DNA of 64,000 bases from Fictibacillus halophilus (GTDB lineage: Bacteria; Bacillota; Bacilli; Bacillales; Fictibacillaceae). Below are positions 1 to 64,000 of this stretch, piece after piece. The DNA lies in assembly GCF_016401385.1 (NCBI RefSeq), contig NZ_JAEACF010000001.1, positions 2,294,001 to 2,358,000 of the forward strand, read 5' to 3'. Numbering within the stretch: position 1 is the first letter of the stretch; each line of letters begins with the position of its first letter. The notes beneath the pieces were generated by a model, which ran no database searches, had not been told where the DNA came from, and worked only from the letters and a program-made list of their open reading frames with translations. Position numbers and translations under genes: made by a program.

Positions 1-115
1 TTTGCATCTTCCATGCTTCAAGTCGGTCAATTTCTTTATACACTCTTCGGCGTGACATGGCACCGTACAGGATCAATGCTAGGAATGTAACGATGGCAAT
101 GACTATGTATATCAT
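1..115 (-). CDS. ezrA: EzrA, septation ring regulator (N-terminal fragment)
   Basis: The reverse strand reads from an ATG at 115 into a hydrophobic segment (about residues 2–18) followed by SRRRVYKEIDRLEAWK, the N-terminal membrane anchor and first helix of EzrA. A Shine-Dalgarno-like AAAGGG lies 7–8 bases upstream. EzrA is a membrane-anchored spectrin-like protein that restrains FtsZ ring assembly and links to PBP1 in Bacillus. Only 38 codons are inside the window; the rest lies before position 1. Its place next to divergent hisJ matches the B. subtilis order. The identification rests on a short stretch plus synteny. Confidence 0.85.
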   Translation of the reverse strand, partial: MIYIVIAIVTFLALILYGAMSRRRVYKEIDRLEAWKMQ

Positions 116-335
116 CAGAGGCACCCTTTCTATCTGTTCAAATTTCTATATTGCATATATTATGTATTCGTATGTTTATATCGCTTTAGCGATCTTATTT
201 AGTTTTTATTCTATAAAATTGCAGTTTAATGCTTTTATGATAACATGTAAACAAACATTTGACGCAAAAAAATTGCATAATCTGATAAATTTTTTCCAAT
301 TTAATGAAGATTTTGTCGAAAGGAGAGTAAGAAAG

Positions 336-1169
336 ATGTACTATGATGGACATGTCCATACACCTTATTGTCCCCATGGGTCGACAGACACGTTTGAAAT
401 GTATATCGAAAGAGCTATCTCTTTAGGCATGAAAGGGATTACCTTTACAGAACATGCCCCGCTTCCTCATACATTTATCGATCCTGCTCCTACGAAAGAC
501 AGCAGCATGACTTACGAACAATTAGGAAAATACTTTGACACTTTGAGGGAAGTAAAGAAGTTTTATAGAAGTAATATTGAGATCTTTACAGGTTTAGAAA
601 TCGATTTTATTGATAGCTATGAAGCGGAGACGAATACGTTTCTTAAAGAAGTTTGGCCAGAGCTCGATGATGCCATTCTCTCTGTTCATTTTCTAAAGGT
701 TAAAAATACGTACTATTGCATGGATTATGACGAGAACGTATTTAGAGATTTGATCGAACAATCTGGTAGTCTCTCTGCTGTCTACTCCCTATATTTTCAA
801 ACCGTAAAAAAATCAATCAGTCATTCATTTGGAGAGCATCAGCCAAGAAGGGTTGGTCATATCACATTAGCAAAGAAATTTCAGACGCTTTTCCCTCCAG
901 ATTTTAGTTATGAAAAGGAAGTAGATGAAATTTTAACAATCATGTCTGAACGTAACATGTATCTGGATTATAACGGAGCAGGTGCTGTTAAACCTTATTG
1001 TTTGGAACCTTATCCCCCTAACTGGATCATAAAAGAAGCACAAAAAAGAAAAATCCCTCTTGTCTATGGGTCTGATGCCCACAGCGCTAAGGGACTCGGT
1101 CAAGGATTAGATCAATTAGTATCAACAGCAGCATTAACTTCCCCACTTCTCCTGAATAGAGCCAAATAA
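336..1169 (+). CDS. hisJ: Histidinol-phosphatase, PHP family
   Basis: HisJ removes phosphate from L-histidinol phosphate in histidine biosynthesis and is cytosolic. The 277-residue product opens with the PHP metal motif HVHTPYCPHG, and TFTEHAP and a C-terminal YGSDAH follow, the spaced His/Asp ligands of a metal-dependent PHP phosphatase. The open frame continues upstream to 57, but those codons read through AT-rich divergent promoter DNA. The ATG at 336 has AAAGGAGAG eight bases upstream and gives the family length, so it is the chosen start. The last 36 bases overlap the 3' end of the convergent TetR gene. As in B. subtilis, this gene sits alone, away from a his operon. Confidence 0.93.
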   Translation: MYYDGHVHTPYCPHGSTDTFEMYIERAISLGMKGITFTEHAPLPHTFIDPAPTKDSSMTYEQLGKYFDTLREVKKFYRSNIEIFTGLEIDFIDSYEAETNTFLKEVWPELDDAILSVHFLKVKNTYYCMDYDENVFRDLIEQSGSLSAVYSLYFQTVKKSISHSFGEHQPRRVGHITLAKKFQTLFPPDFSYEKEVDEILTIMSERNMYLDYNGAGAVKPYCLEPYPPNWIIKEAQKRKIPLVYGSDAHSAKGLGQGLDQLVSTAALTSPLLLNRAK

Positions 1170-1820
1170 TGGCTTTTGAACGGCAGACAGGAGGGGATTT
1201 TTTCTTTCAGGAAGACAAACACATTTATCAAACCAGTTCATCATCCACTTTTTATAAGGTTGGATGAACGTCTCTGTTTCCGCGCTTATCTGATATACTT
1301 CAGCTAAATAAAGAGGATGCAAAAATGGAAGCATCATCATATCCTTGAACTGAATGGTTAAAAAGTCTACAGGCTGCCTTCTGAACTCTTTTTTCTTCAT
1401 CCCTTTTTCAAACAGAGTTTGCAAAAAGTACTTTTCCTTAACCAAGTAAGTAGACATGAGTTCACGGACCAATGTTGAATCAAGCGTCATCTCACGATAG
1501 ACAAAGCGAGCGAGAGGAAGGTTTCGCTGTTGATAGATCAATAAAGCTTCTACTACTTCAATGAAACTCCCTTTAACCGTTGGAGAGCTCGATGTATGAT
1601 AGATGATTTCAATCCTTCTAATATAACCTTCAAAAAATGAAGTGATCAACTCTTCTAGAAGTCCTTTCTTTCCTCCAAAATGGTACGAGATTAAAGCGAT
1701 GTTCACACCAGCTTTTTTTGCTATCTGTCTAACGGTCGTTGCTTTAAATCCTTGGCTTGTAAAAAGAGAAATCGCTGCCTCTGCTATTTTCAGTTTCGTT
1801 TCCATTGGATCTGTCTTCAT
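1134..1820 (-). CDS. yttP: TetR family transcriptional regulator (YttP-like)
   Basis: A 228-residue regulator. Residues about 8–55 form a TetR helix-turn-helix (ATTVRQIAKKAGVNIALISYHF, then GKKGLLEEL), and a helical ligand-binding C-terminal domain follows. The ligand is unknown. The position between hisJ and ytsP is that of B. subtilis yttP. A GGTGG-type ribosome site precedes the ATG at 1820; METKLK at 1805 is a weaker alternative start. Its last 12 codons overlap the end of convergent hisJ, so the two transcripts are antisense at their tails. No operator can be assigned from sequence alone. Confidence 0.85.
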   Translation of the reverse strand: MKTDPMETKLKIAEAAISLFTSQGFKATTVRQIAKKAGVNIALISYHFGGKKGLLEELITSFFEGYIRRIEIIYHTSSSPTVKGSFIEVVEALLIYQQRNLPLARFVYREMTLDSTLVRELMSTYLVKEKYFLQTLFEKGMKKKEFRRQPVDFLTIQFKDMMMLPFLHPLYLAEVYQISAETETFIQPYKKWMMNWFDKCVCLPERKNPLLSAVQKPLFGSIQEKWGS

Positions 1821-1972
1821 TTTCTTCCACCGTCCTTCCCTCTTGTATAAAATTCTTGGGTGAGAGACATAAACCTTTAATAATCGCTCGACAAATAAGG
1901 GCTTTTGGGTGTATAGTTCAACATTATTTGATAGGATAGAGTAAACAATTTATCAGGTTTGGAGGAATCTTG

Positions 1973-2458
1973 ATGTTTTCCGTTCAGCAATATAGCACAG
2001 ATAGAAATGAAGCGTATTCTCTTCTAATAAAACAACTTTCTGCATTATTAGAAGGTGAAACTAATGCGACTGCAAACCTTGCAAACGCTTCTGCTTTATT
2101 GAATCAATTTTTAGACAGAGTTAACTGGGTTGGGTTTTATACACTTGAAGAAGAGTCCAATCAATTAGTTCTTGGACCCTTTCAAGGGCTTCCAGCTTGT
2201 GTAAGAATACCTCTTGGAAGAGGAGTATGCGGAACTTCCGCTCAAACCTTAGAAACGTTAGTTGTAAAAGATGTTCATGAGTTCCCTGGGCATATCGCCT
2301 GTGATGCCGCTTCTCAATCGGAGATCGTTCTTCCGTTAGTGAAAGACGGAAAGCTGCTAGGAGTTCTAGATATTGATAGTCCTGAAAAAGCAAGATTTGA
2401 TGAGATCGATCAAGAGAACTTAGAAAAATTCTGTGAGGTTTTACTTCGATATCTCTAG
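1973..2458 (+). CDS. ytsP: Free methionine-(R)-sulfoxide reductase, GAF domain
   Basis: A 161-residue single GAF-domain enzyme of the fRMsr (MsrC) family, which reduces free methionine-R-sulfoxide with thiol electrons in oxidative stress repair. Three cysteines (C76, C86, C110) have spacings of 10 and 24 residues, the same as the catalytic and resolving cysteines of the E. coli enzyme, so it should be active. The frame could begin at a TTG at 1970, but GGAGG at 1961–1965 is seven bases from the ATG at 1973, which I use. It stands alone with a strong terminator directly after it and faces the methionine gamma-lyase gene. Confidence 0.93.
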   Translation: MFSVQQYSTDRNEAYSLLIKQLSALLEGETNATANLANASALLNQFLDRVNWVGFYTLEEESNQLVLGPFQGLPACVRIPLGRGVCGTSAQTLETLVVKDVHEFPGHIACDAASQSEIVLPLVKDGKLLGVLDIDSPEKARFDEIDQENLEKFCEVLLRYL

Positions 2459-2478
2459 TTTCTCATACCTATTAAAGA

Positions 2479-2515
2479 AGCCCTGCGCTGTCATCAGCGC
2501 AGGGCTTTTATATTT
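2479..2515 (+). terminator. Intrinsic terminator of ytsP
   Basis: A twelve-pair GC-rich stem (AGCCCTGCGCTG, loop TCAT, and its complement) is followed by TTTATATTTT. It lies between the convergent ytsP and megL 3' ends and could serve both. Confidence 0.9.
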
Positions 2516-3693
2516 TACAGTGAATTTAAACTTTGTTTGATGTCCTCCCAAATATCTTCCCATGCTTCTAAACCGACCGATAAGCGTAGAAGCTGATTAC
2601 TGATACCCATCTGAATTCGATTCTCCTCAGGTACGACAGCATGTGTCATTGTAGCAGGATGTTGGATGAGTGTTTCAGCATCACCAAGACTAACGGCGAT
2701 TTTAATGAGTTTTAAATGGTTCATAAACTTTTGAGCGACGGCTTTATCTCCTTTAATTTCAAAGCTTATGAGGCCCCCTGCGTTCAACATCTGTTTATTC
2801 GCAAGCTCAAATTGCGGGAAATCAGGATCACCCGGATACAGAACTCGATTTACGCTAGGATGTTTCTTTAACAAGTCTGCAAGCTTTTTTGCATTCTCAC
2901 AATGACGGTCCATACGAACAGGGAGTGTCTTGATTCCTCTCAAAAGTAGCCAAGCATCGAAAGGAGACATGACTCCACCAATATCCTTTTGAGTGGTCAT
3001 AGCAAGGTGACTCATCATTTCTTGTTTGCCTACCGCTAAACCTCCGATTACATCCCCATGACCACATAAATACTTCGTGGCGCTGTGCAGAACAATATCA
3101 CAGCCTAGTTCAAGTGGACGCTGAAGATAAGGTGATGAAAATGTATTATCGACTACAACTGGAATATTAAATTCTTTTGCGATTCTTGCTACCATACTTA
3201 GATCAACAAGTTTCATGGTAGGATTTATCGGAGACTCTATATAGATGACCGTAGTATGATCGTTAATCGCTGAGCGTATCGATTCCTCATCGTTCATCGG
3301 ATGAAAATTATGTGTTATGTGATACTTTTCTTCCATAAGCTGAAGCAGACCATAGGTACACCCATACACTCCTTCTGAACAGAGAATATGATCTCCAGTT
3401 TTCGTTAACCCGAGCAGAATAGCAGACACTGCGGCCATGCCAGAACCAAACGCTAAACCTTTTTCCCCTTTTTCCATCGCTGCAATTCGCTCTTCTAACA
3501 TCGCAACGGTAGGATTGCTGAGTCTAGAATATATATATCCTTCCTGTTCTCCTGCAAATCGTGCTGCACCCGTTTCGGCGCTGTCAAAGACAAATGTTGA
3601 AGTCTGAAAGATAGGAGGAGCAAGACTTCCGTTATGTTGTTCGGCATGATATCCCTTGTGAATCACTTCTGTTTCAAAGCGTTTTGTATCCAT
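2515..3693 (-). CDS. megL: Methionine gamma-lyase (Cys/Met metabolism PLP enzyme)
   Basis: A 392-residue fold-type I PLP enzyme of the Cys/Met family. Visible active-site features are Y55 and R57 in YSRLSNPT, the PLP lysine K207 in SATKYLCGHGD, and two marks that favour methionine gamma-lyase over cystathionine lyases: C112 in VYGCTY (equivalent to Cys116 of the Pseudomonas enzyme) and the K236-D237 pair. The expected reaction splits methionine to methanethiol, 2-oxobutyrate and ammonia. The start has AAAGGAG upstream. A sigma-A promoter and a perfect cre operator precede it, implying catabolic use under CcpA. A cystathionine gamma-lyase or homocysteine lyase activity cannot be excluded. Confidence 0.85.
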   Translation of the reverse strand: MDTKRFETEVIHKGYHAEQHNGSLAPPIFQTSTFVFDSAETGAARFAGEQEGYIYSRLSNPTVAMLEERIAAMEKGEKGLAFGSGMAAVSAILLGLTKTGDHILCSEGVYGCTYGLLQLMEEKYHITHNFHPMNDEESIRSAINDHTTVIYIESPINPTMKLVDLSMVARIAKEFNIPVVVDNTFSSPYLQRPLELGCDIVLHSATKYLCGHGDVIGGLAVGKQEMMSHLAMTTQKDIGGVMSPFDAWLLLRGIKTLPVRMDRHCENAKKLADLLKKHPSVNRVLYPGDPDFPQFELANKQMLNAGGLISFEIKGDKAVAQKFMNHLKLIKIAVSLGDAETLIQHPATMTHAVVPEENRIQMGISNQLLRLSVGLEAWEDIWEDIKQSLNSL

Positions 3694-3723
3694 TTTTACT
3701 TCTCCTTTTAGGGCAATATAAAA

Positions 3724-3737
3724 TGTAAGCGCTTTCT
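3724..3737 (-). promoter_or_regulatory. cre operator (CcpA) at megL
   Basis: TGTAAGCGCTTTCT matches the catabolite-responsive element consensus TGWAARCGYTTWCW at every position. It covers the predicted first transcribed bases of megL, just downstream of the -10 box, a repression geometry. CcpA itself is encoded at 16543–17544. Confidence 0.8.
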
Positions 3738-3744
3738 TATTTCT

Positions 3745-3773
3745 ATCATATAGGACTTTTTGTCTTTTTACAA
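3745..3773 (-). promoter_or_regulatory. Sigma-A promoter of megL
   Basis: On the reverse strand TTGTAA (3773–3768), a 17-base spacer, then TATGAT (3750–3745). The start point should fall near 3738, at the edge of the cre site. Confidence 0.7.
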
Positions 3774-3810
3774 TTTGTCCCTAAAAATGTTTTATGTATT
3801 TGTGATATAG

Positions 3811-3840
3811 TTGACACAGTATAAGAAAAAAGCTTATACT
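3811..3840 (+). promoter_or_regulatory. Sigma-A promoter of rpsD
   Basis: Perfect TTGACA at 3811–3816, an 18-base spacer and TATACT at 3835–3840. It is strong, as expected for a ribosomal protein gene, and leaves an untranslated leader of about 190 bases. Confidence 0.8.
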
Positions 3841-3846
3841 ATTCTT

Positions 3847-4038
3847 TGTGTAAAATAAGCGGCACTGTGTCCATCATTTGTTTTTATTTTGTACCCAGGT
3901 TTTCAATAATCCGGGAACATCGCGTAGCTTCATAGGCTGCTGAAGTGAGGATGTTTTTCATACAAAATATGCTCTTGAAAAGGCCATAGTCACTGTTGTT
4001 GTTTTAACACAAACAAACATGTGAAGGAGGAGTCTATA
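3847..4038 (+). promoter_or_regulatory. Long rpsD leader, probable S4 autoregulatory RNA
   Basis: About 190 untranslated bases separate the promoter from the rpsD start. In B. subtilis the rpsD leader binds S4 and represses its own expression, so the same role is likely here. The segment around 3898–3955 has several short complementary blocks (for example CCCAGG with CCGGG, and repeated GCTGCTGAAG-type stems), but I did not derive a full fold. The assignment is by position and known biology more than by a matched motif. Confidence 0.5.
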
Positions 4039-4641
4039 ATGGCTCGATATACAGGTTCAACATGGAAAGTTTCTCGTCGTCTTGGAATTTCTCTAAGCGG
4101 AACTGGGAAAGAACTTTCTAAGCGTCCATACGCACCAGGACAACATGGTCCAACTCAACGTAAAAAAATCTCTGAATACGGTTTACAATTACAAGAGAAG
4201 CAAAAGCTTCGCTACATGTACGGTGTAAACGAGCGTCAATTCCGCCGCATTTTTGATGATGCTGGTAAAATGACTGGTATCCACGGTGAAAACTTCATGA
4301 TTCTTTTAGAATCTCGTTTAGACAACGTAGTTTACCGTCTTGGTCTTGCTCGTACGCGTCGTGCAGCTCGTCAATTAGTAAACCACGGTCACATCACAGT
4401 AAACGGAAAGCGTGTTGATATCGCTTCTTACCGTCTATCTGCTGGCGATGTAATCGCTGTTCGTGAAAAATCTCGCAACTCATCTGCTATTAAAGAAGCA
4501 ATCGAAGTTAACAACTTCGTACCTGATTTCTTAACATTTGATGAAAACAAATTGGAAGGTACTTTCACTCGCTTACCAGAGCGTTCTGAGCTTCCAGCTG
4601 AGATCACAGAACAACTTATCGTTGAATTCTACTCTCGTTAA
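4039..4641 (+). CDS. rpsD: Small ribosomal subunit protein S4
   Basis: The 200-residue S4 is a primary 16S rRNA binding protein that nucleates 30S assembly. The N-terminal [16 protein letters not shown] and the central S4 RNA-binding domain ([33 protein letters not shown], about residues 92–124) are diagnostic. There are no cysteines, so it is the zinc-free form. A GTG at 4021 extends the frame by six codons, but those include the ribosome site AAGGAGG; the ATG at 4039 is the real start. It is monocistronic with its own promoter, long leader and terminator. Confidence 0.98.
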
Positions 4642-4652
4642 TAAGAGTAAAG

Positions 4653-4695
4653 AAACCCCTAACACCTTTTCTAAAGGCATTAGGGGTTTTTCTTA
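4653..4695 (+). terminator. Intrinsic terminator of rpsD
   Basis: AAACCCCTAA (4653–4662) pairs with TTAGGGGTTT (4680–4689), with a smaller CCTTT/AAAGG inner stem, followed by T-rich sequence. It sits between convergent genes and may act on both. Confidence 0.85.
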
Positions 4696-4697
4696 TT

Positions 4698-5627
4698 CTA
4701 TAAAAGTTCCTTAAACTTACTTGCCTGTGACTCTAATTGCCGTGCAGACGTCTCAATACCTAAGAACTCTTGCATTGCTTGTTCGATCAATTGCTTGTTA
4801 TTCGTTATTCCTTCTTGTGATCGGTGAGTCACATCATTGATCTTGTTTATCTCACCTGTGATTCCTGAAATATGTGCATTCACTTCTTGAATAGAGTCTT
4901 GCACGCGATTAGCGAGTTTTCTAACTTCAACCGCTACAACATTAAATCCTCTTCCGTGATCACCAGCTCGTGCAGCTTCTATCGCTGCGTTTAAAGCTAA
5001 CAGATTGGTTTGTGCTGCAATCTCACGAATCGTCTTAACGATATCCTCAATAGAACTAGCTTGTTTTTTTAGAGATTCTAAAAGCAATAAATTTTGTTGG
5101 GATTCCGATACTAACTTTTCGGTCGATAAAGAGATCTCATTGCTTTTTTTTAATCCTTCTTCCGCGCGTGTAAGCAACTCTAGGGACATTTGTTGAAGAT
5201 CAGAAGCAACCGTGATCGTATTATTTTCTCTATTCGTAATATCTGTTGCGATCTTAACCACAGCTGTGACTCTATGATTTTCGTCCAGAACAGGTGTATA
5301 CGTAGCTTCTAGCCAGATGAGACGTTTTGATTTCGTTACACGTTGTATCTTTTCTTGAAATGTTTTTCCATCTCTTAGGCTTTTCCAAAACCGATCATAC
5401 TCACCGCTTCGCAAGAACTCTTCTGTACAAAATTGCTTATGTACCAATAATGGCATCTCATCAACATGGTATTCCATCGTTTTCGCAAAATTTTCATTTG
5501 CCCATAGTACTTTTCCATGAGGGTCAAATTCAATCATGGCTACTGATCGATCGATTGCAGCAAGTACTGCACTTTCATTTAAGACTTGCGAGCTCTTTGT
5601 AGAGCTGTTAATGCTTAATGTTATCAT
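4698..5627 (-). CDS. Soluble PAS-domain chemoreceptor (MCP-like)
   Basis: A 309-residue methyl-accepting chemotaxis-type protein with no signal peptide or membrane segment, so cytosolic. Residues about 22–133 form a PAS domain ([20 protein letters not shown] ... TDITNREN). A helical region and the MCP signalling hairpin follow, with the conserved tip [40 protein letters not shown] around residues 200–238, the CheA/CheW contact. It resembles the short soluble receptors such as B. subtilis YfmS. Whether the PAS domain holds a cofactor (haem, FAD) is not visible. It occupies the place of the GGDEF gene ytrP of B. subtilis. Confidence 0.85.
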
Positions 5628-5711
5628 TGTTGCATCCCCATCTTATAGTATTTATTTCTAATATTATACTACTAAGGAACTAATTACTAACTAAATGTTC
5701 TATAGATATAA

Positions 5712-5744
5712 CAAAAAATCCACACAGCAAGCTGCATGGATTTT
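5712..5744 (-). terminator. Intrinsic terminator of the aldo/keto reductase gene
   Basis: On the reverse strand AAATCCA and TGGATTT enclose a GCAGC/GCTG inner stem, followed by a run of six T. Confidence 0.75.
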
Positions 5745-5775
5745 GGTTTATTTATGAATGTTTAACAAGTATGGA

Positions 5776-6678
5776 TCAGTCTACTTCTTTCCCCATACTT
5801 TCTTGTAAAATGTAGAACCATTGCTCACGAGTTAGTGGTAAGTTTGCTGCATTTACAGCGGCTTCTATACGATTCATCTTTCCGCTGCCGACAATCGGCA
5901 TGATCTGTGATGGATGCTTCAACAGCCAAGCATAAGCTACTTCATCAATGGAAGAGGCTTCTGTTTCACGAGCAACTTTTTCTAAAGCCTTTTTTACTCG
6001 TACCGATTTTTCATCGTTTCCTTTAAATAATCTTCCCCCAGCAAGCGGAGACCAAGCCATCGGTCTAACCTTCTCTTTTTGGAGGTGATTGATCGTACCA
6101 TCAAAGAATGGCTGTTCATGAAGAACGGACAACTCGATCTGATTCGTAACAAGTGGACCATTGTACTCATTTTGAAGCATTTCCATTTGTTTAGGTGTGA
6201 AGTTAGAAACACCAAAATGTCTAACTTTCCCCTCTTTTCTTAAGATGTGAAACGCTTCTGCTGTTTCAGCTGGGTCCATAAACGGATCTGGTCGGTGAAT
6301 CAATAATACATCTACATATTCTGTGTTCATTTTTTTCAATGAATTTTCTGCAGATGCGATGATATGTTCTTTGCTCGTATCATAGGATTTAATCGTATGA
6401 TGTGGACGATTCTCTGAGATGAGTTTAATACCACATTTAGTCACGATTTGAATGTCTTCTCGTAAAGATGGTTTTAGAGCTAGTGCCTGTCCAAAGAGTT
6501 CTTCACACATGTAGTTACCGTAAATATCGGCATGATCAAACGTAGTAATTCCTGCTTCAATGCATCTTTCCATAAGTGAAAGAAGCTCTTCAGGAGAGAG
6601 ATCCCATTCTGCTAAACGCCAGTGACCGTGAACGATCTGTGAAAATTGAAGGTCTTCTGCTAATTGAATTTTCTTCAT
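5776..6678 (-). CDS. Aldo/keto reductase (YcsN-like)
   Basis: A 300-residue NAD(P)H-dependent oxidoreductase with a TIM-barrel fold. The AKR catalytic tetrad is present: D48 and Y53 in TFDHADIYGNY, K81 in TKCGIK, H128 in LLIHRPDP. The C-terminal SPLAGGRLF and the MPIVGSGKMNRIEAA nucleotide-binding segment are intact. Substrate unknown. A GTG at 6687 would add three residues but lies two bases from the AAAGGA ribosome site, so the ATG at 6678 is preferred. It is transcribed alone, upstream of its own terminator. Confidence 0.85.
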   Translation of the reverse strand: MKKIQLAEDLQFSQIVHGHWRLAEWDLSPEELLSLMERCIEAGITTFDHADIYGNYMCEELFGQALALKPSLREDIQIVTKCGIKLISENRPHHTIKSYDTSKEHIIASAENSLKKMNTEYVDVLLIHRPDPFMDPAETAEAFHILRKEGKVRHFGVSNFTPKQMEMLQNEYNGPLVTNQIELSVLHEQPFFDGTINHLQKEKVRPMAWSPLAGGRLFKGNDEKSVRVKKALEKVARETEASSIDEVAYAWLLKHPSQIMPIVGSGKMNRIEAAVNAANLPLTREQWFYILQESMGKEVD

Positions 6679-6757
6679 AACAAACACATCCTTTTGATAA
6701 AGTTTGATAGGAACCCTGTTACTACTGGGTTCCTACTCTTTTTTTCGTATCTAGCTT

Positions 6758-8017
6758 TTAATATCTGATCAACGTGTACTTTTTCTTTCCGCGTCGGATA
6801 ATGACAAACTTGTTTTCGATACGATCGTTCTCACCAATCATATAACCTGTATCTTGTACCCTCTCGCCGTTGATTGATACGGCTCCATTTGTTACATCTT
6901 CTCTTGCTTGTCGTTTAGATGGAGAAATTTTCGCATCAACAAGAAGGTCTACAATGTTTACGTCTTCCATATTTGATGCCATAAATGAAGGGACATCCTT
7001 GAATCCTTGTTCGATCTCAGCAGCCGTTAAGTCAGAAAGATTTCCACTGAAAAGTGCTTCAGTGATCTTTACTGCTTGTTTGTATGCTGCTTCACCGTGA
7101 ACTAGAGTTGTTACTTCTCGCCCTAACGCTTTTTGCGCTTCACGCTTTTCTGGTGCTTCAGCTAATGATTTTTCAAGAATTTCAATTTCTTCTTTTGATA
7201 AGAACGTGAAATATTTGAGCCAGTTGATTACATCCGCATCCGCTGCGTTTACCCAGAACTGGTAGAACTCATATGGAGTCGTTTTCTCTGCATCTAACCA
7301 GATCGTTCCGGATGCTGTTTTACCAAACTTCGTTCCATCCGCTTTTGTGATGAGCGGAATCGTTAGTCCAAATGCTTTTTCTTCCTCACCAGAACGGCGA
7401 ATCAATTCCATACCAGCCGTAATATTCCCCCACTGGTCACTCCCGCCTATTTGAAGTTTTACGTTTTCTTTTTGGAAGAGATTAAGGAAATCGTACGATT
7501 GTAAGATCATGTATGAGAACTCGGTAAAAGAGATCCCCGCTTCTAATCGTGAGTCAACAGAATCTTTGGCAAGCATGTAGTTAACCGAGAAATTCTTTCC
7601 AACGTCACGTAGAAACTCAATCATCGTAAGTTGACTCAACCACTCATAGTTGTTCACTGTTTTAGCAGGATTAGTTTCTCTATCAAAATCAAGTAGTCTT
7701 GAAAGCTGATTTTTAATCTTGTCTGTCCATTGAACAACAATCTCAGCTTCATTCAATGTTCGTTCTGTCTGTCTACCACTTGGATCCCCGATCAATCCTG
7801 TTCCACCGCCAACTAGCGCAAACGGCTGATGTCCAGCTTCTTGAAAACGTTTGAGTGTAAGAATCGGCAACAGATTTCCAATGTGCAGACTGTCTGCCGT
7901 TGGATCAAACCCGCAATAAAGCTTTACGATTCCTTTTTCAAGTTCTTTTTGCAATCCCTCTTGATCAGTAACTTGATTAAGAAGGCCTCTAAATTCTAAA
8001 TCTTGCAGAATATTCAT
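6758..8017 (-). CDS. tyrS: Tyrosyl-tRNA synthetase
   Basis: Class I aminoacyl-tRNA synthetase that charges tRNA-Tyr. The 419-residue product has the HIGH-type motif HIGN (45–48), the KMSKS-type loop KFGKT (230–234), a GSDQWGN tyrosine/ATP pocket and a C-terminal S4-like RNA-binding domain (about 352–419). The open frame runs up to 8113, but the extra codons translate the T-box terminator; the ATG at 8017 with AAAGGA upstream is the true start. Expression should be induced by uncharged tRNA-Tyr through the leader. Confidence 0.97.
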   Translation of the reverse strand: MNILQDLEFRGLLNQVTDQEGLQKELEKGIVKLYCGFDPTADSLHIGNLLPILTLKRFQEAGHQPFALVGGGTGLIGDPSGRQTERTLNEAEIVVQWTDKIKNQLSRLLDFDRETNPAKTVNNYEWLSQLTMIEFLRDVGKNFSVNYMLAKDSVDSRLEAGISFTEFSYMILQSYDFLNLFQKENVKLQIGGSDQWGNITAGMELIRRSGEEEKAFGLTIPLITKADGTKFGKTASGTIWLDAEKTTPYEFYQFWVNAADADVINWLKYFTFLSKEEIEILEKSLAEAPEKREAQKALGREVTTLVHGEAAYKQAVKITEALFSGNLSDLTAAEIEQGFKDVPSFMASNMEDVNIVDLLVDAKISPSKRQAREDVTNGAVSINGERVQDTGYMIGENDRIENKFVIIRRGKKKYTLIRY

Positions 8018-8061
8018 TCCTATCTTTCCTTTCGTTGTTTGATGATGTTTAATGGCAATAA

Positions 8062-8316
8062 AAAAGTCCCTCTCCAGTTGGAAAGGGACGTGATGACAAT
8101 CTCGCGGTACCACCCTAATTAAAAGCCAAAGAAAAGGCTTTTCACTTCATTTCGTAACGGTTTAATCCGTTCTCTGCTACTAACCGTTCACAGAGACAGC
8201 TCCAGGAGGTAATTCACAAAATGCCTTTGCACTGGTTCGCATCAACCACCAGCTTTCTGAAACAGGGAGACACCTGCTACTCATTCCTATCTTCGCTTTC
8301 AACATATATTAATCTT
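8062..8316 (-). promoter_or_regulatory. T-box riboswitch leader of tyrS
   Basis: The reverse strand carries the T-box core AGGGTGGTACCGCG (8116–8103) followed by a terminator: GTCCCTTTCC and its complement (8089–8066), then six T. The core can pair to form the competing antiterminator. Upstream lies Stem I; a UAC tyrosine triplet at 8211–8209 in GAAUUACCUCC is the likely specifier codon. Uncharged tRNA-Tyr should stabilise the antiterminator and turn tyrS on. Confidence 0.92.
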
Positions 8317-8322
8317 CATTTA

Positions 8323-8352
8323 TTTTTACCACATGTATGAATTTCATGTCAA
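8323..8352 (-). promoter_or_regulatory. Sigma-A promoter of tyrS
   Basis: Perfect TTGACA on the reverse strand (8352–8347), an 18-base spacer and TAAAAA (8328–8323). It is placed to start the T-box leader near 8316. Confidence 0.6.
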
Positions 8353-8397
8353 TCTTCATCTTCAAAAACGGTGTTCTATCATAAATCGACCTTATGT

Positions 8398-8403
8398 TAT
8401 AAT
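8398..8403 (+). promoter_or_regulatory. -10 box for the class A PBP gene
   Basis: Perfect TATAAT 23 bases before the start codon. The -35 region (TTCTAT near 8374) is poor. The resulting leader would be short, beginning close to the strong GGGGGAGGG ribosome site. Confidence 0.5.
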
Positions 8404-8426
8404 ACACGAGGGGGAGGGATTACCAA

Positions 8427-11294
8427 ATGATGTCTCATTTTGATGAACTGAAGCAAAAATGGGAGAAGTTTGTCCACTTTTTGAAAGAAAAAGGAATTAT
8501 TCGAACAGCACGAATTACATATAACGTTACATGGAACATGTTCTTGATCGTAACTGTACTACTTATCCTCGGAGGAGTTTTCGCAGCAGGTGTAGGAGCT
8601 GGTTTCTTTGCTTCACTCGTAAAAGACGAACCTGTACGAGCACACACTTCTATGAAAGAAGATATTTATAATTATGAAGAAACGAGTACCGCTTATTTCG
8701 CAAACAAAACGTATCTAGGAAAGCTACAATCTGATCTAGATAGACAAGAGATCAGTTTAAAAGAAGTTTCTCCTTATGTGTTAAAAGCCGTTATATCAAC
8801 AGAGGATCAATATTTTTATGAACATGAAGGTGTAGTGCCGAAAGCGATATTTCGCGCCATGTTCCAAGAGTTTTCTGGTGCATCTGTTGTTACAGGTGGT
8901 AGTACGCTAACTCAACAGCTTATTAAAAATCAAATTCTAACGAATGAAGTATCTTTTGATAGAAAAGCGAAAGAAATTTTACTGGCGATGAGACTTGAAA
9001 AAGTACTCAAAAAAGATGAAATCTTAGAAGCTTATTTAAATATTGTTCCTTATGGAAGAAATTCATCAGGTAGAAATGTAGCCGGAATACAAGCTGCTGC
9101 AGAAGGTGTTTTTGGAGTTCCTGCATCCAAGCTAAATCTAGCTCAATCCGCTTACCTATCTGGCCTTCCAAAGAATCCTTTCGTTTATACCCCTTTTAAC
9201 AAAGGTGGCGAGCAAAAGGAAGACATGACGGCAGGAATAAAACGTATGCAAACTGTTCTCAGCCGCATGTTATCTGCCGGGTCCATTACACAAGCTGAAT
9301 ACGATGAAGCTATGAAATATGATATTAAGAAGAATTTAACTACTAAAAAGCAATCTTCATTTGAAAGATATCCATACTTAACAGTTGAAATTCAAAGACG
9401 AACAGTAGAGTTACTTACAAAGCTGAACGCTGAAAAAGATGGAAAGAAACTAAGTGACTTAAGTGCTGAGGAACTAAAAGAGTATGAGGATAATGCACGT
9501 ACTCAAGTTAGACAAAAAGGAATCAAAATTTTCACAACCATCGATCAAAAAATATACGATGATATGCAACAGGTAGTAAAAAATGATAATTTATTCGGTC
9601 CTGCCAATCAATACGTGTATAACAGTAGAGGACAAAGAATCAAACTCGATAAGCCTGAACCTGAAGAAGTCGGTGCAACGCTGATAGAAAATAAGACAGG
9701 AAAGATTATCAGTTTTGTTGGTGGACGTGATTTTAACCGCGAACAAACCAACCATGCGATGAGAGCGCCTCGTCAAAACGGATCAACAATGAAACCCTTA
9801 CTTGCTTATTCCTACGCATTGGAAACAGGTAAAGTTCAACCAGGCTCAATCGTTCCTGATACACCGATCGCATTAGGAACATGGAAGCCAAATAACTATG
9901 ATATGGATTTTGATGGTCTTGTTTCAGTTCGACATTCTTTGAAAAAATCTAGAAACATACCAGCTATTAAATCTTATCAGCGTGTCGATCATATGAAGGC
10001 TACCGAGAAATTGATGCAAATGGGTGTAACGAGCCTTACGAAAGGTGATCGTACACAACCATCTATGGCTCTAGGAGCATTGGGAGTCGGAATTACTGTT
10101 GAAGAAAACGTCAATGCTTTCTCTACCTTCGCAAACGGAGGAAACTTTGTTGATGCCTATATGATTGAACGCATTGAGTCTAATGATGGTGAAGTCATCT
10201 ACCAACATAAGAGTGAAGCGAAACCCGTCTACAGTCCTCAAACGTCATATCTATTAATTGATATGATGAGAGATGTTTTGTCTTCTGGAACGGCTTCAGG
10301 TGTTCCACGTAAACTAGCTTTCCAATCGGATTGGGCTGGTAAGACAGGTACAACAAATGGTGATAAAGACTCTTGGTTTGTAGCATCAAATCCTAACGTT
10401 ACATTTGGTGTTTGGATTGGTTATGATACCCCAGCTGACCTAGCAGGTAACACTGGACAAAGAAATCAAACGATTTGGGCACAACTTATAAATGCTGCAT
10501 ACAAAAATTCACCACAGCTCGTGGATCCTGAAAAGCAATTCGCAATGCCTTCAGGAATCGTGCGTCGTGAGATCTGTGGAATTTCAGGTAAGCTGCCTTC
10601 TGACTTATGCCGAAGTGCTGGACTCGTTACGACTGATTTATTTAATGCTAATTTCACACCTAACGAAGTGGATGACACACTCACAAAAGGTCGTTATGTG
10701 CTTGTAGGCGATGCGAAGTATAAAGCACTTCCTTCAACACCACAAGAGTTCACGAGAGATGGTGTTCTGATTAAGGAAGAGTTCCTGCGTGAACTTGGAT
10801 TAGAAGCACTCAACAAATTAACGAACACAACGAATCTATTGAACAACATTGTTCCAGAAAAAGAGTTAAAAGAGAACGGCAAAGTTCCTTCTCCTGTTGC
10901 AGGCGCAAAAATGTCAGATGGCATACTTTCATGGGCGTCTCATGGAGAGAATGATGTTATTGGTTACCGCATCTATCACTCTTCAGATGGCACATCATTT
11001 AAGAAGATCGGTTCTGTAACCGCGGATAAGACTTCAGCCAAAGTACCTGCTGGCGTCGTTTATGTTACTGCAGTGGATATCGCTGGTAAGGAATCTCCTG
11101 CACAAACAAAAGTTCAGGTCGGTGAAAAGAAACCACCGGCTGAACCACCAACTCCTCCAACAGAGGGAGACGGAGATAAGCCTGGTGAGCCACAAGATCC
11201 ACCACCGCCACCAACTGAACCAGCAGATCCTGGTACAGGCGACCCGCCTCCAGCGACAACACAAAACAATAATAAGAAAAAACCCTCGAATTGA
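8427..11294 (+). CDS. Class A penicillin-binding protein (transglycosylase/transpeptidase)
   Basis: A 955-residue bifunctional cell-wall synthase. One membrane anchor lies at about 36–60. The GT51 glycosyltransferase domain carries E126 in STEDQYFYEH and GGSTLTQQ (157–164); the transpeptidase domain has S453 in STMK, SRN (508–510) and KTG (639–641). A fibronectin type III-like module (about 865–910) and a proline-rich, low-complexity tail follow, as in PBP1 (PonA) of Bacillus. The location next to tyrS differs from ponA near recU, so this may be an additional PBP1-type paralogue. The stop codon lies in the loop of the terminator hairpin. Confidence 0.93.
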   Translation: MMSHFDELKQKWEKFVHFLKEKGIIRTARITYNVTWNMFLIVTVLLILGGVFAAGVGAGFFASLVKDEPVRAHTSMKEDIYNYEETSTAYFANKTYLGKLQSDLDRQEISLKEVSPYVLKAVISTEDQYFYEHEGVVPKAIFRAMFQEFSGASVVTGGSTLTQQLIKNQILTNEVSFDRKAKEILLAMRLEKVLKKDEILEAYLNIVPYGRNSSGRNVAGIQAAAEGVFGVPASKLNLAQSAYLSGLPKNPFVYTPFNKGGEQKEDMTAGIKRMQTVLSRMLSAGSITQAEYDEAMKYDIKKNLTTKKQSSFERYPYLTVEIQRRTVELLTKLNAEKDGKKLSDLSAEELKEYEDNARTQVRQKGIKIFTTIDQKIYDDMQQVVKNDNLFGPANQYVYNSRGQRIKLDKPEPEEVGATLIENKTGKIISFVGGRDFNREQTNHAMRAPRQNGSTMKPLLAYSYALETGKVQPGSIVPDTPIALGTWKPNNYDMDFDGLVSVRHSLKKSRNIPAIKSYQRVDHMKATEKLMQMGVTSLTKGDRTQPSMALGALGVGITVEENVNAFSTFANGGNFVDAYMIERIESNDGEVIYQHKSEAKPVYSPQTSYLLIDMMRDVLSSGTASGVPRKLAFQSDWAGKTGTTNGDKDSWFVASNPNVTFGVWIGYDTPADLAGNTGQRNQTIWAQLINAAYKNSPQLVDPEKQFAMPSGIVRREICGISGKLPSDLCRSAGLVTTDLFNANFTPNEVDDTLTKGRYVLVGDAKYKALPSTPQEFTRDGVLIKEEFLRELGLEALNKLTNTTNLLNNIVPEKELKENGKVPSPVAGAKMSDGILSWASHGENDVIGYRIYHSSDGTSFKKIGSVTADKTSAKVPAGVVYVTAVDIAGKESPAQTKVQVGEKKPPAEPPTPPTEGDGDKPGEPQDPPPPPTEPADPGTGDPPPATTQNNNKKKPSN

Positions 11295-11309
11295 GATTCG
11301 AGGGTTTTT
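11279..11309. terminator. Bidirectional terminator between PBP gene and acsA
   Basis: A 13-pair stem with loop TGAG, flanked by A-rich and T-rich runs. The PBP stop codon TGA (11292–11294) is in the loop, and convergent acsA ends at 11323. Confidence 0.88.
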
Positions 11310-11322
11310 CATCGTTATTCAT

Positions 11323-13038
11323 TTAGTCTTCCATCGTAGAAAGGTCACCTGTTGGCAGGTCAAGTTCCCAAGCTTTAAGAACACGACGCATAATCTTACC
11401 ACTTCTTGTCTTTGGAAGCTTATCACGGAATTCTATTTCACGCGGTGCTGCATGTGCAGCAAGTCCTGCTTTTACAAAACTACGTATTTCCTCGATCAGT
11501 TCATCACTTGCTTTATATCCAGAACGAAGGGCGATGAATGCTTTAATAATCTCGCCTCGAACAGGATCTGGCTTACCGATAACACCTGCTTCTGCAACAG
11601 CTGGGTGTTCGACGAGCTTACTTTCCACTTCAAACGGTCCTACTCGTTCCCCGGATGTCATGATAACATCATCAATTCTACCTTGGAACCAGAAGTACCC
11701 ATCTTCGTCCATATAAGCAGAATCTCCAGAAACATACCAGCCACCTGGGGTAAAATAAGAGTCATATTTTTCAGGATTGTTCCAGATTGCACGCATCATG
11801 GAAGGCCATCCTTTTTTGATAGCAAGGTTGCCCATTCGATACGGAGGTAAGATGTTGTCTTGGTCGTCAATGATCGCTGCTTCTACTCCTGGGAACGGTT
11901 TACCCATAGAACCAGGTTTAATTTCCATCGCTGGGTAGTTACTGATCAGCTGGCCACCTGTTTCCGTCATCCACCAGTTGTCATGTATGCGTAAGTTAAA
12001 CACTTTCATCCCCCATCTAACAACCTCAGGGTTAAGAGGTTCACCTACACTTAAAATATGTCGAAGTGAGGACATATCAAATTTCTTTACCACTTCGTCT
12101 CCAGCCCCCATTAACATACGAAAAGCAGTTGGAGCACTGTACCAAACCGTTACACCATAGTTTTCAATCGTTCCATACCAATCTTCAGGTGAGAAACGTC
12201 CACCACGAATCACACTTGATGTGCCGTTCAACCATGGGCCGAATATTCCATAAGAAGTTCCTGTCACCCAGCCCGGATCCGCGGTACACCAATAGACATC
12301 GTCTTCTTTAAGATCAAGTACCCATTTTGAAGTTTGGAAATGCTGAAGCATCGCATTATGAACATGAAGTACACCTTTTGGTTTACCGGTGGATCCAGAT
12401 GTGTAGTGAAGGATTAAACCGTCTTCACGATCTACCCATTCAATATCTAGATCTTTTGATGCTTTTTTCATACGATCGAAATAATTTACATATGGTCCCT
12501 CTTCTTTAACATCTTCTCCAACCAAAATAACATTCTTCAATTTCGGCAGTTGATCAACTGGGACACGCTCCAAAAGTGATGGCGTGGTAACGAGTACTTT
12601 TGCCTCACTATCTTCAAGTCTGTCTCTTACTGCCCCTTCCATAAATGCTTCAAACAATGGACCAACGATTGCTCCAAGTTTGATCGCACCTAGGAAAGTA
12701 AAATAAAGTTCAGGTGAACGCGGCATAAAGATAAAGACGCGATCTCCTTTCTCAACACCTATTTGACGTAACATATTACCCGCTTTGTTAGACATCTCTT
12801 TCATGTCTTTAAACGTATACTTCTCATCTCTTTTTTGATCTGAGAAATAGAGCGCTACTTTGTTTTTACGATGGGATGCTGCATGACGGTCTATAGCTTC
12901 AAAGGCCATATTGACTCGCCCTGTTTTGTGCCAGGAGAATTCTTTTTCAATGTCTTTCCAATCAAATGCTCCGTATGTAGCCTCATAATCTTGTAGATTA
13001 AAATCACCTTTTATTATCGGAAGCGCTTCCAGTTTCAT
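11323..13038 (-). CDS. acsA: Acetyl-CoA synthetase
   Basis: Converts acetate, ATP and CoA to acetyl-CoA for growth on acetate or scavenging overflow acetate. The 571-residue enzyme shows the P-loop YTSGSTGKPKG (212–222), ADPGWVTG, TETGG and the C-terminal PKTRSGKIMRR whose K548 is the lysine that AcuA acetylates in B. subtilis. It is divergent from acuABC, the acetylation control genes. A sigma-A promoter and a candidate cre within codons 3–7 indicate CcpA repression. The GGGAG ribosome site supports the ATG at 13038. Confidence 0.97.
   Translation of the reverse strand: MKLEALPIIKGDFNLQDYEATYGAFDWKDIEKEFSWHKTGRVNMAFEAIDRHAASHRKNKVALYFSDQKRDEKYTFKDMKEMSNKAGNMLRQIGVEKGDRVFIFMPRSPELYFTFLGAIKLGAIVGPLFEAFMEGAVRDRLEDSEAKVLVTTPSLLERVPVDQLPKLKNVILVGEDVKEEGPYVNYFDRMKKASKDLDIEWVDREDGLILHYTSGSTGKPKGVLHVHNAMLQHFQTSKWVLDLKEDDVYWCTADPGWVTGTSYGIFGPWLNGTSSVIRGGRFSPEDWYGTIENYGVTVWYSAPTAFRMLMGAGDEVVKKFDMSSLRHILSVGEPLNPEVVRWGMKVFNLRIHDNWWMTETGGQLISNYPAMEIKPGSMGKPFPGVEAAIIDDQDNILPPYRMGNLAIKKGWPSMMRAIWNNPEKYDSYFTPGGWYVSGDSAYMDEDGYFWFQGRIDDVIMTSGERVGPFEVESKLVEHPAVAEAGVIGKPDPVRGEIIKAFIALRSGYKASDELIEEIRSFVKAGLAAHAAPREIEFRDKLPKTRSGKIMRRVLKAWELDLPTGDLSTMED
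13018..13031 (-). promoter_or_regulatory. Candidate cre operator inside early acsA
   Basis: Reverse strand TGGAAGCGCTTCCG contains the 12-base perfect palindrome GGAAGCGCTTCC and fits 12 of 14 cre positions. Its centre lies about 43 bases downstream of the predicted acsA start point. B. subtilis acsA is known to carry a downstream cre near +44. Confidence 0.65.
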
Positions 13039-13073
13039 TGCTAAATCTCCCTTCCCTTTTGAATATCCCTTTA

Positions 13074-13101
13074 ATTATATCATATTATCTAAATTTTTTA
13101 A
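13074..13101 (-). promoter_or_regulatory. Sigma-A promoter of acsA
   Basis: Reverse strand TTAAAA (13101–13096), 16-base spacer, perfect TATAAT (13079–13074). It gives a leader of about 30 bases. Confidence 0.6.
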
Positions 13102-13129
13102 CTTATTAGAACTATCTCTAAAAACAGTA

Positions 13130-13165
13130 TGTAAACCCTTACAACATGATTTTATGATGTATAAT
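13130..13165 (+). promoter_or_regulatory. acuA promoter with overlapping cre-like dyad
   Basis: TATAAT at 13160–13165 with CTTACA 16 bases upstream. TGTAAACCCTTACA (13130–13143) overlaps the -35 and matches the cre consensus except for C in place of the central G. CcpA binding here would occlude the promoter, matching catabolite repression of acuABC in B. subtilis. Confidence 0.55.
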
Positions 13166-13197
13166 AGAAGTTGGAAACCAACCTAGGTGGTGTAAAA

Positions 13198-13830
13198 ATG
13201 AAACATATCAAAACATACAACTGTGTAGCACTAAAGACGAGTCATGGAACCATTACGGTAGAAGGACCTGTATCAGCTGAAACGTTAGAAGGCCTTTATT
13301 TTCATGAAGATTTAAAAGCTTTTAGACCGGCGCATGAACAAAAGAAAGCTGTTACTGAAATCGCTAGACTAGCCGAAGGAAGAATCATTATCGCCAGAAA
13401 TAAGGATACCGTTATCGGTTATGTTACATATGTCTATCCAGATCCACTAGAACGATGGTCTGAAGGAAACATGGAAAATCTACTAGAACTAGGTGCGATT
13501 GAGGTCATACCTGATTATCGCAACTTTAAAGTAGGTAAAACACTATTAAAAGTATCCATGATGGATGATGCTATGGAAGATTATATTATTATCACGACAG
13601 AATACTATTGGCACTGGGACTTAAAAGGGACAAAACTATCGGTTTGGGATTACCGAAAAGTCATGGAAAAGATGATGAACGCAGGTGACCTGGAGTATAT
13701 GGCAACAGATGATCCTGAGATCAGTTCGCACCCGGCTAATTGTTTGATGGTCCGTATCGGAAAAAGAATCGACTTAGACACGATCCAACAGTTCGACCGG
13801 CTACGTTTTAAGAATCGTTTTATGTACTAA
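13198..13830 (+). CDS. acuA: AcuA, protein lysine acetyltransferase
   Basis: A 210-residue GNAT-fold acetyltransferase that acetylates and inactivates AcsA, encoded divergently. The central region (about 60–160) holds the GNAT core, including RIIIARNKDTVIGYVTY and the acetyl-CoA loop-like VIPDYRNFKVGKTLL. Length equals B. subtilis AcuA. The frame extends to a TTG at 13171, but the ATG at 13198 is preceded by AGGTGG. It is first in an acuA-acuB-acuC operon with tight spacing; the promoter carries a cre-like operator. Confidence 0.94.
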   Translation: MKHIKTYNCVALKTSHGTITVEGPVSAETLEGLYFHEDLKAFRPAHEQKKAVTEIARLAEGRIIIARNKDTVIGYVTYVYPDPLERWSEGNMENLLELGAIEVIPDYRNFKVGKTLLKVSMMDDAMEDYIIITTEYYWHWDLKGTKLSVWDYRKVMEKMMNAGDLEYMATDDPEISSHPANCLMVRIGKRIDLDTIQQFDRLRFKNRFMY

Positions 13831-13875
13831 TTCAATCAGTAGACTAGAGAGAATATTAAATGGGAGTGTTACGAT

Positions 13876-14526
13876 ATGATCGTTCAAAATATGATGCAAA
13901 AGAATGTTGTAACGATTCATGAAAACGAAACGATCGGTACAGCCATTCAGTTAATGCTTGAGAAAGATGTTCGAAACTTACCTGTCATTGATAACAACGG
14001 AGATTTTCTAGGACTTGTTACAGATCGCGAAGTGAAGGATGCCAGTCCATCTATTTTTCACCAGAACGAACATCCAGAAGATTTTGAGAAGCCTGTTTCA
14101 AGCATAATGAAACAAGCCATCTTTTCCGCTCATCCTTTTGATATCGCAGAAGAACTTTCCACGATTTTTTATGAACATAATGTTAGCTGTATTCCTGTAC
14201 TCCAAGAGACGAAGTTAGTCGGTCTTGTAACCGAACGAGAGATGCTGCATGCTTTCATCCTGTTAACAGGTACTCATCAACCTGGATCTCATCTAGAGGT
14301 TGCCGTACCGAACGAAGCTGGAGAACTCGCTAAGGTAGCAAGTGTCTTGAAAGATTTTCACTTGAACATCAGCTCAGTTCTCGTCTATCCTTCTCATAAT
14401 GAACGAGAAAAGATTATCGTATTTCGCGTTGGAACGATGAACCCACTTCCAGTCATCGAACACTTGATTGATAACGGCTATGAAGTGAAGTGGCCGCCTG
14501 TACCAGGTGAACGCGATGAAAAATGA
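13876..14526 (+). CDS. acuB: AcuB, CBS–CBS–ACT domain protein
   Basis: A 216-residue protein with two CBS domains (about 1–60 and 78–135; MMQKNVVTIHENETIGTA ... SIMKQAIFSAHPFDIAEEL) and a C-terminal ACT domain (about 138–210; HLEVAVPNEAGELAKVASVL). The architecture suggests sensing of adenine nucleotides and a small metabolite. Its exact role beside AcuA and AcuC is unresolved. The GGGAG ribosome site supports the ATG. The last 11 bases overlap acuC, so translation is probably coupled. Confidence 0.93.
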   Translation: MIVQNMMQKNVVTIHENETIGTAIQLMLEKDVRNLPVIDNNGDFLGLVTDREVKDASPSIFHQNEHPEDFEKPVSSIMKQAIFSAHPFDIAEELSTIFYEHNVSCIPVLQETKLVGLVTEREMLHAFILLTGTHQPGSHLEVAVPNEAGELAKVASVLKDFHLNISSVLVYPSHNEREKIIVFRVGTMNPLPVIEHLIDNGYEVKWPPVPGERDEK

Positions 14527-15670
14527 TTCCGTTTTTGTTTATTCACCAGATCTTTTAGGATATAAGTTCAGTGAGACACATCCTTTTAATCAGCTTAGAG
14601 TACAGCTTGCTTATGAGTTGTTAAGAGATTCAGGGTGTTTGGATGACGATCAGATCATCAAGCCAAGACAAGCAACAGATGAGGAGATTCTGTTAATTCA
14701 TGATCAAGGGTATGTGGAAGCTGTGAAGCAGGCTGGAAAAGGAGAACTTAATCATGAGATCGCTCTAAACTATGGACTAGGTACAGAAGATACACCTATT
14801 TTCCCTAACATGCATGAAGCTAGCAGCTGGATCGTTGGTGCCACGCTGACTGCTGTTGATCATGTCATGGAAGGAAAGTCCAAGCATGCTCTTAGCCTTA
14901 GCGGAGGACTGCATCACGGTTTTAGAGGAAAAGCTTCTGGATTCTGTATCTATAATGACAGCTCAATCGCGATTGAATATATGAAACGAAAGTATAAAGC
15001 GCGTGTTTTATATGTCGATACCGATGCTCATCACGGTGATGGTGTACAGTGGGCTTTTTATGATGACCCAGATGTTTGCACACTTTCCATCCACGAAACA
15101 GGGCGCTACTTATTTCCTGGAACAGGATCGATCCATGAAAAAGGAGCTGGCAAAGGGTATGGCTTTTCCTTCAATGTTCCTGTTGATGCCTTTACAGAAG
15201 ATGACTCCTTCTTAGAGTGTTATGAAAAGAGCTTGTGGGAAGTTGCAGAGTTCTTTAAACCGGATGTCATCATTACGCAAAATGGTGTTGACGCTCATTA
15301 CTATGACCCTTTGACTCATTTGTCTGTAACGATGAAAACCTATACTGAAATTCCAAGGATCGCAAAGAAAGTCGCCGAAAAATATTGTGATGGCCGTTGG
15401 ATTGCAACAGGCGGTGGCGGTTATGATATTTGGCGTGTCGTTCCGAGGGCTTGGTCCTACCTATGGTGTGTCATGAACGATCAAGCACCTTCAGGGCAGA
15501 TCGCAGAGAACTGGCTAAAACGTTGGACGAACGAGGCGAAGCATCCTCTTCCTCATACATGGGAAGATGAATCCGGAATCTATAAACCGATTCCAAGAAA
15601 AGACGAGATTACATCAAAAAACAGAGCAACTTTGGAGAAAAGCTTGTATTCCATTAAAAAGAGTTCATAA
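14516..15670 (+). CDS. acuC: AcuC, class I/II-type protein deacetylase
   Basis: A 384-residue zinc-dependent deacetylase that reactivates acetylated AcsA. Histone-deacetylase motifs are clear: LSGGLHHGF, the metal-binding DTDAHHGDGVQ, NGVDAHYYDPL, and the GGGGYD loop. The ATG at 14516 lies inside the acuB 3' end with AGGTG six bases upstream; an in-frame GTG at 14507 overlaps that ribosome site and is rejected. The start MKNDSVFVYSP resembles the B. subtilis start. It is last in the acuABC operon, followed by a terminator. Confidence 0.95.
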   Translation: MKNDSVFVYSPDLLGYKFSETHPFNQLRVQLAYELLRDSGCLDDDQIIKPRQATDEEILLIHDQGYVEAVKQAGKGELNHEIALNYGLGTEDTPIFPNMHEASSWIVGATLTAVDHVMEGKSKHALSLSGGLHHGFRGKASGFCIYNDSSIAIEYMKRKYKARVLYVDTDAHHGDGVQWAFYDDPDVCTLSIHETGRYLFPGTGSIHEKGAGKGYGFSFNVPVDAFTEDDSFLECYEKSLWEVAEFFKPDVIITQNGVDAHYYDPLTHLSVTMKTYTEIPRIAKKVAEKYCDGRWIATGGGGYDIWRVVPRAWSYLWCVMNDQAPSGQIAENWLKRWTNEAKHPLPHTWEDESGIYKPIPRKDEITSKNRATLEKSLYSIKKSS

Positions 15671-15673
15671 AAG

Positions 15674-15706
15674 AAGAGGACTATATCGTTTAGTCCTCTT
15701 TTTATG
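15674..15706 (+). terminator. Terminator of acuABC
   Basis: AAGAGGACTA (15674–15683) pairs with TAGTCCTCTT (15691–15700), followed by TTTT. Confidence 0.85.
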
Positions 15707-15819
15707 TGCAAAGAAGTAGTTGTTTGACTAAGCGTCATTATGTTTATTTTAAAAGTAAGAAGCAATACAACAAAAGACTGACCCATCCATTTAACGGGTC
15801 AGTTCTCCAAAGTCATATT

Positions 15820-16521
15820 CTATAATGATTCTATAATGCTTTCAACCATGTCTGACGAACGTCGTGCAGCTAATGCTGTGAATTCAGCAAAGCTTGCTGG
15901 TGCTTCACCATTTGCTTTATCAGAGATCGAACGGATGATCACGAACGGTACTTCATTTAAGAATGAAGCCTGAGCTACTGCTGATCCTTCCATTTCGATG
16001 CAAGTCCCATTGAATAGAGCAGAATATGTTTCAACCAGTTCACGGTCAGCGATAAACTGATCACCGCTCAGTACCTTTCCAATCTTCACTTTAGGGCCTT
16101 GTAATCTTTCTGCCGCATTTTCTGCAAGTTTTACTAACTGTGCATCTGCTCTAAATTCTGAATCAAACGCAAACATCGGAATGGTGCCTTTTGGAAAATC
16201 AGGGCTCAATGCAGAAGCATCCATATCATGCTGCATCGCACTCGACGAGATAACAATATCTCCTACTTCTAGTTCTGGGTCAAGCGCACCTGCTACTCCT
16301 GTGAAAAGAACATGAGTGACTTGGAAGCGGTCAATAAGAATCTGTGTGGTAATTGCTGCATTTACTTTCCCAACCCCAGACTTACATAAAACGATCTCTT
16401 TGTTATGATGCGTACCTTCATAAAATTTATTTTGAGCAAAAACACTTTCCCCATAAATATCCAGTGCCTCTTTCATATAAACGATTTCCTCGTCCATCGC
16501 ACCGATGATGCCAATCCTCAC
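15820..16521 (-). CDS. mtnN: MTA/SAH nucleosidase
   Basis: A 233-residue Pfs-family nucleosidase that cleaves the adenine from 5'-methylthioadenosine and S-adenosylhomocysteine, linking methylation waste to methionine salvage and AI-2 precursor supply. IGIIGAMDEEI at the N-terminus, FTGVAGALDPEL and the C-terminal IRSISDKANGEA (with catalytic Asp) are diagnostic. The frame could begin at a GTG at 16530, but GAGGTG lies six bases before the GTG at 16521, which also gives the canonical MRIGIIGAM start. It follows ccpA closely and is probably co-transcribed. In B. subtilis this slot holds motP–motS. Confidence 0.93.
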   Translation of the reverse strand: MRIGIIGAMDEEIVYMKEALDIYGESVFAQNKFYEGTHHNKEIVLCKSGVGKVNAAITTQILIDRFQVTHVLFTGVAGALDPELEVGDIVISSSAMQHDMDASALSPDFPKGTIPMFAFDSEFRADAQLVKLAENAAERLQGPKVKIGKVLSGDQFIADRELVETYSALFNGTCIEMEGSAVAQASFLNEVPFVIIRSISDKANGEAPASFAEFTALAARRSSDMVESIIESL

Positions 16522-16542
16522 TTCGCCCACCTCAACACTTCG

Positions 16543-17544
16543 TTATTGTTTTGTAGAATCTCTGAATTGAATACGATGAGGCAATACTACCGTATGTTCT
16601 TCAACTGTTTCTTTGTTCATCAGTTTTGTTAACAAGCGCATCGCTACCGCTCCGATATCATACATCGGCTGAACGACCGTTGATAATGTCGGACGCACCA
16701 TCGTAGCAAGTCTTGTGTTGTCAAATCCGATTACTTCAAGATCTTCCGGTACGCTCAGACCTCGGTCTTGTGCACCATGGATCACACCTAGTGCCATTTC
16801 ATCCGTACCTACAAAAACAGCTGAAGGTTTGTTTCCACTGTCTAAGAAGCTTTCAATCGCTTCAATTCCAGAATCATATGTGTATTCACCAACGAATACT
16901 TGACTTTCATCAACCTTCTTACCATGCTCTTCTAAAGCTTTACGGTAACCATTAAATTTATAATAGCCGTTAATTGGGTCTTCTAATGGTCCTGTTACCA
17001 TCGCAACAGAAGAATGACCCTTTTCAAGCAAGTGAGAAACTGCTTCATAAACAGCATTTTGATAGTCGATGTTTACAGATGGAACTTCTTCGTTCATATC
17101 AACTGTAGCAGCCATAACGATTGGAACAGCCGCGCGTTTGAATTCCTCAACATGCTCTTCTGTGATCTTCCCGCCCATGAATACAATTCCGTCCACTTGC
17201 TTACCTAGTAATGTGTTTAACAGATGGATCTCTTTTTCCTTGTTCTGATCAGAGTTACAAAGAATGATGTTGTATTTATACATGGTAGCAATGTCTTCAA
17301 TCCCACGAGCTAATTCCGCAAAAAAGATGCTAGAGATATCAGGAATGATTACGCCGACCGTTGTCGTTTTTTTGCTTGCTAGCCCTCGAGCTACTGCATT
17401 CGGGCGGTACCCTAACCTTTCAATCGCTTCAAGTACTTTCTTTCTAGTAGATGGCTTGACGTTTGGGTTTCCGTTAACAACACGAGAAACCGTTGCCATT
17501 GAGACACCTGCCTCACGAGCTACATCATAAATTGTTGTATTCAA
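16543..17544 (-). CDS. ccpA: Catabolite control protein A
   Basis: LacI-family master regulator of carbon catabolite control; with HPr(Ser-P) it binds cre sites. The 333-residue protein begins with the helix-turn-helix [20 protein letters not shown] and hinge [21 protein letters not shown], and is near-identical to B. subtilis CcpA over long stretches, including the C-terminal [17 protein letters not shown]. The start is a TTG with AAGGAGGA six bases upstream; no ATG fits. Candidate target sites occur in this window at megL, acsA and acuA. It has its own promoter and likely continues into mtnN. Confidence 0.97.
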
Positions 17545-17593
17545 AAAAAATCCTCCTTATATACTGCATATCCGACAGCTATGTAATGCTATT

Positions 17594-17622
17594 ATCATAC
17601 GATAAAGTAGTAAAGTAGGCAA
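17594..17622 (-). promoter_or_regulatory. Sigma-A promoter of ccpA
   Basis: Reverse strand TTGCCT (17622–17617), 17-base spacer, TATGAT (17599–17594), about 45 bases before the TTG start. Confidence 0.65.
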
Positions 17623-17750
17623 CGAATAGAGACATGTTTCACCATTTATTCATACATTAAAAATAGAATAAAATAAAAAGCACCTATTTTACTTATTTTT
17701 GGCGAAAATAGGCAGATTCATACACTTTTTCAGAGTCGTTATTCATATAC

Positions 17751-17790
17751 AAAAAAACCGGCAGCAATAACCACAAAAGCTGACCGGTTC
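17751..17790 (-). terminator. Terminator of aroA (DAHP synthase)
   Basis: Reverse strand ACCGGTCAGC pairs with GCTGCCGGT (one bulge) and is followed by seven T. It separates aroA from ccpA. Confidence 0.8.
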
Positions 17791-17805
17791 TTGATTAAAA
17801 ATGTA

Positions 17806-18894
17806 TTAAGCCATTTGATTTATTTTAAGAAAACGGGAGGAAACAAGTTCTTCAACAAATCTTTGAAATTCTTCTATGTTCATCTGCTGTGCAGCATCCG
17901 ATAAAGCCACAGCTGGATCTGGATGTACTTCTGCCATCACTCCATCCGCTCCGATGGCAAAGGCTGCCTTTGCAGCTGGAAGCAGTAAATCTTTTCTTCC
18001 TGTTGAATGCGTTACGTCAACAAATACCGGCAGATGTGTTTCTTGTTTTAAAATCGGTACAGCCGTAATATCCAATGTGTTTCGTGTTGCTCGTTCATAC
18101 GTTCGAATGCCTCTCTCACAAAGGATGATCTGGCCGTTTCCTTGCGACATGATATATTCAGCAGAGTTGATAAACTCATCAAGTGTAGCTGCTAGTCCTC
18201 TTTTTAATAGAACAGGCTTATTGAGTCTCCCTGCTGCTTTTAACAGCTCATAGTTTTGCATGTTTCTAGCACCGATTTGGATGATGTCTAAATACTCACA
18301 TGCCATATCTAGATCTTGTGGATGGACGATCTCACTAATCACAGCACAATTGTATTCATCTGCCACTTTTTTTAGAATCTGAAGTCCTTCCACTCCTAAC
18401 CCTTGGAAATCGTAAGGTGATGTTCTTGGTTTGAATGCTCCGCCTCGTAAAAGTCTTACTCCATTTTTCGTAACAGCATCTGCTACAGAAGCTGTTTGCT
18501 CATAACTCTCTACAGCACATGGACCAGCAATTAAAATAGGATTTCCGTTACCGATCTCCATGCCTTTAACAGAAATAACCGTATCTTCAGGTCTTCGCTT
18601 TCTTGAAACAAGAAGCTCCTTTTTATGATCAACTTCCTGTAATTCTAGACCTGCTTTAAATATTTCTTTAAAAAGATGCTGAAGTGTACTCGTTTCAAAT
18701 GGCCCTTCATTTTCTGCTGAGACAAGATCTAACATATGTCTTTCTCTTACAGGATCGTACTTCTTCATACCTTGATCCGATTTGATCTTACCGATTCGCT
18801 GAACAAGCTCACCACGTTTATTGATTATCGCTAATAACTCTTTATTCACATCATCAAGTTCTGCTCGTAACGTGTTTAATTCTAGATGATTCAT
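17806..18894 (-). CDS. aroA: Chorismate mutase–DAHP synthase fusion
   Basis: First enzyme of the shikimate pathway, condensing PEP and erythrose 4-phosphate. The 362-residue protein starts with an AroQ-type chorismate mutase domain (about 1–85, [30 protein letters not shown]), which mediates feedback control by chorismate/prephenate, and continues with the DAHP synthase barrel (about 105–350; [36 protein letters not shown]). Length and fusion match B. subtilis AroA(G). GAGGTG upstream supports the ATG. It lies just upstream of ccpA but has its own terminator. Confidence 0.95.
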
Positions 18895-19016
18895 ATCTTA
18901 GCACCTCAGTATTTATATAATGTAAGAAATATGATACATTTCTAATAATTAGGACGTTTTCTATCATTTATAAAAAGACTACCTATACATCTATCGTAAC
19001 AAAAAGAGGTGCCTTC

Positions 19017-21167
19017 GTGGACAAAAATCTTTTATTCGCATTAGATATCGGTACACGTTCTGTGGTCGGTATGATTTTAAAACAGCATGAAAACGGAAAG
19101 TATGAGATTTTACATAAAAAAATGATCGAACATGAAGAGCGTTCTATGCTTGATGGCCAGATCCACCATATACCTGCTGTCGCCAAAGTAATCAGGAGGA
19201 TAAAAAATCAGCTCGAACTTGAAGTAGGTTCGCTAACTAAAGTTTGTGTTGCTGCAGCCGGACGAGCTCTTAAGACCGTGAAAGGCCGTTCTGAAAAAGA
19301 TCTTTCACAAGGTGATATCTCATCGAATGATGAAGTGATTCATATGGAACTTGCAGCTGTCCAGCAAGCTCAATATCAGTTAGCCAGTCTATTAGATGAA
19401 AACTCCAATTTACTCTACGATTGCGTCGGATATTCTGTACTTCACTATTACCTTGATGAGCAGGAGATTGGGAGCTTTATCGGTCAGCAAGGAAACAGAG
19501 CTAGTGTAGAAGTTATCGCTACATTTTTACCGAGAGTCGTGGTAGATTCCTTGATGAAAGCTCTAGACGAAGCTGGACTTGAGATGGAAGCTCTAACGTT
19601 AGAACCGATCGCAGCCATCAATGTGCTGATTCCTCCTTCTATGAGAAAGTTAAATGTAGCTCTTGTTGACATTGGAGCTGGTACTTCTGATATCGCGATT
19701 ACCGCTCAAGGAACAGTTATTGCATATGGAATGGTCCCGGTCGCAGGTGATGAAATTACAGAAGCCGTCAGTTCTGCGTTTTTGCTGGACTTTCCGGTAG
19801 CTGAACAGCTTAAACGTTCTTTAACAGAGAAAACAGTTGTAACCTATACAGACATCTTAGGGTTTCCCTCACAAAAAGACACAGCTGAAATTATATCGAC
19901 AATTGCGTATTCAATAGAAAATTTGGCAGAAGGGATTACAAATGAAATTCTTCGGTTGAACGCCAAAGCACCACAGGCGATCATGCTAGTAGGAGGAGGC
20001 AGTCTTACTCCTCTCTTACGTGATAAAGTAGCTGAAAAGCTAAATCTGCCAATCGAGCGAGTAGCAATTCGCGGCCTTAACGCAATCCAATCCCTAATCC
20101 CTTCATTAAAAGAAGAAGGCCCTGAACTCGTAACACCTGTAGGAATCGGTATTGCAGCTAAAGAAAATCCCGTTAAATATGTAACCGTTTCTGTGAACGG
20201 AAAAACAATACGCTTGTTTCAAGTGAAAAAACTTACGATTGGTGATGCTTTGATTGCCGGAGGAGCGGATCTTTCAAAACTTTACGGTAAGCCAGGTATG
20301 GGATTGATGGTTCGATTGAATGGTGAAGTGAAGATGTTTAAAGGAAGGATAGGTTCAGCTCCAACAATTCAGATGAATGGTGTTCCTTGTACGCTGTCAG
20401 ATGAAGTGTTAGAGAATGCAACGATCAATTATGAGCCAGGTAGTCACGGCGAGGATGCAGAGGTCATGATACAAGAGGCTTTTAACAATCACTCTGTAAA
20501 AACGTTATGGGTGAACGGTGCATCTGAGACGTTTGACACGCATTATTATATAAATGAAAAGCCTGTAAGCGCCAATACGTTAATATCTGATAGAGATGAT
20601 TGTTATTATCGCTTCCCTTCAACCCTTTCAGATATATTTGATCTAAAAAAGTGGCGTAGTGAAACAAAGCATTCGCATTTTACTATTTTTATAGATGGTA
20701 AGCCGCTCTCTCTTCCTGCAACAATCAGCAATACTGTTTATCTAAACGATCAAAGTGTTAACCTGCAAACCATATGGAAAGATGGAGACAAATTAGATTA
20801 TCAACGTACTGAAGAACAAATAACTTTGAAACATATAACAGATGCTCTTGACCTAAACCTTCAACAGTCATGTACGGTTACTTTTAACGACGAAGAACTG
20901 ACTCTTGTACGACCACTTTATACGTTTTACCGTGAAGGGGAAAAACTACGTACTGATTCAGTTCTTCATGCTCAGGAAAGGCTTTTGATGAAGAAAACTG
21001 ATCAACAATCGTTTATTTTTCAAGATGTTTTTGCAGAAGTAGAACTTACACTCCAACCAAAACCTGGTGAGAGCTTGATTCTGTTAAAGAACGGGGAAAA
21101 AGCTGGCTTTCAAACTGAGATCCAAACAGGTGATCAGTTACTATTAAAATTTGAAGTACTCGTTTAA
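19017..21167 (+). CDS. Extended FtsA/actin-like protein of unknown function
   Basis: A 716-residue protein, about 300 residues longer than cell-division FtsA. The N-terminal half is an FtsA-type actin fold: phosphate-1 LDIGTRSVVGMIL (9–21), a 1C-like insert (about 85–165), phosphate-2 LVDIGAGTSDIAI (216–228) and adenosine motif MLVGGGSLTPLL (323–334). Residues about 385–716 are extra: at least five segments contain short strand–[VI][ND]G–strand patterns and GD turns (VSVNGKTIRL, FIDGKPLSL, LLKNGEKAGF), suggesting tandem small beta domains. No C-terminal FtsA amphipathic helix is evident. The start is a GTG with GAGGTG six bases upstream. It is single-gene, divergent from aroA. Role unknown; division or cell shape is only a guess from the fold. 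Confidence 0.8.
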   Translation: MDKNLLFALDIGTRSVVGMILKQHENGKYEILHKKMIEHEERSMLDGQIHHIPAVAKVIRRIKNQLELEVGSLTKVCVAAAGRALKTVKGRSEKDLSQGDISSNDEVIHMELAAVQQAQYQLASLLDENSNLLYDCVGYSVLHYYLDEQEIGSFIGQQGNRASVEVIATFLPRVVVDSLMKALDEAGLEMEALTLEPIAAINVLIPPSMRKLNVALVDIGAGTSDIAITAQGTVIAYGMVPVAGDEITEAVSSAFLLDFPVAEQLKRSLTEKTVVTYTDILGFPSQKDTAEIISTIAYSIENLAEGITNEILRLNAKAPQAIMLVGGGSLTPLLRDKVAEKLNLPIERVAIRGLNAIQSLIPSLKEEGPELVTPVGIGIAAKENPVKYVTVSVNGKTIRLFQVKKLTIGDALIAGGADLSKLYGKPGMGLMVRLNGEVKMFKGRIGSAPTIQMNGVPCTLSDEVLENATINYEPGSHGEDAEVMIQEAFNNHSVKTLWVNGASETFDTHYYINEKPVSANTLISDRDDCYYRFPSTLSDIFDLKKWRSETKHSHFTIFIDGKPLSLPATISNTVYLNDQSVNLQTIWKDGDKLDYQRTEEQITLKHITDALDLNLQQSCTVTFNDEELTLVRPLYTFYREGEKLRTDSVLHAQERLLMKKTDQQSFIFQDVFAEVELTLQPKPGESLILLKNGEKAGFQTEIQTGDQLLLKFEVLV

Positions 21168-21181
21168 AAATATACGAAGAA

Positions 21182-21211
21182 AAAAGCGTAGCCATTTCTG
21201 CTACGCTTTTG
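21182..21211. terminator. Bidirectional terminator, FtsA-like gene and ytxJ
   Basis: AAAAGCGTAGC (21182–21192) pairs with GCTACGCTTTT (21200–21210) and lies between convergent genes; the right arm overlaps the end of ytxJ. Confidence 0.85.
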
Positions 21212-21539
21212 TATTTTCGTTCGCTTGTGCAAGCTTCTTATTTGTAATGTTCCAATGTGAATCATGCCAAACTACTTTATCTCCTTCGAAAATTAAAACT
21301 TGAGGAGATTCGTGCTTCACTCCTGTTTGCTCAGCTATCGCATTACTTAGCGGTCTTGAATCTTGAACGTTTAAATAATACACCGTTTCATTCTCATTAT
21401 CAGCTGCAAACTTTTGGAATTCTTTAAAAGCTTCATGACTTACAGGACATGTTGTACTGTTTTTCATCAGAATAATGCGGTTTCTTTGCTCTTTTACTAG
21501 ATTCCAATCTTGTTCGTTTTGTAATTGAATAAGTGACAT
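21201..21539 (-). CDS. ytxJ: YtxJ, monothiol bacilliredoxin
   Basis: A 112-residue thioredoxin-fold protein with the single-cysteine motif TCPVS (C31), typical of bacilliredoxins that remove bacillithiol from oxidised proteins. The frame opens at an ATG at 21557, but GGAGGT lies inside those first codons and serves the ATG at 21539, the chosen start. It is last gene of ytxG–ytxH–ytxJ, which in B. subtilis is a general-stress operon. An A/T-only inverted repeat lies between ytxH and this gene. Confidence 0.9.
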   Translation of the reverse strand: MSLIQLQNEQDWNLVKEQRNRIILMKNSTTCPVSHEAFKEFQKFAADNENETVYYLNVQDSRPLSNAIAEQTGVKHESPQVLIFEGDKVVWHDSHWNITNKKLAQANENTKA

Positions 21540-21621
21540 ATCGATTTCTACCTCCATAATAAAAAGAAAAGAAAAAGAAACAAGTTCTTTTTCTTATCTT
21601 TTCATATTCACACCAAACTTA

Positions 21622-22038
21622 TCAATATTTTTGCTCTACTAATTCTTGCTCATTTGCAGGATCATAATCCAACTTACCTTCATCCTGGATATCGTCTGTA
21701 ATTTCACCATACAGTTCAGACGCATTTTCTTCTTCTTTCGCACGCCACTTATCGATATCTTTACGAAGGTTTGAAGTAAGATCTTTTACCTTTGTTGCAA
21801 CTTGATTCGATTGCTCAGACACTGTCTTAACAATGTTAGAGGATTTTTCACGAGCTAAATGAGAGATCTCGTTACTCTTATCCTTTAAATAAACGGCTTG
21901 TTCGTTCAGATCGCTTCGCAATTCCTTCCCTGCTTTTGGCGCTAATAATAACGCTGCTGCAGCCCCTAACATACCACCAACAAGAGCACCGATGATAAAA
22001 TCTTTGCTATCAATGTTTTGATTGTTGTTGTTGCTCAT
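21622..22038 (-). CDS. ytxH: YtxH domain stress protein
   Basis: A 138-residue protein with a glycine/alanine-rich membrane-associated segment (DFIIGALVGGMLGAAAALLLAPKAGKELR, residues 13–41), the signature of the YtxH family, followed by an amphipathic coiled-coil region and an acidic tail. Molecular function unknown; B. subtilis YtxH is stress-induced. The start codon follows the ytxG stop without a gap, and the AGAGGAGGAG ribosome site lies inside ytxG, so translation is coupled. Confidence 0.9.
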   Translation of the reverse strand: MSNNNNQNIDSKDFIIGALVGGMLGAAAALLLAPKAGKELRSDLNEQAVYLKDKSNEISHLAREKSSNIVKTVSEQSNQVATKVKDLTSNLRKDIDKWRAKEEENASELYGEITDDIQDEGKLDYDPANEQELVEQKY

Positions 22039-22494
22039 TTACACTCCTCCTCTAGAATATTGTCTTTGTGTGGTTTCAACATTGGATTTTTTGAGTTTGT
22101 ATTTTTCCCATAAATTCAATGCTGCATTTCCCCATTGAACCGCTTGTGATATTTGTTTAGACTGTCGCTCTGTTTCAACCGTAATCTGGTCTGTTACTTT
22201 GCGGACAGATTGGTTCACCTTTTGAACGGATTGACCGAAATCTTGAACGGCAGAAAACACGTTATTAAGAGAATCTGATTTCTTTTGAACATCCTCGGCT
22301 AACTGGTTTGTTTTATGTAACAAATCGGTTGTCTCGCGCGTTACGCCATCTAATTGCTTCTCTAGACTTTCTAGCGTTACTGCGACATGATTGAGGGTAA
22401 TTTGTAAAGATTTCAAAGCCCCTGATAAAAAATAAACGAGTACGACAAATGCAACTGCGACTAATGCTACACTGATTGAGATAATGATATCCAT
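22039..22494 (-). CDS. ytxG: YtxG, DUF948 membrane-anchored coiled-coil protein
   Basis: A 151-residue protein with one N-terminal membrane helix (residues 3–25) and a long heptad-rich helix (about 28–130), the DUF948 layout. Function unknown; general-stress protein in B. subtilis. The frame extends to 22548, but AGGAGGTG nine bases before the ATG at 22494 and the canonical MDIIISI start decide the N-terminus. It is first gene of the ytxGHJ operon behind a sigma-B-type promoter. Confidence 0.88.
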   Translation of the reverse strand: MDIIISISVALVAVAFVVLVYFLSGALKSLQITLNHVAVTLESLEKQLDGVTRETTDLLHKTNQLAEDVQKKSDSLNNVFSAVQDFGQSVQKVNQSVRKVTDQITVETERQSKQISQAVQWGNAALNLWEKYKLKKSNVETTQRQYSRGGV

Positions 22495-22529
22495 TATTCG
22501 AGACACCTCCTGAAAGTATATTATTGCTT

Positions 22530-22555
22530 TTTCCCGAGTTTTTATCAAAGGAAAC
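22530..22555 (-). promoter_or_regulatory. Sigma-B-type promoter of ytxGHJ
   Basis: Reverse strand GTTTCC (22555–22550), 14-base spacer, GGGAAA (22535–22530), close to the sigma-B consensus GTTT–N12-15–GGGWAW. It lies 36 bases before the ytxG start. The B. subtilis operon is a known sigma-B target. Confidence 0.7.
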
Positions 22556-22607
22556 GTGTTTTTTAATAGTATTCTTTACCACTTCATTAAAATCCTTTTC
22601 TAGAACA

Positions 22608-22635
22608 TTACAAATTGTTTAAATTAAGTTAAAAT
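22608..22635 (+). promoter_or_regulatory. Candidate promoter of the aminopeptidase gene
   Basis: TTACAA, 16-base spacer, TAAAAT, ending 36 bases before the start codon. Confidence 0.45.
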
Positions 22636-22671
22636 AAAGAAGATATCAAATATATAGGGGGCTTCTTCAAC

Positions 22672-23784
22672 ATGAGAGATCCAAGAATTCAACAACTAGC
22701 AAAAAACTTAATTACATATTCGGTAAACCTGCAAAAAGGTGAAAAAGTATTAATTGAAAATTTCGGACTGCAAAAAGAACTTGTAAACGCACTTGTTCAA
22801 GAAGCATATGCTGCTGGCGGTTTTCCATTCGTTTTACTAAAAGACCATTCTGTAATGCGCGCTCAATACACACAAGCAACTGAAGAACAGATGGAGATGA
22901 TCGCGAAACACGAAGGTGATTTAATGAACCAGATGGATGCTTATATCGGTCTTCGTTCAGGTGACAACATCAACGAGATGTCAGATGTTCCATCTGAAAA
23001 GATGGCACTTTATGAAAAAACAATCTTTGCGATGCACCGTAAGATTCGTATCAAAAAGACGAAATGGTGTGTGCTTCGTTATCCAAACGCATCTATGGCT
23101 CAATCTGCAAGCATGAGTACAGAAGCATTTGAAGACTTCTATTTTGAAGTATGTAACCTTGATTATGGAAAAATGGATGACGCGATGACTGCACTAAAAG
23201 ATCTGATGGATAAGACGGATAAAGTTCGCATCACAGGACCTGGAACAGATCTATCATTCTCGATTAAAGATATTCCATCCATTAAATGTTCAGGACAAAA
23301 CAACATTCCAGATGGCGAAGTGTTTACAGCTCCAGTTAAAGATTCTGTTAACGGAACGATCTCTTATAATACGCCATCTCCATATAACGGCTTTACGTTT
23401 GAAAATGTGCAGTTAACGTTTGAGAACGGAAAAATTGTAAAAGCGACAGCTAACGATTCTGAACGTATCAACAAGATTTTTGATACGGATGAAGGTTCGC
23501 GTTATGTAGGTGAGTTTGCGATCGGTGTTAACCCGTTCATCAAGCATCCGATGAAAGATATTCTTTTTGATGAGAAGATCGACGGCAGCTTCCACTTTAC
23601 ACCTGGACAAGCTTATGAAGAAGCATATAACGGTAATGAATCAAACATCCATTGGGATATGGTCATGATCCAACGTCCTGATTACGGTGGTGGAGAAATC
23701 TTCTTTGACGATGTGTTGATCCGTAAAGATGGCGTTTTCGTTCTGCCTGAATTAGAGCAATTAAACCCTGAGAATCTAAAGTAA
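22672..23784 (+). CDS. ampS: M29 family metallo-aminopeptidase
   Basis: A 370-residue cytosolic aminopeptidase related to AmpS/aminopeptidase T. The dinuclear metal ligands of the family are recognisable: the Glu in NNIPDGEVFTAP, the Glu in DEGSRYVGEFAIG, and the His and Asp in SFHFTPGQAYEE and SNIHWDMVM. It releases N-terminal residues, probably of broad specificity. It is slightly shorter than B. subtilis AmpS and matches the shorter T-type members. AGGGGG precedes the ATG. It is monocistronic and divergent from ytxGHJ. Confidence 0.88.
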   Translation: MRDPRIQQLAKNLITYSVNLQKGEKVLIENFGLQKELVNALVQEAYAAGGFPFVLLKDHSVMRAQYTQATEEQMEMIAKHEGDLMNQMDAYIGLRSGDNINEMSDVPSEKMALYEKTIFAMHRKIRIKKTKWCVLRYPNASMAQSASMSTEAFEDFYFEVCNLDYGKMDDAMTALKDLMDKTDKVRITGPGTDLSFSIKDIPSIKCSGQNNIPDGEVFTAPVKDSVNGTISYNTPSPYNGFTFENVQLTFENGKIVKATANDSERINKIFDTDEGSRYVGEFAIGVNPFIKHPMKDILFDEKIDGSFHFTPGQAYEEAYNGNESNIHWDMVMIQRPDYGGGEIFFDDVLIRKDGVFVLPELEQLNPENLK

Positions 23785-23869
23785 TAGTCGTTGCAGAGTT
23801 CATGTAAGTAGTTGCTTTTCCTACACAATAATCAACTGATCCATGAAGCACAAATTTTAACTATAAGAA

Positions 23870-23897
23870 AAAAGACTTGCCGGCCGGCAAGTCTTTT
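23870..23897. terminator. Bidirectional terminator, ampS and murC
   Basis: Perfect 28-base palindrome AAAAGACTTGCCGG and its exact reverse complement, flanked by A and T runs, between convergent genes. Confidence 0.88.
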
Positions 23898-23899
23898 TC

Positions 23900-25207
23900 T
23901 TATGGTTTTGCAGTCAGTGTTTCTTCATATGCTCTTTGGAACTTCTGAATATCTCCAGCACCCATGAACAATAAAACACCGTCTTTGTAATTTTTTAATA
24001 CTTCAACTTTATCTTCCGTGATTAGTTGTGCGTTAGGAATTTTTTCGATCAAATTATCGATCGAAAGATTCCCAGCATTCTCTCTTGCAGAACCAAAAAT
24101 ATCACACAGGTATACATGGTCTGCTTCACTTAGGCTTGCTGCAAATTCATCTAAGAACGTCTTTGTTCGTGTGAATGTATGTGGTTGGAATATTGCTACC
24201 ACTTCACGATTTTTATACTTATACTTCGTAGCTTCAATGGTTACTTTGATCTCAGTCGGATGATGAGCGTAGTCATCGATCAAAATCTGATCGCCAACTG
24301 ATTTTTCAGAGAAACGTCTTTTAACGCCCGTAAAGCTCTTCAATTGCTCTTTAATGATATCCATAGGTAATGTTTCATAATGACAGATCGCAATGACTGC
24401 CAGTGCGTTCAATACGTTATGAGTGCCGTACCCTGGAATCTGGAAAGTTCCATAGAATGTGTTGCGTACGAATACATCAAATGTCGTACCTTCATCACCA
24501 CGATTGATATTCTTAGCTTGGAAATCATTATGATCTCCAAATCCATAGAATACAACTGGAACTTGTGCATGAATCTCTTGAAGATTTGCATCATCACCAC
24601 ATGCGATGATCGCCTTCTTCACCTGCATCGCCATCGCTTGGAATGCACTGATTACATCTTTTAGATCAGAAAAATAATCTGGATGATCAAAATCAATGTT
24701 TGTGATGATTGCGTAGTCCGGATTATACGATAAGAAATGTCTGCGATATTCACATGCTTCAAACACAAAGTATTCGCTGCCTTTGCTGCCTTTACCCGTT
24801 CCATCACCAATTAGATAAGAGGTAGGTTTTGCTGCACCGACAACATGTGCTAATAATCCTGTTGTTGACGTTTTTCCGTGAGATCCTGTAACTGCAATCG
24901 ATGTAAAGTTAGAAAGATACTCTCCAAGAAAATGGTGATATCTATGAATAGGTATATTTTTTTCATTTGCAGCTTGAATCTCTTCATGCTGTTCGCCAAA
25001 AGCATTACCTGCGATAATGGTTTGACCTTCTTCAACGTTGTTCTTGTCAAACGGTAACACCGGGATGTTTTTTTCTTCAAGTGCTGTCTGAGTAAAGATA
25101 AATTGTTCAATATCAGAACCTTGAACATCATGACCATTGTCATGATGGATTTGTGCCAACGGGCTCATTCCTGTCCCTTTAATTCCAATAAAATGGTATT
25201 TTGTCAT
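23900..25207 (-). CDS. murC: UDP-N-acetylmuramate–L-alanine ligase
   Basis: Cytosolic ATP-dependent Mur ligase adding L-Ala to UDP-MurNAc, the first peptide step of peptidoglycan precursor synthesis. The 435-residue enzyme has the Rossmann start [13 protein letters not shown], the P-loop GSHGKTST (108–115), the [10 protein letters not shown] motif, and the C-terminal [11 protein letters not shown] and [14 protein letters not shown] sits six bases before the ATG. It is upstream of ampS in convergent arrangement, and single in its transcript, with an extended -10 promoter at 25322–25327. Confidence 0.97.
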
Positions 25208-25321
25208 GTATAGCCCTCCACAAAAAGAACACCTTCTAAAAGGCCTATTTGTATTATTATATGCCTGCTGTTTGAAACGGTTATTTATGCACAGTCAGGC
25301 TTGATTCGGAATACTTGAATC

Positions 25322-25330
25322 ATTATAGCA
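25322..25330 (-). promoter_or_regulatory. Extended -10 promoter of murC
   Basis: Reverse strand TGCTATAAT: perfect TATAAT (25327–25322) with TGn upstream. No good -35. It leaves a leader of about 105 bases with several short inverted repeats. Confidence 0.45.
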
Positions 25331-25424
25331 AAGTTGTTGTGCTATCACCATGATAGACAAATGATAAAAGTCTAATAGACCCTATTATCTATTTTTACCC
25401 AACTTCTCCAAAATAATGATATCT

Positions 25425-26522
25425 CTATTCCACTAACTCTAGTCTTGGATTATGGCGATAGATTCTTCCAGCTTTTGCTTGATGCTGATCGTTCATCATA
25501 ACGTTATCACCGGTAAATCCAATATTGATTTTTAATAGATTACTTCCTACCCCGTAAATGTCTACGGGTACTTTTTGCTCTTCAAACTGCTCGATTCTTT
25601 CTTTCTTAAATCCACCGCTAACAACGATTTTGACATGTTGGAAACCTTCTTCATCCAGCGCTTTTCGAAGTGCAAAGATTAGTTCTGGATTTACTCCCCT
25701 CGGATCAAACGAACCTAGTACATCAGGGTTTCTAAAGAAATATTGATCGACCATCGTTCGTGAAGTATCAACCCTTACCCCTTTTAAAGTCTCTCCAAAC
25801 TCTCTCGCTACTTTTAAAGCATCTGTTATCACATCATTGTTATAGTCAACAAGTGAGATAAGGTCATCTTCAGGGTATTTCGCGTGATAAGCTTTCGTAG
25901 CTTCCACAATGTCACCATTAAAGATTTGAATGAGAGCGTGTGGCATCGTACCCATGCCTTTTTTGCCCCACCATTCATTCATCGCATGCGTAGCCTGTGC
26001 GGTAGAACCACCAATATAAGATGCATAACCATCTCCAGCTTGCTGTGCAAAATGATCGTCTCGGTCACCCATAAAGATGACTGGTTTTTGTACGCCAGAT
26101 TTGCTAGCAGCTTTTACAACATTATAAACATTCGTAGCAACCGACGTTCTTCTGGCTAGAATTCCATCGATCATTCCTTCTAAGAATCCAAAGTTTTGAT
26201 ACGGTCCCTTAATCGTTAACACCGTTTCAAACGGAGAAATTTTATCTCCATCTTTTAAAGAATGAATCTCTAGAGAATCTGCATCCTTAGCAAACGTTTT
26301 AATAAGAGCAATCGCCTCATCTGAACCACACAAGACAGCATCACTCTTTTGAAAGAACTGCATGGTTACGATATTATCTGGTTTAAATGATTCTACAATT
26401 TCACATGTTTTAAGAAAATAAACAGCAGAGAACCAGCCTTCCCTGATCCGTTCATCAAATTTAAATGTTTTATTCGTGAGCCGCTTAATTTTTCCTTGCA
26501 GCTTTAATTCTATTTCTTTCAT
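25425..26522 (-). CDS. Nicotinate phosphoribosyltransferase-like enzyme
   Basis: A 365-residue member of the nicotinate/quinolinate phosphoribosyltransferase superfamily, short NAPRTase branch. It should make nicotinate mononucleotide from nicotinate and PRPP in NAD salvage. Family marks are FMGDRDDHFAQQAGDGYASYIGGS (start), HALIQIF, VDYNND, GVRVDTSR and the phosphate-binding VVSGGFKKERI ... YGVGSNL. The frame runs to 26618, but those codons precede the GAGGAG ribosome site; the ATG at 26522 fits. Whether it replaces or adds to a PncB elsewhere cannot be seen. Confidence 0.85.
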   Translation of the reverse strand: MKEIELKLQGKIKRLTNKTFKFDERIREGWFSAVYFLKTCEIVESFKPDNIVTMQFFQKSDAVLCGSDEAIALIKTFAKDADSLEIHSLKDGDKISPFETVLTIKGPYQNFGFLEGMIDGILARRTSVATNVYNVVKAASKSGVQKPVIFMGDRDDHFAQQAGDGYASYIGGSTAQATHAMNEWWGKKGMGTMPHALIQIFNGDIVEATKAYHAKYPEDDLISLVDYNNDVITDALKVAREFGETLKGVRVDTSRTMVDQYFFRNPDVLGSFDPRGVNPELIFALRKALDEEGFQHVKIVVSGGFKKERIEQFEEQKVPVDIYGVGSNLLKINIGFTGDNVMMNDQHQAKAGRIYRHNPRLELVE

Positions 26523-26679
26523 TAATTTACTCCTCATGACTTTTTCCAAGGTATAAAAGAAGGGAACTATTCCCCACACTATAATAGCGAACAAGGCACA
26601 ATAACTCAAGAAAATCATTTAACAGATAACTGTAGAGGCTCATCGAGAAAGTGTGAAAAATTAATAATCTGTCAAATTT

Positions 26680-26779
26680 GCCGATATAATGGAAAATTTG
26701 CCGATAAAAAGTTTTTTTCGCCGATATAATCGGTTTCTTGCAGATATAACTGTATTTTTGCCGATATCTTTACATCCTA
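26680..26779. repeat. Five tandem imperfect repeats, exact 20-bp period
   Basis: Units start at 26680, 26700, 26720, 26740 and 26760, each beginning GCCGATA (GCAGATA in the fourth). Units 1 and 3 share GCCGATATAAT. The second half of each unit is T-rich and variable. The repeat lies in the 332-base gap between the phosphoribosyltransferase start and the sftA terminator, which otherwise holds no recognisable gene. GCCGATAT equals the sigma-D -10 consensus, but no correctly spaced TAAA precedes it in the array. Confidence 0.85.
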
Positions 26780-26805
26780 CTAATAAAAGAGTCTCCATAA
26801 AATGC

Positions 26806-26848
26806 AAAAAAAGAGCTAGTGCAGGGCGTCCCCCACAACAAGCTCTTC
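26806..26848 (-). terminator. Terminator of sftA
   Basis: Reverse strand AAGAGCT and AGCTCTT enclose a GGG/CCC inner pairing and are followed by seven T. Confidence 0.8.
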
Positions 26849-26854
26849 TTTACA

Positions 26855-29560
26855 TTACTCTACACCGCTATATAAACGATTCTCTAGTTCTTCTTGTGTA
26901 AGAAGAACATGTCTCGGTTTACTTCCCATCGTTTCAGAGACAAGACCGAAACTTTCCATCATATCTACTAACCTTGCTGCTCGGTTATAACCAATTCTAA
27001 ATCTGCGCTGCAAGCTAGAAGATGATGCAGCACCTACTTCGATTACGTAATAACAAGCTTCCTCAAAAAGCTCGTCTTCTACTTCTGTTGTCTGCTGATG
27101 CTGAATCAGTTCTTCACGAGTAAAAAGATATTCTGTTTGATATTCTTCTTTTACGTAACGTGTCACTTCTTCAATTTCTTCATCAGAAACGAAGGTACCT
27201 TGAATGCGGACGGCTTTGTTCGAGCCGTTCTCCATAAAGAGCATATCGCCTCGCCCTAATAATCGCTCAGCACCACTCATATCTAGAATGGTTCGTGAAT
27301 CAATCGCGGACGAAACTGCAAATGCCGTACGAGTTGGTACGTTGGCTTTGATCAGCCCGGTGATAACATCTACAGATGGCCGCTGTGTTGCGAGTAGAAG
27401 ATGGATTCCACATGCTCTTGCCTTCTGAGCAATCCGGCAGATCGCTTCTTCAACTTCTTGTGGTGATACCATCATAAGATCAGCTAACTCGTCGATTACC
27501 ACAACAATGTATGGCATTTTGTTTTTATAGTGCTGTTCTTCTTCCATCTTTTGATTGTAACGCTTGATCTCACGAACACCTGTTTTTGCAAACTCTTCAT
27601 AGCGGCGTTCCATTTCTTCGACCGCCCATTTTAATGCAGCGGTTGCTTCTTTTGCATCTGTAATAACCGGGGTTACTAGATGCGGAATATGATTGTATGG
27701 TGCAAGTTCGACCATTTTAGGATCGACAAGCAACAGTCTTACATCTTCCGGCTTTGCTTTATACAGCAAGCTCACAAGTATTGAGTTGATACAAACGCTC
27801 TTTCCTGATCCAGTAGCTCCTGCTATAAGTCCATGCGGCATCTTTTGCAGATCAGTCACCACAGGTGCTCCTGAGATGTCTAATCCAAGAGCCACTGTTA
27901 AGGAAGATGCGGAATCCTTAAACACATCATCTTCAATGATTTCACGTAAGTAAACAGCTCTGCTATGCTGGTTTGGCACCTCGATACCAATCGCATTCTT
28001 TCCAGGAATCGGCGCTTCAATTCTTATGTCACGAGCAGCCAGGCTAAGTTTTATGTCATCTGTAAGGTTTGTAATCTTGTTTACCTTAACACCTGGAGCA
28101 GGTTGAACTTCAAATCGTGTTACGGCAGGACCTTTTGTCATATGAACCACTTTTGCATTCACATTAAAATTATCAAGCGTTGACTGCAGTGTATGCTTTT
28201 GTTCGTTTAACCATAAATCATCATCTTCGAGTGAAATTTTCGCTTTATTCAATAACGACAGAGGAACAAACAACTGATTTTTTACAGTTTCAGCGCTTTG
28301 ATGAATGTTTAGTTCTGTTCTTGTTGTTTGTCTGGTTTCTGACTGACGCATTTCTAAATTTGAAACAGGACGTGCTAATGACTTCCTGTCTTTTTTTAGC
28401 ATCAGTACATTGAAAGGAACGAATTGCCCGCCACTTTTTGGAGCTTCCTTCTTCGGCGGAGCTTGTTCAATGACTATATTATCTTTTACTTGCTCTTCTT
28501 CTACCATTCTCGGAGTGATCTCTTGAACATGCTGCGTTTCAGGTTTATCCGTACGTTCATCTACAACTTCAGATCCATAGACAGGCTCAATCATTTGTTC
28601 CTGTTTCTCCACATTTAGCGAGTCAACCTTGTGATTCTCCTCTGACACATACACATCTTGGGATTCAACAATCATTTCAAGGGACTCAACATGTTGTTCT
28701 TCTTTTGGTTCAATACCCTGATCGAGATTTAACTCTTTATCTTCGACCGGAATTTTCACTTGATCAACCATACTTTTATTTGCTTCCTGCAAATAAGGAG
28801 CCTCACTCGCAATCTCTTGTGGAACCATCGATTTTTCTGTTGTTGCAGCAGGAAGAACTTCTTCAACCGTCTTTAAGAGTTCTTCTGTTACAGAATCCTT
28901 CTCTGGTATATCTCTACCGATGAACAATATACCTTCGGGCTTTCTCTTTCCATATCCGTATACAGGAGATGGAACATCTGTTGGCGTAAACCTAGATTTA
29001 ACCTCAGGAGTGGTCTCCTTTTGTTCAGGCTTAATCTGTGCATCATTTTTATTTCTTCTTTCATATCCGTAAACAGGTGAAGGAACATTTGATGCTTTGA
29101 ATGCTTGTCGTTTTGGTTCTTGGTTAAAACCAGAGGATTTGCTCTTGGATCTTCTGTTGTCATTTTGAAGAGATCGCTGTTCACGCATAGGGCGTTCTTC
29201 TCGGAATGATTTTTCTTCTCTGACAGAATCTTTATACTGGTGTGACTCTTTCTGCTGATATGTATGTCGTTGTGCAGTTGGTTTTGCCGTTTTTTCATCC
29301 GGTATCACAGGAAAACGAAACGGGGCATTCTCTGGATACTTATGCAGCATTTTAGCAGGATGCTGTATATTTGACTGAGACGTTTTTCTTCCATTGCTTG
29401 CAAAAGGAGCTGGCTTCGTCTTTTGAGTATTTTCCATTTTTTCATTGGCTTGCTGTTTTTTTACTGGCTCTTGGTCTCTCTTTCTCTCATCCTCATAGTA
29501 GGAATCATCTTCATTTTCATCGTCAAAAAACGTGTTCATTAATTTTTTTATCCAACTCAT
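26855..29560 (-). CDS. sftA: SftA, septum-associated soluble DNA translocase
   Basis: A 901-residue FtsK/SpoIIIE-family ATPase without membrane segments, the SftA (YtpT) type that moves chromosomal DNA from the closing septum. Residues 1–420 are a charged, disordered linker; the motor follows with Walker A GATGSGKS (581–588), VVVIDELADLMM, and a C-terminal winged-helix gamma domain that reads DNA polarity. The linker holds two copies of FxxxxVPSPVYGY (154–169 and 191–206) and two FVP[FL]xxL stretches (about 380 and 431), likely protein-contact motifs. AGGTG precedes the ATG. Confidence 0.95.
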   Translation of the reverse strand: MSWIKKLMNTFFDDENEDDSYYEDERKRDQEPVKKQQANEKMENTQKTKPAPFASNGRKTSQSNIQHPAKMLHKYPENAPFRFPVIPDEKTAKPTAQRHTYQQKESHQYKDSVREEKSFREERPMREQRSLQNDNRRSKSKSSGFNQEPKRQAFKASNVPSPVYGYERRNKNDAQIKPEQKETTPEVKSRFTPTDVPSPVYGYGKRKPEGILFIGRDIPEKDSVTEELLKTVEEVLPAATTEKSMVPQEIASEAPYLQEANKSMVDQVKIPVEDKELNLDQGIEPKEEQHVESLEMIVESQDVYVSEENHKVDSLNVEKQEQMIEPVYGSEVVDERTDKPETQHVQEITPRMVEEEQVKDNIVIEQAPPKKEAPKSGGQFVPFNVLMLKKDRKSLARPVSNLEMRQSETRQTTRTELNIHQSAETVKNQLFVPLSLLNKAKISLEDDDLWLNEQKHTLQSTLDNFNVNAKVVHMTKGPAVTRFEVQPAPGVKVNKITNLTDDIKLSLAARDIRIEAPIPGKNAIGIEVPNQHSRAVYLREIIEDDVFKDSASSLTVALGLDISGAPVVTDLQKMPHGLIAGATGSGKSVCINSILVSLLYKAKPEDVRLLLVDPKMVELAPYNHIPHLVTPVITDAKEATAALKWAVEEMERRYEEFAKTGVREIKRYNQKMEEEQHYKNKMPYIVVVIDELADLMMVSPQEVEEAICRIAQKARACGIHLLLATQRPSVDVITGLIKANVPTRTAFAVSSAIDSRTILDMSGAERLLGRGDMLFMENGSNKAVRIQGTFVSDEEIEEVTRYVKEEYQTEYLFTREELIQHQQTTEVEDELFEEACYYVIEVGAASSSSLQRRFRIGYNRAARLVDMMESFGLVSETMGSKPRHVLLTQEELENRLYSGVE

Positions 29561-29666
29561 ATTCTCACCTATTTCTGTTGGTTGTTTCTTTATTGTAGCG
29601 AAAATAGAAGAGAAACAATAGTCTAAATATTCATCTATAGCACATACGTGTAAAAAGATAAGAAAT

Positions 29667-29697
29667 AAAAACCACTAGATGATCTAGCGGCTTTTAT
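29667..29697 (-). terminator. Terminator of ytpQ
   Basis: Reverse strand CCGCTAGA, loop TCA, TCTAGTGG, then TTTTT. Confidence 0.82.
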
Positions 29698-29703
29698 TAT
29701 AAA

Positions 29704-30519
29704 TCAATCTGTTGTTTCTTCTTCTATTGGTTTATTCTTGGCTAAAATAAAGACCGGTTCTAACTCTTTGTTTTCATACATAAACGGTAAAGCCGTAATC
29801 GGTACTCTTCCGTTCATAAAAAATTGCATCGCCATCTGAGCCAAGATATCGTATCCTTGCTTATTCTTGATATCTGCGACGATCAGCACATCCTGATGTG
29901 GTATGGCTACTGCCATTTCTCCGGTGATGTTCTTCTTCATTTCTTCTAAGAACTGAACATTCAGGATTCTGCTCGCATCGTACCCATCATTATGGTTTAA
30001 AAAGAAGAACGTATTTCCCGCAACTTGGTCCTCTTTATAATCTGTTGATAAACGTTTTACATTGAACTTTGCTGCATCAAGTATTTGAGACTTTTCAACC
30101 TTTAACTCCCTCATCTTATTATTCGTTAGAAGTTTGTAGGTTTTGCCTAGGTCTAAAGCATAATATATTCTAGTCTCTGCTGTGTGTTCTTGATAGAATA
30201 GTTCTTCTCCTTCTGGCGTTTCTACAGGAAAGGATGCAGAACGAATGACCGGAAAGATGCGTGATAAACTATTCGAATCCTCATCTTCATGAGACCCGGC
30301 GTTCAATCCTTCTTCTACGTAATAAACAAGTTTATCGATAAGCTCATCTTTTTCTTTCGACCAGCGTGCACTGAGACCGCCGAGAGATAAAGAAACACCT
30401 TTACCCGTTAACTTATTCGTAATTCGCAGCGTTTCCTCTTCTCTATCGTATGAAAATTCTCGGGTTGGACTCATCAATCTCTCTTGTAAGGTTTTCTTTA
30501 GTTTAATGGAACTGCTCAT
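29704..30519 (-). CDS. ytpQ: YtpQ, DUF1444 family protein
   Basis: A 271-residue cytosolic protein of the DUF1444 family, conserved in Bacillaceae next to ytpP and ytpR. No catalytic motif is recognised. It has mixed alpha/beta composition, with LSLGGLSARW near the N-terminus and a conserved core FFLNHNDGYDASRILN (about residues 173–188). Function unknown. In B. subtilis ytpP–ytpQ–ytpR are adjacent; here ytpR is absent and a queF-like gene lies between ytpQ and ytpP. Confidence 0.85.
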   Translation of the reverse strand: MSSSIKLKKTLQERLMSPTREFSYDREEETLRITNKLTGKGVSLSLGGLSARWSKEKDELIDKLVYYVEEGLNAGSHEDEDSNSLSRIFPVIRSASFPVETPEGEELFYQEHTAETRIYYALDLGKTYKLLTNNKMRELKVEKSQILDAAKFNVKRLSTDYKEDQVAGNTFFFLNHNDGYDASRILNVQFLEEMKKNITGEMAVAIPHQDVLIVADIKNKQGYDILAQMAMQFFMNGRVPITALPFMYENKELEPVFILAKNKPIEEETTD

Positions 30520-30561
30520 ATATGAATCCTCCTTTCCTAAACAACGGTTACACGTAACGTG

Positions 30562-30586
30562 AAAAACCTCCTAATGGAGGTTTTTG
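30562..30586 (-). terminator. Terminator of the queF-like gene
   Basis: AAAAACCTCC, loop of four, GGAGGTTTTT; a ten-pair stem with T run on the reverse strand. Confidence 0.85.
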
Positions 30587-30591
30587 TTTCT

Positions 30592-31017
30592 TTACTTACT
30601 GTTCTCTTCTTTATATTCTACTACTACTTCTGTTCCTAGTCCGCCACGTGCGTTCCAGTTTCCAACTACTTTAATGTACTTAGGTTTAAGCAGCTTCACG
30701 AGATCTTCCAAAATACGATTTGTTGCATGCTCTTGGTAGATTCCAACGTTACGATATGAAGTAAGATAATACTTCAAAGACTTCATTTCTACTAGATCTT
30801 CATTTGGAATGTAGCTGATGATGATATCAGCAAAGTCCGGAAGACCTGACCAAGGACACACAGATGTAAATTCAGTTGTAGGAATGGTTACCATTGTATC
30901 TTTTCCTACATACTCATAAGGAATTGTTTCTAATATATTAACAAGGATTACGTTCTCATCTTGGATGTCAAAACGAATTCCTTCATATTTACTGTGATTT
31001 ACTTCAACTTTAGCCAT
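30592..31017 (-). CDS. queF: QueF-like preQ0 reductase
   Basis: A 141-residue T-fold protein of the QueF family, which reduces preQ0 to preQ1 with NADPH. The thioimide-forming C54 (TEFTSVCPWSGLPDF), the acid D61 and the E77-x-KSL nucleotide motif are present. By alignment from memory with B. subtilis QueF, the residue at catalytic His96 is Q95, followed by E96 and H97 (NVGIYQEHATN). This suggests a divergent subfamily rather than the YkvM type. It is separate from queDEC at 37.7–39.5 kb, which lacks its own queF. The ATG at 31017 is favoured over the adjacent TTG at 31020. Confidence 0.82.
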   Translation of the reverse strand: MAKVEVNHSKYEGIRFDIQDENVILVNILETIPYEYVGKDTMVTIPTTEFTSVCPWSGLPDFADIIISYIPNEDLVEMKSLKYYLTSYRNVGIYQEHATNRILEDLVKLLKPKYIKVVGNWNARGGLGTEVVVEYKEENSK

Positions 31018-31077
31018 CAAAAAAACTTCCCTTCACTTAAAAAAATCATTTTTGTTATTATAACATACTCTTTTGAC

Positions 31078-31404
31078 CTATTTTGAAGGAATGTTAAGCT
31101 CTTCTAAAAAGGCAACAATCTGCTCTTTTGTTTTTCTCTCTTTATTTACATATCGTCCGATTTCTTCGCCGTCTTTGAATGCTAGGAAGCTTGGAATACC
31201 AAAAATATCAAGCTCTTGGCAAAGTTCGATCAGTTCGTCACGATCCACATAGACAAATTGATAGTTTGAATATTCTTCTTCTATTTCAGGCAGGATCGGC
31301 TTGATTACCACACAATCTGGGCACCAGTCTGCAGAAAAAACAGCTATCGTAACATCCTTTTTGATTGTTTCTTTAAATTGCTCGATCGATTTTATGTTTT
31401 CCAT
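31078..31404 (-). CDS. ytpP: YtpP, thioredoxin-like protein
   Basis: A 108-residue thioredoxin-fold protein with the redox motif WCPDC (C28–C31) and the cis-proline GIPSF. It is a dithiol thioredoxin paralogue; partner unknown. AAGGAG precedes the ATG. It starts 13 bases after the end of the EIIC-type membrane protein gene on the same strand, so the two are likely one operon. Confidence 0.9.
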   Translation of the reverse strand: MENIKSIEQFKETIKKDVTIAVFSADWCPDCVVIKPILPEIEEEYSNYQFVYVDRDELIELCQELDIFGIPSFLAFKDGEEIGRYVNKERKTKEQIVAFLEELNIPSK

Positions 31405-31417
31405 TATGATCGTCTCC

Positions 31418-32425
31418 TTATTGATTCAGCTTCATGTCGCCAAATTTAATATATCCTTTTTTTCTTAACCATTCTGAAAGTATCAGACTAATGATAATTG
31501 GTCCTATAAAATGCAAAATAAATATAGCAAGAAACGTTTCAAAGGTAAAGCCCATCGTCCTGAGCGTCATAATTTGCCCTACGAGACCACTCGTACCCAT
31601 GCCTGCTCCGGCTGGAATATTCTCCATCTGAAAATAGAGTGTTCCAATGGGTGCTAATAGGATGCCAGCAACCGTTGGCGGAATTAAGATATATGGATTT
31701 CTCACTACATTCGGAAATTGTAGTTTCGATGTTCCGATCCCTTGTGTCAAAAAGCCTCCAAATCCATTTTCCCGGTATGAACTTGTGGCAAACCCAATCA
31801 TTTGAGCTGCACAACCGATTGTTGCGGCACCAGCAGCTAGCCCTTCTAAACCAAGCATCATCGCAATTGCGGCAGAAGAAATGGGACCTGTTAGTGCAAA
31901 ACCGAGCAATATAGCTACTAAAATCCCCATAATCAAAGGTCTCTGATCGGTTGACCACATAACAAGCTGACCAAATGCCTTCATGAATTGATCAATTCCT
32001 GGTCCAATAAATGTTGCAATCGTAAAACCTGTAAAAATCGTAACTGCAGGTGTAATTAAAATATCAAACTTCGTTTCTTCAGATACTAGCTTTCCTGCTT
32101 CTACCGCGATTAATGCTGCTACATAACACCCTGCAACACTGCCAAGATCCGCTCCTGCTGCTCCTGCTATACCTGCTGAAAAAATAACAAGGGGAGGTGC
32201 TTTTAAACCATACGCCACAGCAGTACCAATCACTGGACCCATCAAAGTCATCGCTAATTGTCCCATCTCCGTAAAAAATGGAAGCGAGAGTTGCTCACCA
32301 ATTGTCTTTAGAATCAGCCCCACGATAAGCGATGCCATCAATCCTAGTGCAAAATATTGAAACCCCGTAATAAAATACGTTTTGGGTGATAGACTTACCC
32401 CTTTTTTATTTAAAAAATCCCTCAT
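31418..32425 (-). CDS. Stand-alone EIIC-type membrane protein
   Basis: A 335-residue polytopic protein with about nine hydrophobic helices and motifs of the PTS_EIIC_2 family (GPVIGTAVAYGLKAPPLVIFSAGIAGAAGA, TGPISSAAIAMMLGLEGLAAGAATIG). No EIIA or EIIB domain is fused or encoded nearby, so phosphotransfer cannot be inferred; it may be a transporter or sensor that kept only the permease fold. AAAGGAG supports the ATG. A sigma-A promoter and a dyad operator-like site lie upstream. It is probably co-transcribed with the thioredoxin-like ytpP. Confidence 0.78.
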   Translation of the reverse strand: MRDFLNKKGVSLSPKTYFITGFQYFALGLMASLIVGLILKTIGEQLSLPFFTEMGQLAMTLMGPVIGTAVAYGLKAPPLVIFSAGIAGAAGADLGSVAGCYVAALIAVEAGKLVSEETKFDILITPAVTIFTGFTIATFIGPGIDQFMKAFGQLVMWSTDQRPLIMGILVAILLGFALTGPISSAAIAMMLGLEGLAAGAATIGCAAQMIGFATSSYRENGFGGFLTQGIGTSKLQFPNVVRNPYILIPPTVAGILLAPIGTLYFQMENIPAGAGMGTSGLVGQIMTLRTMGFTFETFLAIFILHFIGPIIISLILSEWLRKKGYIKFGDMKLNQ

Positions 32426-32470
32426 ATGAAATGACTCCTTTAGCTGTTCTGTTAAACATGTCCCTCAAAT

Positions 32471-32498
32471 ATTATAACTTGTTTTAAACCCATGTAAA
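32471..32498 (-). promoter_or_regulatory. Sigma-A promoter of the EIIC–ytpP operon
   Basis: Reverse strand TTTACA (32498–32493), 16-base spacer, perfect TATAAT (32476–32471). Confidence 0.7.
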
Positions 32499-32504
32499 GA
32501 CAGG

Positions 32505-32526
32505 TGTAAAGTTAGTTGGTTTTACA
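32505..32526. promoter_or_regulatory. TGTAAA-N10-TTTACA dyad between divergent genes
   Basis: A 22-base dyad just upstream of the EIIC promoter -35, which is itself a third TGTAAA. It could be an operator or activator site for either divergent gene. Bound factor unknown. Confidence 0.4.
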
Positions 32527-32550
32527 TACAATTCTTTTTACTTTGAAACT

Positions 32551-32576
32551 TAAAATAATTCAAAAAAGACCGATAA
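32551..32576 (+). promoter_or_regulatory. Sigma-D-type promoter of the chemoreceptor gene
   Basis: TAAA (32551–32554), 14-base spacer, ACCGATAA (32569–32576), close to the sigma-D consensus TAAA–N15–GCCGATAT that drives motility and chemotaxis genes in Bacillus. Confidence 0.6.
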
Positions 32577-32596
32577 AATGGCAGGGGGGAATTCAT

Positions 32597-34780
32597 ATGA
32601 ACTTGTCGATACGAAGAAGAGTGCGACTGATGCTTTTCATCAGTTTAGCCGGAATGGTACTATTACTTGCATTTATTGGATTATTTTTATGGCAGAACAC
32701 CCAAATGGAAGATGAAAGAGATCAAGTACAATTAACATTACGTTCTAGTAATGATATTCAAAAAACATTTAATGAAGTGCGTAAACTTGAACAAGAGTAT
32801 TTGAGAGACCCTAGCACAGAATCTAAAGAAAAGGTGCTATCTTCATTAAGTGACTTACAAAAGGAAACAAGTAAAGTAGCTAAAGAAACGAACAGTTCTT
32901 CAATTAAGGGAATAGAAAAAGACTTGTCTGCATATCAAACGTCATTTAATTCTGCCACAAGTCTAACCACTCAACTTAACTCATTAAAGCAGATGATGAC
33001 CGAAACATCTAACAACTTTTATGAATCAGTAAAAGCCATGAACGACCAAGCTTTATTGATCACACTATTGCAGATGCAAACGTATGAAAAAGATGTTCAT
33101 ATTAAGTATGACAGCACGACGGTTGAGAGCTTTAAGGAAAGTGCTCAGACGTTTGATCGAATGTTAGATGAAAAGAATCTGCCAGCGGATCAGTTGTCTA
33201 CTTTTAAATCAAATTTATTAAAATATACAACTTCAGCAGATACGATCCAATCGATCACAAAAAAAATCGGAGATGATATTTCGACTTTTGAAAAGATCGC
33301 TAATGTTGTAGATCAATCAACGAAAGATGCAGAAAGTAAATTGCAGAAGGAAAATGTAGAACTAACGAAAAACCAAAAATCAGTTAAGTTTTGGCTGACG
33401 ATCAGTTTAATTGGATTAAGTGTCGTAATCTTATCGATATTAAGTGTGATCGGTGTTTGGCTATTACGCTCCATTCAATCGTCTATCTCAGTTTTAAAAG
33501 AAGGTGCTTCTATTATTGGTGATGGGGATCTTTCTTACCGTGTAGAGACGAATTCTAAGGATGAAATGGGTGAATTAGCTCAAACCTTCAATCGTATGGC
33601 TGAAAAAATGCAAAAATCAATGAACGAAGTAAAAGATGCAGCAGAGAAACTGACGAGTTCATCTCAAAACTTAGCAGCTGTATCAGAAGAAACTACCGCC
33701 CAAAGTGATGAAGTCACAGAAGCGATCTCACAAGTAGCGACAGGAGCTCAAAGTCAGGCTGATCACCTACAGGAATGTACACTTTTGCTTTCTGATGTGA
33801 CTGAATATATTAAAGAAACGGCTTCGATCAGTGATGAGATTGCTTCAGATGCCATGCAAGCTGAAAACGAAGGAAAAGCAGGATCCAATATCGTCCATCA
33901 ACTGAATACACATTCTGAGAACTTTTTAGAATTAGCTCAAAGTCTTATTTCAGAAATTCAAGACGCGAGTAAACAATCCAAACAGATTAATTCCATTGTT
34001 GAAACGATTCAAGAAATAGCTGGAAGCACAGATCTTCTGGCACTAAACGCAGCTATTGAATCCGCAAGAGCCGGTGAAGCAGGAAGAGGCTTTTCAGTTG
34101 TTGCCAGTGAAGTTCGAAAGCTTGCTGAGCGTTCTAAGAATGAAGCACTAAGAATTCAGCAGCTAGTAAAATCCATGACAAATCAAATGGAATTGTTATC
34201 AAAAGAAACGGTGCGCTTTGAACAATATCGCGTTGACCAAGTTGAATCTGTTCAACAGACAGAAAAAGCGTTCTCTAAGATCATTCAAAATGTTTCTCAG
34301 ATTAACGGAAGAATCTCTCAAGTAAAAAGTGCGATTGGTCGAGTTGAATCCGCTAATGAAAACTTATCTGAAAAGCTCTTTGAAGTAAGTGCAATATCTG
34401 AAGAATCTGTTGCTACAAGTGAACAAGTTAGTGCTTCTAGTATCCACCAAAAAGAAGCCATCCACCAAGTAAACCTTGCTGCGACAGAACTGCAAGAAAT
34501 TGCACTAACTTTACAGGAAGAGGTAGACCAATTTTCTTTAGGTGAGAGAGCATCGCTAATCGCTGATGAAGAGATACGATTTATGGATACTTATCATGAA
34601 GCTGCAGCTACAGTTGACGATAGTGATGTAGAAGAGATTGAAGTTCAAGACGATGAGTGCAGAGAAGAAATTGAAACAGAAAGAGAAGTAACTCCTGATC
34701 ACCATGTTGACGAAGAGGAACTGGAGAACGATACGGAGTCTGTTCACTCTTTAGATCGTGAAACTAAGAAAGAAGATTAA
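32597..34780 (+). CDS. Transmembrane methyl-accepting chemotaxis receptor
   Basis: A 727-residue chemoreceptor. TM1 (about 11–32) and TM2 (about 265–290) enclose a mostly helical extracellular sensor of about 230 residues. HAMP (about 291–345) and a cytoplasmic signalling hairpin follow, with its tip around 473–512 ([27 protein letters not shown]). The last 55 residues are extremely acidic and end in ETKKED, without a CheR-tethering pentapeptide of the enteric type. The frame extends upstream to 32516, but CAGGGGGG before the ATG at 32597 decides the start. A sigma-D-like promoter supports a chemotaxis role; ligand unknown. Confidence 0.93.
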
Positions 34781-34785
34781 GTTTT

Positions 34786-34815
34786 AAAACCCGGTGATCA
34801 CTCACCGGGTTTTAA
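34786..34815. terminator. Bidirectional terminator, chemoreceptor and mltG
   Basis: AAAACCCGGTGA (34786–34797) pairs with TCACCGGGTTTT (34802–34813). It lies between convergent genes. Confidence 0.88.
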
Positions 34816-35894
34816 TAATTTCCACTCAATTGAGTATATTTTCTATGTTCTTTATACGTTTTTGAAAAGAAATGACTCCATGTGCCATCCTGTTTTGCAA
34901 CAAAGTAATAATAGTCATGCTCTTCGGGATTCGCTGCAGCTTTTAATGAGGAGAGATCTGGACTAGAAATCGGGCCTGGCGGCAATCCTTTATTGATATA
35001 CGTATTGTAAGGACTTTTAATTTTGATGTCTTTTCTTCTTAATGTTGCTTTTGGTTTTTCAAGCAAATATTGAACGGTAGAGCATGATTGCAGCTTCTTA
35101 CCTTCTTCTAATCTATTCACAAAAACACCAGCGATTTTACGCTTCTCTTCATTCAAAAGTGCTTCCTTCTCGATAATCGACGCTAATGTTATCATTTCAT
35201 AAGGTGTTTGATCGGTTTTAATTGTTATTTCTGTCGTTTCTTTGATAAGTCTTTCCGTCATTTGATGAATGACTACGTCAGCTTTCATATTCTTTTCAAA
35301 ATAATAAGTGTCTGGAAAAAGAAGTCCTTCCATAGCAAACTTTGTATTTGATTTCTTTACTTTATTATTAATACCTAATTGTTCTTGTTGTTTATCAGTT
35401 AGTGTTTCCCATAATCTTGCTGTTTTTATAAATTGGTTTCGATCTACAATTCCCGCTTTGTTTAATCGATCTGCAATCTCTATAACAGTCAGCCCTTCTG
35501 GAATGATCACTTCGATCGCTTCTGTTTCATTTTTCAGAGTAGATAGATCTTGCAAGATCTCTTTATAACCACTTCCTTGTTTAATCGTGTGTTCTCCTGC
35601 TACAACTTTACTTTTCTTTCCTGTAAGAGTTGCATAAAAGTTAAATAAAATTGGACTTTTAATAAATTCATTATTATTCAAATTCTTTGATATTGTTTTA
35701 AAATCACTGTTTTCTTTTATAACAAAAGCCTTCTCTGCCGTTTCCTCAGGGGGTGAAACTTCATATATGATCCACCCTACACAAAAAGCGATGAGGATAC
35801 TGAAAATAATCAAAACTCTTTTTGCATTTGAGTTCAAAGTTAGAATCCGCCTTACTTTTTTTGTTTCTAATTTTCCCTGATTATTTTTATTCAT
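34812..35894 (-). CDS. mltG: MltG-like endolytic murein transglycosylase
   Basis: A 360-residue protein with one N-terminal membrane helix (about 26–44), a LysM-like segment (about 55–105) and the YceG/MltG catalytic domain: EGLLFPDTYYF (189–199), ASIIEKEA with the catalytic glutamate (242 or 244), VFVNRL, and SPYNTYINKGLPPGPISSP. It cleaves nascent glycan strands at the outer membrane face. B. subtilis has its MltG (yrrL) elsewhere, so this could be a paralogue or a moved gene. No clear Shine-Dalgarno precedes the ATG; a terminator-like hairpin ends a few bases upstream. Confidence 0.9.
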   Translation of the reverse strand: MNKNNQGKLETKKVRRILTLNSNAKRVLIIFSILIAFCVGWIIYEVSPPEETAEKAFVIKENSDFKTISKNLNNNEFIKSPILFNFYATLTGKKSKVVAGEHTIKQGSGYKEILQDLSTLKNETEAIEVIIPEGLTVIEIADRLNKAGIVDRNQFIKTARLWETLTDKQQEQLGINNKVKKSNTKFAMEGLLFPDTYYFEKNMKADVVIHQMTERLIKETTEITIKTDQTPYEMITLASIIEKEALLNEEKRKIAGVFVNRLEEGKKLQSCSTVQYLLEKPKATLRRKDIKIKSPYNTYINKGLPPGPISSPDLSSLKAAANPEEHDYYYFVAKQDGTWSHFFSKTYKEHRKYTQLSGNY

Positions 35895-35940
35895 TCAAAA
35901 AGGCTGTTAGGAAAGGTATACATACCTTACTAACAACCTT
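35895..35940 (-). terminator. Terminator-like hairpin abutting the mltG start
   Basis: Reverse strand AAGGTTGTTAG ... CTAACAGCCTT with an inner AAGGTAT/ATACCTT stem (about 18 pairs, one small internal loop), followed by TTTTTG and then the mltG ATG. It should end transcription from the upstream DUF84 gene, or act as an attenuator for mltG. Confidence 0.7.
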
Positions 35941-35982
35941 CGATTCATAGATACACACGCAATAACATCGTGCTTCAAATAT

Positions 35983-36495
35983 TTATTTGTTTAAGCTATA
36001 TATATATTGCCCTAATAGGATCGTTGAAATATGCAAAAACATCTCACTCCGAGATAGCATGCCACTGGTGAAGACACCTATCGCTCCATCCTTTTTTCTG
36101 ATCTCAGGGTCCTTTGTGAACTCACCCATCAATGTTCCGAGTTCCTTACCCTGCTTCAGACCTGTTACGATCAACGACGGAAGCAGAATACGAGCTCCTG
36201 CAGCTGAATAGACGTTGCCATCGTGATCCGCCACCGCTCCCCAGTTGCACAAATACATGCCATCTTCCATCTCCATTACTCCGCCTTCAAAACCAATGCC
36301 GATTTCAGCTCCTTGCTTCACACAATCTTTTGCCCGGTTGATAGCTCCGATTTTGGTTTCCTCATCAGAAAAAGGCTGTGCTGAGACTAATGAATCAGAA
36401 GAGTAAGATACGAGTTCAGAATCCTTAAAATACGCTATAAAAGGCTGAGCGGCTTTAATTTTTGCGGGGTTTGATGATCCAATTCCAATTTTCAT
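35983..36495 (-). CDS. DUF84 / YjjX-type nucleotide phosphatase
   Basis: A 170-residue protein of the DUF84 (YjjX) family related to ITPase folds; members hydrolyse inosine and xanthosine triphosphates to keep them out of nucleic acids. GIGSSNPAKIKA at the start and GIGFEGGVMEMEDGMYLCNWGAV in the middle are characteristic. Activity is inferred from the family. It follows ytoP by 13 bases, so the two are probably co-transcribed. Confidence 0.82.
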   Translation of the reverse strand: MKIGIGSSNPAKIKAAQPFIAYFKDSELVSYSSDSLVSAQPFSDEETKIGAINRAKDCVKQGAEIGIGFEGGVMEMEDGMYLCNWGAVADHDGNVYSAAGARILLPSLIVTGLKQGKELGTLMGEFTKDPEIRKKDGAIGVFTSGMLSRSEMFLHISTILLGQYIYSLNK

Positions 36496-36508
36496 TACAC
36501 GTTCATCC

Positions 36509-37579
36509 TCAGCTATTTTCTAAGATTGTTCTTAATGTAGTTTCATCTGCTGTTTTAACAAGTTTGATAAGCAATTCTTTTGCAGCAGCATAATCATCAA
36601 CATGTATCATAGAAGCATGTGTGTGAATATAACGTGAACAGATTCCGATCACCGCAGAAGGCACACCGTTTCCAGAGATGTGTACACTGCCAGCATCTGT
36701 TCCACCTTGTGAGATGAAATATTGGTAGGGAATCTTATGCGTTTCAGCAGTGTCTAGGATATATTCTCTCATACCACGATGAGTTACCATCGTTCTATCT
36801 AAAATTCTTAACAACGCACCTTTTCCAAGTTGACCGAACTCACTCTTATCCCCCATCATGTCATTCGCTGGACTTGCATCTAATGCGAAGAATAGATCAG
36901 GTTGAATTAAGTTCGCTGCTGTTTTGGACCCTCTAAGCCCTACTTCTTCTTGAACCGTAGCACCGCTATACAATTCGTTAGGCAACGTTTCATCCTTTAA
37001 TTCTTTTAATAGTTCAATCGCTAATCCCACACCATAACGATTATCCCATGCTTTCGCCATGATTTTCTTCGGATTGGCCATCGGTGTAAACGGACAGATC
37101 GGAACGATTTGCTGCCCAGGTCTTACACCCAGGTTATGAACTTCTTGATCGTTATCTGCACCAATATCTATGTACATATTCTTAATACCCATCGGTCTGT
37201 TACGCTGATCTTCAGAAAGAAGATGAGGTGGAGTTGAGCCGATTATACCAGTAATAACATCACCTTTATCTGTGTAAATATTTACACGTTGAGCTAATAG
37301 AACTTGGCTCCACCAGCCACCCAACTCTTGAAATTTTAGCATACCGTTTTTCGTAACCTTCGTAACCATGAAACCAACTTCATCCATGTGCCCCGCTACC
37401 ATAATCTTTGGACCATTCCCTTTTTTGACACCAAAGATGCTGCCAAGACCATCTTGAATAATTTCATCCGATACAGGTTCGATCTCTTTTCGGACAAACT
37501 TACGAACATCTCTTTCAAAGCCTGGCGCGCCCGGCAATTCAGTCAATGTTTTAAACAAGTCGAGTGTTTCTTTATTCAT
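36509..37579 (-). CDS. ytoP: YtoP, M42 family aminopeptidase
   Basis: A 356-residue cytosolic metallo-aminopeptidase (M42, glutamyl aminopeptidase type) of the tetrahedral TET class. Metal ligands and catalytic Glu are visible: [25 protein letters not shown] and [11 protein letters not shown], then [11 protein letters not shown]. It likely trims peptides, preferring acidic or neutral N-termini. The AAGGGG ribosome site lies in one arm of a long hairpin (37588–37644), which could dampen its translation. Confidence 0.92.
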
Positions 37580-37587
37580 ATAAAAAC

Positions 37588-37644
37588 AACCCCTTCTAAT
37601 TAGTCACATGTACATTTTTATTGTACACCTAATAAGAAGGGGTT
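37588..37644 (-). terminator. Long hairpin after queC containing the ytoP ribosome site
   Basis: AACCCCTTCT/AGAAGGGGTT (10 pairs) plus ATTAG/CTAAT and TGTACA/TGTACA inner stems. On the reverse strand its distal arm contains the AGAAGGGG used by ytoP and is followed by GTTTTTAT then the ATG. It looks like the que operon terminator and would also hide the ytoP Shine-Dalgarno. Confidence 0.65.
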
Positions 37645-37663
37645 TTCTATACTTATGAATGTT

Positions 37664-38335
37664 CTAGATTTCGTAAGTGATCGGATCGATTGCTCCAGCT
37701 TCTTTAAAACCTTTCAAACGTAAAACACAGCTGTCACATTGTCCGCATGCTGCTTCTTTTCCATTGTAGCAAGAAGTTGTTAGATCATATGGCACTTCAA
37801 GAGAAAGACCTTTTTCAATCGTTTCCTTTTTAGATAAAGAGATCAATGGTGTTTCAACTGAAATGTTTTTTCCTGTAACACCTGCTTTTGTTGCTAGGTT
37901 GATCGTTTCTTCCATACTCTGAATGAATTCTGGACGGCAATCTGGATAGCCGCTATAGTCGACCGCTGAAACACCTGTATAAACAGCGGTAGCTCCGATT
38001 ACTTCAGCATAAGCGCTTGCGAGTGATAAGAAAATCATGTTTCTAGCAGGTACATAGGTTACAGGGATCCCTTCTTCTGCCTCAGTTGGAACTTCTACCT
38101 TTTCATCGGTTAGTGCACTTCCACCAATATCTTTCAAGAAGGTAAGATCGACAATTCTATGATCTGCTACACCATAATACTTACCGACTTCAATCGCTTG
38201 CTCAACTTCTCGATTATGACGTTGCCCATAGTGAAAAGTGATCGGGTACAGGTCATATCCCTCCGCTTTTGCGATCCCCATGCAAGTTGTACTATCAAGT
38301 CCTCCGCTTAAAACAATAACCGCTTTTTTATTCAT
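37664..38335 (-). CDS. queC: QueC, preQ0 synthase
   Basis: A 223-residue ATP-dependent enzyme converting 7-carboxy-7-deazaguanine and ammonia to preQ0. The PP-loop SGGLDST (10–16) and four zinc cysteines (C189, C197, C200, C203) are present. It is last gene of queD–queE–queC under the preQ1 riboswitch; only two bases separate it from queE. Confidence 0.96.
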   Translation of the reverse strand: MNKKAVIVLSGGLDSTTCMGIAKAEGYDLYPITFHYGQRHNREVEQAIEVGKYYGVADHRIVDLTFLKDIGGSALTDEKVEVPTEAEEGIPVTYVPARNMIFLSLASAYAEVIGATAVYTGVSAVDYSGYPDCRPEFIQSMEETINLATKAGVTGKNISVETPLISLSKKETIEKGLSLEVPYDLTTSCYNGKEAACGQCDSCVLRLKGFKEAGAIDPITYEI

Positions 38336-38337
38336 GG

Positions 38338-39060
38338 TTAAACCCCTCTCTCTTCTGGATGCCAGATTACTTTATGAAGTTGAAGACTGAGCTTTGCATT
38401 TGGTAGTGGATTCTCCAATAAAAGTTCAACAAGACGTCTCGGAGGCATGCTTTCCCAAACGGGGCTTACCGAGATCTGACCATTTCTGTAATGCTCAGAG
38501 ACTACTTGTTTCGTTATCTCAAAATCGTTCTCTGATCCAACAACGAATTTAATCTCATCTTGGTGCTGAAGCTCTTTGAAATTATCCATGTGCATTCTGT
38601 CCATCTCTCCAGAGGCTGGGAGCTTGTAGTCCATTACGAATCTCATCTTTTTTTGTAAATCATGGTGAGAGTTGCGTAATTGCTCAAATGGCTGGATATC
38701 GATAGCCCCGTTCGTTTCAATGTGGATATCTACAATATGATCCAAGTCAGCCATCGCTAGCAGTAAGGCAGCTGATTTTTCTCTATGAATTAAAGGCTCT
38801 CCACCTGTAAAACAAATTCGTTGTGATCGAAACGACTTAATCGTATTCACGATCTCTTCTATCGTTGCTTCAAACTCGGGTTTAGCAGGTGCATAACTGT
38901 ATGTCGTATCACACCACGTGCAGCGAAGATTGCAATGAAAAACACGTACAAAAACCGTTGGATACCCAGCTTGAAGTCCTTCACCTTCAACCGTTTCAAA
39001 GATCTCGACCATAGGAACTTTCCAGTGTTTCCAAACATCTTTAGACGGCAGATCAAACAT
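38338..39060 (-). CDS. queE: QueE, 7-carboxy-7-deazaguanine synthase
   Basis: A 240-residue radical-SAM enzyme making CDG from 6-carboxy-tetrahydropterin. The cluster motif is C43-x3-C47-x2-C50 (FHCNLRCTWCDT), followed by FTGGEPLIH for SAM binding. It overlaps the 3' end of queD by eight bases, so translation is coupled. Confidence 0.95.
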   Translation of the reverse strand: MFDLPSKDVWKHWKVPMVEIFETVEGEGLQAGYPTVFVRVFHCNLRCTWCDTTYSYAPAKPEFEATIEEIVNTIKSFRSQRICFTGGEPLIHREKSAALLLAMADLDHIVDIHIETNGAIDIQPFEQLRNSHHDLQKKMRFVMDYKLPASGEMDRMHMDNFKELQHQDEIKFVVGSENDFEITKQVVSEHYRNGQISVSPVWESMPPRRLVELLLENPLPNAKLSLQLHKVIWHPEERGV

Positions 39061-39532
39061 CGTTTTCCACCATCCATTCTCTTTTCATTACAGCATAGCT
39101 AGTAGGTGTCTCATACAGTTTAAGCTCTTCTAACCTGTGCCCTTGTTCACTTAGACCACGTTCGTTAAGTTCAAGATCAATTTGCTCCCAAATCCAAACC
39201 ACCATATTTTCAGCAGTCGTATTCATTGGAGGGAGAACTTCGTTTAAATATTGATGATCTAATTTGCTGTCAATTGCTGATTTGAAAATTTCTTTTATCT
39301 CTCCAAAGTCAACGGCAATGCCAATTGCATTCACAAAACCGCTCATTGTGATCACTAGTTTGTATGTGTGACCGTGGAGATTTTTGCATTTCCCATCATA
39401 GCAATGCAGGTGATGAGCCGCATCAAAGGTAAACTCTTTGCATACTGCAACCCGCTTATTATGGTACTTTAATTGTTCGCTCTTAATGTCGCGACCGAGT
39501 ATTTGAACATCTGTTGGAATTTTATAAGTCAT
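39053..39532 (-). CDS. queD: QueD, 6-carboxy-tetrahydropterin synthase
   Basis: A 159-residue T-fold enzyme converting dihydroneopterin triphosphate to 6-carboxy-tetrahydropterin. The zinc site is in FDAAHHLH (H40/H41) and NLHGHTYKL (H53, H55), with C49 as the likely catalytic cysteine. It is first gene of the operon. The start follows an AAAGGATG ribosome site 91 bases after the riboswitch. Confidence 0.95.
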   Translation of the reverse strand: MTYKIPTDVQILGRDIKSEQLKYHNKRVAVCKEFTFDAAHHLHCYDGKCKNLHGHTYKLVITMSGFVNAIGIAVDFGEIKEIFKSAIDSKLDHQYLNEVLPPMNTTAENMVVWIWEQIDLELNERGLSEQGHRLEELKLYETPTSYAVMKREWMVENDV

Positions 39533-39563
39533 TCCTGTTCATCCTTTCGAGTGGAGCACGAAA

Positions 39564-39594
39564 ACAAAAAAACTCTGCTAAAAACGCAGAGAGT
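39564..39594 (-). terminator. Riboswitch-controlled terminator before queD
   Basis: Reverse strand ACTCTCTGC, seven-base loop, GCAGAGT, then seven T; the expression platform of the preQ1 element. Confidence 0.85.
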
Positions 39595-39616
39595 GTAAAT
39601 GTTCATTCTTCACGCT

Positions 39617-39658
39617 CCCTAGTTTTGTTTTAAGAGGGGTGGGAATTTCGAACCCTCC
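39617..39658 (-). promoter_or_regulatory. preQ1 class I riboswitch aptamer
   Basis: Reverse strand GGAGGGTTCGAAATTCCCAC, then CCCTC, an A-rich strand and AAAACTAGGG. This follows the preQ1-I plan: short GC stem, loop, and an A-rich tail ending in CUAGG that makes the pseudoknot. It precedes a terminator and queDEC. High preQ1 should shut the operon down. Confidence 0.85.
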
Positions 39659-39715
39659 ATCTTTATCAAATGTATCTTATCAAAAAAGCCCAAGAAAAAG
39701 AAGGCTTTTCTTTGT

Positions 39716-39721
39716 TATACT
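39716..39721 (+). promoter_or_regulatory. Extended -10 box for ytzB
   Basis: TGTTATACT: TATACT with TGn upstream, 54 bases before the start codon. No convincing -35. Confidence 0.4.
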
Positions 39722-39775
39722 GGTTAAGAAGAACCTATATATTTGAAAATGAACTTACATAAGGTGGGAATACGA

Positions 39776-40084
39776 ATGAATTGGAGAAACCTGATTCTAG
39801 CAGGCCTTACAGGCGCTGCAATCGGTTATGTTGTTACAAAAAAGCAGACAGAGACCATCACACCCGAAAAAGCGCTAAAGCTATTAAAAGAAAAGGCAAA
39901 AGAACATTACAGAATCTCAGGAGCTTGGATCATGGTTAAAGCAGAAGATAAGAACGTTCATGGCCTTCCATACTCTGTGTATAAGGGTGGCTTTTCAAAC
40001 TCTTCACCTGGAACGGAAGCCTCGCATTTCGAATTCTTAATTGATGCTTCAACTGGAAGTCTGTTAGAGCTCGTACAAAAGTAA
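39776..40084 (+). CDS. ytzB: YtzB-like PepSY-domain membrane protein
   Basis: A 102-residue protein with an N-terminal hydrophobic anchor (about residues 5–20, NLILAGLTGAAIGYVV) and an extracytoplasmic PepSY-like domain (ITPEKALKLLKEKAKEH ... FEFLIDASTGSLLEL). PepSY modules are thought to inhibit or chaperone peptidases. AAGGTGGG seven bases before the ATG at 39776 decides the start; an upstream TTG at 39743 is rejected. The synteny slot, near ytoP and ytnP, fits ytzB. Confidence 0.75.
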   Translation: MNWRNLILAGLTGAAIGYVVTKKQTETITPEKALKLLKEKAKEHYRISGAWIMVKAEDKNVHGLPYSVYKGGFSNSSPGTEASHFEFLIDASTGSLLELVQK

Positions 40085-40116
40085 AAAAAACCCATAGGAC
40101 ATTTTCCTAAGGGCTT
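40083..40116 (-). terminator. Terminator of the 40128–40664 gene
   Basis: Reverse strand CCCTTAGGA, short loop, TCCTATGGG, then eight T. Confidence 0.75.
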
Positions 40117-40127
40117 TCTTATGGAGA

Positions 40128-40664
40128 TTAACGATATAATTTTGTTTGGTCGTAAAGGTTGTTATCGATCTTGAATTTTGTAGTAAGATATTGACGCTTT
40201 TCCCAAACACTTAAAATGAATAAAGGAACGATGATTAAAAGAAATAATAGTCCTGTTACAACGATCCAATCCATATGAGTTCCAAGATCTGATTCGTGTG
40301 CTTTTTTATAATCTTTAATTTGAGAATTTGCTTTAGCTACTGCTGCTTCAGCTAAAAGTTCATTTTTGTCAGCATCATAAAACACAACTTCTGTGTGATC
40401 AAAGTAAAAAATATTATCTCTAACCGTATCATAGTTAGCAATGGCAACTGTTACTTCTGATGCATCTAATTCTGAGTCTTGATTTGGATACGTTTCAATG
40501 TCTGTTAAAGTTAAAGAACCCTTTTTTAAATCTTTGTGCTTACTTTCAATTCCCTTTTCAATCGTCTTCTTCATTTCATCTGTAGCTTGTTCAGCAGATA
40601 CGAAAGTACCCATGGATAAAAACAGTGCTAAAACGGTAAAAATGGCAACTAACTGTTTTTTCAT
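40128..40664 (-). CDS. Uncharacterised exported, C-terminally anchored protein
   Basis: A 178-residue protein I do not recognise. It has a signal peptide (1–24, cut likely after VSAE-type AEQ), an extracytoplasmic region of about 105 residues, a membrane helix (about 133–156, WIVVTGLLFLLIIVPLFIL) and a short basic cytoplasmic tail. The extracellular part has alternating charged and beta-prone segments (VTVAIANYDTVRDNIFYFDHTEVVFYDADKNELL). The GAGGGG ribosome site is good. It is transcribed alone. This layout is seen in sortase-like or TPM-type surface proteins, but no motif supports either. Confidence 0.7.
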   Translation of the reverse strand: MKKQLVAIFTVLALFLSMGTFVSAEQATDEMKKTIEKGIESKHKDLKKGSLTLTDIETYPNQDSELDASEVTVAIANYDTVRDNIFYFDHTEVVFYDADKNELLAEAAVAKANSQIKDYKKAHESDLGTHMDWIVVTGLLFLLIIVPLFILSVWEKRQYLTTKFKIDNNLYDQTKLYR

Positions 40665-40792
40665 TTTAAATCCCCTCTCATTTTTTACCCTTTAAGATAT
40701 AAATAAAGTTCATCAATACATGCCTCTCATATTTTAACATATCCTGTCGATTTCGACATTCACTTGAAAATGGAAAATATGTGACGGTTTTT

Positions 40793-41635
40793 TTACATTT
40801 TTGGGGAACGTGGTATTCTTTCTGTCATCTCACCCTTTTCATCCCACTTAACAGCACGATAAATACAATCATGATAAAAGAAATACCATGTATCAGGCTT
40901 TATCCATTTTTGTTTTTGAAAGATTGAAGTCATGGGATAATCATCATAAGCAAGCACCCATAATGGGTTATGATGTGCATGAGTTGGCATGATATCTCCG
41001 ATGTGATAGAGCTTTTCTCCATTCTCTAATGTAAGTTCAATCAGTGAATGGCCATCACTATGACCTCCTGTATGAACCATTCGAATACCTTCTATTACTT
41101 CTATCTCTTCCTTAAATGTTCTTACTTGATGCTGAATAGGTTCCCAATTTTCTTTCCAATATGTATTCTGAGACCGGATATTTGGATTCTTAAGCTCATT
41201 CCATTCTGTTTCAGAGGTATAAATAATAGCGTTTTCAAAAACAGGTACTAACTGATCATCTTCCCATCTTGATAACCCTGAGGCATGATCAAAGTGCATA
41301 TGTGTCATAAGAATAATATCAATATCAGAAGTAGTTAATCCTTCTTTTTTTAAATTTTTTTCAATAAGCGACTCTTCTGTAACGCCATAGTTTCTTTTTT
41401 GTTTTTCTGTCAATTTCCCATAACCGATCCCAGACTCAATCAGTATGTTCTTTCCTTTAAAACCTTGAACAAGGATGGGTTCAGTTCTAAGCTCAATTTG
41501 ATTCTTATCGTTAACAGGATATTTCCTTTCCCATAGAGGTTTAGGAACGACTCCAAACATAGCACCGCCGTCCATATGTGTGACCCCGCCATCCAACCAT
41601 GTTAATGTCTTCGTACCAATTTTCCACTGATCCAT
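40793..41635 (-). CDS. ytnP: YtnP, metallo-beta-lactamase-fold lactonase
   Basis: A 280-residue MBL-fold hydrolase with the binuclear zinc motif H112-M-H114-F-D116-H117 and later zinc histidines ([14 protein letters not shown]). B. subtilis YtnP is a lactonase that quenches lactone signals of other bacteria. The frame continues to 41719, but AAAGGAG nine bases before the ATG at 41635 fixes the start at the family length. Confidence 0.92.
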
Positions 41636-41701
41636 ATTTTTAGTCTCCTTTCTATTTAGATCTCTGTACAAGTGTATCATAAGAAACAAAGATCGGATGA
41701 A

Positions 41702-41733
41702 AAGAAAAGACCCAAGCATATGCTTGGATCTTT
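41702..41733 (-). terminator. Terminator of trmB
   Basis: Reverse strand AAAGATCCAAGCA paired with TGCTTGGGTCTTT, then TTCTTTT; it overlaps the trmB stop codon. Confidence 0.8.
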
Positions 41734-42373
41734 AAGAACGGAATTGTGCTTCCATACGGTAAATTCGATATCCTTTTTCAGAGAATTTCTCTTCATATTC
41801 TGTCATAACGTTATCTTCCATATCACTTTTATGAAGATCAAGACTTACTTGGTTAAAAAACATACCATAGGTTGACATACTATGAAGTGAATATTCGAAC
41901 AACCCCTGATTATCAGTCTTGAAATGAATTTCACCAGGCTTTTTTAATACAGTCTCATATCTTTTAAGAAAACTTTCATGCGTTAATCTTCTTTTTGCAT
42001 GCTTGGATTTTGGCCAAGGATCCGAAAAGTTGAGGTAGACACGCTCAATTTCACCCGGCTCAAAGTAATCCAACAAGTGTGATGCATCTGCTCTAATAAG
42101 TTTAACGTTTGGTTTTTCGTCTTCTAAAATACGGTCCAGTGCAGTAATGATGATGCTGTCATAAAGCTCCATCCCTAAATAATTTATAGAAGGGTTTTGT
42201 TTAGCCATACCATTAACAAACTGTCCCTTACCTGTTCCAACTTCAATATGAATCGGATTGTCATTCCCAAAAAAAGAATGCCATTTACCTTTCATCTTTT
42301 CAGGCTCTACTGAAACGTATTCAGGATGTTCGATTAATTTTTCTTTAGCCCAAGGCTTAAATCTTTGACGCAT
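41732..42373 (-). CDS. trmB: tRNA (guanine-46-N7)-methyltransferase
   Basis: A 213-residue SAM-dependent methyltransferase forming m7G46 in tRNA variable loops. SAM motif [14 protein letters not shown] and the family signature [16 protein letters not shown] are intact. GGGGAG precedes the ATG. It is divergent from ytzH and followed by its own terminator before ytnP. Confidence 0.96.
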
Positions 42374-42470
42374 ATTTTCTCCCCACTTTTCACACTTTTA
42401 TATAGTTTTGAACGAAGGATATTTTTTAGAATAATCCATAAGCTATGCAATGAAAGGATGTGCAGGAAAA

Positions 42471-42755
42471 ATGCCATTAAATCACAACGATCAATTGCAT
42501 ATCATCAGAGATCTTCTTCAAGATCATTATACCGATTGTGCTGGTTCACCATCCGAATGTGCTCAATTAGAACGTCTTGCTGCACATTTATTGGAGAACG
42601 GCGCAGTTCATGAAGAAGTACGAAACATCTTGTCCAACATTAACGAATATAGTCATACCGGCTTTTCACACCAGCATTTAGAAGAGCATATTACAAATCA
42701 TCGACCTCACTTAGAATCATGGATCAACACGATTCAAACACATCATCCATATTAA
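42471..42755 (+). CDS. ytzH: YtzH-like protein
   Basis: A 94-residue small cytosolic protein of the YtzH family: MPLNHNDQLHIIRDLLQDHYTDCAGSPSECAQLERL. It is largely helical, His- and Glu-rich, with two cysteines near positions 23 and 31. Function unknown. An ATG at 42450 adds seven residues (MKGCAGK), but those overlap the ribosome site, and the MPLN start is the family start. Same position as in B. subtilis, between trmB and ytmP. Confidence 0.85.
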   Translation: MPLNHNDQLHIIRDLLQDHYTDCAGSPSECAQLERLAAHLLENGAVHEEVRNILSNINEYSHTGFSHQHLEEHITNHRPHLESWINTIQTHHPY

Positions 42756-42781
42756 GACACTATTCCCTAGGAAATAGTGTC
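42756..42781. terminator. Terminator-like hairpin, ytzH and ytmP
   Basis: GACACTATT (42756–42764) pairs with AATAGTGTC (42773–42781). No long T run follows on either strand, so efficiency is uncertain. Confidence 0.5.
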
Positions 42782-42805
42782 AGATGATCTTATATGTTGT
42801 CAGCG

Positions 42806-43588
42806 TTAGATCGAACCAGCAAGTTTTTTAATACTTTCTGCAAAATGGGCAGTCTCTTTAGACTGTCCTTTTTCTTTATACCAGAAAAAAGAGCTTATGG
42901 TTTGTGCCAATACATACCAATGCATTCTTCTTTCTAAATCATCATTAAGGGTTTCCCCATAAACCTCGAGCCATTCTTCCCATTTTTCATAAGGGATATA
43001 GCTATAAAGAAGCATTCCAAGATCTAGTGCAGGATCAGCAATCATCGCTCCATCCCAATCGATCAAATATAATTCCTCAGAATCACTTAGCAGCCAATTG
43101 TTATGATTAACATCACAGTGGCATACCACCAAATTATCGACTTCAACCTCAGAGGCAGTCTCCATTAAGTAAGCGAAGGAATCATTGATGATTTCTAGAT
43201 AATCTTTCTCTTTACGCATCTGCAATTGTATATCGTTTAAAAGGTCAACTGGCGTTAACCTTTTTTTCTCTAAGCGGTTCATCATGCCAAGCAGTTCTTG
43301 AGATCGGTGAATTTTCGCTAGAAGTTCGGCTACATTCTCACTTTTCATATCTGCTGCTTTCAATTCACGGCCGTTTAGCCACTGTTGAGCTGTTATTACA
43401 TCTCCATTACCTAATCTTTTTGTCCATAAAAGCTTAGGAACAATTCCTTCTGCAGAAAGAACAGCTAAAAACGGAGAGGAATTACGCTTTAAAAACAGTT
43501 TTTGGTTCCCATATTCAGCTATATATGCTTCTCCCGTTGCTCCGCCAGCAGGGGAAACCTGCCAATCTTCTCCCAAAATCTGTTCCAA
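42806..43588 (-). CDS. ytmP: YtmP, choline-kinase-like phosphotransferase
   Basis: About 260 residues, aminoglycoside phosphotransferase/choline kinase fold. The catalytic loop CHCDVNHNNWLL and the metal-binding LIDWDGA are present; substrate unknown. The frame opens with a GTG at 43597, but that codon lies within the AAGGTG that would be its ribosome site. The TTG at 43588 has the AAGGTG six bases upstream and is the better start, making MEQILGEDW the N-terminus. Downstream of amyX on the same strand, as in B. subtilis. Confidence 0.82.
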   Translation of the reverse strand: MEQILGEDWQVSPAGGATGEAYIAEYGNQKLFLKRNSSPFLAVLSAEGIVPKLLWTKRLGNGDVITAQQWLNGRELKAADMKSENVAELLAKIHRSQELLGMMNRLEKKRLTPVDLLNDIQLQMRKEKDYLEIINDSFAYLMETASEVEVDNLVVCHCDVNHNNWLLSDSEELYLIDWDGAMIADPALDLGMLLYSYIPYEKWEEWLEVYGETLNDDLERRMHWYVLAQTISSFFWYKEKGQSKETAHFAESIKKLAGSI

Positions 43589-43699
43589 AATGTTCACCTT
43601 CTTGTCTAGTTAAGAAATCCGTTTTTGATTAGTTGTTCGTTCAAAAAATTATAGCTTTTCCGTATCGAATTAAATTACTGCGAAGTCATTATTTTAACA

Positions 43700-43732
43700 C
43701 AAAAAATCAAGAAAAGCACTTGATTCTTGATT
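43700..43732 (-). terminator. Terminator of amyX
   Basis: Reverse strand AATCAAGA and TCTTGATT, loop of 12, then TTTT. The right arm lies just past the amyX stop. Confidence 0.65.
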
Positions 43733-43742
43733 CTTTACAATC

Positions 43743-45881
43743 CTAAACAGAATATAACAAAGAAAAAGATAGCGGTTCTAATCTATACAGTTCTTCTTTT
43801 AATACTCGATTACAGAAACTTTCATCCTCAATCGCTATCGTCCAACTATTTTCTTCAAGAGGAATATCTAACGGTTTAGTCGTTTGGTTAAAAAGCAATA
43901 AGGCTTTCCTCCAATAAGAAGCACCATCTTTTATATCGGTGGTGGGAAGGTGCAACTTAAATCCTAGAGCGCCATCTGGTACCATCCATTCCATAAGCTC
44001 AGAAGAGCTCTCATGAAAAAGAGGCTGTGTTTTTCTTATTTTTATCAGCTGTTTGAAATAATCAACTTCTTTATGAAAAGACTCACATCGGTTCCAGTCA
44101 AACGCATTGATGGTATCTGGGAGGTTATAGCTGTTCTCTTCACCTTTCTTCGTTCGAAAACATTCTTGCCCAGCATGGATAAAAGGAACCCCTTGTGCAA
44201 AGATCGTAAACGCTAAGGCAAGCTGTTGCCTTTTCCTTCGCATGAGTTCATCTTCAAAAGCATGTCGAATAGACAAAAGGTCGTACAATGTATGATTGTC
44301 GTGGCATTCAGAATAATTTATGCTTTGTTCAGCTTTTATAAACGTATCATGCTGACCTGCATAACCCCTCATCACTTGCTTCATATGATGCTTAATTCGT
44401 TCATCATTATTTCCGTTAATAAACCCGCTCTGACCCGCAGGAAAAATACTGCCTTTAACATTATCCCGAAACGCATCATTGAAAAAAGAATAGGAAGGCA
44501 TCTTCTTAGCAGATGATAGAGTAGCTTTCTTTTCTGGTGCTAAATTCGTATTTAAATCCCAGCCTTCTCCAAGTAAAAATACGCCAGGATTCAAAGATTT
44601 TAGTTTTTCAGCTGCTTGGTTCATCGTTTCAACATCATGAATACCCATCAGATCGAATCGAAACCCATCTACTTTATATTCACTCATCCAATACGTTAGC
44701 GCGTCTAAAATGAACTTACGCATCATTTTCCTTTCAGATGCTGTATCATTTCCTACTCCCGTTCCGTTAACCGGGTTTCCGCCATCATCATAACGAAAAT
44801 AATAGCCAGGAACGAGCTTTTCGAATGGTGATTCTTCTCTTTTATAAACATGGTTGTAAACCACATCTAAAATAACAGAAAGCCCATTATGTTGAAGAGT
44901 GTATATCAATGTTTTTAATTCTTTTATTCTGCAGCTCGGATCATGAGGATTTGTTGCATACGATCCTTCTGGGGATAAGAAATGAACCGGATCATATCCC
45001 CAGTTATACGCTGAATCAGGCTTTGTCTCATCAACACTTCCAAAGTCTGCTACGGGCAACAATTGAACGTGAGTGATCCCGAGATTCTTCAAGTATTCCA
45101 ATCCCGTATGGAACCCATTGGTTGTTTTTGTCCCCTGTTCTGTTAATCCTAAATACTTTCCTTTATTTAAGACACCACTATCAGAATGAATGGTTAGATC
45201 CCGAACATGAACTTCATAGATAAAACTGTCAGTTTTTGAACGAAGGTTTATCTTTTTTTCAGATCGATTCCATCCTTCAGGATCTGTTTCAGGTAGATGG
45301 ATGACAACCGAATGCACGCCGTTTGCGGTAACAGACTTAGAATAAGGGTCTGTTGTTTCTATCCATTCATGGTTTACGTTTACGACAAACATATATTCTG
45401 TAAGATGATGATCTCCATCTAACGTAACCTGCCAAACTCCTCTTTCAGTCCGCGACATTTTTTGTTCAATAAAAGTACTCGAATGTTGAGGTTTATACTT
45501 AAGTATCATTGCAAAGGCAACAGGTGACCAAACTTTGAACGTCGTACTCTCTGGTGTGTAATTCGCTCCAAGACTGCTATCATCAAAATAGAGGCTATCA
45601 AACTTTTCCGTACGTACAATGCTACCGATCATTAAGGGAATTCTTGTTTCGTTAAATGTGACCCAATATCGATTTTTTAGATCAATCGGCATTCTCGTTC
45701 TGCATTTGTAGATCACCTGATCATGATAGTGTTCTTGTTTATCGATGGTTAATGGCTGTAATACCTTCTTTTCATCTACCAATGAAAGTGACGGGATGAT
45801 CGAAAAGGGCTTATTGACTACAATGGTTATCATAGAAAAATCATCGATATATGCCGACATTGAAATGTGATCACCTTTCAT
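43743..45881 (-). CDS. amyX: Type I pullulanase
   Basis: A 712-residue intracellular debranching enzyme hydrolysing alpha-1,6 bonds of pullulan and glycogen-like dextrins. After N-terminal beta modules (including a CBM48-like domain at about 105–200), the GH13 barrel has the pullulanase I signature YNWGYDP (292–298), nucleophile D410 (RFDLMG), acid E439 (LLGEGW) and D528 (CHDNH). No signal peptide. A GTG at 45890 is in frame, but GGGGTG lies six bases before the ATG at 45881. Confidence 0.95.
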   Translation of the reverse strand: MKGDHISMSAYIDDFSMITIVVNKPFSIIPSLSLVDEKKVLQPLTIDKQEHYHDQVIYKCRTRMPIDLKNRYWVTFNETRIPLMIGSIVRTEKFDSLYFDDSSLGANYTPESTTFKVWSPVAFAMILKYKPQHSSTFIEQKMSRTERGVWQVTLDGDHHLTEYMFVVNVNHEWIETTDPYSKSVTANGVHSVVIHLPETDPEGWNRSEKKINLRSKTDSFIYEVHVRDLTIHSDSGVLNKGKYLGLTEQGTKTTNGFHTGLEYLKNLGITHVQLLPVADFGSVDETKPDSAYNWGYDPVHFLSPEGSYATNPHDPSCRIKELKTLIYTLQHNGLSVILDVVYNHVYKREESPFEKLVPGYYFRYDDGGNPVNGTGVGNDTASERKMMRKFILDALTYWMSEYKVDGFRFDLMGIHDVETMNQAAEKLKSLNPGVFLLGEGWDLNTNLAPEKKATLSSAKKMPSYSFFNDAFRDNVKGSIFPAGQSGFINGNNDERIKHHMKQVMRGYAGQHDTFIKAEQSINYSECHDNHTLYDLLSIRHAFEDELMRRKRQQLALAFTIFAQGVPFIHAGQECFRTKKGEENSYNLPDTINAFDWNRCESFHKEVDYFKQLIKIRKTQPLFHESSSELMEWMVPDGALGFKLHLPTTDIKDGASYWRKALLLFNQTTKPLDIPLEENSWTIAIEDESFCNRVLKEELYRLEPLSFSLLYSV

Positions 45882-45950
45882 TGACTTCACCCCTTTTTAT
45901 CGCTATTACATCATATTGAACTTAAAATGGATTTGTTATTCTTTTATATA

Positions 45951-45999
45951 AAAAAGAGGCCCATCCCAAAAGTAAGATAGGATTACTTTTGGCAGCCTC
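45951..45999 (-). terminator. Terminator of the small membrane protein gene
   Basis: Reverse strand GAGGC, CCAAAAGTAA, loop, TTACTTTTGG, GCCTC, then TTTTTT; a long two-part stem. Confidence 0.85.
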
Positions 46000-46040
46000 A
46001 CTCATTTGGGGAAGGTTACTAAAATGAGTTTATGATACCT

Positions 46041-46244
46041 TCACTCCGCGTTTAAATACTTATTCTTCATAATTCTCCCTGCAATTACGATTGCCGCATA
46101 AACGACGATAGGTACGATAATTCCAAGTATTAGTTGTTCATTGGTTACATCTAAGATCCAATTCTTCAAACCAGACTTCTTTTCGATCAACATTACCCAA
46201 AGGAATGCAAAAAGTGCAATATTAAAAAAATCTGTCCATTTCAT
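46041..46244 (-). CDS. Small two-helix membrane protein
   Basis: A 67-residue protein with two predicted membrane helices (about 6–20 and 37–56) and short charged ends. No family recognised. A GGGGAA ribosome site six bases before the ATG, codon use like its neighbours and a dedicated terminator support it as a real gene. It follows ytlR by 27 bases and is probably in the same operon. Confidence 0.7.
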   Translation of the reverse strand: MKWTDFFNIALFAFLWVMLIEKKSGLKNWILDVTNEQLILGIIVPIVVYAAIVIAGRIMKNKYLNAE

Positions 46245-46271
46245 TTCTTATTCCCCACTCATATTAAGAAT

Positions 46272-47195
46272 TTATAATTTTACTGAAACCGAACCCGGTT
46301 GAACGTCAATACGAACCGGAGTGGTCCCTTTATACTCCCCATCGGCATGAATCGCTACTGATCTACGCGTTATAACTTCAATCTCTTTTCCTTTAAACTG
46401 GGAAACTCCTTGAACGTTAACATGACCACCCCAAAATACTGAAATAAAAAGCAATAAAAGTTTGAAGAGAGATAGATCATGTACAACACAAACTTCTAAA
46501 ATTCCATCATTAGACTTGGCTGATGGACAAATTTTCATACCCCCTCCATAATAGGGCATGTTACCAACAGCTACAAGCCATACCTTGTTAAACAGATGTT
46601 CTTGTCCATCGATTCTAACTTCCATAGAATCAGGCACATAGAACTTTAGAACTTTAAACAACGTGAAAACATACGCAAGTGAACCTAATTTTAGTTTATG
46701 TAAATACTTTTTGTATGTCGCTTCATTTGTAAACTTTGCTACTTCTCCATCTAAACCAATCCCAACAGCACTGATAAAAGACTGGACTTTATTGCTCCTC
46801 CCTAACAGTTGAATGTTTCCGGAATCAATCTTCATCATTCGATTGCGTTTCAGATATAGAAGTTGTTTTTTTAACCCTTTAACATCTTTCGTTAGAACTC
46901 GAACGATATCATTGCCAGATCCTCCAGATATAAACCCTAAAGGAATGCTAAGATTTTCTTTCATACCGTTTACAACCTCGTGAATCGTACCGTCTCCACC
47001 TACAGCAATAACAGCTTTAATATCATCTTTGTTTATGTATGTGATCTTTTTAGCAATATCTGTAGCATGACCGCTATACTCCGTATAAAACGTTCTATAG
47101 CTTATCTCTTCCTCGTCCATTGCCTTTTTTAATTGATCGAATGTATGAATCGCTTTTGCGTTATTTGTATTAATTATAAAGAAATATTTTTTCAT
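46272..47195 (-). CDS. ytlR: YtlR, diacylglycerol/lipid kinase family protein
   Basis: A 307-residue lipid kinase of the DagK/YegS family, cytosolic and membrane-associated. The nucleotide motif AVGGDGTIHEV (64–74) and GFISGGSGNDIVR are intact, and the C-terminal beta domain ends with IHADGEYKGTTPVRIDVQPG as in DgkB. Substrate may be diacylglycerol or another lipid; B. subtilis has DgkB separately, so YtlR substrate is open. GAGGACG precedes the ATG. Confidence 0.9.
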   Translation of the reverse strand: MKKYFFIINTNNAKAIHTFDQLKKAMDEEEISYRTFYTEYSGHATDIAKKITYINKDDIKAVIAVGGDGTIHEVVNGMKENLSIPLGFISGGSGNDIVRVLTKDVKGLKKQLLYLKRNRMMKIDSGNIQLLGRSNKVQSFISAVGIGLDGEVAKFTNEATYKKYLHKLKLGSLAYVFTLFKVLKFYVPDSMEVRIDGQEHLFNKVWLVAVGNMPYYGGGMKICPSAKSNDGILEVCVVHDLSLFKLLLLFISVFWGGHVNVQGVSQFKGKEIEVITRRSVAIHADGEYKGTTPVRIDVQPGSVSVKL

Positions 47196-47243
47196 TCAGT
47201 GCGTCCTCGTATTATGTTTTTAGAAGTTATTCGACAAAATCTC

Positions 47244-48026
47244 TCAAATACCTTCAAAACGAAACTCAGACTCACTCGATAACGGATCTTTTCTGTATAG
47301 GGAGTTCGTTACACCTCGTTTAAGAAGTTCAGACACAAATTTTAATTGCTGACCTTTAATGGGTGCTGGATTTTGTTGCAGAAGGGCATGCCATTCATTA
47401 AAATTACGTTTATCTATATAGCTGACTCTTCTCCAATCACTCGTAAAATCAATAAATGCTTCAGGTGCAACAATACATGATTTTAAGGATAACTGTTTTT
47501 GATAATGCTCCCAAGCTTCTCGTACTAAAGATTGCATACGTTCGAGTCGAATAAAAGGATTCAATACGATTTCCTTCTGATCATGTCGAACATTTTTCCA
47601 AAAACGTTTATCATCAGCTTCTTGCCAAATTCCTTCTCCATTCATCCAGACGATCAGCCAGACCTCCGTTGGCCCAACTAATATAATATTTAGTTCCACT
47701 CCTGTATTCTTCACACGAAAGACAGGTTCATAAAATAAAAAATAGTTATCAGGAATTCCTTGGATGAGTAATCTTAGCGTTTCATCATGAAGATATTTTT
47801 CATCCCAGTTTGAGATCTCTTTTACAGTCGAAGTCGCCCAGTTCATCTGATGATGAAATAATTTTTCGCGAAATTCTTGAAGGGATCGCTTTCGATTTTC
47901 TGTTTTGTTTTGTTGTTGAAATGCTTTCCAGCGGTTTTCTTTAATTCGCATAAATAAAGATTGATAATGATACAAATTGTTTTCGTATCTTGATACATAA
48001 TCATTTAATTTTACAAGCTGCGCCAT
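47244..48026 (-). CDS. ytlQ: YtlQ-like protein with NERD-like region
   Basis: A 260-residue cytosolic protein placed as B. subtilis ytlQ, between ytlR and ytlP. The middle (about 85–165) reads HDETLRLLIQGIPDNYFLF ... NIILVGPTEVWLIVWM, reminiscent of NERD nuclease-related domains, but the usual catalytic Asp/Glu/Lys set is not clearly seen. Function unknown. AGAGGGGG precedes the ATG at 48026. Confidence 0.75.
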   Translation of the reverse strand: MAQLVKLNDYVSRYENNLYHYQSLFMRIKENRWKAFQQQNKTENRKRSLQEFREKLFHHQMNWATSTVKEISNWDEKYLHDETLRLLIQGIPDNYFLFYEPVFRVKNTGVELNIILVGPTEVWLIVWMNGEGIWQEADDKRFWKNVRHDQKEIVLNPFIRLERMQSLVREAWEHYQKQLSLKSCIVAPEAFIDFTSDWRRVSYIDKRNFNEWHALLQQNPAPIKGQQLKFVSELLKRGVTNSLYRKDPLSSESEFRFEGI

Positions 48027-48049
48027 AAGATCCCCCTCTCTTTTTCACT

Positions 48050-48607
48050 CTATAAGGAATAAGAGTGTATAACGTGGTATTTAGGCTGTTTCTCTACATG
48101 TGTTTCATAGAGAACAACTTCATCTGCAGTGAATTGAATGTTTTCGCCATATCGTCTCCACCATTGTTGTGAATCCACTAAATTATGGTCCGATTCTATA
48201 TGTTTACGTGCAAGCGTAATATGTGGCGCATAAGGTCTTTTATCAAGTTGAAAACCTACCTTCTCACATACATAAGCCACTTGTTTTTGCAGAGTATATA
48301 AACAATGTTCATCTTCAACACCTGCCCAAAAGATCCTAGGGTGTTGTTCGTTTCCAAAGAAACCAAATTGGTTTATTTCAAGAGAAAAATCATTCTCTCT
48401 TACACTTATTTTTTCGTTAAGTAATTCATGAAGAACTTGAATCTTCTCTGATGAAGCAGCACCTAGAAAAGCTAAAGTGATATGAAAGTCATCAGGATGT
48501 ACCCAAGTTTTAAAATGATGTTCATTTCTTATGTGGCTACAGATTCTCTCTAGCTTCGTTTTGGTCTCATCAGGAAGCTTGACTGCTAAAAAATAATGCC
48601 TTTGCAT
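48050..48607 (-). CDS. thpR: RNA 2',3'-cyclic phosphodiesterase (LigT/ThpR, YtlP)
   Basis: A 185-residue 2H phosphoesterase opening 2',3'-cyclic phosphate ends of RNA. The two HxTx motifs are H42-I-T-L and H129-I-T-L. A GTG at 48616 extends it by three residues, but the spacing from AAAGGTG fits the ATG at 48607. It is upstream of ytlQ and ytlR, likely one operon. Confidence 0.92.
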   Translation of the reverse strand: MQRHYFLAVKLPDETKTKLERICSHIRNEHHFKTWVHPDDFHITLAFLGAASSEKIQVLHELLNEKISVRENDFSLEINQFGFFGNEQHPRIFWAGVEDEHCLYTLQKQVAYVCEKVGFQLDKRPYAPHITLARKHIESDHNLVDSQQWWRRYGENIQFTADEVVLYETHVEKQPKYHVIHSYSL

Positions 48608-48680
48608 ACTTCTCACACACCTTTATTTATTTTATCAAAGAATACATGGAATCATCTGCTTTTTTCCCGCGTGACTTATT

Positions 48681-48689
48681 TGTTATAAT
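48681..48689 (+). promoter_or_regulatory. Extended -10 promoter of the cysteine synthase gene
   Basis: TGTTATAAT: perfect TATAAT (48684–48689) with TGn, 30 bases before the ATG. Confidence 0.5.
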
Positions 48690-48718
48690 TGAATCAGCAA
48701 GGAAAAGGAGTGCCGTTT

Positions 48719-49651
48719 ATGAGAGTTGTTACAAATATCGCGGATTTAATCGGTGATACACCTATCGTAAAGTTAAACCGTCTTCCTCATCAAGAGGGAG
48801 CCGATGTATATGTGAAACTAGAGTATTACAACCCTAGTCGAAGCCTAAAAGACCGCGCTGCTTATAATATGATTATTGATGCAGAACAGAAAGGTCTATT
48901 GAAAGAAGGCTCTACTATAATTGAACCTACTTCTGGAAATACAGGGATTGGACTCGCTATGAATGCGGCCGCTAGAGGTTATTCTTCCATTATTGTGATG
49001 CCTGATACGATGACTGAAGAAAGAATTAATCTTTTAAAAGCATATGGAGCAAAAGTGGTACTAACTCCTGGAGATGAAAAGATGCCTGGAGCGATTAAAA
49101 AGGCAAGAGAGCTTGCAGAGGAAATTCCAAACAGTTATATGCCCATGCAATTTGAGAACCCTTCAAATCCTGATGCGCACAGAGGAAGTACAGCGATTGA
49201 GATTAAAGAAGCCATTGAAGAATTAAACAAACCCTTTACTGCCTTTATCGCACCTGCTGGTACAGGAGGAACTATTACTGGAACGGGTGAACAGCTTAAA
49301 ACGTTTTTTCCGGATTTAACGGTTCATGTCGTAGAACCTAAAGGGTCCCCTGTTCTTTCGGGAGGAAAGCCTGGGAAACATAAGCTTGTAGGTACAAGTC
49401 CTGGTTTCATCCCACCGATCTTAAATCAAAAAGTCTATGATGAGATTGTTCAAGTTAACGATGAGGACGCGTATACGATCACGAGACGTCTAGCATCAGA
49501 AGAAGGCATTCTGGTAGGTCCATCATCAGGAGCAGCTGTTTATGCCGCTTTAAAAATAGCGGAGAAACGCAAAAAAGGTGAAGTCGTAATCTGTATGACG
49601 TGTGACTCCGGAGAACGTTATTTATCGAGTGATCTGTTTCAATTTGAATAA
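48719..49651 (+). CDS. ytkP: Cysteine synthase-family PLP enzyme (YtkP)
   Basis: A 310-residue fold-type II PLP enzyme of the O-acetylserine sulfhydrylase family. The PLP lysine K44 (SRSLKDRAA), TSGNTGIGLA and the PLP phosphate loop GTGGTITGTG are intact. It could be a cysteine synthase or a cystathionine beta-synthase paralogue. It is the YtkP position and not the main cysK of Bacillus, so the physiological substrate is uncertain. AAAAGGAG precedes the ATG at 48719; ten upstream in-frame codons from 48689 overlap the promoter. Confidence 0.88.
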   Translation: MRVVTNIADLIGDTPIVKLNRLPHQEGADVYVKLEYYNPSRSLKDRAAYNMIIDAEQKGLLKEGSTIIEPTSGNTGIGLAMNAAARGYSSIIVMPDTMTEERINLLKAYGAKVVLTPGDEKMPGAIKKARELAEEIPNSYMPMQFENPSNPDAHRGSTAIEIKEAIEELNKPFTAFIAPAGTGGTITGTGEQLKTFFPDLTVHVVEPKGSPVLSGGKPGKHKLVGTSPGFIPPILNQKVYDEIVQVNDEDAYTITRRLASEEGILVGPSSGAAVYAALKIAEKRKKGEVVICMTCDSGERYLSSDLFQFE

Positions 49652-49656
49652 TAGAC

Positions 49657-49690
49657 AAAAGCATCCCAAACAGAATTGGGATGCTTTTTT
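49657..49690 (+). terminator. Terminator of ytkP
   Basis: AAAAGCATCCCAA pairs with TTGGGATGCTTTT; the stem runs into a run of eight T. Confidence 0.88.
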
Positions 49691-49725
49691 TTACATTGTT
49701 GCTCATGATAGTGGTTGTTAACCAT

Positions 49726-50907
49726 TTAAAGAGATCTTTGAATGAGTATTCGACCTTGCACTTCCATCTTTGTAAGAATTAAGACCATGAACAATCCTAA
49801 AAATGATAAAGCACCAAAAAATAAATACGTATAAAAGATAGTGTATTTATCAAAGATCACACCGCCGACAAACGTACAAAACCAAGAGCCTAAACCATTT
49901 CCTACTGCTGTGTATAAGGAAACAGCTGTTGCTCGAACTTCTACCGGTGTATACGTTCGCACATATTCCATAGCAGCTGGGATGAACAGACCAACTGAAA
50001 ATCCTTGTACGACAGTTGTCATTAGTACGATTTGATAGGATGGCTCAAAAAAATAAAAGGTCCAACGAACAGCAGATACAGTGGCTGCAAAGACCATAAT
50101 ATGCATCATACCCCACCTTTTTATGGTGAGTCCTGCAAACTTCATAAATGGCGCTTCACTTCCTGCTGCGATTAAGAAAGCTAGTCCAACCCCTGCTAAA
50201 GTTCCTCCTGTTTCTTGAATATAAAACCCAAAGTAAAAATTATTAGCAAAAATAGGACCAAATACTAAGAAAGTAGCAGAAAGAAAGACTAGATACGAAG
50301 GCATCCTTACCAGTTGTCCAATACCTTTTCTAAGATCTGTACGGAGCGATTGGTTATCTTTCGGCATCTTGATTACAAATAAGATACAAAGAAGAAGAAC
50401 CGAAGTAAACATATAGAAAATTACTTGAACCCCTATGGAATCAGAAAGCCTTCCTGCAATAAATACGGCTATAGCAAAGCCAATTGCCCCGAAAAGTCTG
50501 TAATTTCCGTATTGCTTGTTCTCTTTTTGTACGTAATTTAAAAGAATGCTGTCTGAAACAGGGACTAACGCACTCTGCATAAATGAAAACGCGATAAGGA
50601 TACCGATTAACCACAAGTAGGACTCAAAAAGATAAATGCTATAGCCTAGCCCAGCTGTTAGAAGCAAAGAAAGAACTAAAACGGACCTTGGACGCCTTGA
50701 ATAATCTGTAACTACACCCCATAGAGGCTGAGCAAAGATCATTACGACTGGACTGATGGACATTAATGTACCAATTTCTGTCCCACTGAGACCTACTGAA
50801 TCTTTAAAATAAACACCTAATAACGGAAATAAACTCCCTAGACCAAAAAAACTTAATAGGTAAAAGCCTTTTAGACTGAGAGAGGTTTGATCGAACGATT
50901 TATTCAT
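49726..50907 (-). CDS. MFS transporter, LacY/NupG-like (MFS_1_like)
   Basis: A 393-residue transporter with about 12 membrane helices. It has the MFS loop-2/3 motif GVVTDYSRRPRSVLV and a cytoplasmic central loop after helix 6. It resembles the sugar or nucleoside symporter-like branch; substrate unknown. GAGAGGG six bases before the ATG. It follows pepV by 20 bases on the same strand, so a peptidase–transporter operon is likely. Confidence 0.87.
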   Translation of the reverse strand: MNKSFDQTSLSLKGFYLLSFFGLGSLFPLLGVYFKDSVGLSGTEIGTLMSISPVVMIFAQPLWGVVTDYSRRPRSVLVLSLLLTAGLGYSIYLFESYLWLIGILIAFSFMQSALVPVSDSILLNYVQKENKQYGNYRLFGAIGFAIAVFIAGRLSDSIGVQVIFYMFTSVLLLCILFVIKMPKDNQSLRTDLRKGIGQLVRMPSYLVFLSATFLVFGPIFANNFYFGFYIQETGGTLAGVGLAFLIAAGSEAPFMKFAGLTIKRWGMMHIMVFAATVSAVRWTFYFFEPSYQIVLMTTVVQGFSVGLFIPAAMEYVRTYTPVEVRATAVSLYTAVGNGLGSWFCTFVGGVIFDKYTIFYTYLFFGALSFLGLFMVLILTKMEVQGRILIQRSL

Positions 50908-50927
50908 GATGTACCCTCTCTTACATG

Positions 50928-52334
50928 CTATTTAGCTAGTTCGTAAATGGCTTGTGCATATATGGCAGAAGCTAGAAGTAAGTCTTCTACAAACATGTGT
51001 TCATCCTTTTGGTGAGCCACATCTTCTCTTCCTGGGAACAGTGCACCAAAAGCAACTCCTGTTTCCAACGATCGTGCATAAGTACCACCGCCAATAGCCA
51101 TCAATTCACCTTTTTTCCCCGTTTGATCTTCGTAAACCTTTTGAAGTGTCTTAATCAATGGATGATTTTCTTCTACATAGTTAGGTGGGTTGTTTTCAAT
51201 GATTCTCATCGACCAATCATCGGTTTTCGCTCTTGTTGATAATGTATTTTCGATTTTCTTACTATCGTGTGTAACCGGATAGCGTATGTTTAACCCTACT
51301 TTCCCTCCTTCTGTAAGGTCATACGACAGAATTCCAGCATTGACCGTTAGTTTACCGCTTGCTTCATCTTCTGCAGCAATATCTAGCTTATGTCCTGTAT
51401 ATTCGCCCGTTAGCTCGTCCAACAAGTGGAGAAACGACTTGGCTGTTCCAGTGAAAGAAAGAGTGTTCAAAAATTCACCAAGCATAAGTCCAGCGTTCGT
51501 CCCCATGTCTGGTGTACTTCCATGGGCCGATTTGCCTTTAACTTTTAGAATTAAAGCATCCCCTTCCATTTGAACTTGGTACTCTATTGCAGATTTTTGA
51601 CCATATGCTTCAAATGAATGTTGAATTTCCTCTAGATCGCTTCCTTGAATTTTAGCTTCTGCGTAATCTGGAACCATATTTAAACGTTGGCCCGATGTAA
51701 AGGAAAGTAATTGAAGGCTATTTCTTTCTTCCTTTTGATCGTTGTCTAGACGAAACTCCACATCAAAGATTCCTTTTTCCGCAGATATGATCGGAAAATC
51801 CGCATCAGGTGCAAATCCGATCGCTGGCATCTCTTCTTTCGTAAAGTAATGTCTCACACATCGCCAGTTACTTTCTTCATCACAACCAATGATCATACGA
51901 ACCTTTTTCGATAATGGAAGCTTTAATTCCTGGATAATTTTCATTCCATAAAAGGCTGCCATCGTAGGTCCTTTATCATCAATCGCCCCTCGTGCAAAGA
52001 TTTTCCCATCCTTAACTTCTGCTCCAAAAGGCTCTAAAGACCATCCATCACCAGGAGGTACGACATCAACATGGCAAAGAACACCTACGATGTCGTCACC
52101 GTTTCCAATCTCGATGTGTCCTGCATATCCGTCTACATTTTTAACGATCATTCCACTGTCTTTTCCAAGGTCTAACATATACGTTAAAGCTTTTTCTATC
52201 TCGGGACCAAAAGGAGCTCCTTCTTTAGCATTTTCTTCATCGAGCAGACTAGGAATGCGCAATAGCCCTTTTATATCCTCCATAAGCTGTTTCTTTCTCA
52301 ATTCAACTTCTTCTTTCCAATTGATGTGATTCAT
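50928..52334 (-). CDS. pepV: PepV-type dipeptidase
   Basis: A 468-residue M20 metallopeptidase releasing amino acids from dipeptides. Zinc-site motifs are LCHVDVVPPG, GAIDDKGP, GCDEESNW (catalytic Glu), APDADFP and the C-terminal VAHQKDEHM; a lid domain containing SAHGSTPDMG is inserted. The ATG at 52334 has AAAGGGTG six bases upstream; the GTG at 52337 is too close. It corresponds to ytjP of B. subtilis. Confidence 0.93.
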   Translation of the reverse strand: MNHINWKEEVELRKKQLMEDIKGLLRIPSLLDEENAKEGAPFGPEIEKALTYMLDLGKDSGMIVKNVDGYAGHIEIGNGDDIVGVLCHVDVVPPGDGWSLEPFGAEVKDGKIFARGAIDDKGPTMAAFYGMKIIQELKLPLSKKVRMIIGCDEESNWRCVRHYFTKEEMPAIGFAPDADFPIISAEKGIFDVEFRLDNDQKEERNSLQLLSFTSGQRLNMVPDYAEAKIQGSDLEEIQHSFEAYGQKSAIEYQVQMEGDALILKVKGKSAHGSTPDMGTNAGLMLGEFLNTLSFTGTAKSFLHLLDELTGEYTGHKLDIAAEDEASGKLTVNAGILSYDLTEGGKVGLNIRYPVTHDSKKIENTLSTRAKTDDWSMRIIENNPPNYVEENHPLIKTLQKVYEDQTGKKGELMAIGGGTYARSLETGVAFGALFPGREDVAHQKDEHMFVEDLLLASAIYAQAIYELAK

Positions 52335-52387
52335 CACTTACACCCTTTCTAAATAAATTTGCTCCTTGCGTTTGTCTTTTCAAAAGG

Positions 52388-53395
52388 TCAGATAATCGAT
52401 TCGTATACATCTTTGCTGCATATGATATAGAGGCGTGCATCATCACGAATTGTTTGATCTAACTTCTTATTTATCGATAGATCGTTGCCGTCCGCAATTA
52501 GTGTAGCACCTTGCTTCAACAAACTGTCAAAAGCATCTTTGTATGTTACCCATTCCGCTCGTTTGCGTACTTCAAATAGATTTTCTCCTTCTTTATGTGA
52601 AAGAAGCTGTGTGTAGATCTCTGTAATCCCCTTAGAAAAAGCGGATCGCACAGCCATACGTGAAACCGTTTCGTGACTTAAGACAAACTCATCTACTTTA
52701 GCATGCCTAAAGTTTTTAATATGTTCCTCTTTTTTGATCTCAACCGTACTATGTATGTGAGGAGTTAAACGTTCTACGGATGTTACGATCAACAGTGTTT
52801 TCCCATCAGCAAGTGCTGAATCATGAATGGAATCATCTGAGAATACAAGTACTGATTTGGCTTCTTTTAAATTTGCTTGTACGAGAGTCCCTTCTATTGA
52901 TGGATCACCTTGAACGTAATGAACATTTTGGTGTGTAATGGGTGTAACAGGCAGGTTATCAATAAGAACTACTTCTAGGTAGGGATGAGTTTCTATAATC
53001 TCACTAACAGCATATTTTGCTTTTTCAGACCACCCTATAATAACGAAATGATTTTTACCTTTAAAAGTCAACCTTCCTTCCTCCTTTCGTTTACGATGAG
53101 CTCCTAATGCTTCTACCAGTTTCCCAATAGCCAGACCAGCAATACCAATACCGATCAAAAAGATGAAGATCGCATAGATTCTTCCTGCTGTAGACACTGG
53201 ATAGTAATCGCCATAACCTACCGTTGTAACAGTGGTCATAACATACCATAAGGCATCAAACCAGTTAGGGAATGTTTTTGGCTCTAACAGATGCATAACG
53301 ACTGACGAAAAAATGACAATAAAAAAGGCGAAAGAAAAAATCCCAAACTTATTTAAGACGATAAGTCTATTCATCAGTTTTTGTAATATATACAC
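52388..53395 (-). CDS. Potassium channel with RCK (TrkA-N) domain
   Basis: A 335-residue MthK/YugO-type two-helix channel. TM1 (about 17–37), pore helix and filter TTVGYGD (57–63), TM2 (about 70–92), then a Rossmann RCK domain (FVIIGWSEKAKY ... VVLIDNLP) and a TrkA-C-like end. It probably gates K+ flux by a cytosolic ligand. The start is a GTG with AGGAG seven bases upstream; the later ATG (MNRLIV) has no usable ribosome site. Confidence 0.88.
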   Translation of the reverse strand: MYILQKLMNRLIVLNKFGIFSFAFFIVIFSSVVMHLLEPKTFPNWFDALWYVMTTVTTVGYGDYYPVSTAGRIYAIFIFLIGIGIAGLAIGKLVEALGAHRKRKEEGRLTFKGKNHFVIIGWSEKAKYAVSEIIETHPYLEVVLIDNLPVTPITHQNVHYVQGDPSIEGTLVQANLKEAKSVLVFSDDSIHDSALADGKTLLIVTSVERLTPHIHSTVEIKKEEHIKNFRHAKVDEFVLSHETVSRMAVRSAFSKGITEIYTQLLSHKEGENLFEVRKRAEWVTYKDAFDSLLKQGATLIADGNDLSINKKLDQTIRDDARLYIICSKDVYESII

Positions 53396-53494
53396 CTCAT
53401 CGCTCCTAACGTAATTTTTTTAATAACCCTATTATTGTACCTTATTCCCATGTAAATGGTTAGATGGTTTCGCTTTCTCAGGAATTATGGAATA

Positions 53495-53522
53495 TTGACA
53501 AATATAGATTTTAGTGTATAAT
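53495..53522 (+). promoter_or_regulatory. Strong sigma-A promoter of a candidate RNA
   Basis: Perfect TTGACA (53495–53500), 16-base spacer and perfect TATAAT (53517–53522). Nothing protein-coding follows until 53824. Confidence 0.85.
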
Positions 53523-53528
53523 GGTGCC

Positions 53529-53704
53529 AAATAGGAGGTGTAGTGTTGGGTTAACTGACAATTTTCCTCTATATCTATATATTTAGGATCATATGTTCGT
53601 TATGAGGTTTTGCTGCCTGGCCGCACAGACATCTTTTTGAACGTTACTATTACATCTAATGGCTGATGCAGCGGAGAACCAATACGGATTCTTCGCTTTT
53701 TTTT
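53529..53704 (+). ncRNA. Candidate untranslated RNA of about 175 bases
   Basis: Bounded by the consensus promoter and a strong terminator in the 428-base gap between the K+ channel gene and ytzE. Visible elements are an AGGAGG (53534–53538 region) followed by a tiny frame GTG TTG GGT TAA (53543–53554), an AU hairpin (about 53566–53587), and GGTTTTGCTGC (53606–53616) able to pair with GCAGCGGAGAACC (53668–53680), which contains the terminator's 5' arm. It is either a stand-alone small RNA or an attenuator leader. I recognise no known class; 6S RNA should be tested as an alternative. Confidence 0.6.
53670..53704 (+). terminator. Terminator of the candidate RNA
   Basis: AGCGGAGAA (53670–53678) pairs with TTCTTCGCT (53689–53697, one G-U), followed by eight T. 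Confidence 0.85.
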
Positions 53705-53823
53705 ATAAAAAAGGATGGGTCTTATGAATTAAATAGAATGTAATACAACATTCATATTTCATTAACTTTAGACTGGTATCATATAGTGTGTTAACAACTA
53801 TCTAAATAACAAGGAGTGGTTTT

Positions 53824-54042
53824 TTGAGTCCTTCAACTGACAGAATGTTGAATCGTGTGAAAGCCCTGTATTTGTTTATTCGCAAGAAAGGTACTGTAAC
53901 AACACGAGAACTAGTTGAAGAATTTGGAACTACGCAGCGCACCATTCAGAGAGATCTTAACGTCCTCTCTTATAACAATTTAGTAACAAGTCCTGCCCGC
54001 GGTATGTGGGAAACGACAGGCAAAAAAGTTAAAGTATCTTAA
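53824..54042 (+). CDS. ytzE: YtzE, DeoR-type helix-turn-helix protein
   Basis: A 72-residue protein that is only the DeoR N-terminal winged helix-turn-helix (VTTRELVEEFGTTQRTIQRDLNVL), with no effector domain. It is likely a small DNA-binding regulator of unknown target. The start is a TTG with AAGGAG seven bases upstream; no in-frame ATG would keep the domain. It lies downstream of the candidate RNA, and a strong terminator follows. Confidence 0.85.
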   Translation: MSPSTDRMLNRVKALYLFIRKKGTVTTRELVEEFGTTQRTIQRDLNVLSYNNLVTSPARGMWETTGKKVKVS

Positions 54043-54084
54043 AAAGATATAATAAATTTTCGGATAAGCTATTTCATTAAATAA

Positions 54085-54117
54085 TCCCCGCTAATTAATT
54101 AGCGGGGACTTTTTTTG
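54085..54117. terminator. Bidirectional terminator, ytzE and PRC-barrel gene
   Basis: TCCCCGCTAATT pairs with AATTAGCGGGGA, followed by TTTTTTT on the forward strand. Confidence 0.9.
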
Positions 54118-54133
54118 ATATTGATAATAAATT

Positions 54134-54769
54134 TTAAAGTTCGTCCTTGTTATCTCTTAAGAGCAGATCAGGGGTTCTTTCAATATTCCATTCACGGCTT
54201 TCCCAATTTGGAGTGCCTGAGACAGGCATATACTTATCATCATGACCGAATAAGTTTTTCCAAAAACCTTCCGCTAAAGAAAATCCAATAACCTGCTGAC
54301 GGTCTGTATCAATGATCAGATCTTTTATCTTTCCAATTTTTTCACCATCTTGATCTATTACATTCCAATCTTTTATGCCCATATAAGAATAACACTCTTT
54401 TGGTTCATCTCTTTGAAGTTCATTTCCTGAGAACACGAGTTTGTCTTCATCAAATTCTTTCACTTGATGCCAAGGGATAAAAAAGGTTTCTTTCGTATAG
54501 TTCTGATTAGCAGCAAGGTTAGAACTTCCTGTAAACGGAGTGTGTTGTGTACCGATACCTGACGTGGCAGCAACAACTGTTTCCATATGCTTATCTGAGG
54601 GAATCTCTTCACGCTGATAGATTCCGTTGTCAACAGTGTACGTAAAATAACATAAGCGATGGTCGTACATATTAAATAGAATGTCGTTAATTTTATGCTG
54701 TGTTTCTTCAGTAGAAATCGTATGATTTTGAGCTTTAGCACCCATTAACTTTTCTGCAGATAATTTCAT
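54134..54769 (-). CDS. PRC-barrel domain protein, function unknown
   Basis: A 211-residue cytosolic protein. The C-terminal half (about 130–205) is a PRC barrel (WNVIDQDGEKIGKIKDLIIDTDRQQVIGFSLAEG), and the N-terminal half (about 5–115) has a weaker barrel-like pattern (LMGAKAQNHTISTEETQHKINDI ... FFIPWHQVKEF). PRC barrels occur in RimM and photosystem H subunits as protein- or RNA-contact modules. No enzyme motif. AAGGAG ten bases before the ATG. It follows ytzG on the same strand. Confidence 0.75.
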   Translation of the reverse strand: MKLSAEKLMGAKAQNHTISTEETQHKINDILFNMYDHRLCYFTYTVDNGIYQREEIPSDKHMETVVAATSGIGTQHTPFTGSSNLAANQNYTKETFFIPWHQVKEFDEDKLVFSGNELQRDEPKECYSYMGIKDWNVIDQDGEKIGKIKDLIIDTDRQQVIGFSLAEGFWKNLFGHDDKYMPVSGTPNWESREWNIERTPDLLLRDNKDEL

Positions 54770-54810
54770 TGGTATACATCTCCTTTTTATTGGAAGATAC
54801 CCCTTATAAA

Positions 54811-55539
54811 TTATTCAAAAACATCCTCTTTTAAAGAAAGTAAGGATAGTTCTTCTTCTCTAAGCTCTCGATACATTCCTAACTCAAGGGTTTCATCAAG
54901 CTTTAGTTGTCCCATCTGAATTCTTTTCAAGAAAATGACCTTTCTGCCGATTGCCTCGAACATTCTTTTCACTTGATGAAACTTTCCTTCAGTTATGGTT
55001 AGTTCAATTTCTGATTCATCGTTATCATTGGTCAATATTTTTAAAAAAGCAGGCTTTGTCTTATACCCATCATCTAAGATGACACCCTCTTTAAAGTTTT
55101 CAAGAGCATCGTCTGGGATTGATCCATTTATTTTTGCGTAATAGGTCTTAGGAACATGTTTTTTAGGTGATAACAAAGAGTGTGATAACTGACCATCATT
55201 CGTTAATATCAATAATCCCTCAGTATCAATATCTAATCTCCCAACAGGAAATGGTTCAAAATTCTGATCTTCCATATAAAGAAGATCTATTACCGTTTCA
55301 TGCCTAGAGTCTTCAGTCGCCGAGATGACCCCTTGAGGCTTGTTCATCATTAAATAGATGAACTCCTTATAAACAGCTTCTTCACCATGAACCAAAACGT
55401 TATCAATATCCGGGTTTGCTTGAGTTTTTGCATCCTTTACAACCTCACCGTTCAACGTAACTGCACCTGATTTTAGTAATTGCTTTACTTCTTTTCTACT
55501 TCCAAAGCCTGTGTTTGATAACCATTTATCAATTCTCAT
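54811..55539 (-). CDS. ytzG: RsuA-family rRNA pseudouridine synthase
   Basis: A 242-residue pseudouridine synthase. An S4 RNA-binding domain (1–60) precedes the catalytic domain with GRLDIDTEGLLILTNDG (100–116); D103 is the nucleophile. It probably modifies 16S rRNA, as RsuA does at U516. AGGAGG precedes the ATG. Equivalent to B. subtilis ytzG. Confidence 0.93.
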   Translation of the reverse strand: MRIDKWLSNTGFGSRKEVKQLLKSGAVTLNGEVVKDAKTQANPDIDNVLVHGEEAVYKEFIYLMMNKPQGVISATEDSRHETVIDLLYMEDQNFEPFPVGRLDIDTEGLLILTNDGQLSHSLLSPKKHVPKTYYAKINGSIPDDALENFKEGVILDDGYKTKPAFLKILTNDNDESEIELTITEGKFHQVKRMFEAIGRKVIFLKRIQMGQLKLDETLELGMYRELREEELSLLSLKEDVFE

Positions 55540-55641
55540 GAAATACCTCCTGCAATAATGATCTTTTTTTCCTATATTATTGTAAAAAATTGATTGATTT
55601 TTGAAGAAACAGGGTAATTTAGTACTATAGGAGGAATTGGA

Positions 55642-56076
55642 ATGAAAAGGAAAATAGGTCTTCTAGCAACTGCACGAAAAAAAGCTTCTACCCCTTCTGC
55701 AGCTATAGATTTATACATAAGTCCCTTATTCGTTAAGTCTGTTCAATACGCACAAAACCATTATGATGATTTTTACTTTTTTAGTGCAAAAGAAGGACTC
55801 GTAACGAAAGACCAATACATTGAACCGTATAATGTTTCTATCAAAAATTTTTCGACATCTGAAAAACGGGAATGGGCTCATCAAGTGATACAAGACCTAG
55901 AACAAAACATCAAGCCTTCTCAATGTAAGATTTATATTCATGGCGGTTGGGTATACCGTGAATTCTTACAGCCCGCCCTTGAAAGAGCAGGATTTCAATT
56001 TGAAGTTCCGCTCGAAGGATACAGCATCGGTAATCAACTTAAATGGTACGATGAACAGAATCAATCCAAAAAATGA
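55642..56076 (+). CDS. DUF6884-type protein
   Basis: A 144-residue cytosolic protein with the pattern LLATARKK, AIDLYISPLFVKSVQYAQ, FYFFSAKEGLV, IEPYNVSI, KIYIHGGWVYREFLQPALE, which matches the DUF6884 layout. Members are uncharacterised and lie near the YaaA superfamily, which includes DNA-damage-related proteins. AGGAGG seven bases before the ATG. It stands alone, between ytzG and murJ. Confidence 0.75.
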   Translation: MKRKIGLLATARKKASTPSAAIDLYISPLFVKSVQYAQNHYDDFYFFSAKEGLVTKDQYIEPYNVSIKNFSTSEKREWAHQVIQDLEQNIKPSQCKIYIHGGWVYREFLQPALERAGFQFEVPLEGYSIGNQLKWYDEQNQSKK

Positions 56077-56088
56077 AGACTACCGCAG

Positions 56089-56123
56089 AAAAAGAAGGCT
56101 TTTTTTACCAGCCTTCTTTTTTC
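56089..56123. terminator. Bidirectional terminator, DUF6884 gene and murJ
   Basis: AAAGAAGGCT (56091–56100) pairs with AGCCTTCTTT (56110–56119), then TTTT. Confidence 0.85.
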
Positions 56124-56129
56124 TTATGC

Positions 56130-57734
56130 TTATTTTCTGCGTTTCAAGAAAGGAATGCGATCACCTAATATAATGTTTAATAAGCCTGATCGGTGACTTA
56201 AGAACACATACACCGCTCCCCCAGTGAGAATACCGATCGTTAATTTAATGATCGTATCAAGTCTTGTCTCTGTCTCACCTAAAAGCGCCGATACAATCAT
56301 GACGGTTACTGCCATCGCTGAGCAAAATAACGTGATCAGAACCGTTCTTCGATACACCCATTTAAAGGAGAAGCCGCTGTATTTTTTAATGATATACAGA
56401 TTAAACAAAATCGAGAGTGTGTATCCGATGTCTGTTGCAATAACAGAGCCGGTCCCACCGAACAGCAATAATAAAGGCTTGTTCAAAAGTAACTTTGCTA
56501 AAAAACCAGCTGATAAACTGATAAACGCATAACGTTGCTGATTAAGTCCCTGTAAGATCGCTGCCGTAACGGTAAACATCGCAAACCATAATGCAGTCGG
56601 CGCGTACCATTGAAGATAATAACCGCCGGTCTCCATAGATGACAACCCAAAGAGTGCACCATATGCAGGGTATGCAAGAACCGTTAGCCCGATCGCTGCT
56701 GGTGCAGTTAGAAATAACACCATCTGAAACGTTTGCGTGATCTGCTTATGAAGAATCTCATCATCGTTTTGGGTGAACGACTTCGTTATAACAGGTATCA
56801 AGGTTAGTGCAAGAGCAGTTGCTAATGATACTGGAATCATAACAAGCTTATGCGCGATCTGTGTGATGATGGCAAATACAGATTCTGCTTCATCTAAAGT
56901 GTAATCAATATCTTTAAGCGTTTTTACGATCGTAAACTGATCCACCATCTGATAGAGCGGAATAGCTAGACCGACAGCTACAAACGGAATCGCATACTTG
57001 ATCGTTTCTTTATAAATATCTCTTAACGATATATCAGCAACAGGTTTACTTTCTCTATACATCTTGTCCAGATGCGGTTTTCTTTTTATCCAATACCAGA
57101 TGAGAACCCCCAAGCCTGCGATTGCACCTAGAGTAGCTGCAAATGTAGAAAGTGCTACAGCTGTCGTAATCTCACCCTTCATTAGATTGATTACAACGAA
57201 ACTTCCAACAAGGATGAACACAATTCGAACGATCTGTTCAACGACTTGTGACACCGCTGTTGGCCCCATAGATTGAAAGCCTTGGAAATATCCTCGAATC
57301 AAACTCATAGAAGGTACTACAATCAAAGCGGTACTTACCATTCGAATAACTAATGTAATATCTTCAATGCTGTTGCCTTGTCCACCTTTTTCATCAATAA
57401 TCTGATGAGCAAGTATAGGCGCTAACATATACAGAATGACAAAAGCTAGAGTTCCTGTCAGCGTCATGACTAGAAGACCAGATTTCAACAGTTTCCTTCC
57501 TGCAGCATAATCTCCTAATGCATTATATTTCGAAACAAATTTAGAAACAGCAAGCGGAACGCCCATTGTGGAAATACTAAGTAATATGGTATATGGAATA
57601 TAAGCATAGCCGTATAAAGCCATACCTTGTTCTTCTACTAGATTGGTAAATGGAATTACAAAGATCAATCCGATAAATTTCGAGAAAAACGTCGCAGCGG
57701 ATAAAATCAATGTTCCACGAAGTAATCGAGACAA
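56130..57734 (-). CDS. murJ: YtgP/MurJ-type lipid II flippase
   Basis: A 534-residue MOP-superfamily membrane protein with about 14 helices; YtgP is the B. subtilis MurJ, which flips lipid II across the membrane for wall synthesis. The N-terminal LLRGTLILSAATFFSKFIGLIF and the MGVPLAVSKFVSKYNALGD loop are typical. The start is a TTG with AGGAG ten bases upstream; no better ATG is nearby. Divergent from ytfP. Confidence 0.92.
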   Translation of the reverse strand: MSRLLRGTLILSAATFFSKFIGLIFVIPFTNLVEEQGMALYGYAYIPYTILLSISTMGVPLAVSKFVSKYNALGDYAAGRKLLKSGLLVMTLTGTLAFVILYMLAPILAHQIIDEKGGQGNSIEDITLVIRMVSTALIVVPSMSLIRGYFQGFQSMGPTAVSQVVEQIVRIVFILVGSFVVINLMKGEITTAVALSTFAATLGAIAGLGVLIWYWIKRKPHLDKMYRESKPVADISLRDIYKETIKYAIPFVAVGLAIPLYQMVDQFTIVKTLKDIDYTLDEAESVFAIITQIAHKLVMIPVSLATALALTLIPVITKSFTQNDDEILHKQITQTFQMVLFLTAPAAIGLTVLAYPAYGALFGLSSMETGGYYLQWYAPTALWFAMFTVTAAILQGLNQQRYAFISLSAGFLAKLLLNKPLLLLFGGTGSVIATDIGYTLSILFNLYIIKKYSGFSFKWVYRRTVLITLFCSAMAVTVMIVSALLGETETRLDTIIKLTIGILTGGAVYVFLSHRSGLLNIILGDRIPFLKRRK

Positions 57735-57918
57735 CTATTTTCAGCTCCTACTAATCATCCTAAAAAACATTATTGATATTGTATCACATTCAAAGCGGAA
57801 GTAACCTACTTTAACTTTTTGCAAAAAAGTAAGGATTATGAAACATATAGTCTTTTTGATTAAGCTATGCTATTGTATGAAATGATTTTTATTGAACGTA
57901 TAAGAAAGTTGGGATTGT

Positions 57919-59181
57919 ATGATTTATGATTGTATAGTGATCGGCGGTGGACCTTCTGGCCTGATGGCGAGTGTAGGTGCTGCTACGAATGGTGCACGGG
58001 TTCTATTAATCGATAAAGGAGAAAAACTGGGTCGTAAACTTGCTATTTCTGGAGGCGGACGTTGTAACGTCACAAACCGTCTGCCTGTTGAAGAAATTAT
58101 CAAACATATTCCGGGGAACGGCCGTTTTTTATACAGTGCCTTTTCCGTTTTCAACAACGAAGATATCATTCAATTCTTCGAGGGGTTAGGAATTCAATTA
58201 AAGGAAGAAGACCATGGGCGCATGTTCCCTGTTACAAATAAGGCGACTGATGTTGTTGCTGCTCTTCTGCAAAAAATAAAACAGCTTGGTGTTACCATTC
58301 GAACGAACACTCCTGTAAAAACGATTCATTATGGAAATGATATTCACGAGATCGTTCTGCATAGTGGAGAAGTGATCCAAACAAAATCGATCGTAATCGC
58401 TGTAGGCGGTAAATCTGTTCCGCATACGGGTTCCACAGGAGATGGTTATGCATGGGCAAAAAAGGCGGGGCACACGATCACAGAACTCTATCCAACTGAG
58501 GTTCCCATCACTTCAAATGAACCATTCATCAACCAAAAGACCTTGCAAGGCATCTCTTTACGAAATGTTGCACTGTCGGTATGGAATCCAAAAGGAAAAA
58601 TGATTAAAGCTCATCAGATGGATATGATCTTTACTCATTTTGGAGTTTCTGGGCCAGCTGCGTTAAGGTGTAGTCAATATGTAGTCAAAGCACTAAAAAA
58701 ATTCGATGTACCATCAATTGAGATGAGGATTGATTCGTTTCCTGATGAAAATGAAGAAGCCTTACTTACTTCTTTACAGAAAAGAATAGATTCTGAACCT
58801 AAGAAAGCATTTAAAAATGTACTGAAAGGATTACTTCCTGAAAAGTTTCTTCATTTCTTAATCGAACGTGCAGAGATTGATGGTGACTTCATTGCTGATC
58901 AAGTTTCCAAACAAGCCCTTCGTCAGCTTGTTACACAAATGAAGAGTTTCTCTTTTTCTGTGAACGGTACCTTATCTATCGAAAAAGCTTTCGTTACAGG
59001 TGGCGGCGTTTCAGTTAAAGAAATCGCACCTCAAACGATGGCATCTAAGAAACAAGAAGGGTTATTCTTCTGTGGAGAAATCTTAGATCTGCACGGATAC
59101 ACAGGTGGTTATAATATTACCGTTGCCTTTGTAACAGGGAATATTGCGGGAACTAACGCAGCTTACCATGCAATGAGCTAA
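57919..59181 (+). CDS. ytfP: YtfP, HI0933-family flavoprotein
   Basis: A 420-residue FAD-dependent oxidoreductase of the HI0933/YhiN family. The dinucleotide motif [13 protein letters not shown] (7–19), the [17 protein letters not shown] signature and the C-terminal [16 protein letters not shown] are intact. Substrate unknown for the family. The ribosome site is weak (TTGGGA). It is monocistronic with a strong terminator. Confidence 0.9.
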
Positions 59182-59200
59182 GCACGAGTCCTATAAAACA

Positions 59201-59243
59201 AGAAGAGTGACAACCAACTTAGTGGTTGCCACTCTTCTTTATT
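59201..59243. terminator. Bidirectional terminator, ytfP and cse60
   Basis: AGAAGAGTGACAACCA (59201–59216) pairs with TGGTTGCCACTCTTCT (59223–59238), with one mismatch. Confidence 0.88.
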
Positions 59244-59442
59244 TAGGTGATTCGATTTTTTTATAGATAATCATCGCTGAAAAAGAAAACATCGTATCGT
59301 CCTCTGAGTGCACATTATCACATACGGCTATTTGATATTTAATATCCACAATTTTTTCAGTAGGAACGATGCTCAGAAACTCATTTAAAGCGATCTCTAA
59401 ATCCTCTTCATGATCTTCATCAAAGATTTTTACTTGTATCAT
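59239..59442 (-). CDS. cse60: Cse60-family sporulation protein
   Basis: A 67-residue protein: IQVKIFDEDHEEDLEIALNEFL, VDIKYQIAV, FSFSAMIIYKK. This matches the Cse60 (YteV-like) family, whose B. subtilis members are sigma-E controlled in the mother cell. Role in sporulation unknown. The AAAGGGGA ribosome site is inside a terminator-like hairpin and 12 bases from the ATG. I found no clear sigma-E promoter. Confidence 0.8.
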   Translation of the reverse strand: MIQVKIFDEDHEEDLEIALNEFLSIVPTEKIVDIKYQIAVCDNVHSEDDTMFSFSAMIIYKKIESPK

Positions 59443-59447
59443 TCAAA

Positions 59448-59502
59448 AAGCATCCCCTTTCAGCCAAAAGTTTAGGTATTCTTTCGGCCTTTGGAGATGC
59501 TT
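59448..59502 (-). terminator. Hairpin containing the cse60 ribosome site
   Basis: Reverse strand AAGCATCTCC/GGGGATGCTT with inner GGCC/GGCT and AAAG/CTTT pairings, then TTTTTG. It terminates the upstream SDR-like gene and overlaps the cse60 Shine-Dalgarno. Confidence 0.65.
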
Positions 59503-59532
59503 ATCCTTTGTTAGGTTTTGACTAGTTTTGTC

Positions 59533-60168
59533 TTAGAGATTTTCAAGAGCAGTTTGAATAGGTACTTCTCCCTCAATCAACTCGAAGACTTTGTGGTTAA
59601 CCTTTTCATTTCCGAGGCATGCAGCAAGTGTTCTTGCTACATCCGCTCTAGGGATAGATCCACGCTCGTTTAATTTTTCTTTGGCTTGAATCATGCCCAT
59701 ACCATCATCATCCGTCAGCGCACCTGGACGCAAGATCGTATAATTTAATGTGCTGTTTATCAGTTCTTGATCTGCTTTTCCTTTTGCCTCAAGATAATGC
59801 TGAAGTCCTTCTGGTCCTTTTTCAGGTGTATCTGCACCTATCGAACTTACTAGAATGAATTGTTTCACCTTATGTTTTTGCGCTAATTTTATAGACTTTA
59901 CCGCTCCTTCATAATCTACAGCGTCTGTTTTCTCTGGTCCTGTATGACCACCAGAACCAGCTGAGAAGATAACAGCTTCAATTCCTTCATAAACATGTTC
60001 AAAGTCCTGTTCTAAATCACCTAAAACGGCAGTAATGTTCTCATGCTGAAAATGATCTTGCTGCTCTTTCTTTCTGACCATCGCTTTTACAGCGTGTTCT
60101 TGATCAGCAAGTATATTACATGTCATTTTTCCAATATTACCGTTTGCTCCGATTACTAATACATTCAC
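59533..60168 (-). CDS. Atypical SDR, NAD(P)-binding protein (YhfK-like)
   Basis: A 211-residue Rossmann-fold protein of the NAD(P)H-binding atypical SDR group. It has GANGNIGKMT (8–17), the strand end VIFSAGSGG and FILVSSIGAD with the serine typical of the group; the classical YxxxK is replaced by a HYLEAKGKAD pattern (YxxAK) in the expected place. Similar in size to B. subtilis YhfK. Substrate unknown. The start is a GTG with AAGGAG ten bases upstream. Confidence 0.85.
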   Translation of the reverse strand: MNVLVIGANGNIGKMTCNILADQEHAVKAMVRKKEQQDHFQHENITAVLGDLEQDFEHVYEGIEAVIFSAGSGGHTGPEKTDAVDYEGAVKSIKLAQKHKVKQFILVSSIGADTPEKGPEGLQHYLEAKGKADQELINSTLNYTILRPGALTDDDGMGMIQAKEKLNERGSIPRADVARTLAACLGNEKVNHKVFELIEGEVPIQTALENL

Positions 60169-60314
60169 TACATATCCACTCCTTCTATTTGTCTACTTAT
60201 GTAGTGTTTCACGAAATGAAAGTATTAAAACATTTTGTTGTGTTATTGAGGTATAGTTTATAGGCCAAGAGGTTCCCAATCCACATATTGAGAGAACTTG
60301 ATCTTAAATCCAAT

Positions 60315-60362
60315 AAAAAAGCTTAAAACACCGTTTCATTCACGACGTTTTAAGCTTTTCTG
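60315..60362 (-). terminator. Terminator of the GGDEF–EAL gene
   Basis: Reverse strand AAAAGCTTAAAAC and GTTTTAAGCTTTT (13 pairs), loop of 17, then T run. Confidence 0.82.
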
Positions 60363-62282
60363 CTAATTCATAACAACATTCTTATGTAAGTGTATTTGAA
60401 GTTCATCAGCATGAAGCGGTTTGTACAAGTGATAGCCTTGTCCGTATACACACCCCTGCTCTACTAAAAAATCGATCTGCTCACGGGTTTCAATTCCTTC
60501 TGCAATTACGTAAAAATCAAGATTATGTCCCATATCAATTATTGTTTTTACAATCGCTCCTGCTTTTGAATCTGTCAAAATATCATCGATGAACATTTTA
60601 TCTATCTTTAATGTATCAACAGGCAACTGTCTCAGATATGTTAATGAGGAGTAACCTGTACCAAAGTCATCGACTGATATGCGAATTCCTTTTTCCCTTA
60701 AAGAATTCAAAATCGGAAGAGCTTCCTCCATGTTTTGCATCGTTGTACTTTCTGTGATCTCCAACTCTAGTGAAGTAGGTGGAAATTCTGTTTCAGAAAG
60801 AACACATTCTACTTTTTCGATAAAAGAGTCTTCTAACAGCTGCCTAACCGATATATTTACCGAGATCAAGAGATCACTAAAGCCGTTTTTATGCCATCTC
60901 AAACCTTGCAAACACGCTTCTCTTAACACCCATTCTCCGATAGGTAAGATCAGCCCCGTTTCTTCAGCGATCGGAATAAACTCAGCAGGAGAAATCATTC
61001 CCTCATCTTCTTTATTCCAGCGCAATAATGCTTCCACACCTAAAATCTTATTATTTCCGATATGAACTAAAGGCTGATAAACAAGGAAGAACTCGTTGTT
61101 CGTTAAAGCTTTTCTTAAACCATGCTCGAGAGTTAACCTTCTTTCCATCTTGCTATCACGTTGTTCTGTAAAAAACTGATAGTTGTTTCGTCCTTTTTCC
61201 TTTGCCTGGTACAGAGCGGAGTCAGCACGTTTTAAAAGCGTTTCGCTGTCTGACCCATTTCCTGGATATGTACTGATTCCAATGCTTGGTGTTGTAAATA
61301 CTTCTTGCCCACTCAGTTTAAAAGGTTTTGTAAAAGCTTGAATGATCTGCTCTGCTTTTTGTTTGATCTCACTGATTTCTTTAAAGTTTAACAAAATCAG
61401 AAATTCATCACCACTTCTCCTAAACACAGTTCCGTAAAACCCTACCGTAACCTTTAGAAGTTCCGCTACCTTCTGTAGCAACAGATCACCAAAGCTATGT
61501 CCAAGTGTATCGTTCAGAACGTTAAACCGATCTAGGTCTACATACAACAGAGCTAGATTTCGATTTTGAAGATCAGCTTCCTTTATTTGTTTTTCTATCG
61601 TCTGCAAAAAACCATTACGATTAGGCAGTCCTGTTAATTCATCATAATAAGCCATATGCTCAATCGTGATCTCCGCTCTTTTTCTTTCTGTAATATCAAT
61701 AAGAATGGAGTTGAAGTCAACTAGCTCTTTGTTGTCGTTCAAAAAAGGAATTCCTCGATCTTGTATCCAACGTATTTCACCGTTCGGCTTCATAATTCGA
61801 TACTCACTTGTTGTGATCAATCCGTTCTGAATAGCTACACCTCGGTTAATAATGATCTCATCATCGTCAGGATGAATGACCTTTTTCCATAATTCTGAGT
61901 CATCATAAAAAGCTTGCAGGGGATAACCATATAATTTTTCAATACCAGATGTAATCAGAAGTTTATTCGTCTTTAGGTTGTGTGACCATATCGCAACATC
62001 GATACTGTCAAATATATTTTGAAGCTTCATTCGGCTTGCTTCTAATTCAGCAAACGTTTCTTGATGATTTAAGATTTCCTGCTCTAAATTTATTGCATAA
62101 CTATCTTTTACGATCAGCATTTTATAAATCAAAATTGCAAAAAGAACAACAATTCCTAGATCAATCCCATACATCAAGTAGCTCTGATTGTACATTAATC
62201 CAATTGTGCTTACAGTATGTAAGGTAAACAAAACTGCTATGATATAGGTCCATTTTTTTGTTTTTGCGTGTTTTAATGGCAT
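60363..62282 (-). CDS. Membrane PAS–GGDEF–EAL c-di-GMP enzyme
   Basis: A 639-residue protein. Two membrane helices (about 11–31 and 36–54), PAS with PAC (about 85–200), GGDEF (about 205–370) and EAL (about 385–630). The GGDEF signature reads SGDEF (290–294), so cyclase activity is doubtful but not excluded. The EAL domain keeps the catalytic set: E417-A-L, N476, E508, DDFGTGYSS (538–546), K559 and E595, so it should hydrolyse c-di-GMP. The frame extends to 62390, but TTGGAGG seven bases before the ATG at 62282 sets the start. Confidence 0.93.
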   Translation of the reverse strand: MPLKHAKTKKWTYIIAVLFTLHTVSTIGLMYNQSYLMYGIDLGIVVLFAILIYKMLIVKDSYAINLEQEILNHQETFAELEASRMKLQNIFDSIDVAIWSHNLKTNKLLITSGIEKLYGYPLQAFYDDSELWKKVIHPDDDEIIINRGVAIQNGLITTSEYRIMKPNGEIRWIQDRGIPFLNDNKELVDFNSILIDITERKRAEITIEHMAYYDELTGLPNRNGFLQTIEKQIKEADLQNRNLALLYVDLDRFNVLNDTLGHSFGDLLLQKVAELLKVTVGFYGTVFRRSGDEFLILLNFKEISEIKQKAEQIIQAFTKPFKLSGQEVFTTPSIGISTYPGNGSDSETLLKRADSALYQAKEKGRNNYQFFTEQRDSKMERRLTLEHGLRKALTNNEFFLVYQPLVHIGNNKILGVEALLRWNKEDEGMISPAEFIPIAEETGLILPIGEWVLREACLQGLRWHKNGFSDLLISVNISVRQLLEDSFIEKVECVLSETEFPPTSLELEITESTTMQNMEEALPILNSLREKGIRISVDDFGTGYSSLTYLRQLPVDTLKIDKMFIDDILTDSKAGAIVKTIIDMGHNLDFYVIAEGIETREQIDFLVEQGCVYGQGYHLYKPLHADELQIHLHKNVVMN

Positions 62283-62372
62283 TTGTAAGCCTCCAAGGCT
62301 AATAAGTATACCCTTTCTATCGGCTATTTCTTGGAAATTTAAACATTCTTTAATAAAGTAAACATACACATC

Positions 62373-62412
62373 AAAAAACTCTCTGCTCAAGTCTTTGAGC
62401 AGAGAGTTTTAT
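62373..62412 (-). terminator. Terminator of ytwF
   Basis: AAAACTCTCTGCTCAA pairs with TTGAGCAGAGAGTTTT, a perfect 16-pair stem. Confidence 0.9.
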
Positions 62413-62413
62413 T

Positions 62414-62713
62414 TTAGTCTTTATTATATTCCAACATACCGCCAGTCATATTCTTCACCTTAAATCCATGATCTTGCAGGAAATAAGCTACATTCTCACT
62501 GCGTCGTCCGGAACGGCAGACGATGATGTGTTCTTCGTCTTTGTTTATTTCATCTAATCGAACGGGTATCTCACCCATTTTAATATGAGTTGCCTCTGGG
62601 ATCTTCCCTTCAGCTACTTCTTCATCTTCACGAACATCAATTAGAGAAATCTTTTTACCCTCTTGGAGCAATTGCTTAACTTCTGACGGTGAAATTTCTT
62701 TTAATTCTTCCAT
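62414..62713 (-). CDS. ytwF: YtwF, rhodanese-like protein
   Basis: A 99-residue single rhodanese domain with the active-site loop CRSGRRS (C66) and LIDVREDEEVAEGKIPEATH. It may transfer sulfane sulfur; partner unknown. Two ATGs are present; the one at 62713 is nine bases from AAAGGAGG, the other (62719) only three. It lies directly downstream of leuS, with 15 bases between the ORFs, and may be co-transcribed. Confidence 0.9.
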   Translation of the reverse strand: MEELKEISPSEVKQLLQEGKKISLIDVREDEEVAEGKIPEATHIKMGEIPVRLDEINKDEEHIIVCRSGRRSENVAYFLQDHGFKVKNMTGGMLEYNKD

Positions 62714-62728
62714 GAGCATGTGCCTCCT

Positions 62729-64000
62729 TTAATTCGCTACGATATTCACAAGCTTACCTGGAACTGTAATGACTTTGCGAATCGTCTTTCCTTCAATGCT
62801 TTGTTGAACGGATTCATCTTTTAAAGCAGCCTCTTCCATATCAGAACCACTGATGTTTGCGGCAATCGTCATCTTCGCTTTAAGTTTGCCGTTCACTTGC
62901 ACAACAATTTCAACTTCATTTTCTACTAGTTGCGCTTCATCCCAAACTGGCCAAGAAGCATAAGCGATACTGCCTTCTCCACCTAGCATTTCCCAAAGCT
63001 CTTCGCAAATATGCGGAGCGATCGGGGAAAGCATCTTAACAAAACCTTGCATGAAATCTTTTGGAAGAACTTCCTGCTTGTTCGCTTCATTAACAAATAC
63101 CATCAATTGTGAAATGGCTGTATTAAAGCGAAGCCCTTCATAATCTTCAGTTACTTTCTTAACCGTCATATGATAAAGACGATTGAAGGCTTCAGTTCCA
63201 TTTGTATCTTGAATAGAAGGATTTATCTTCTCTCCATCTTCAGCAAGAAGTAATCTCCAAACACGATCAAGGAATCTGCGAGCTCCATCTAAACCAGTTG
63301 TGCTCCATGCGATGGAAGCATCAAGTGGACCCATGAACATCTCATACAAACGTAGTGTATCTGCACCATGGCTTGATACAATCTCATCAGGATTCACAAC
63401 GTTTCCTTTAGATTTACTCATCTTTTCATTATTCTCCCCAAGAATCATTCCTTGGTTGAAAAGTTTTTGGAAAGGCTCTTTTGTCGGAACGATACCAAGA
63501 TCATACATAACCTTGTGCCAGAAACGAGCATAAAGAAGATGCAGCACCGCGTGCTCCGCTCCACCAATATAAATATCAACTGGTAGCCAATGCTTCAACT
63601 TTTCAGGAGATGCTAATTGCTCCTCATTTTTCGGATCGATATAACGAAGATAATACCAACAGCTTCCTGCCCATTGCGGCATCGTATTCGTTTCACGACG
63701 TCCTTTCTTTCCTGTTTCAGGATCTACAACGTTTACCCACTCTTCTACGTTAGCAAGTGGGGATTCTCCTGTTCCTGAAGGTTTGATCTCTTTAACAACC
63801 GGTAGAAGAAGAGGAAGCTGATCTTCTGAAACCGTCGACATCGTGCCATCTTCCCAGTGGATGACCGGGATTGGCTCGCCCCAATAACGCTGACGAGAGA
63901 ATAACCAGTCACGAAGACGATACGTGATCTTCTTCTCACCTTTTTTGTTCTCAGAAAGCCATTCGTTCATCGTTGTAATCGCTTCTTCTTTTTGCATGCC
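62729..64000 (-). CDS. leuS: Leucyl-tRNA synthetase (C-terminal part)
   Basis: The last 423 residues of LeuS; the start lies beyond 64000. Present are the [19 protein letters not shown] segment, the zinc/LSD-containing insert, the KMSKS loop (EKMSKSKGN), the anticodon-binding helices and the C-terminal domain ending [14 protein letters not shown]. The editing domain and HIGH motif are outside the window. Confidence 0.97.

Follow-up and report, generated by a model that had tools for sequence, protein, structure and literature searches.

The window analysed in this study is a stretch of 64,000 nucleotides of Fictibacillus halophilus DNA, and all positions below refer to it. A gene encoding 72 amino acids, which we take to be ytzE, lies at 53824..54042 on the forward strand. 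It starts with TTG, and its product is a DeoR-type helix-turn-helix (HTH) protein (Pfam HTH_DeoR, 35.3 bits, above the cut-off). The next gene after ytzE is a convergent PRC-barrel gene. Upstream of ytzE the reverse strand carries two genes: pepV at 50928-52337, which scores above the cut-off for NCBIfam dipeptidase PepV, and a K-channel gene at 52388-53395 with the Pfam domains Ion_trans_2 and TrkA_N. Only a few, passing mentions of ytzE were found in print: two papers place it among the proteins or genes changed in mutants of Bacillus cereus and B. subtilis (PMC9912610, PMC4591507).

Analysis of the interval between the K-channel gene and ytzE revealed a sigma-A promoter, TTGACA-N16-TATAAT, at 53495..53522 (+). 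As an earlier, sequence-only reading of this DNA had claimed, the promoter is exact (12/12 positions, spacer of 16). It is the single exact promoter with a spacer of 16-18 in the window, against 0.10 expected from shuffles. TATAAT is present in all 18 named Fictibacillus loci, and the -35 hexamer matches at six or five of six positions in 12 of them and at three to four of six in the other six. The predicted non-coding transcript covers about 176 nt (53529..53704, +); it has aligned homologues and is recovered by a covariance model, R1, and its 5' end was inferred to lie about 7 nt past the -10 box. The same reading had described a unit of about 175 bases, closed by a hairpin with eight T and containing no protein gene, and such a unit is present: the ORF list holds no frame of at least 50 amino acids inside 53529-53704 on either strand. 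The fold of 53529-53708 has an energy of -45.8 kcal/mol (z -2.43), and one of 200 shuffles folded equally well.

The intrinsic terminator occupies 53670..53704 (+) and is supported by its core motif and five conserved inner pairs. Its arms are AGCGGAGAA (53670-53678) and TTCTTCGCT (53689-53697), the eight T are 53697-53704, and the 3' end of the RNA is 119 bases upstream of ytzE. The hairpin at 53670-53697 was not listed by a simple terminator scan of the window. The pattern of the terminator arms occurs at exactly one site per genome in 18/18 same-genus genomes, and the terminator precedes ytzE in all 18 named Fictibacillus loci. The five inner pairs are formed in 24/24 aligned sequences, with changes from A-U to G-U only; in one sequence (L038) the apical ACC/GGA appears by eye to be swapped for another complementary set.

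The covariance model was built from 24 homologues, all distinct sequences. One strong match (E <= 6.5e-13) was found in each of 26 of the 34 family genomes, most of which match by construction since R1 was made from the same family. The positive genomes comprise 18/18 of genus g1, 7/7 of g2 and 1/1 of g4, with 0/8 in the sister genus g3 (sequences matching the named loci L039 and L042-L044, of Pseudalkalibacillus and relatives), where a lone match at E 0.16 was counted as chance, like others above 0.09. A search of 299 genomes of the order (E <= 0.01, stricter filters) gave 10 positives, all from the same family. Of 62 ytzE loci of other genera, four were matched weakly by R1 (E 0.023 to 0.55), and only the weakest of these matches (L044) stands at the equivalent place before ytzE. 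With blastn the region was recovered from 17/18 genomes of the same genus, and a fragment of it from G030. Among 80 ytzE loci, the RNA precedes ytzE in all 18 named Fictibacillus loci (L021-L038), at a distance of 106-162 bases counted from the first five T. Between groups the RNA has mostly diverged, and what is kept across the 24 sequences is GGAGGTG, GCTGC-n3-GCC, GGC-n3/4-GCAGC and the terminator. One such match in each of 26 of the 34 genomes shows that the unit as a whole is no chance arrangement. As judged from sequence, the RNA before ytzE is a real, conserved, non-coding transcription unit.

The 5' end of the RNA carries a Shine-Dalgarno (SD), AGGAGGTG, at 53533..53540 (+). The strength claimed for it was borne out: the calculated value is -14 kcal/mol against the 16S tail, and GGAGGTG is kept in 23/24 aligned sequences. 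GGAGG begins 11-12 bases past TATAAT (TACAAT in g3) in 18/18 named Fictibacillus loci and 8/8 g3 loci. The arrangement TATAAT-N9-14-GGAGGTG has three occurrences in the genome of the window, the leader included. The other two sites (L157 ~1519, L158 ~1515) differ from each other in setting: one precedes a small ORF with a normal ATG, and the other is part of a hairpin and has no obvious frame.

An SD of this strength, together with frames that end near ACTGA in many same-genus sequences, would suit a leader-peptide attenuator, whose fold would depend on whether a mini-ORF following the 5' SD is translated. We consider this very unlikely. A start codon 4-13 bases behind the SD is absent in 2/24 aligned sequences and in 3/8 sister-genus loci; among the 24 aligned sequences, the frames that are present have lengths of 1 to 39 codons; a one-base change shifts the frame between L001 and L003; and no conserved residue was found in the frames behind the SD. 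The three-codon frame proposed earlier (GTG TTG GGT TAA) is present at 53543..53554 (+), but it is not conserved and was judged not functional. The second proposed frame, ATG AAT TAA, likewise sits at 53724-53732, past the terminator, but ATGAATTAA is kept 3' of the terminator in only 4/17 same-genus loci. A 15-codon frame starting ATGTTCGTTATG (~53594) was also considered and rejected, being broken by indels in several relatives (by eye).

In cry3A mRNA a STAB-SD is bound by the 30S subunit and RNase J1 is blocked (PMC4113751). What marks a STAB-SD at the level of sequence is a strong SD near the 5' end of the RNA without a conserved start codon, and this is what was found in the present leader. 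With its 5'-terminal position and no conserved frame behind it, the strong SD is STAB-SD-like; it does not open a conserved peptide.

Comparison of the aligned sequences revealed a pair of conserved complementary blocks, a predicted antiterminator. Its 5' arm, GCTGC-n3-GCC, lies at 53612..53622 (+), with GCTGC and GCC invariant in 24/24. The 3' arm, GGC-n4-GCAGC, lies at 53661..53672 (+) and is also invariant in 24/24, with a spacing of n3/4 across the sequences. The last AGC of the 3' arm forms the first three bases of the terminator stem. All eight pairs form in 24/24 sequences and none varies, whereas in shifted controls, with partners slid by 1-3 columns, 36-59% of cells pair. The paired arms were thus kept in relatives, in the core of the competing helix, as the sequence-only reading expected. 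The compensatory changes that it proposed to look for are lacking in the antiterminator core because the core never varies: no covariation was found in the 24 sequences, 8/8 pairs being invariant. The conserved complementary blocks support the predicted helix, and covariation adds no backing to it.

The strongest upstream duplex partner of GGC..GCAGC is the GCUGC site in 24/24 sequences (p 0.001-0.033 each against shuffles). A Fisher p of ~7e-12 for the GCUGC:GCAGC helix in 11 chosen sequences was disregarded because the sequences are related. A fold forced to contain the helix lies 0 to 8.7 kcal/mol above the best fold, and the terminator is part of the best fold in 22/24. When the transcript is cut at the terminator loop, the mean pair probability of the helix exceeds 0.5 in 21/24 (not in L008, L014 and L038). 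In the full RNA a mean pair probability above 0.5 is reached by the terminator in 22/24 and by the helix in 3. With the upstream part shuffled, GCAGC still pairs upstream, at a mean probability of 0.43-0.58. The outcome of this shuffle control, on 13 chosen sequences, is mixed: the real GCAGC pairing was exceeded by at most 7/60 shuffles in nine and by 28-54/60 in L008, L014, L035 and L038. The folding predictions give moderate support to an order of events in which the helix forms first and the terminator then displaces it.

The 11-pair helix described earlier (53606-53616 with 53668-53680) does exist in the window, as GGUUUU and GCUGC paired with GCAGC and GAGAACC, two bases bulging out of the 3' strand. 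Its GCUGC core is found in 24/24, but its GGUUUU half in only 15/24 aligned sequences; the GGUUUU-extended helix, lacking in 9/24, was therefore set aside. Mutual exclusion between helix and terminator had also been claimed. The three shared bases, AGC, are confirmed, but an overlap of this size could allow the two to coexist in part. Intrinsic termination should nevertheless be weaker when the three pairs adjoining the U run are missing. A possible closing helix, P1, pairs GGUGU (53537..53541, +) with ACAUC (53629..53633, +) in the minimum-free-energy fold of the window RNA and, if formed, would hide the SD. P1, and with it a pseudoknot with the antiterminator, was rejected, as it did no better than shuffles in 11 chosen sequences (Fisher p 0.25).

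Searches of the whole window with Rfam at gathering thresholds gave no match at the leader, T-box, 6S and M-box families included, which agrees with the earlier statement that no known family is recognisable. In a search of the region 53400-53830, the best match was a plant snoRNA on the opposite strand (E 0.57), followed by two others at E ~3. An architecture like that of riboswitch leaders could point to a diverged member of a described class (riboswitch, T-box, 6S or known sRNA) beyond the reach of Rfam; against the results at both search levels, we regard this as highly improbable. No literature joining Fictibacillus and riboswitch was found. The RNA is thus not described in the sources searched, namely this literature and Rfam. 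The sole Rfam match in the window is an ordinary T-box leader at 8081-8302 (-), with 150.8 bits and E 6.4e-34.

The sister genus g3 provides the main evidence on the relation of the RNA to ytzE. There the promoter and AGGAGGTGG are retained before ytzE, and the remainder differs. A terminator-like site between the 5' element and ytzE was found in 0/8 g3 loci, which is no proof of absence, since the test used recognises 13/18 Fictibacillus terminators; it was positive in 3/60 other loci. In g3, transcription from this promoter would therefore extend into ytzE. This bears on a realistic alternative, a stand-alone sRNA of ~176 nt that acts in trans and has ytzE as a mere neighbour with a promoter of its own. 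The RNA has its own consensus promoter and strong terminator, is single copy and is vertically inherited, all of which suits such an sRNA. Conservation also extends over the spacer that separates the terminator from ytzE; this spacer has TATAGT- or TATAAT-like boxes (by eye) and may hold a promoter for ytzE that would make the leader dispensable for this gene; however, no consensus -35 is evident in it (by eye). In five of the loci (L032-L036) an inverted repeat, CATAATAAATT / AATTTATTATG, spans the TATAAT box (by eye); this could be a promoter with an operator, possibly one for YtzE itself. Retention of the promoter and 5' element before ytzE in g3, where no terminator-like site was found, speaks against the free sRNA. 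A cis leader is preferred mainly because the g3 promoter would transcribe ytzE, no such site having been found between them. The RNA is also kept before ytzE in Fictibacillus although the upstream gene differs among the 18 named loci, the neighbour being the K-channel gene in 10 and pepV in 8. We lean towards a cis leader of ytzE over a free sRNA.

Analysis of folding upstream of ytzE argues against attenuation, as neither in Fictibacillus nor in other genera do these regions fold better on the (+) strand than on the (-) strand. The mean fold z is -1.41 (+) and -1.91 (-) for the 18 Fictibacillus loci; the 60 other loci average -1.03 (+) and -0.98 (-). The idea of a high degree of structure in ytzE leaders throughout Bacillales was accordingly rejected, no strand preference being seen in 78 loci (300 bases upstream). 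Other arrangements before ytzE were observed in further genera. Halalkalibacter and relatives (L058, L064, L078, L085, L096, L100 and similar loci) have a different conserved stretch in the last 150 bases before the gene, ATTACATAGACTCTACT...AAGTCATGATTATGAA.AAGGAGTGG, which is perhaps an operator or another leader. Two Alkalihalophilus loci (L075 and L079) have complementary ends, GTCTGGAGGG / CCCCCTCTGAC, in the ~300 bases before ytzE, with folding z of -3.72 and -4.54 (+ strand), and may have an unrelated structured leader.

Overall, our analysis suggests, with a probability of about 0.5, that the RNA is a transcription-attenuation leader of ytzE; it is put forward as a candidate and not as a mechanism. 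The sigma-A promoter would start an RNA that ends at the intrinsic terminator before ytzE, and during synthesis the GCUGC:GCAGC helix would form first. If something held this helix, the terminator would be deprived of the three pairs that adjoin its U run, and transcription would read through into ytzE; if not, the terminator would displace the helix and the short RNA would be released. The 5' SD most likely binds the 30S subunit without translation and protects the 5' end, and it may be hidden in some folds. From the earlier suggestion of an attenuator for ytzE or an sRNA, the conserved non-coding unit with a terminator and a competing helix is retained, and the translation-coupled mini-ORFs are not. 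It is also conceivable, though unlikely, that the leader is a ribosome-sensing switch, in which a 30S subunit on the 5' SD, without translation, frees or holds the arms and so picks helix or terminator. If true, such a leader would report the supply of free ribosomes to a regulator gene, and would couple ribosome availability to transcription termination with no peptide involved. The attenuation leader itself would represent an undescribed regulatory leader family, limited to one bacterial family and placed before a little-mentioned regulator.

Compared with the STAB-SD of cry3A, the SD in this leader is followed by a terminator and can pair within its own RNA, and 30S binding and protection are putative here. 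Riboswitch and attenuator leaders of Bacillales, of which the T-box is the nearest example in the window, resemble the present leader in having a promoter, a structured 5' region and a regulatory gene behind, and in an antiterminator, here a predicted one, overlapping the stem of an intrinsic terminator; the present leader differs in that it has no Rfam match, a helix overlap of three bases and a regulator with only an HTH domain behind. Trans-acting sRNAs of Bacillus have their own promoter and terminator and no conserved frame. The present RNA is like them in these features, and differs from them in its fixed place before ytzE, observed in 18/18 named loci.
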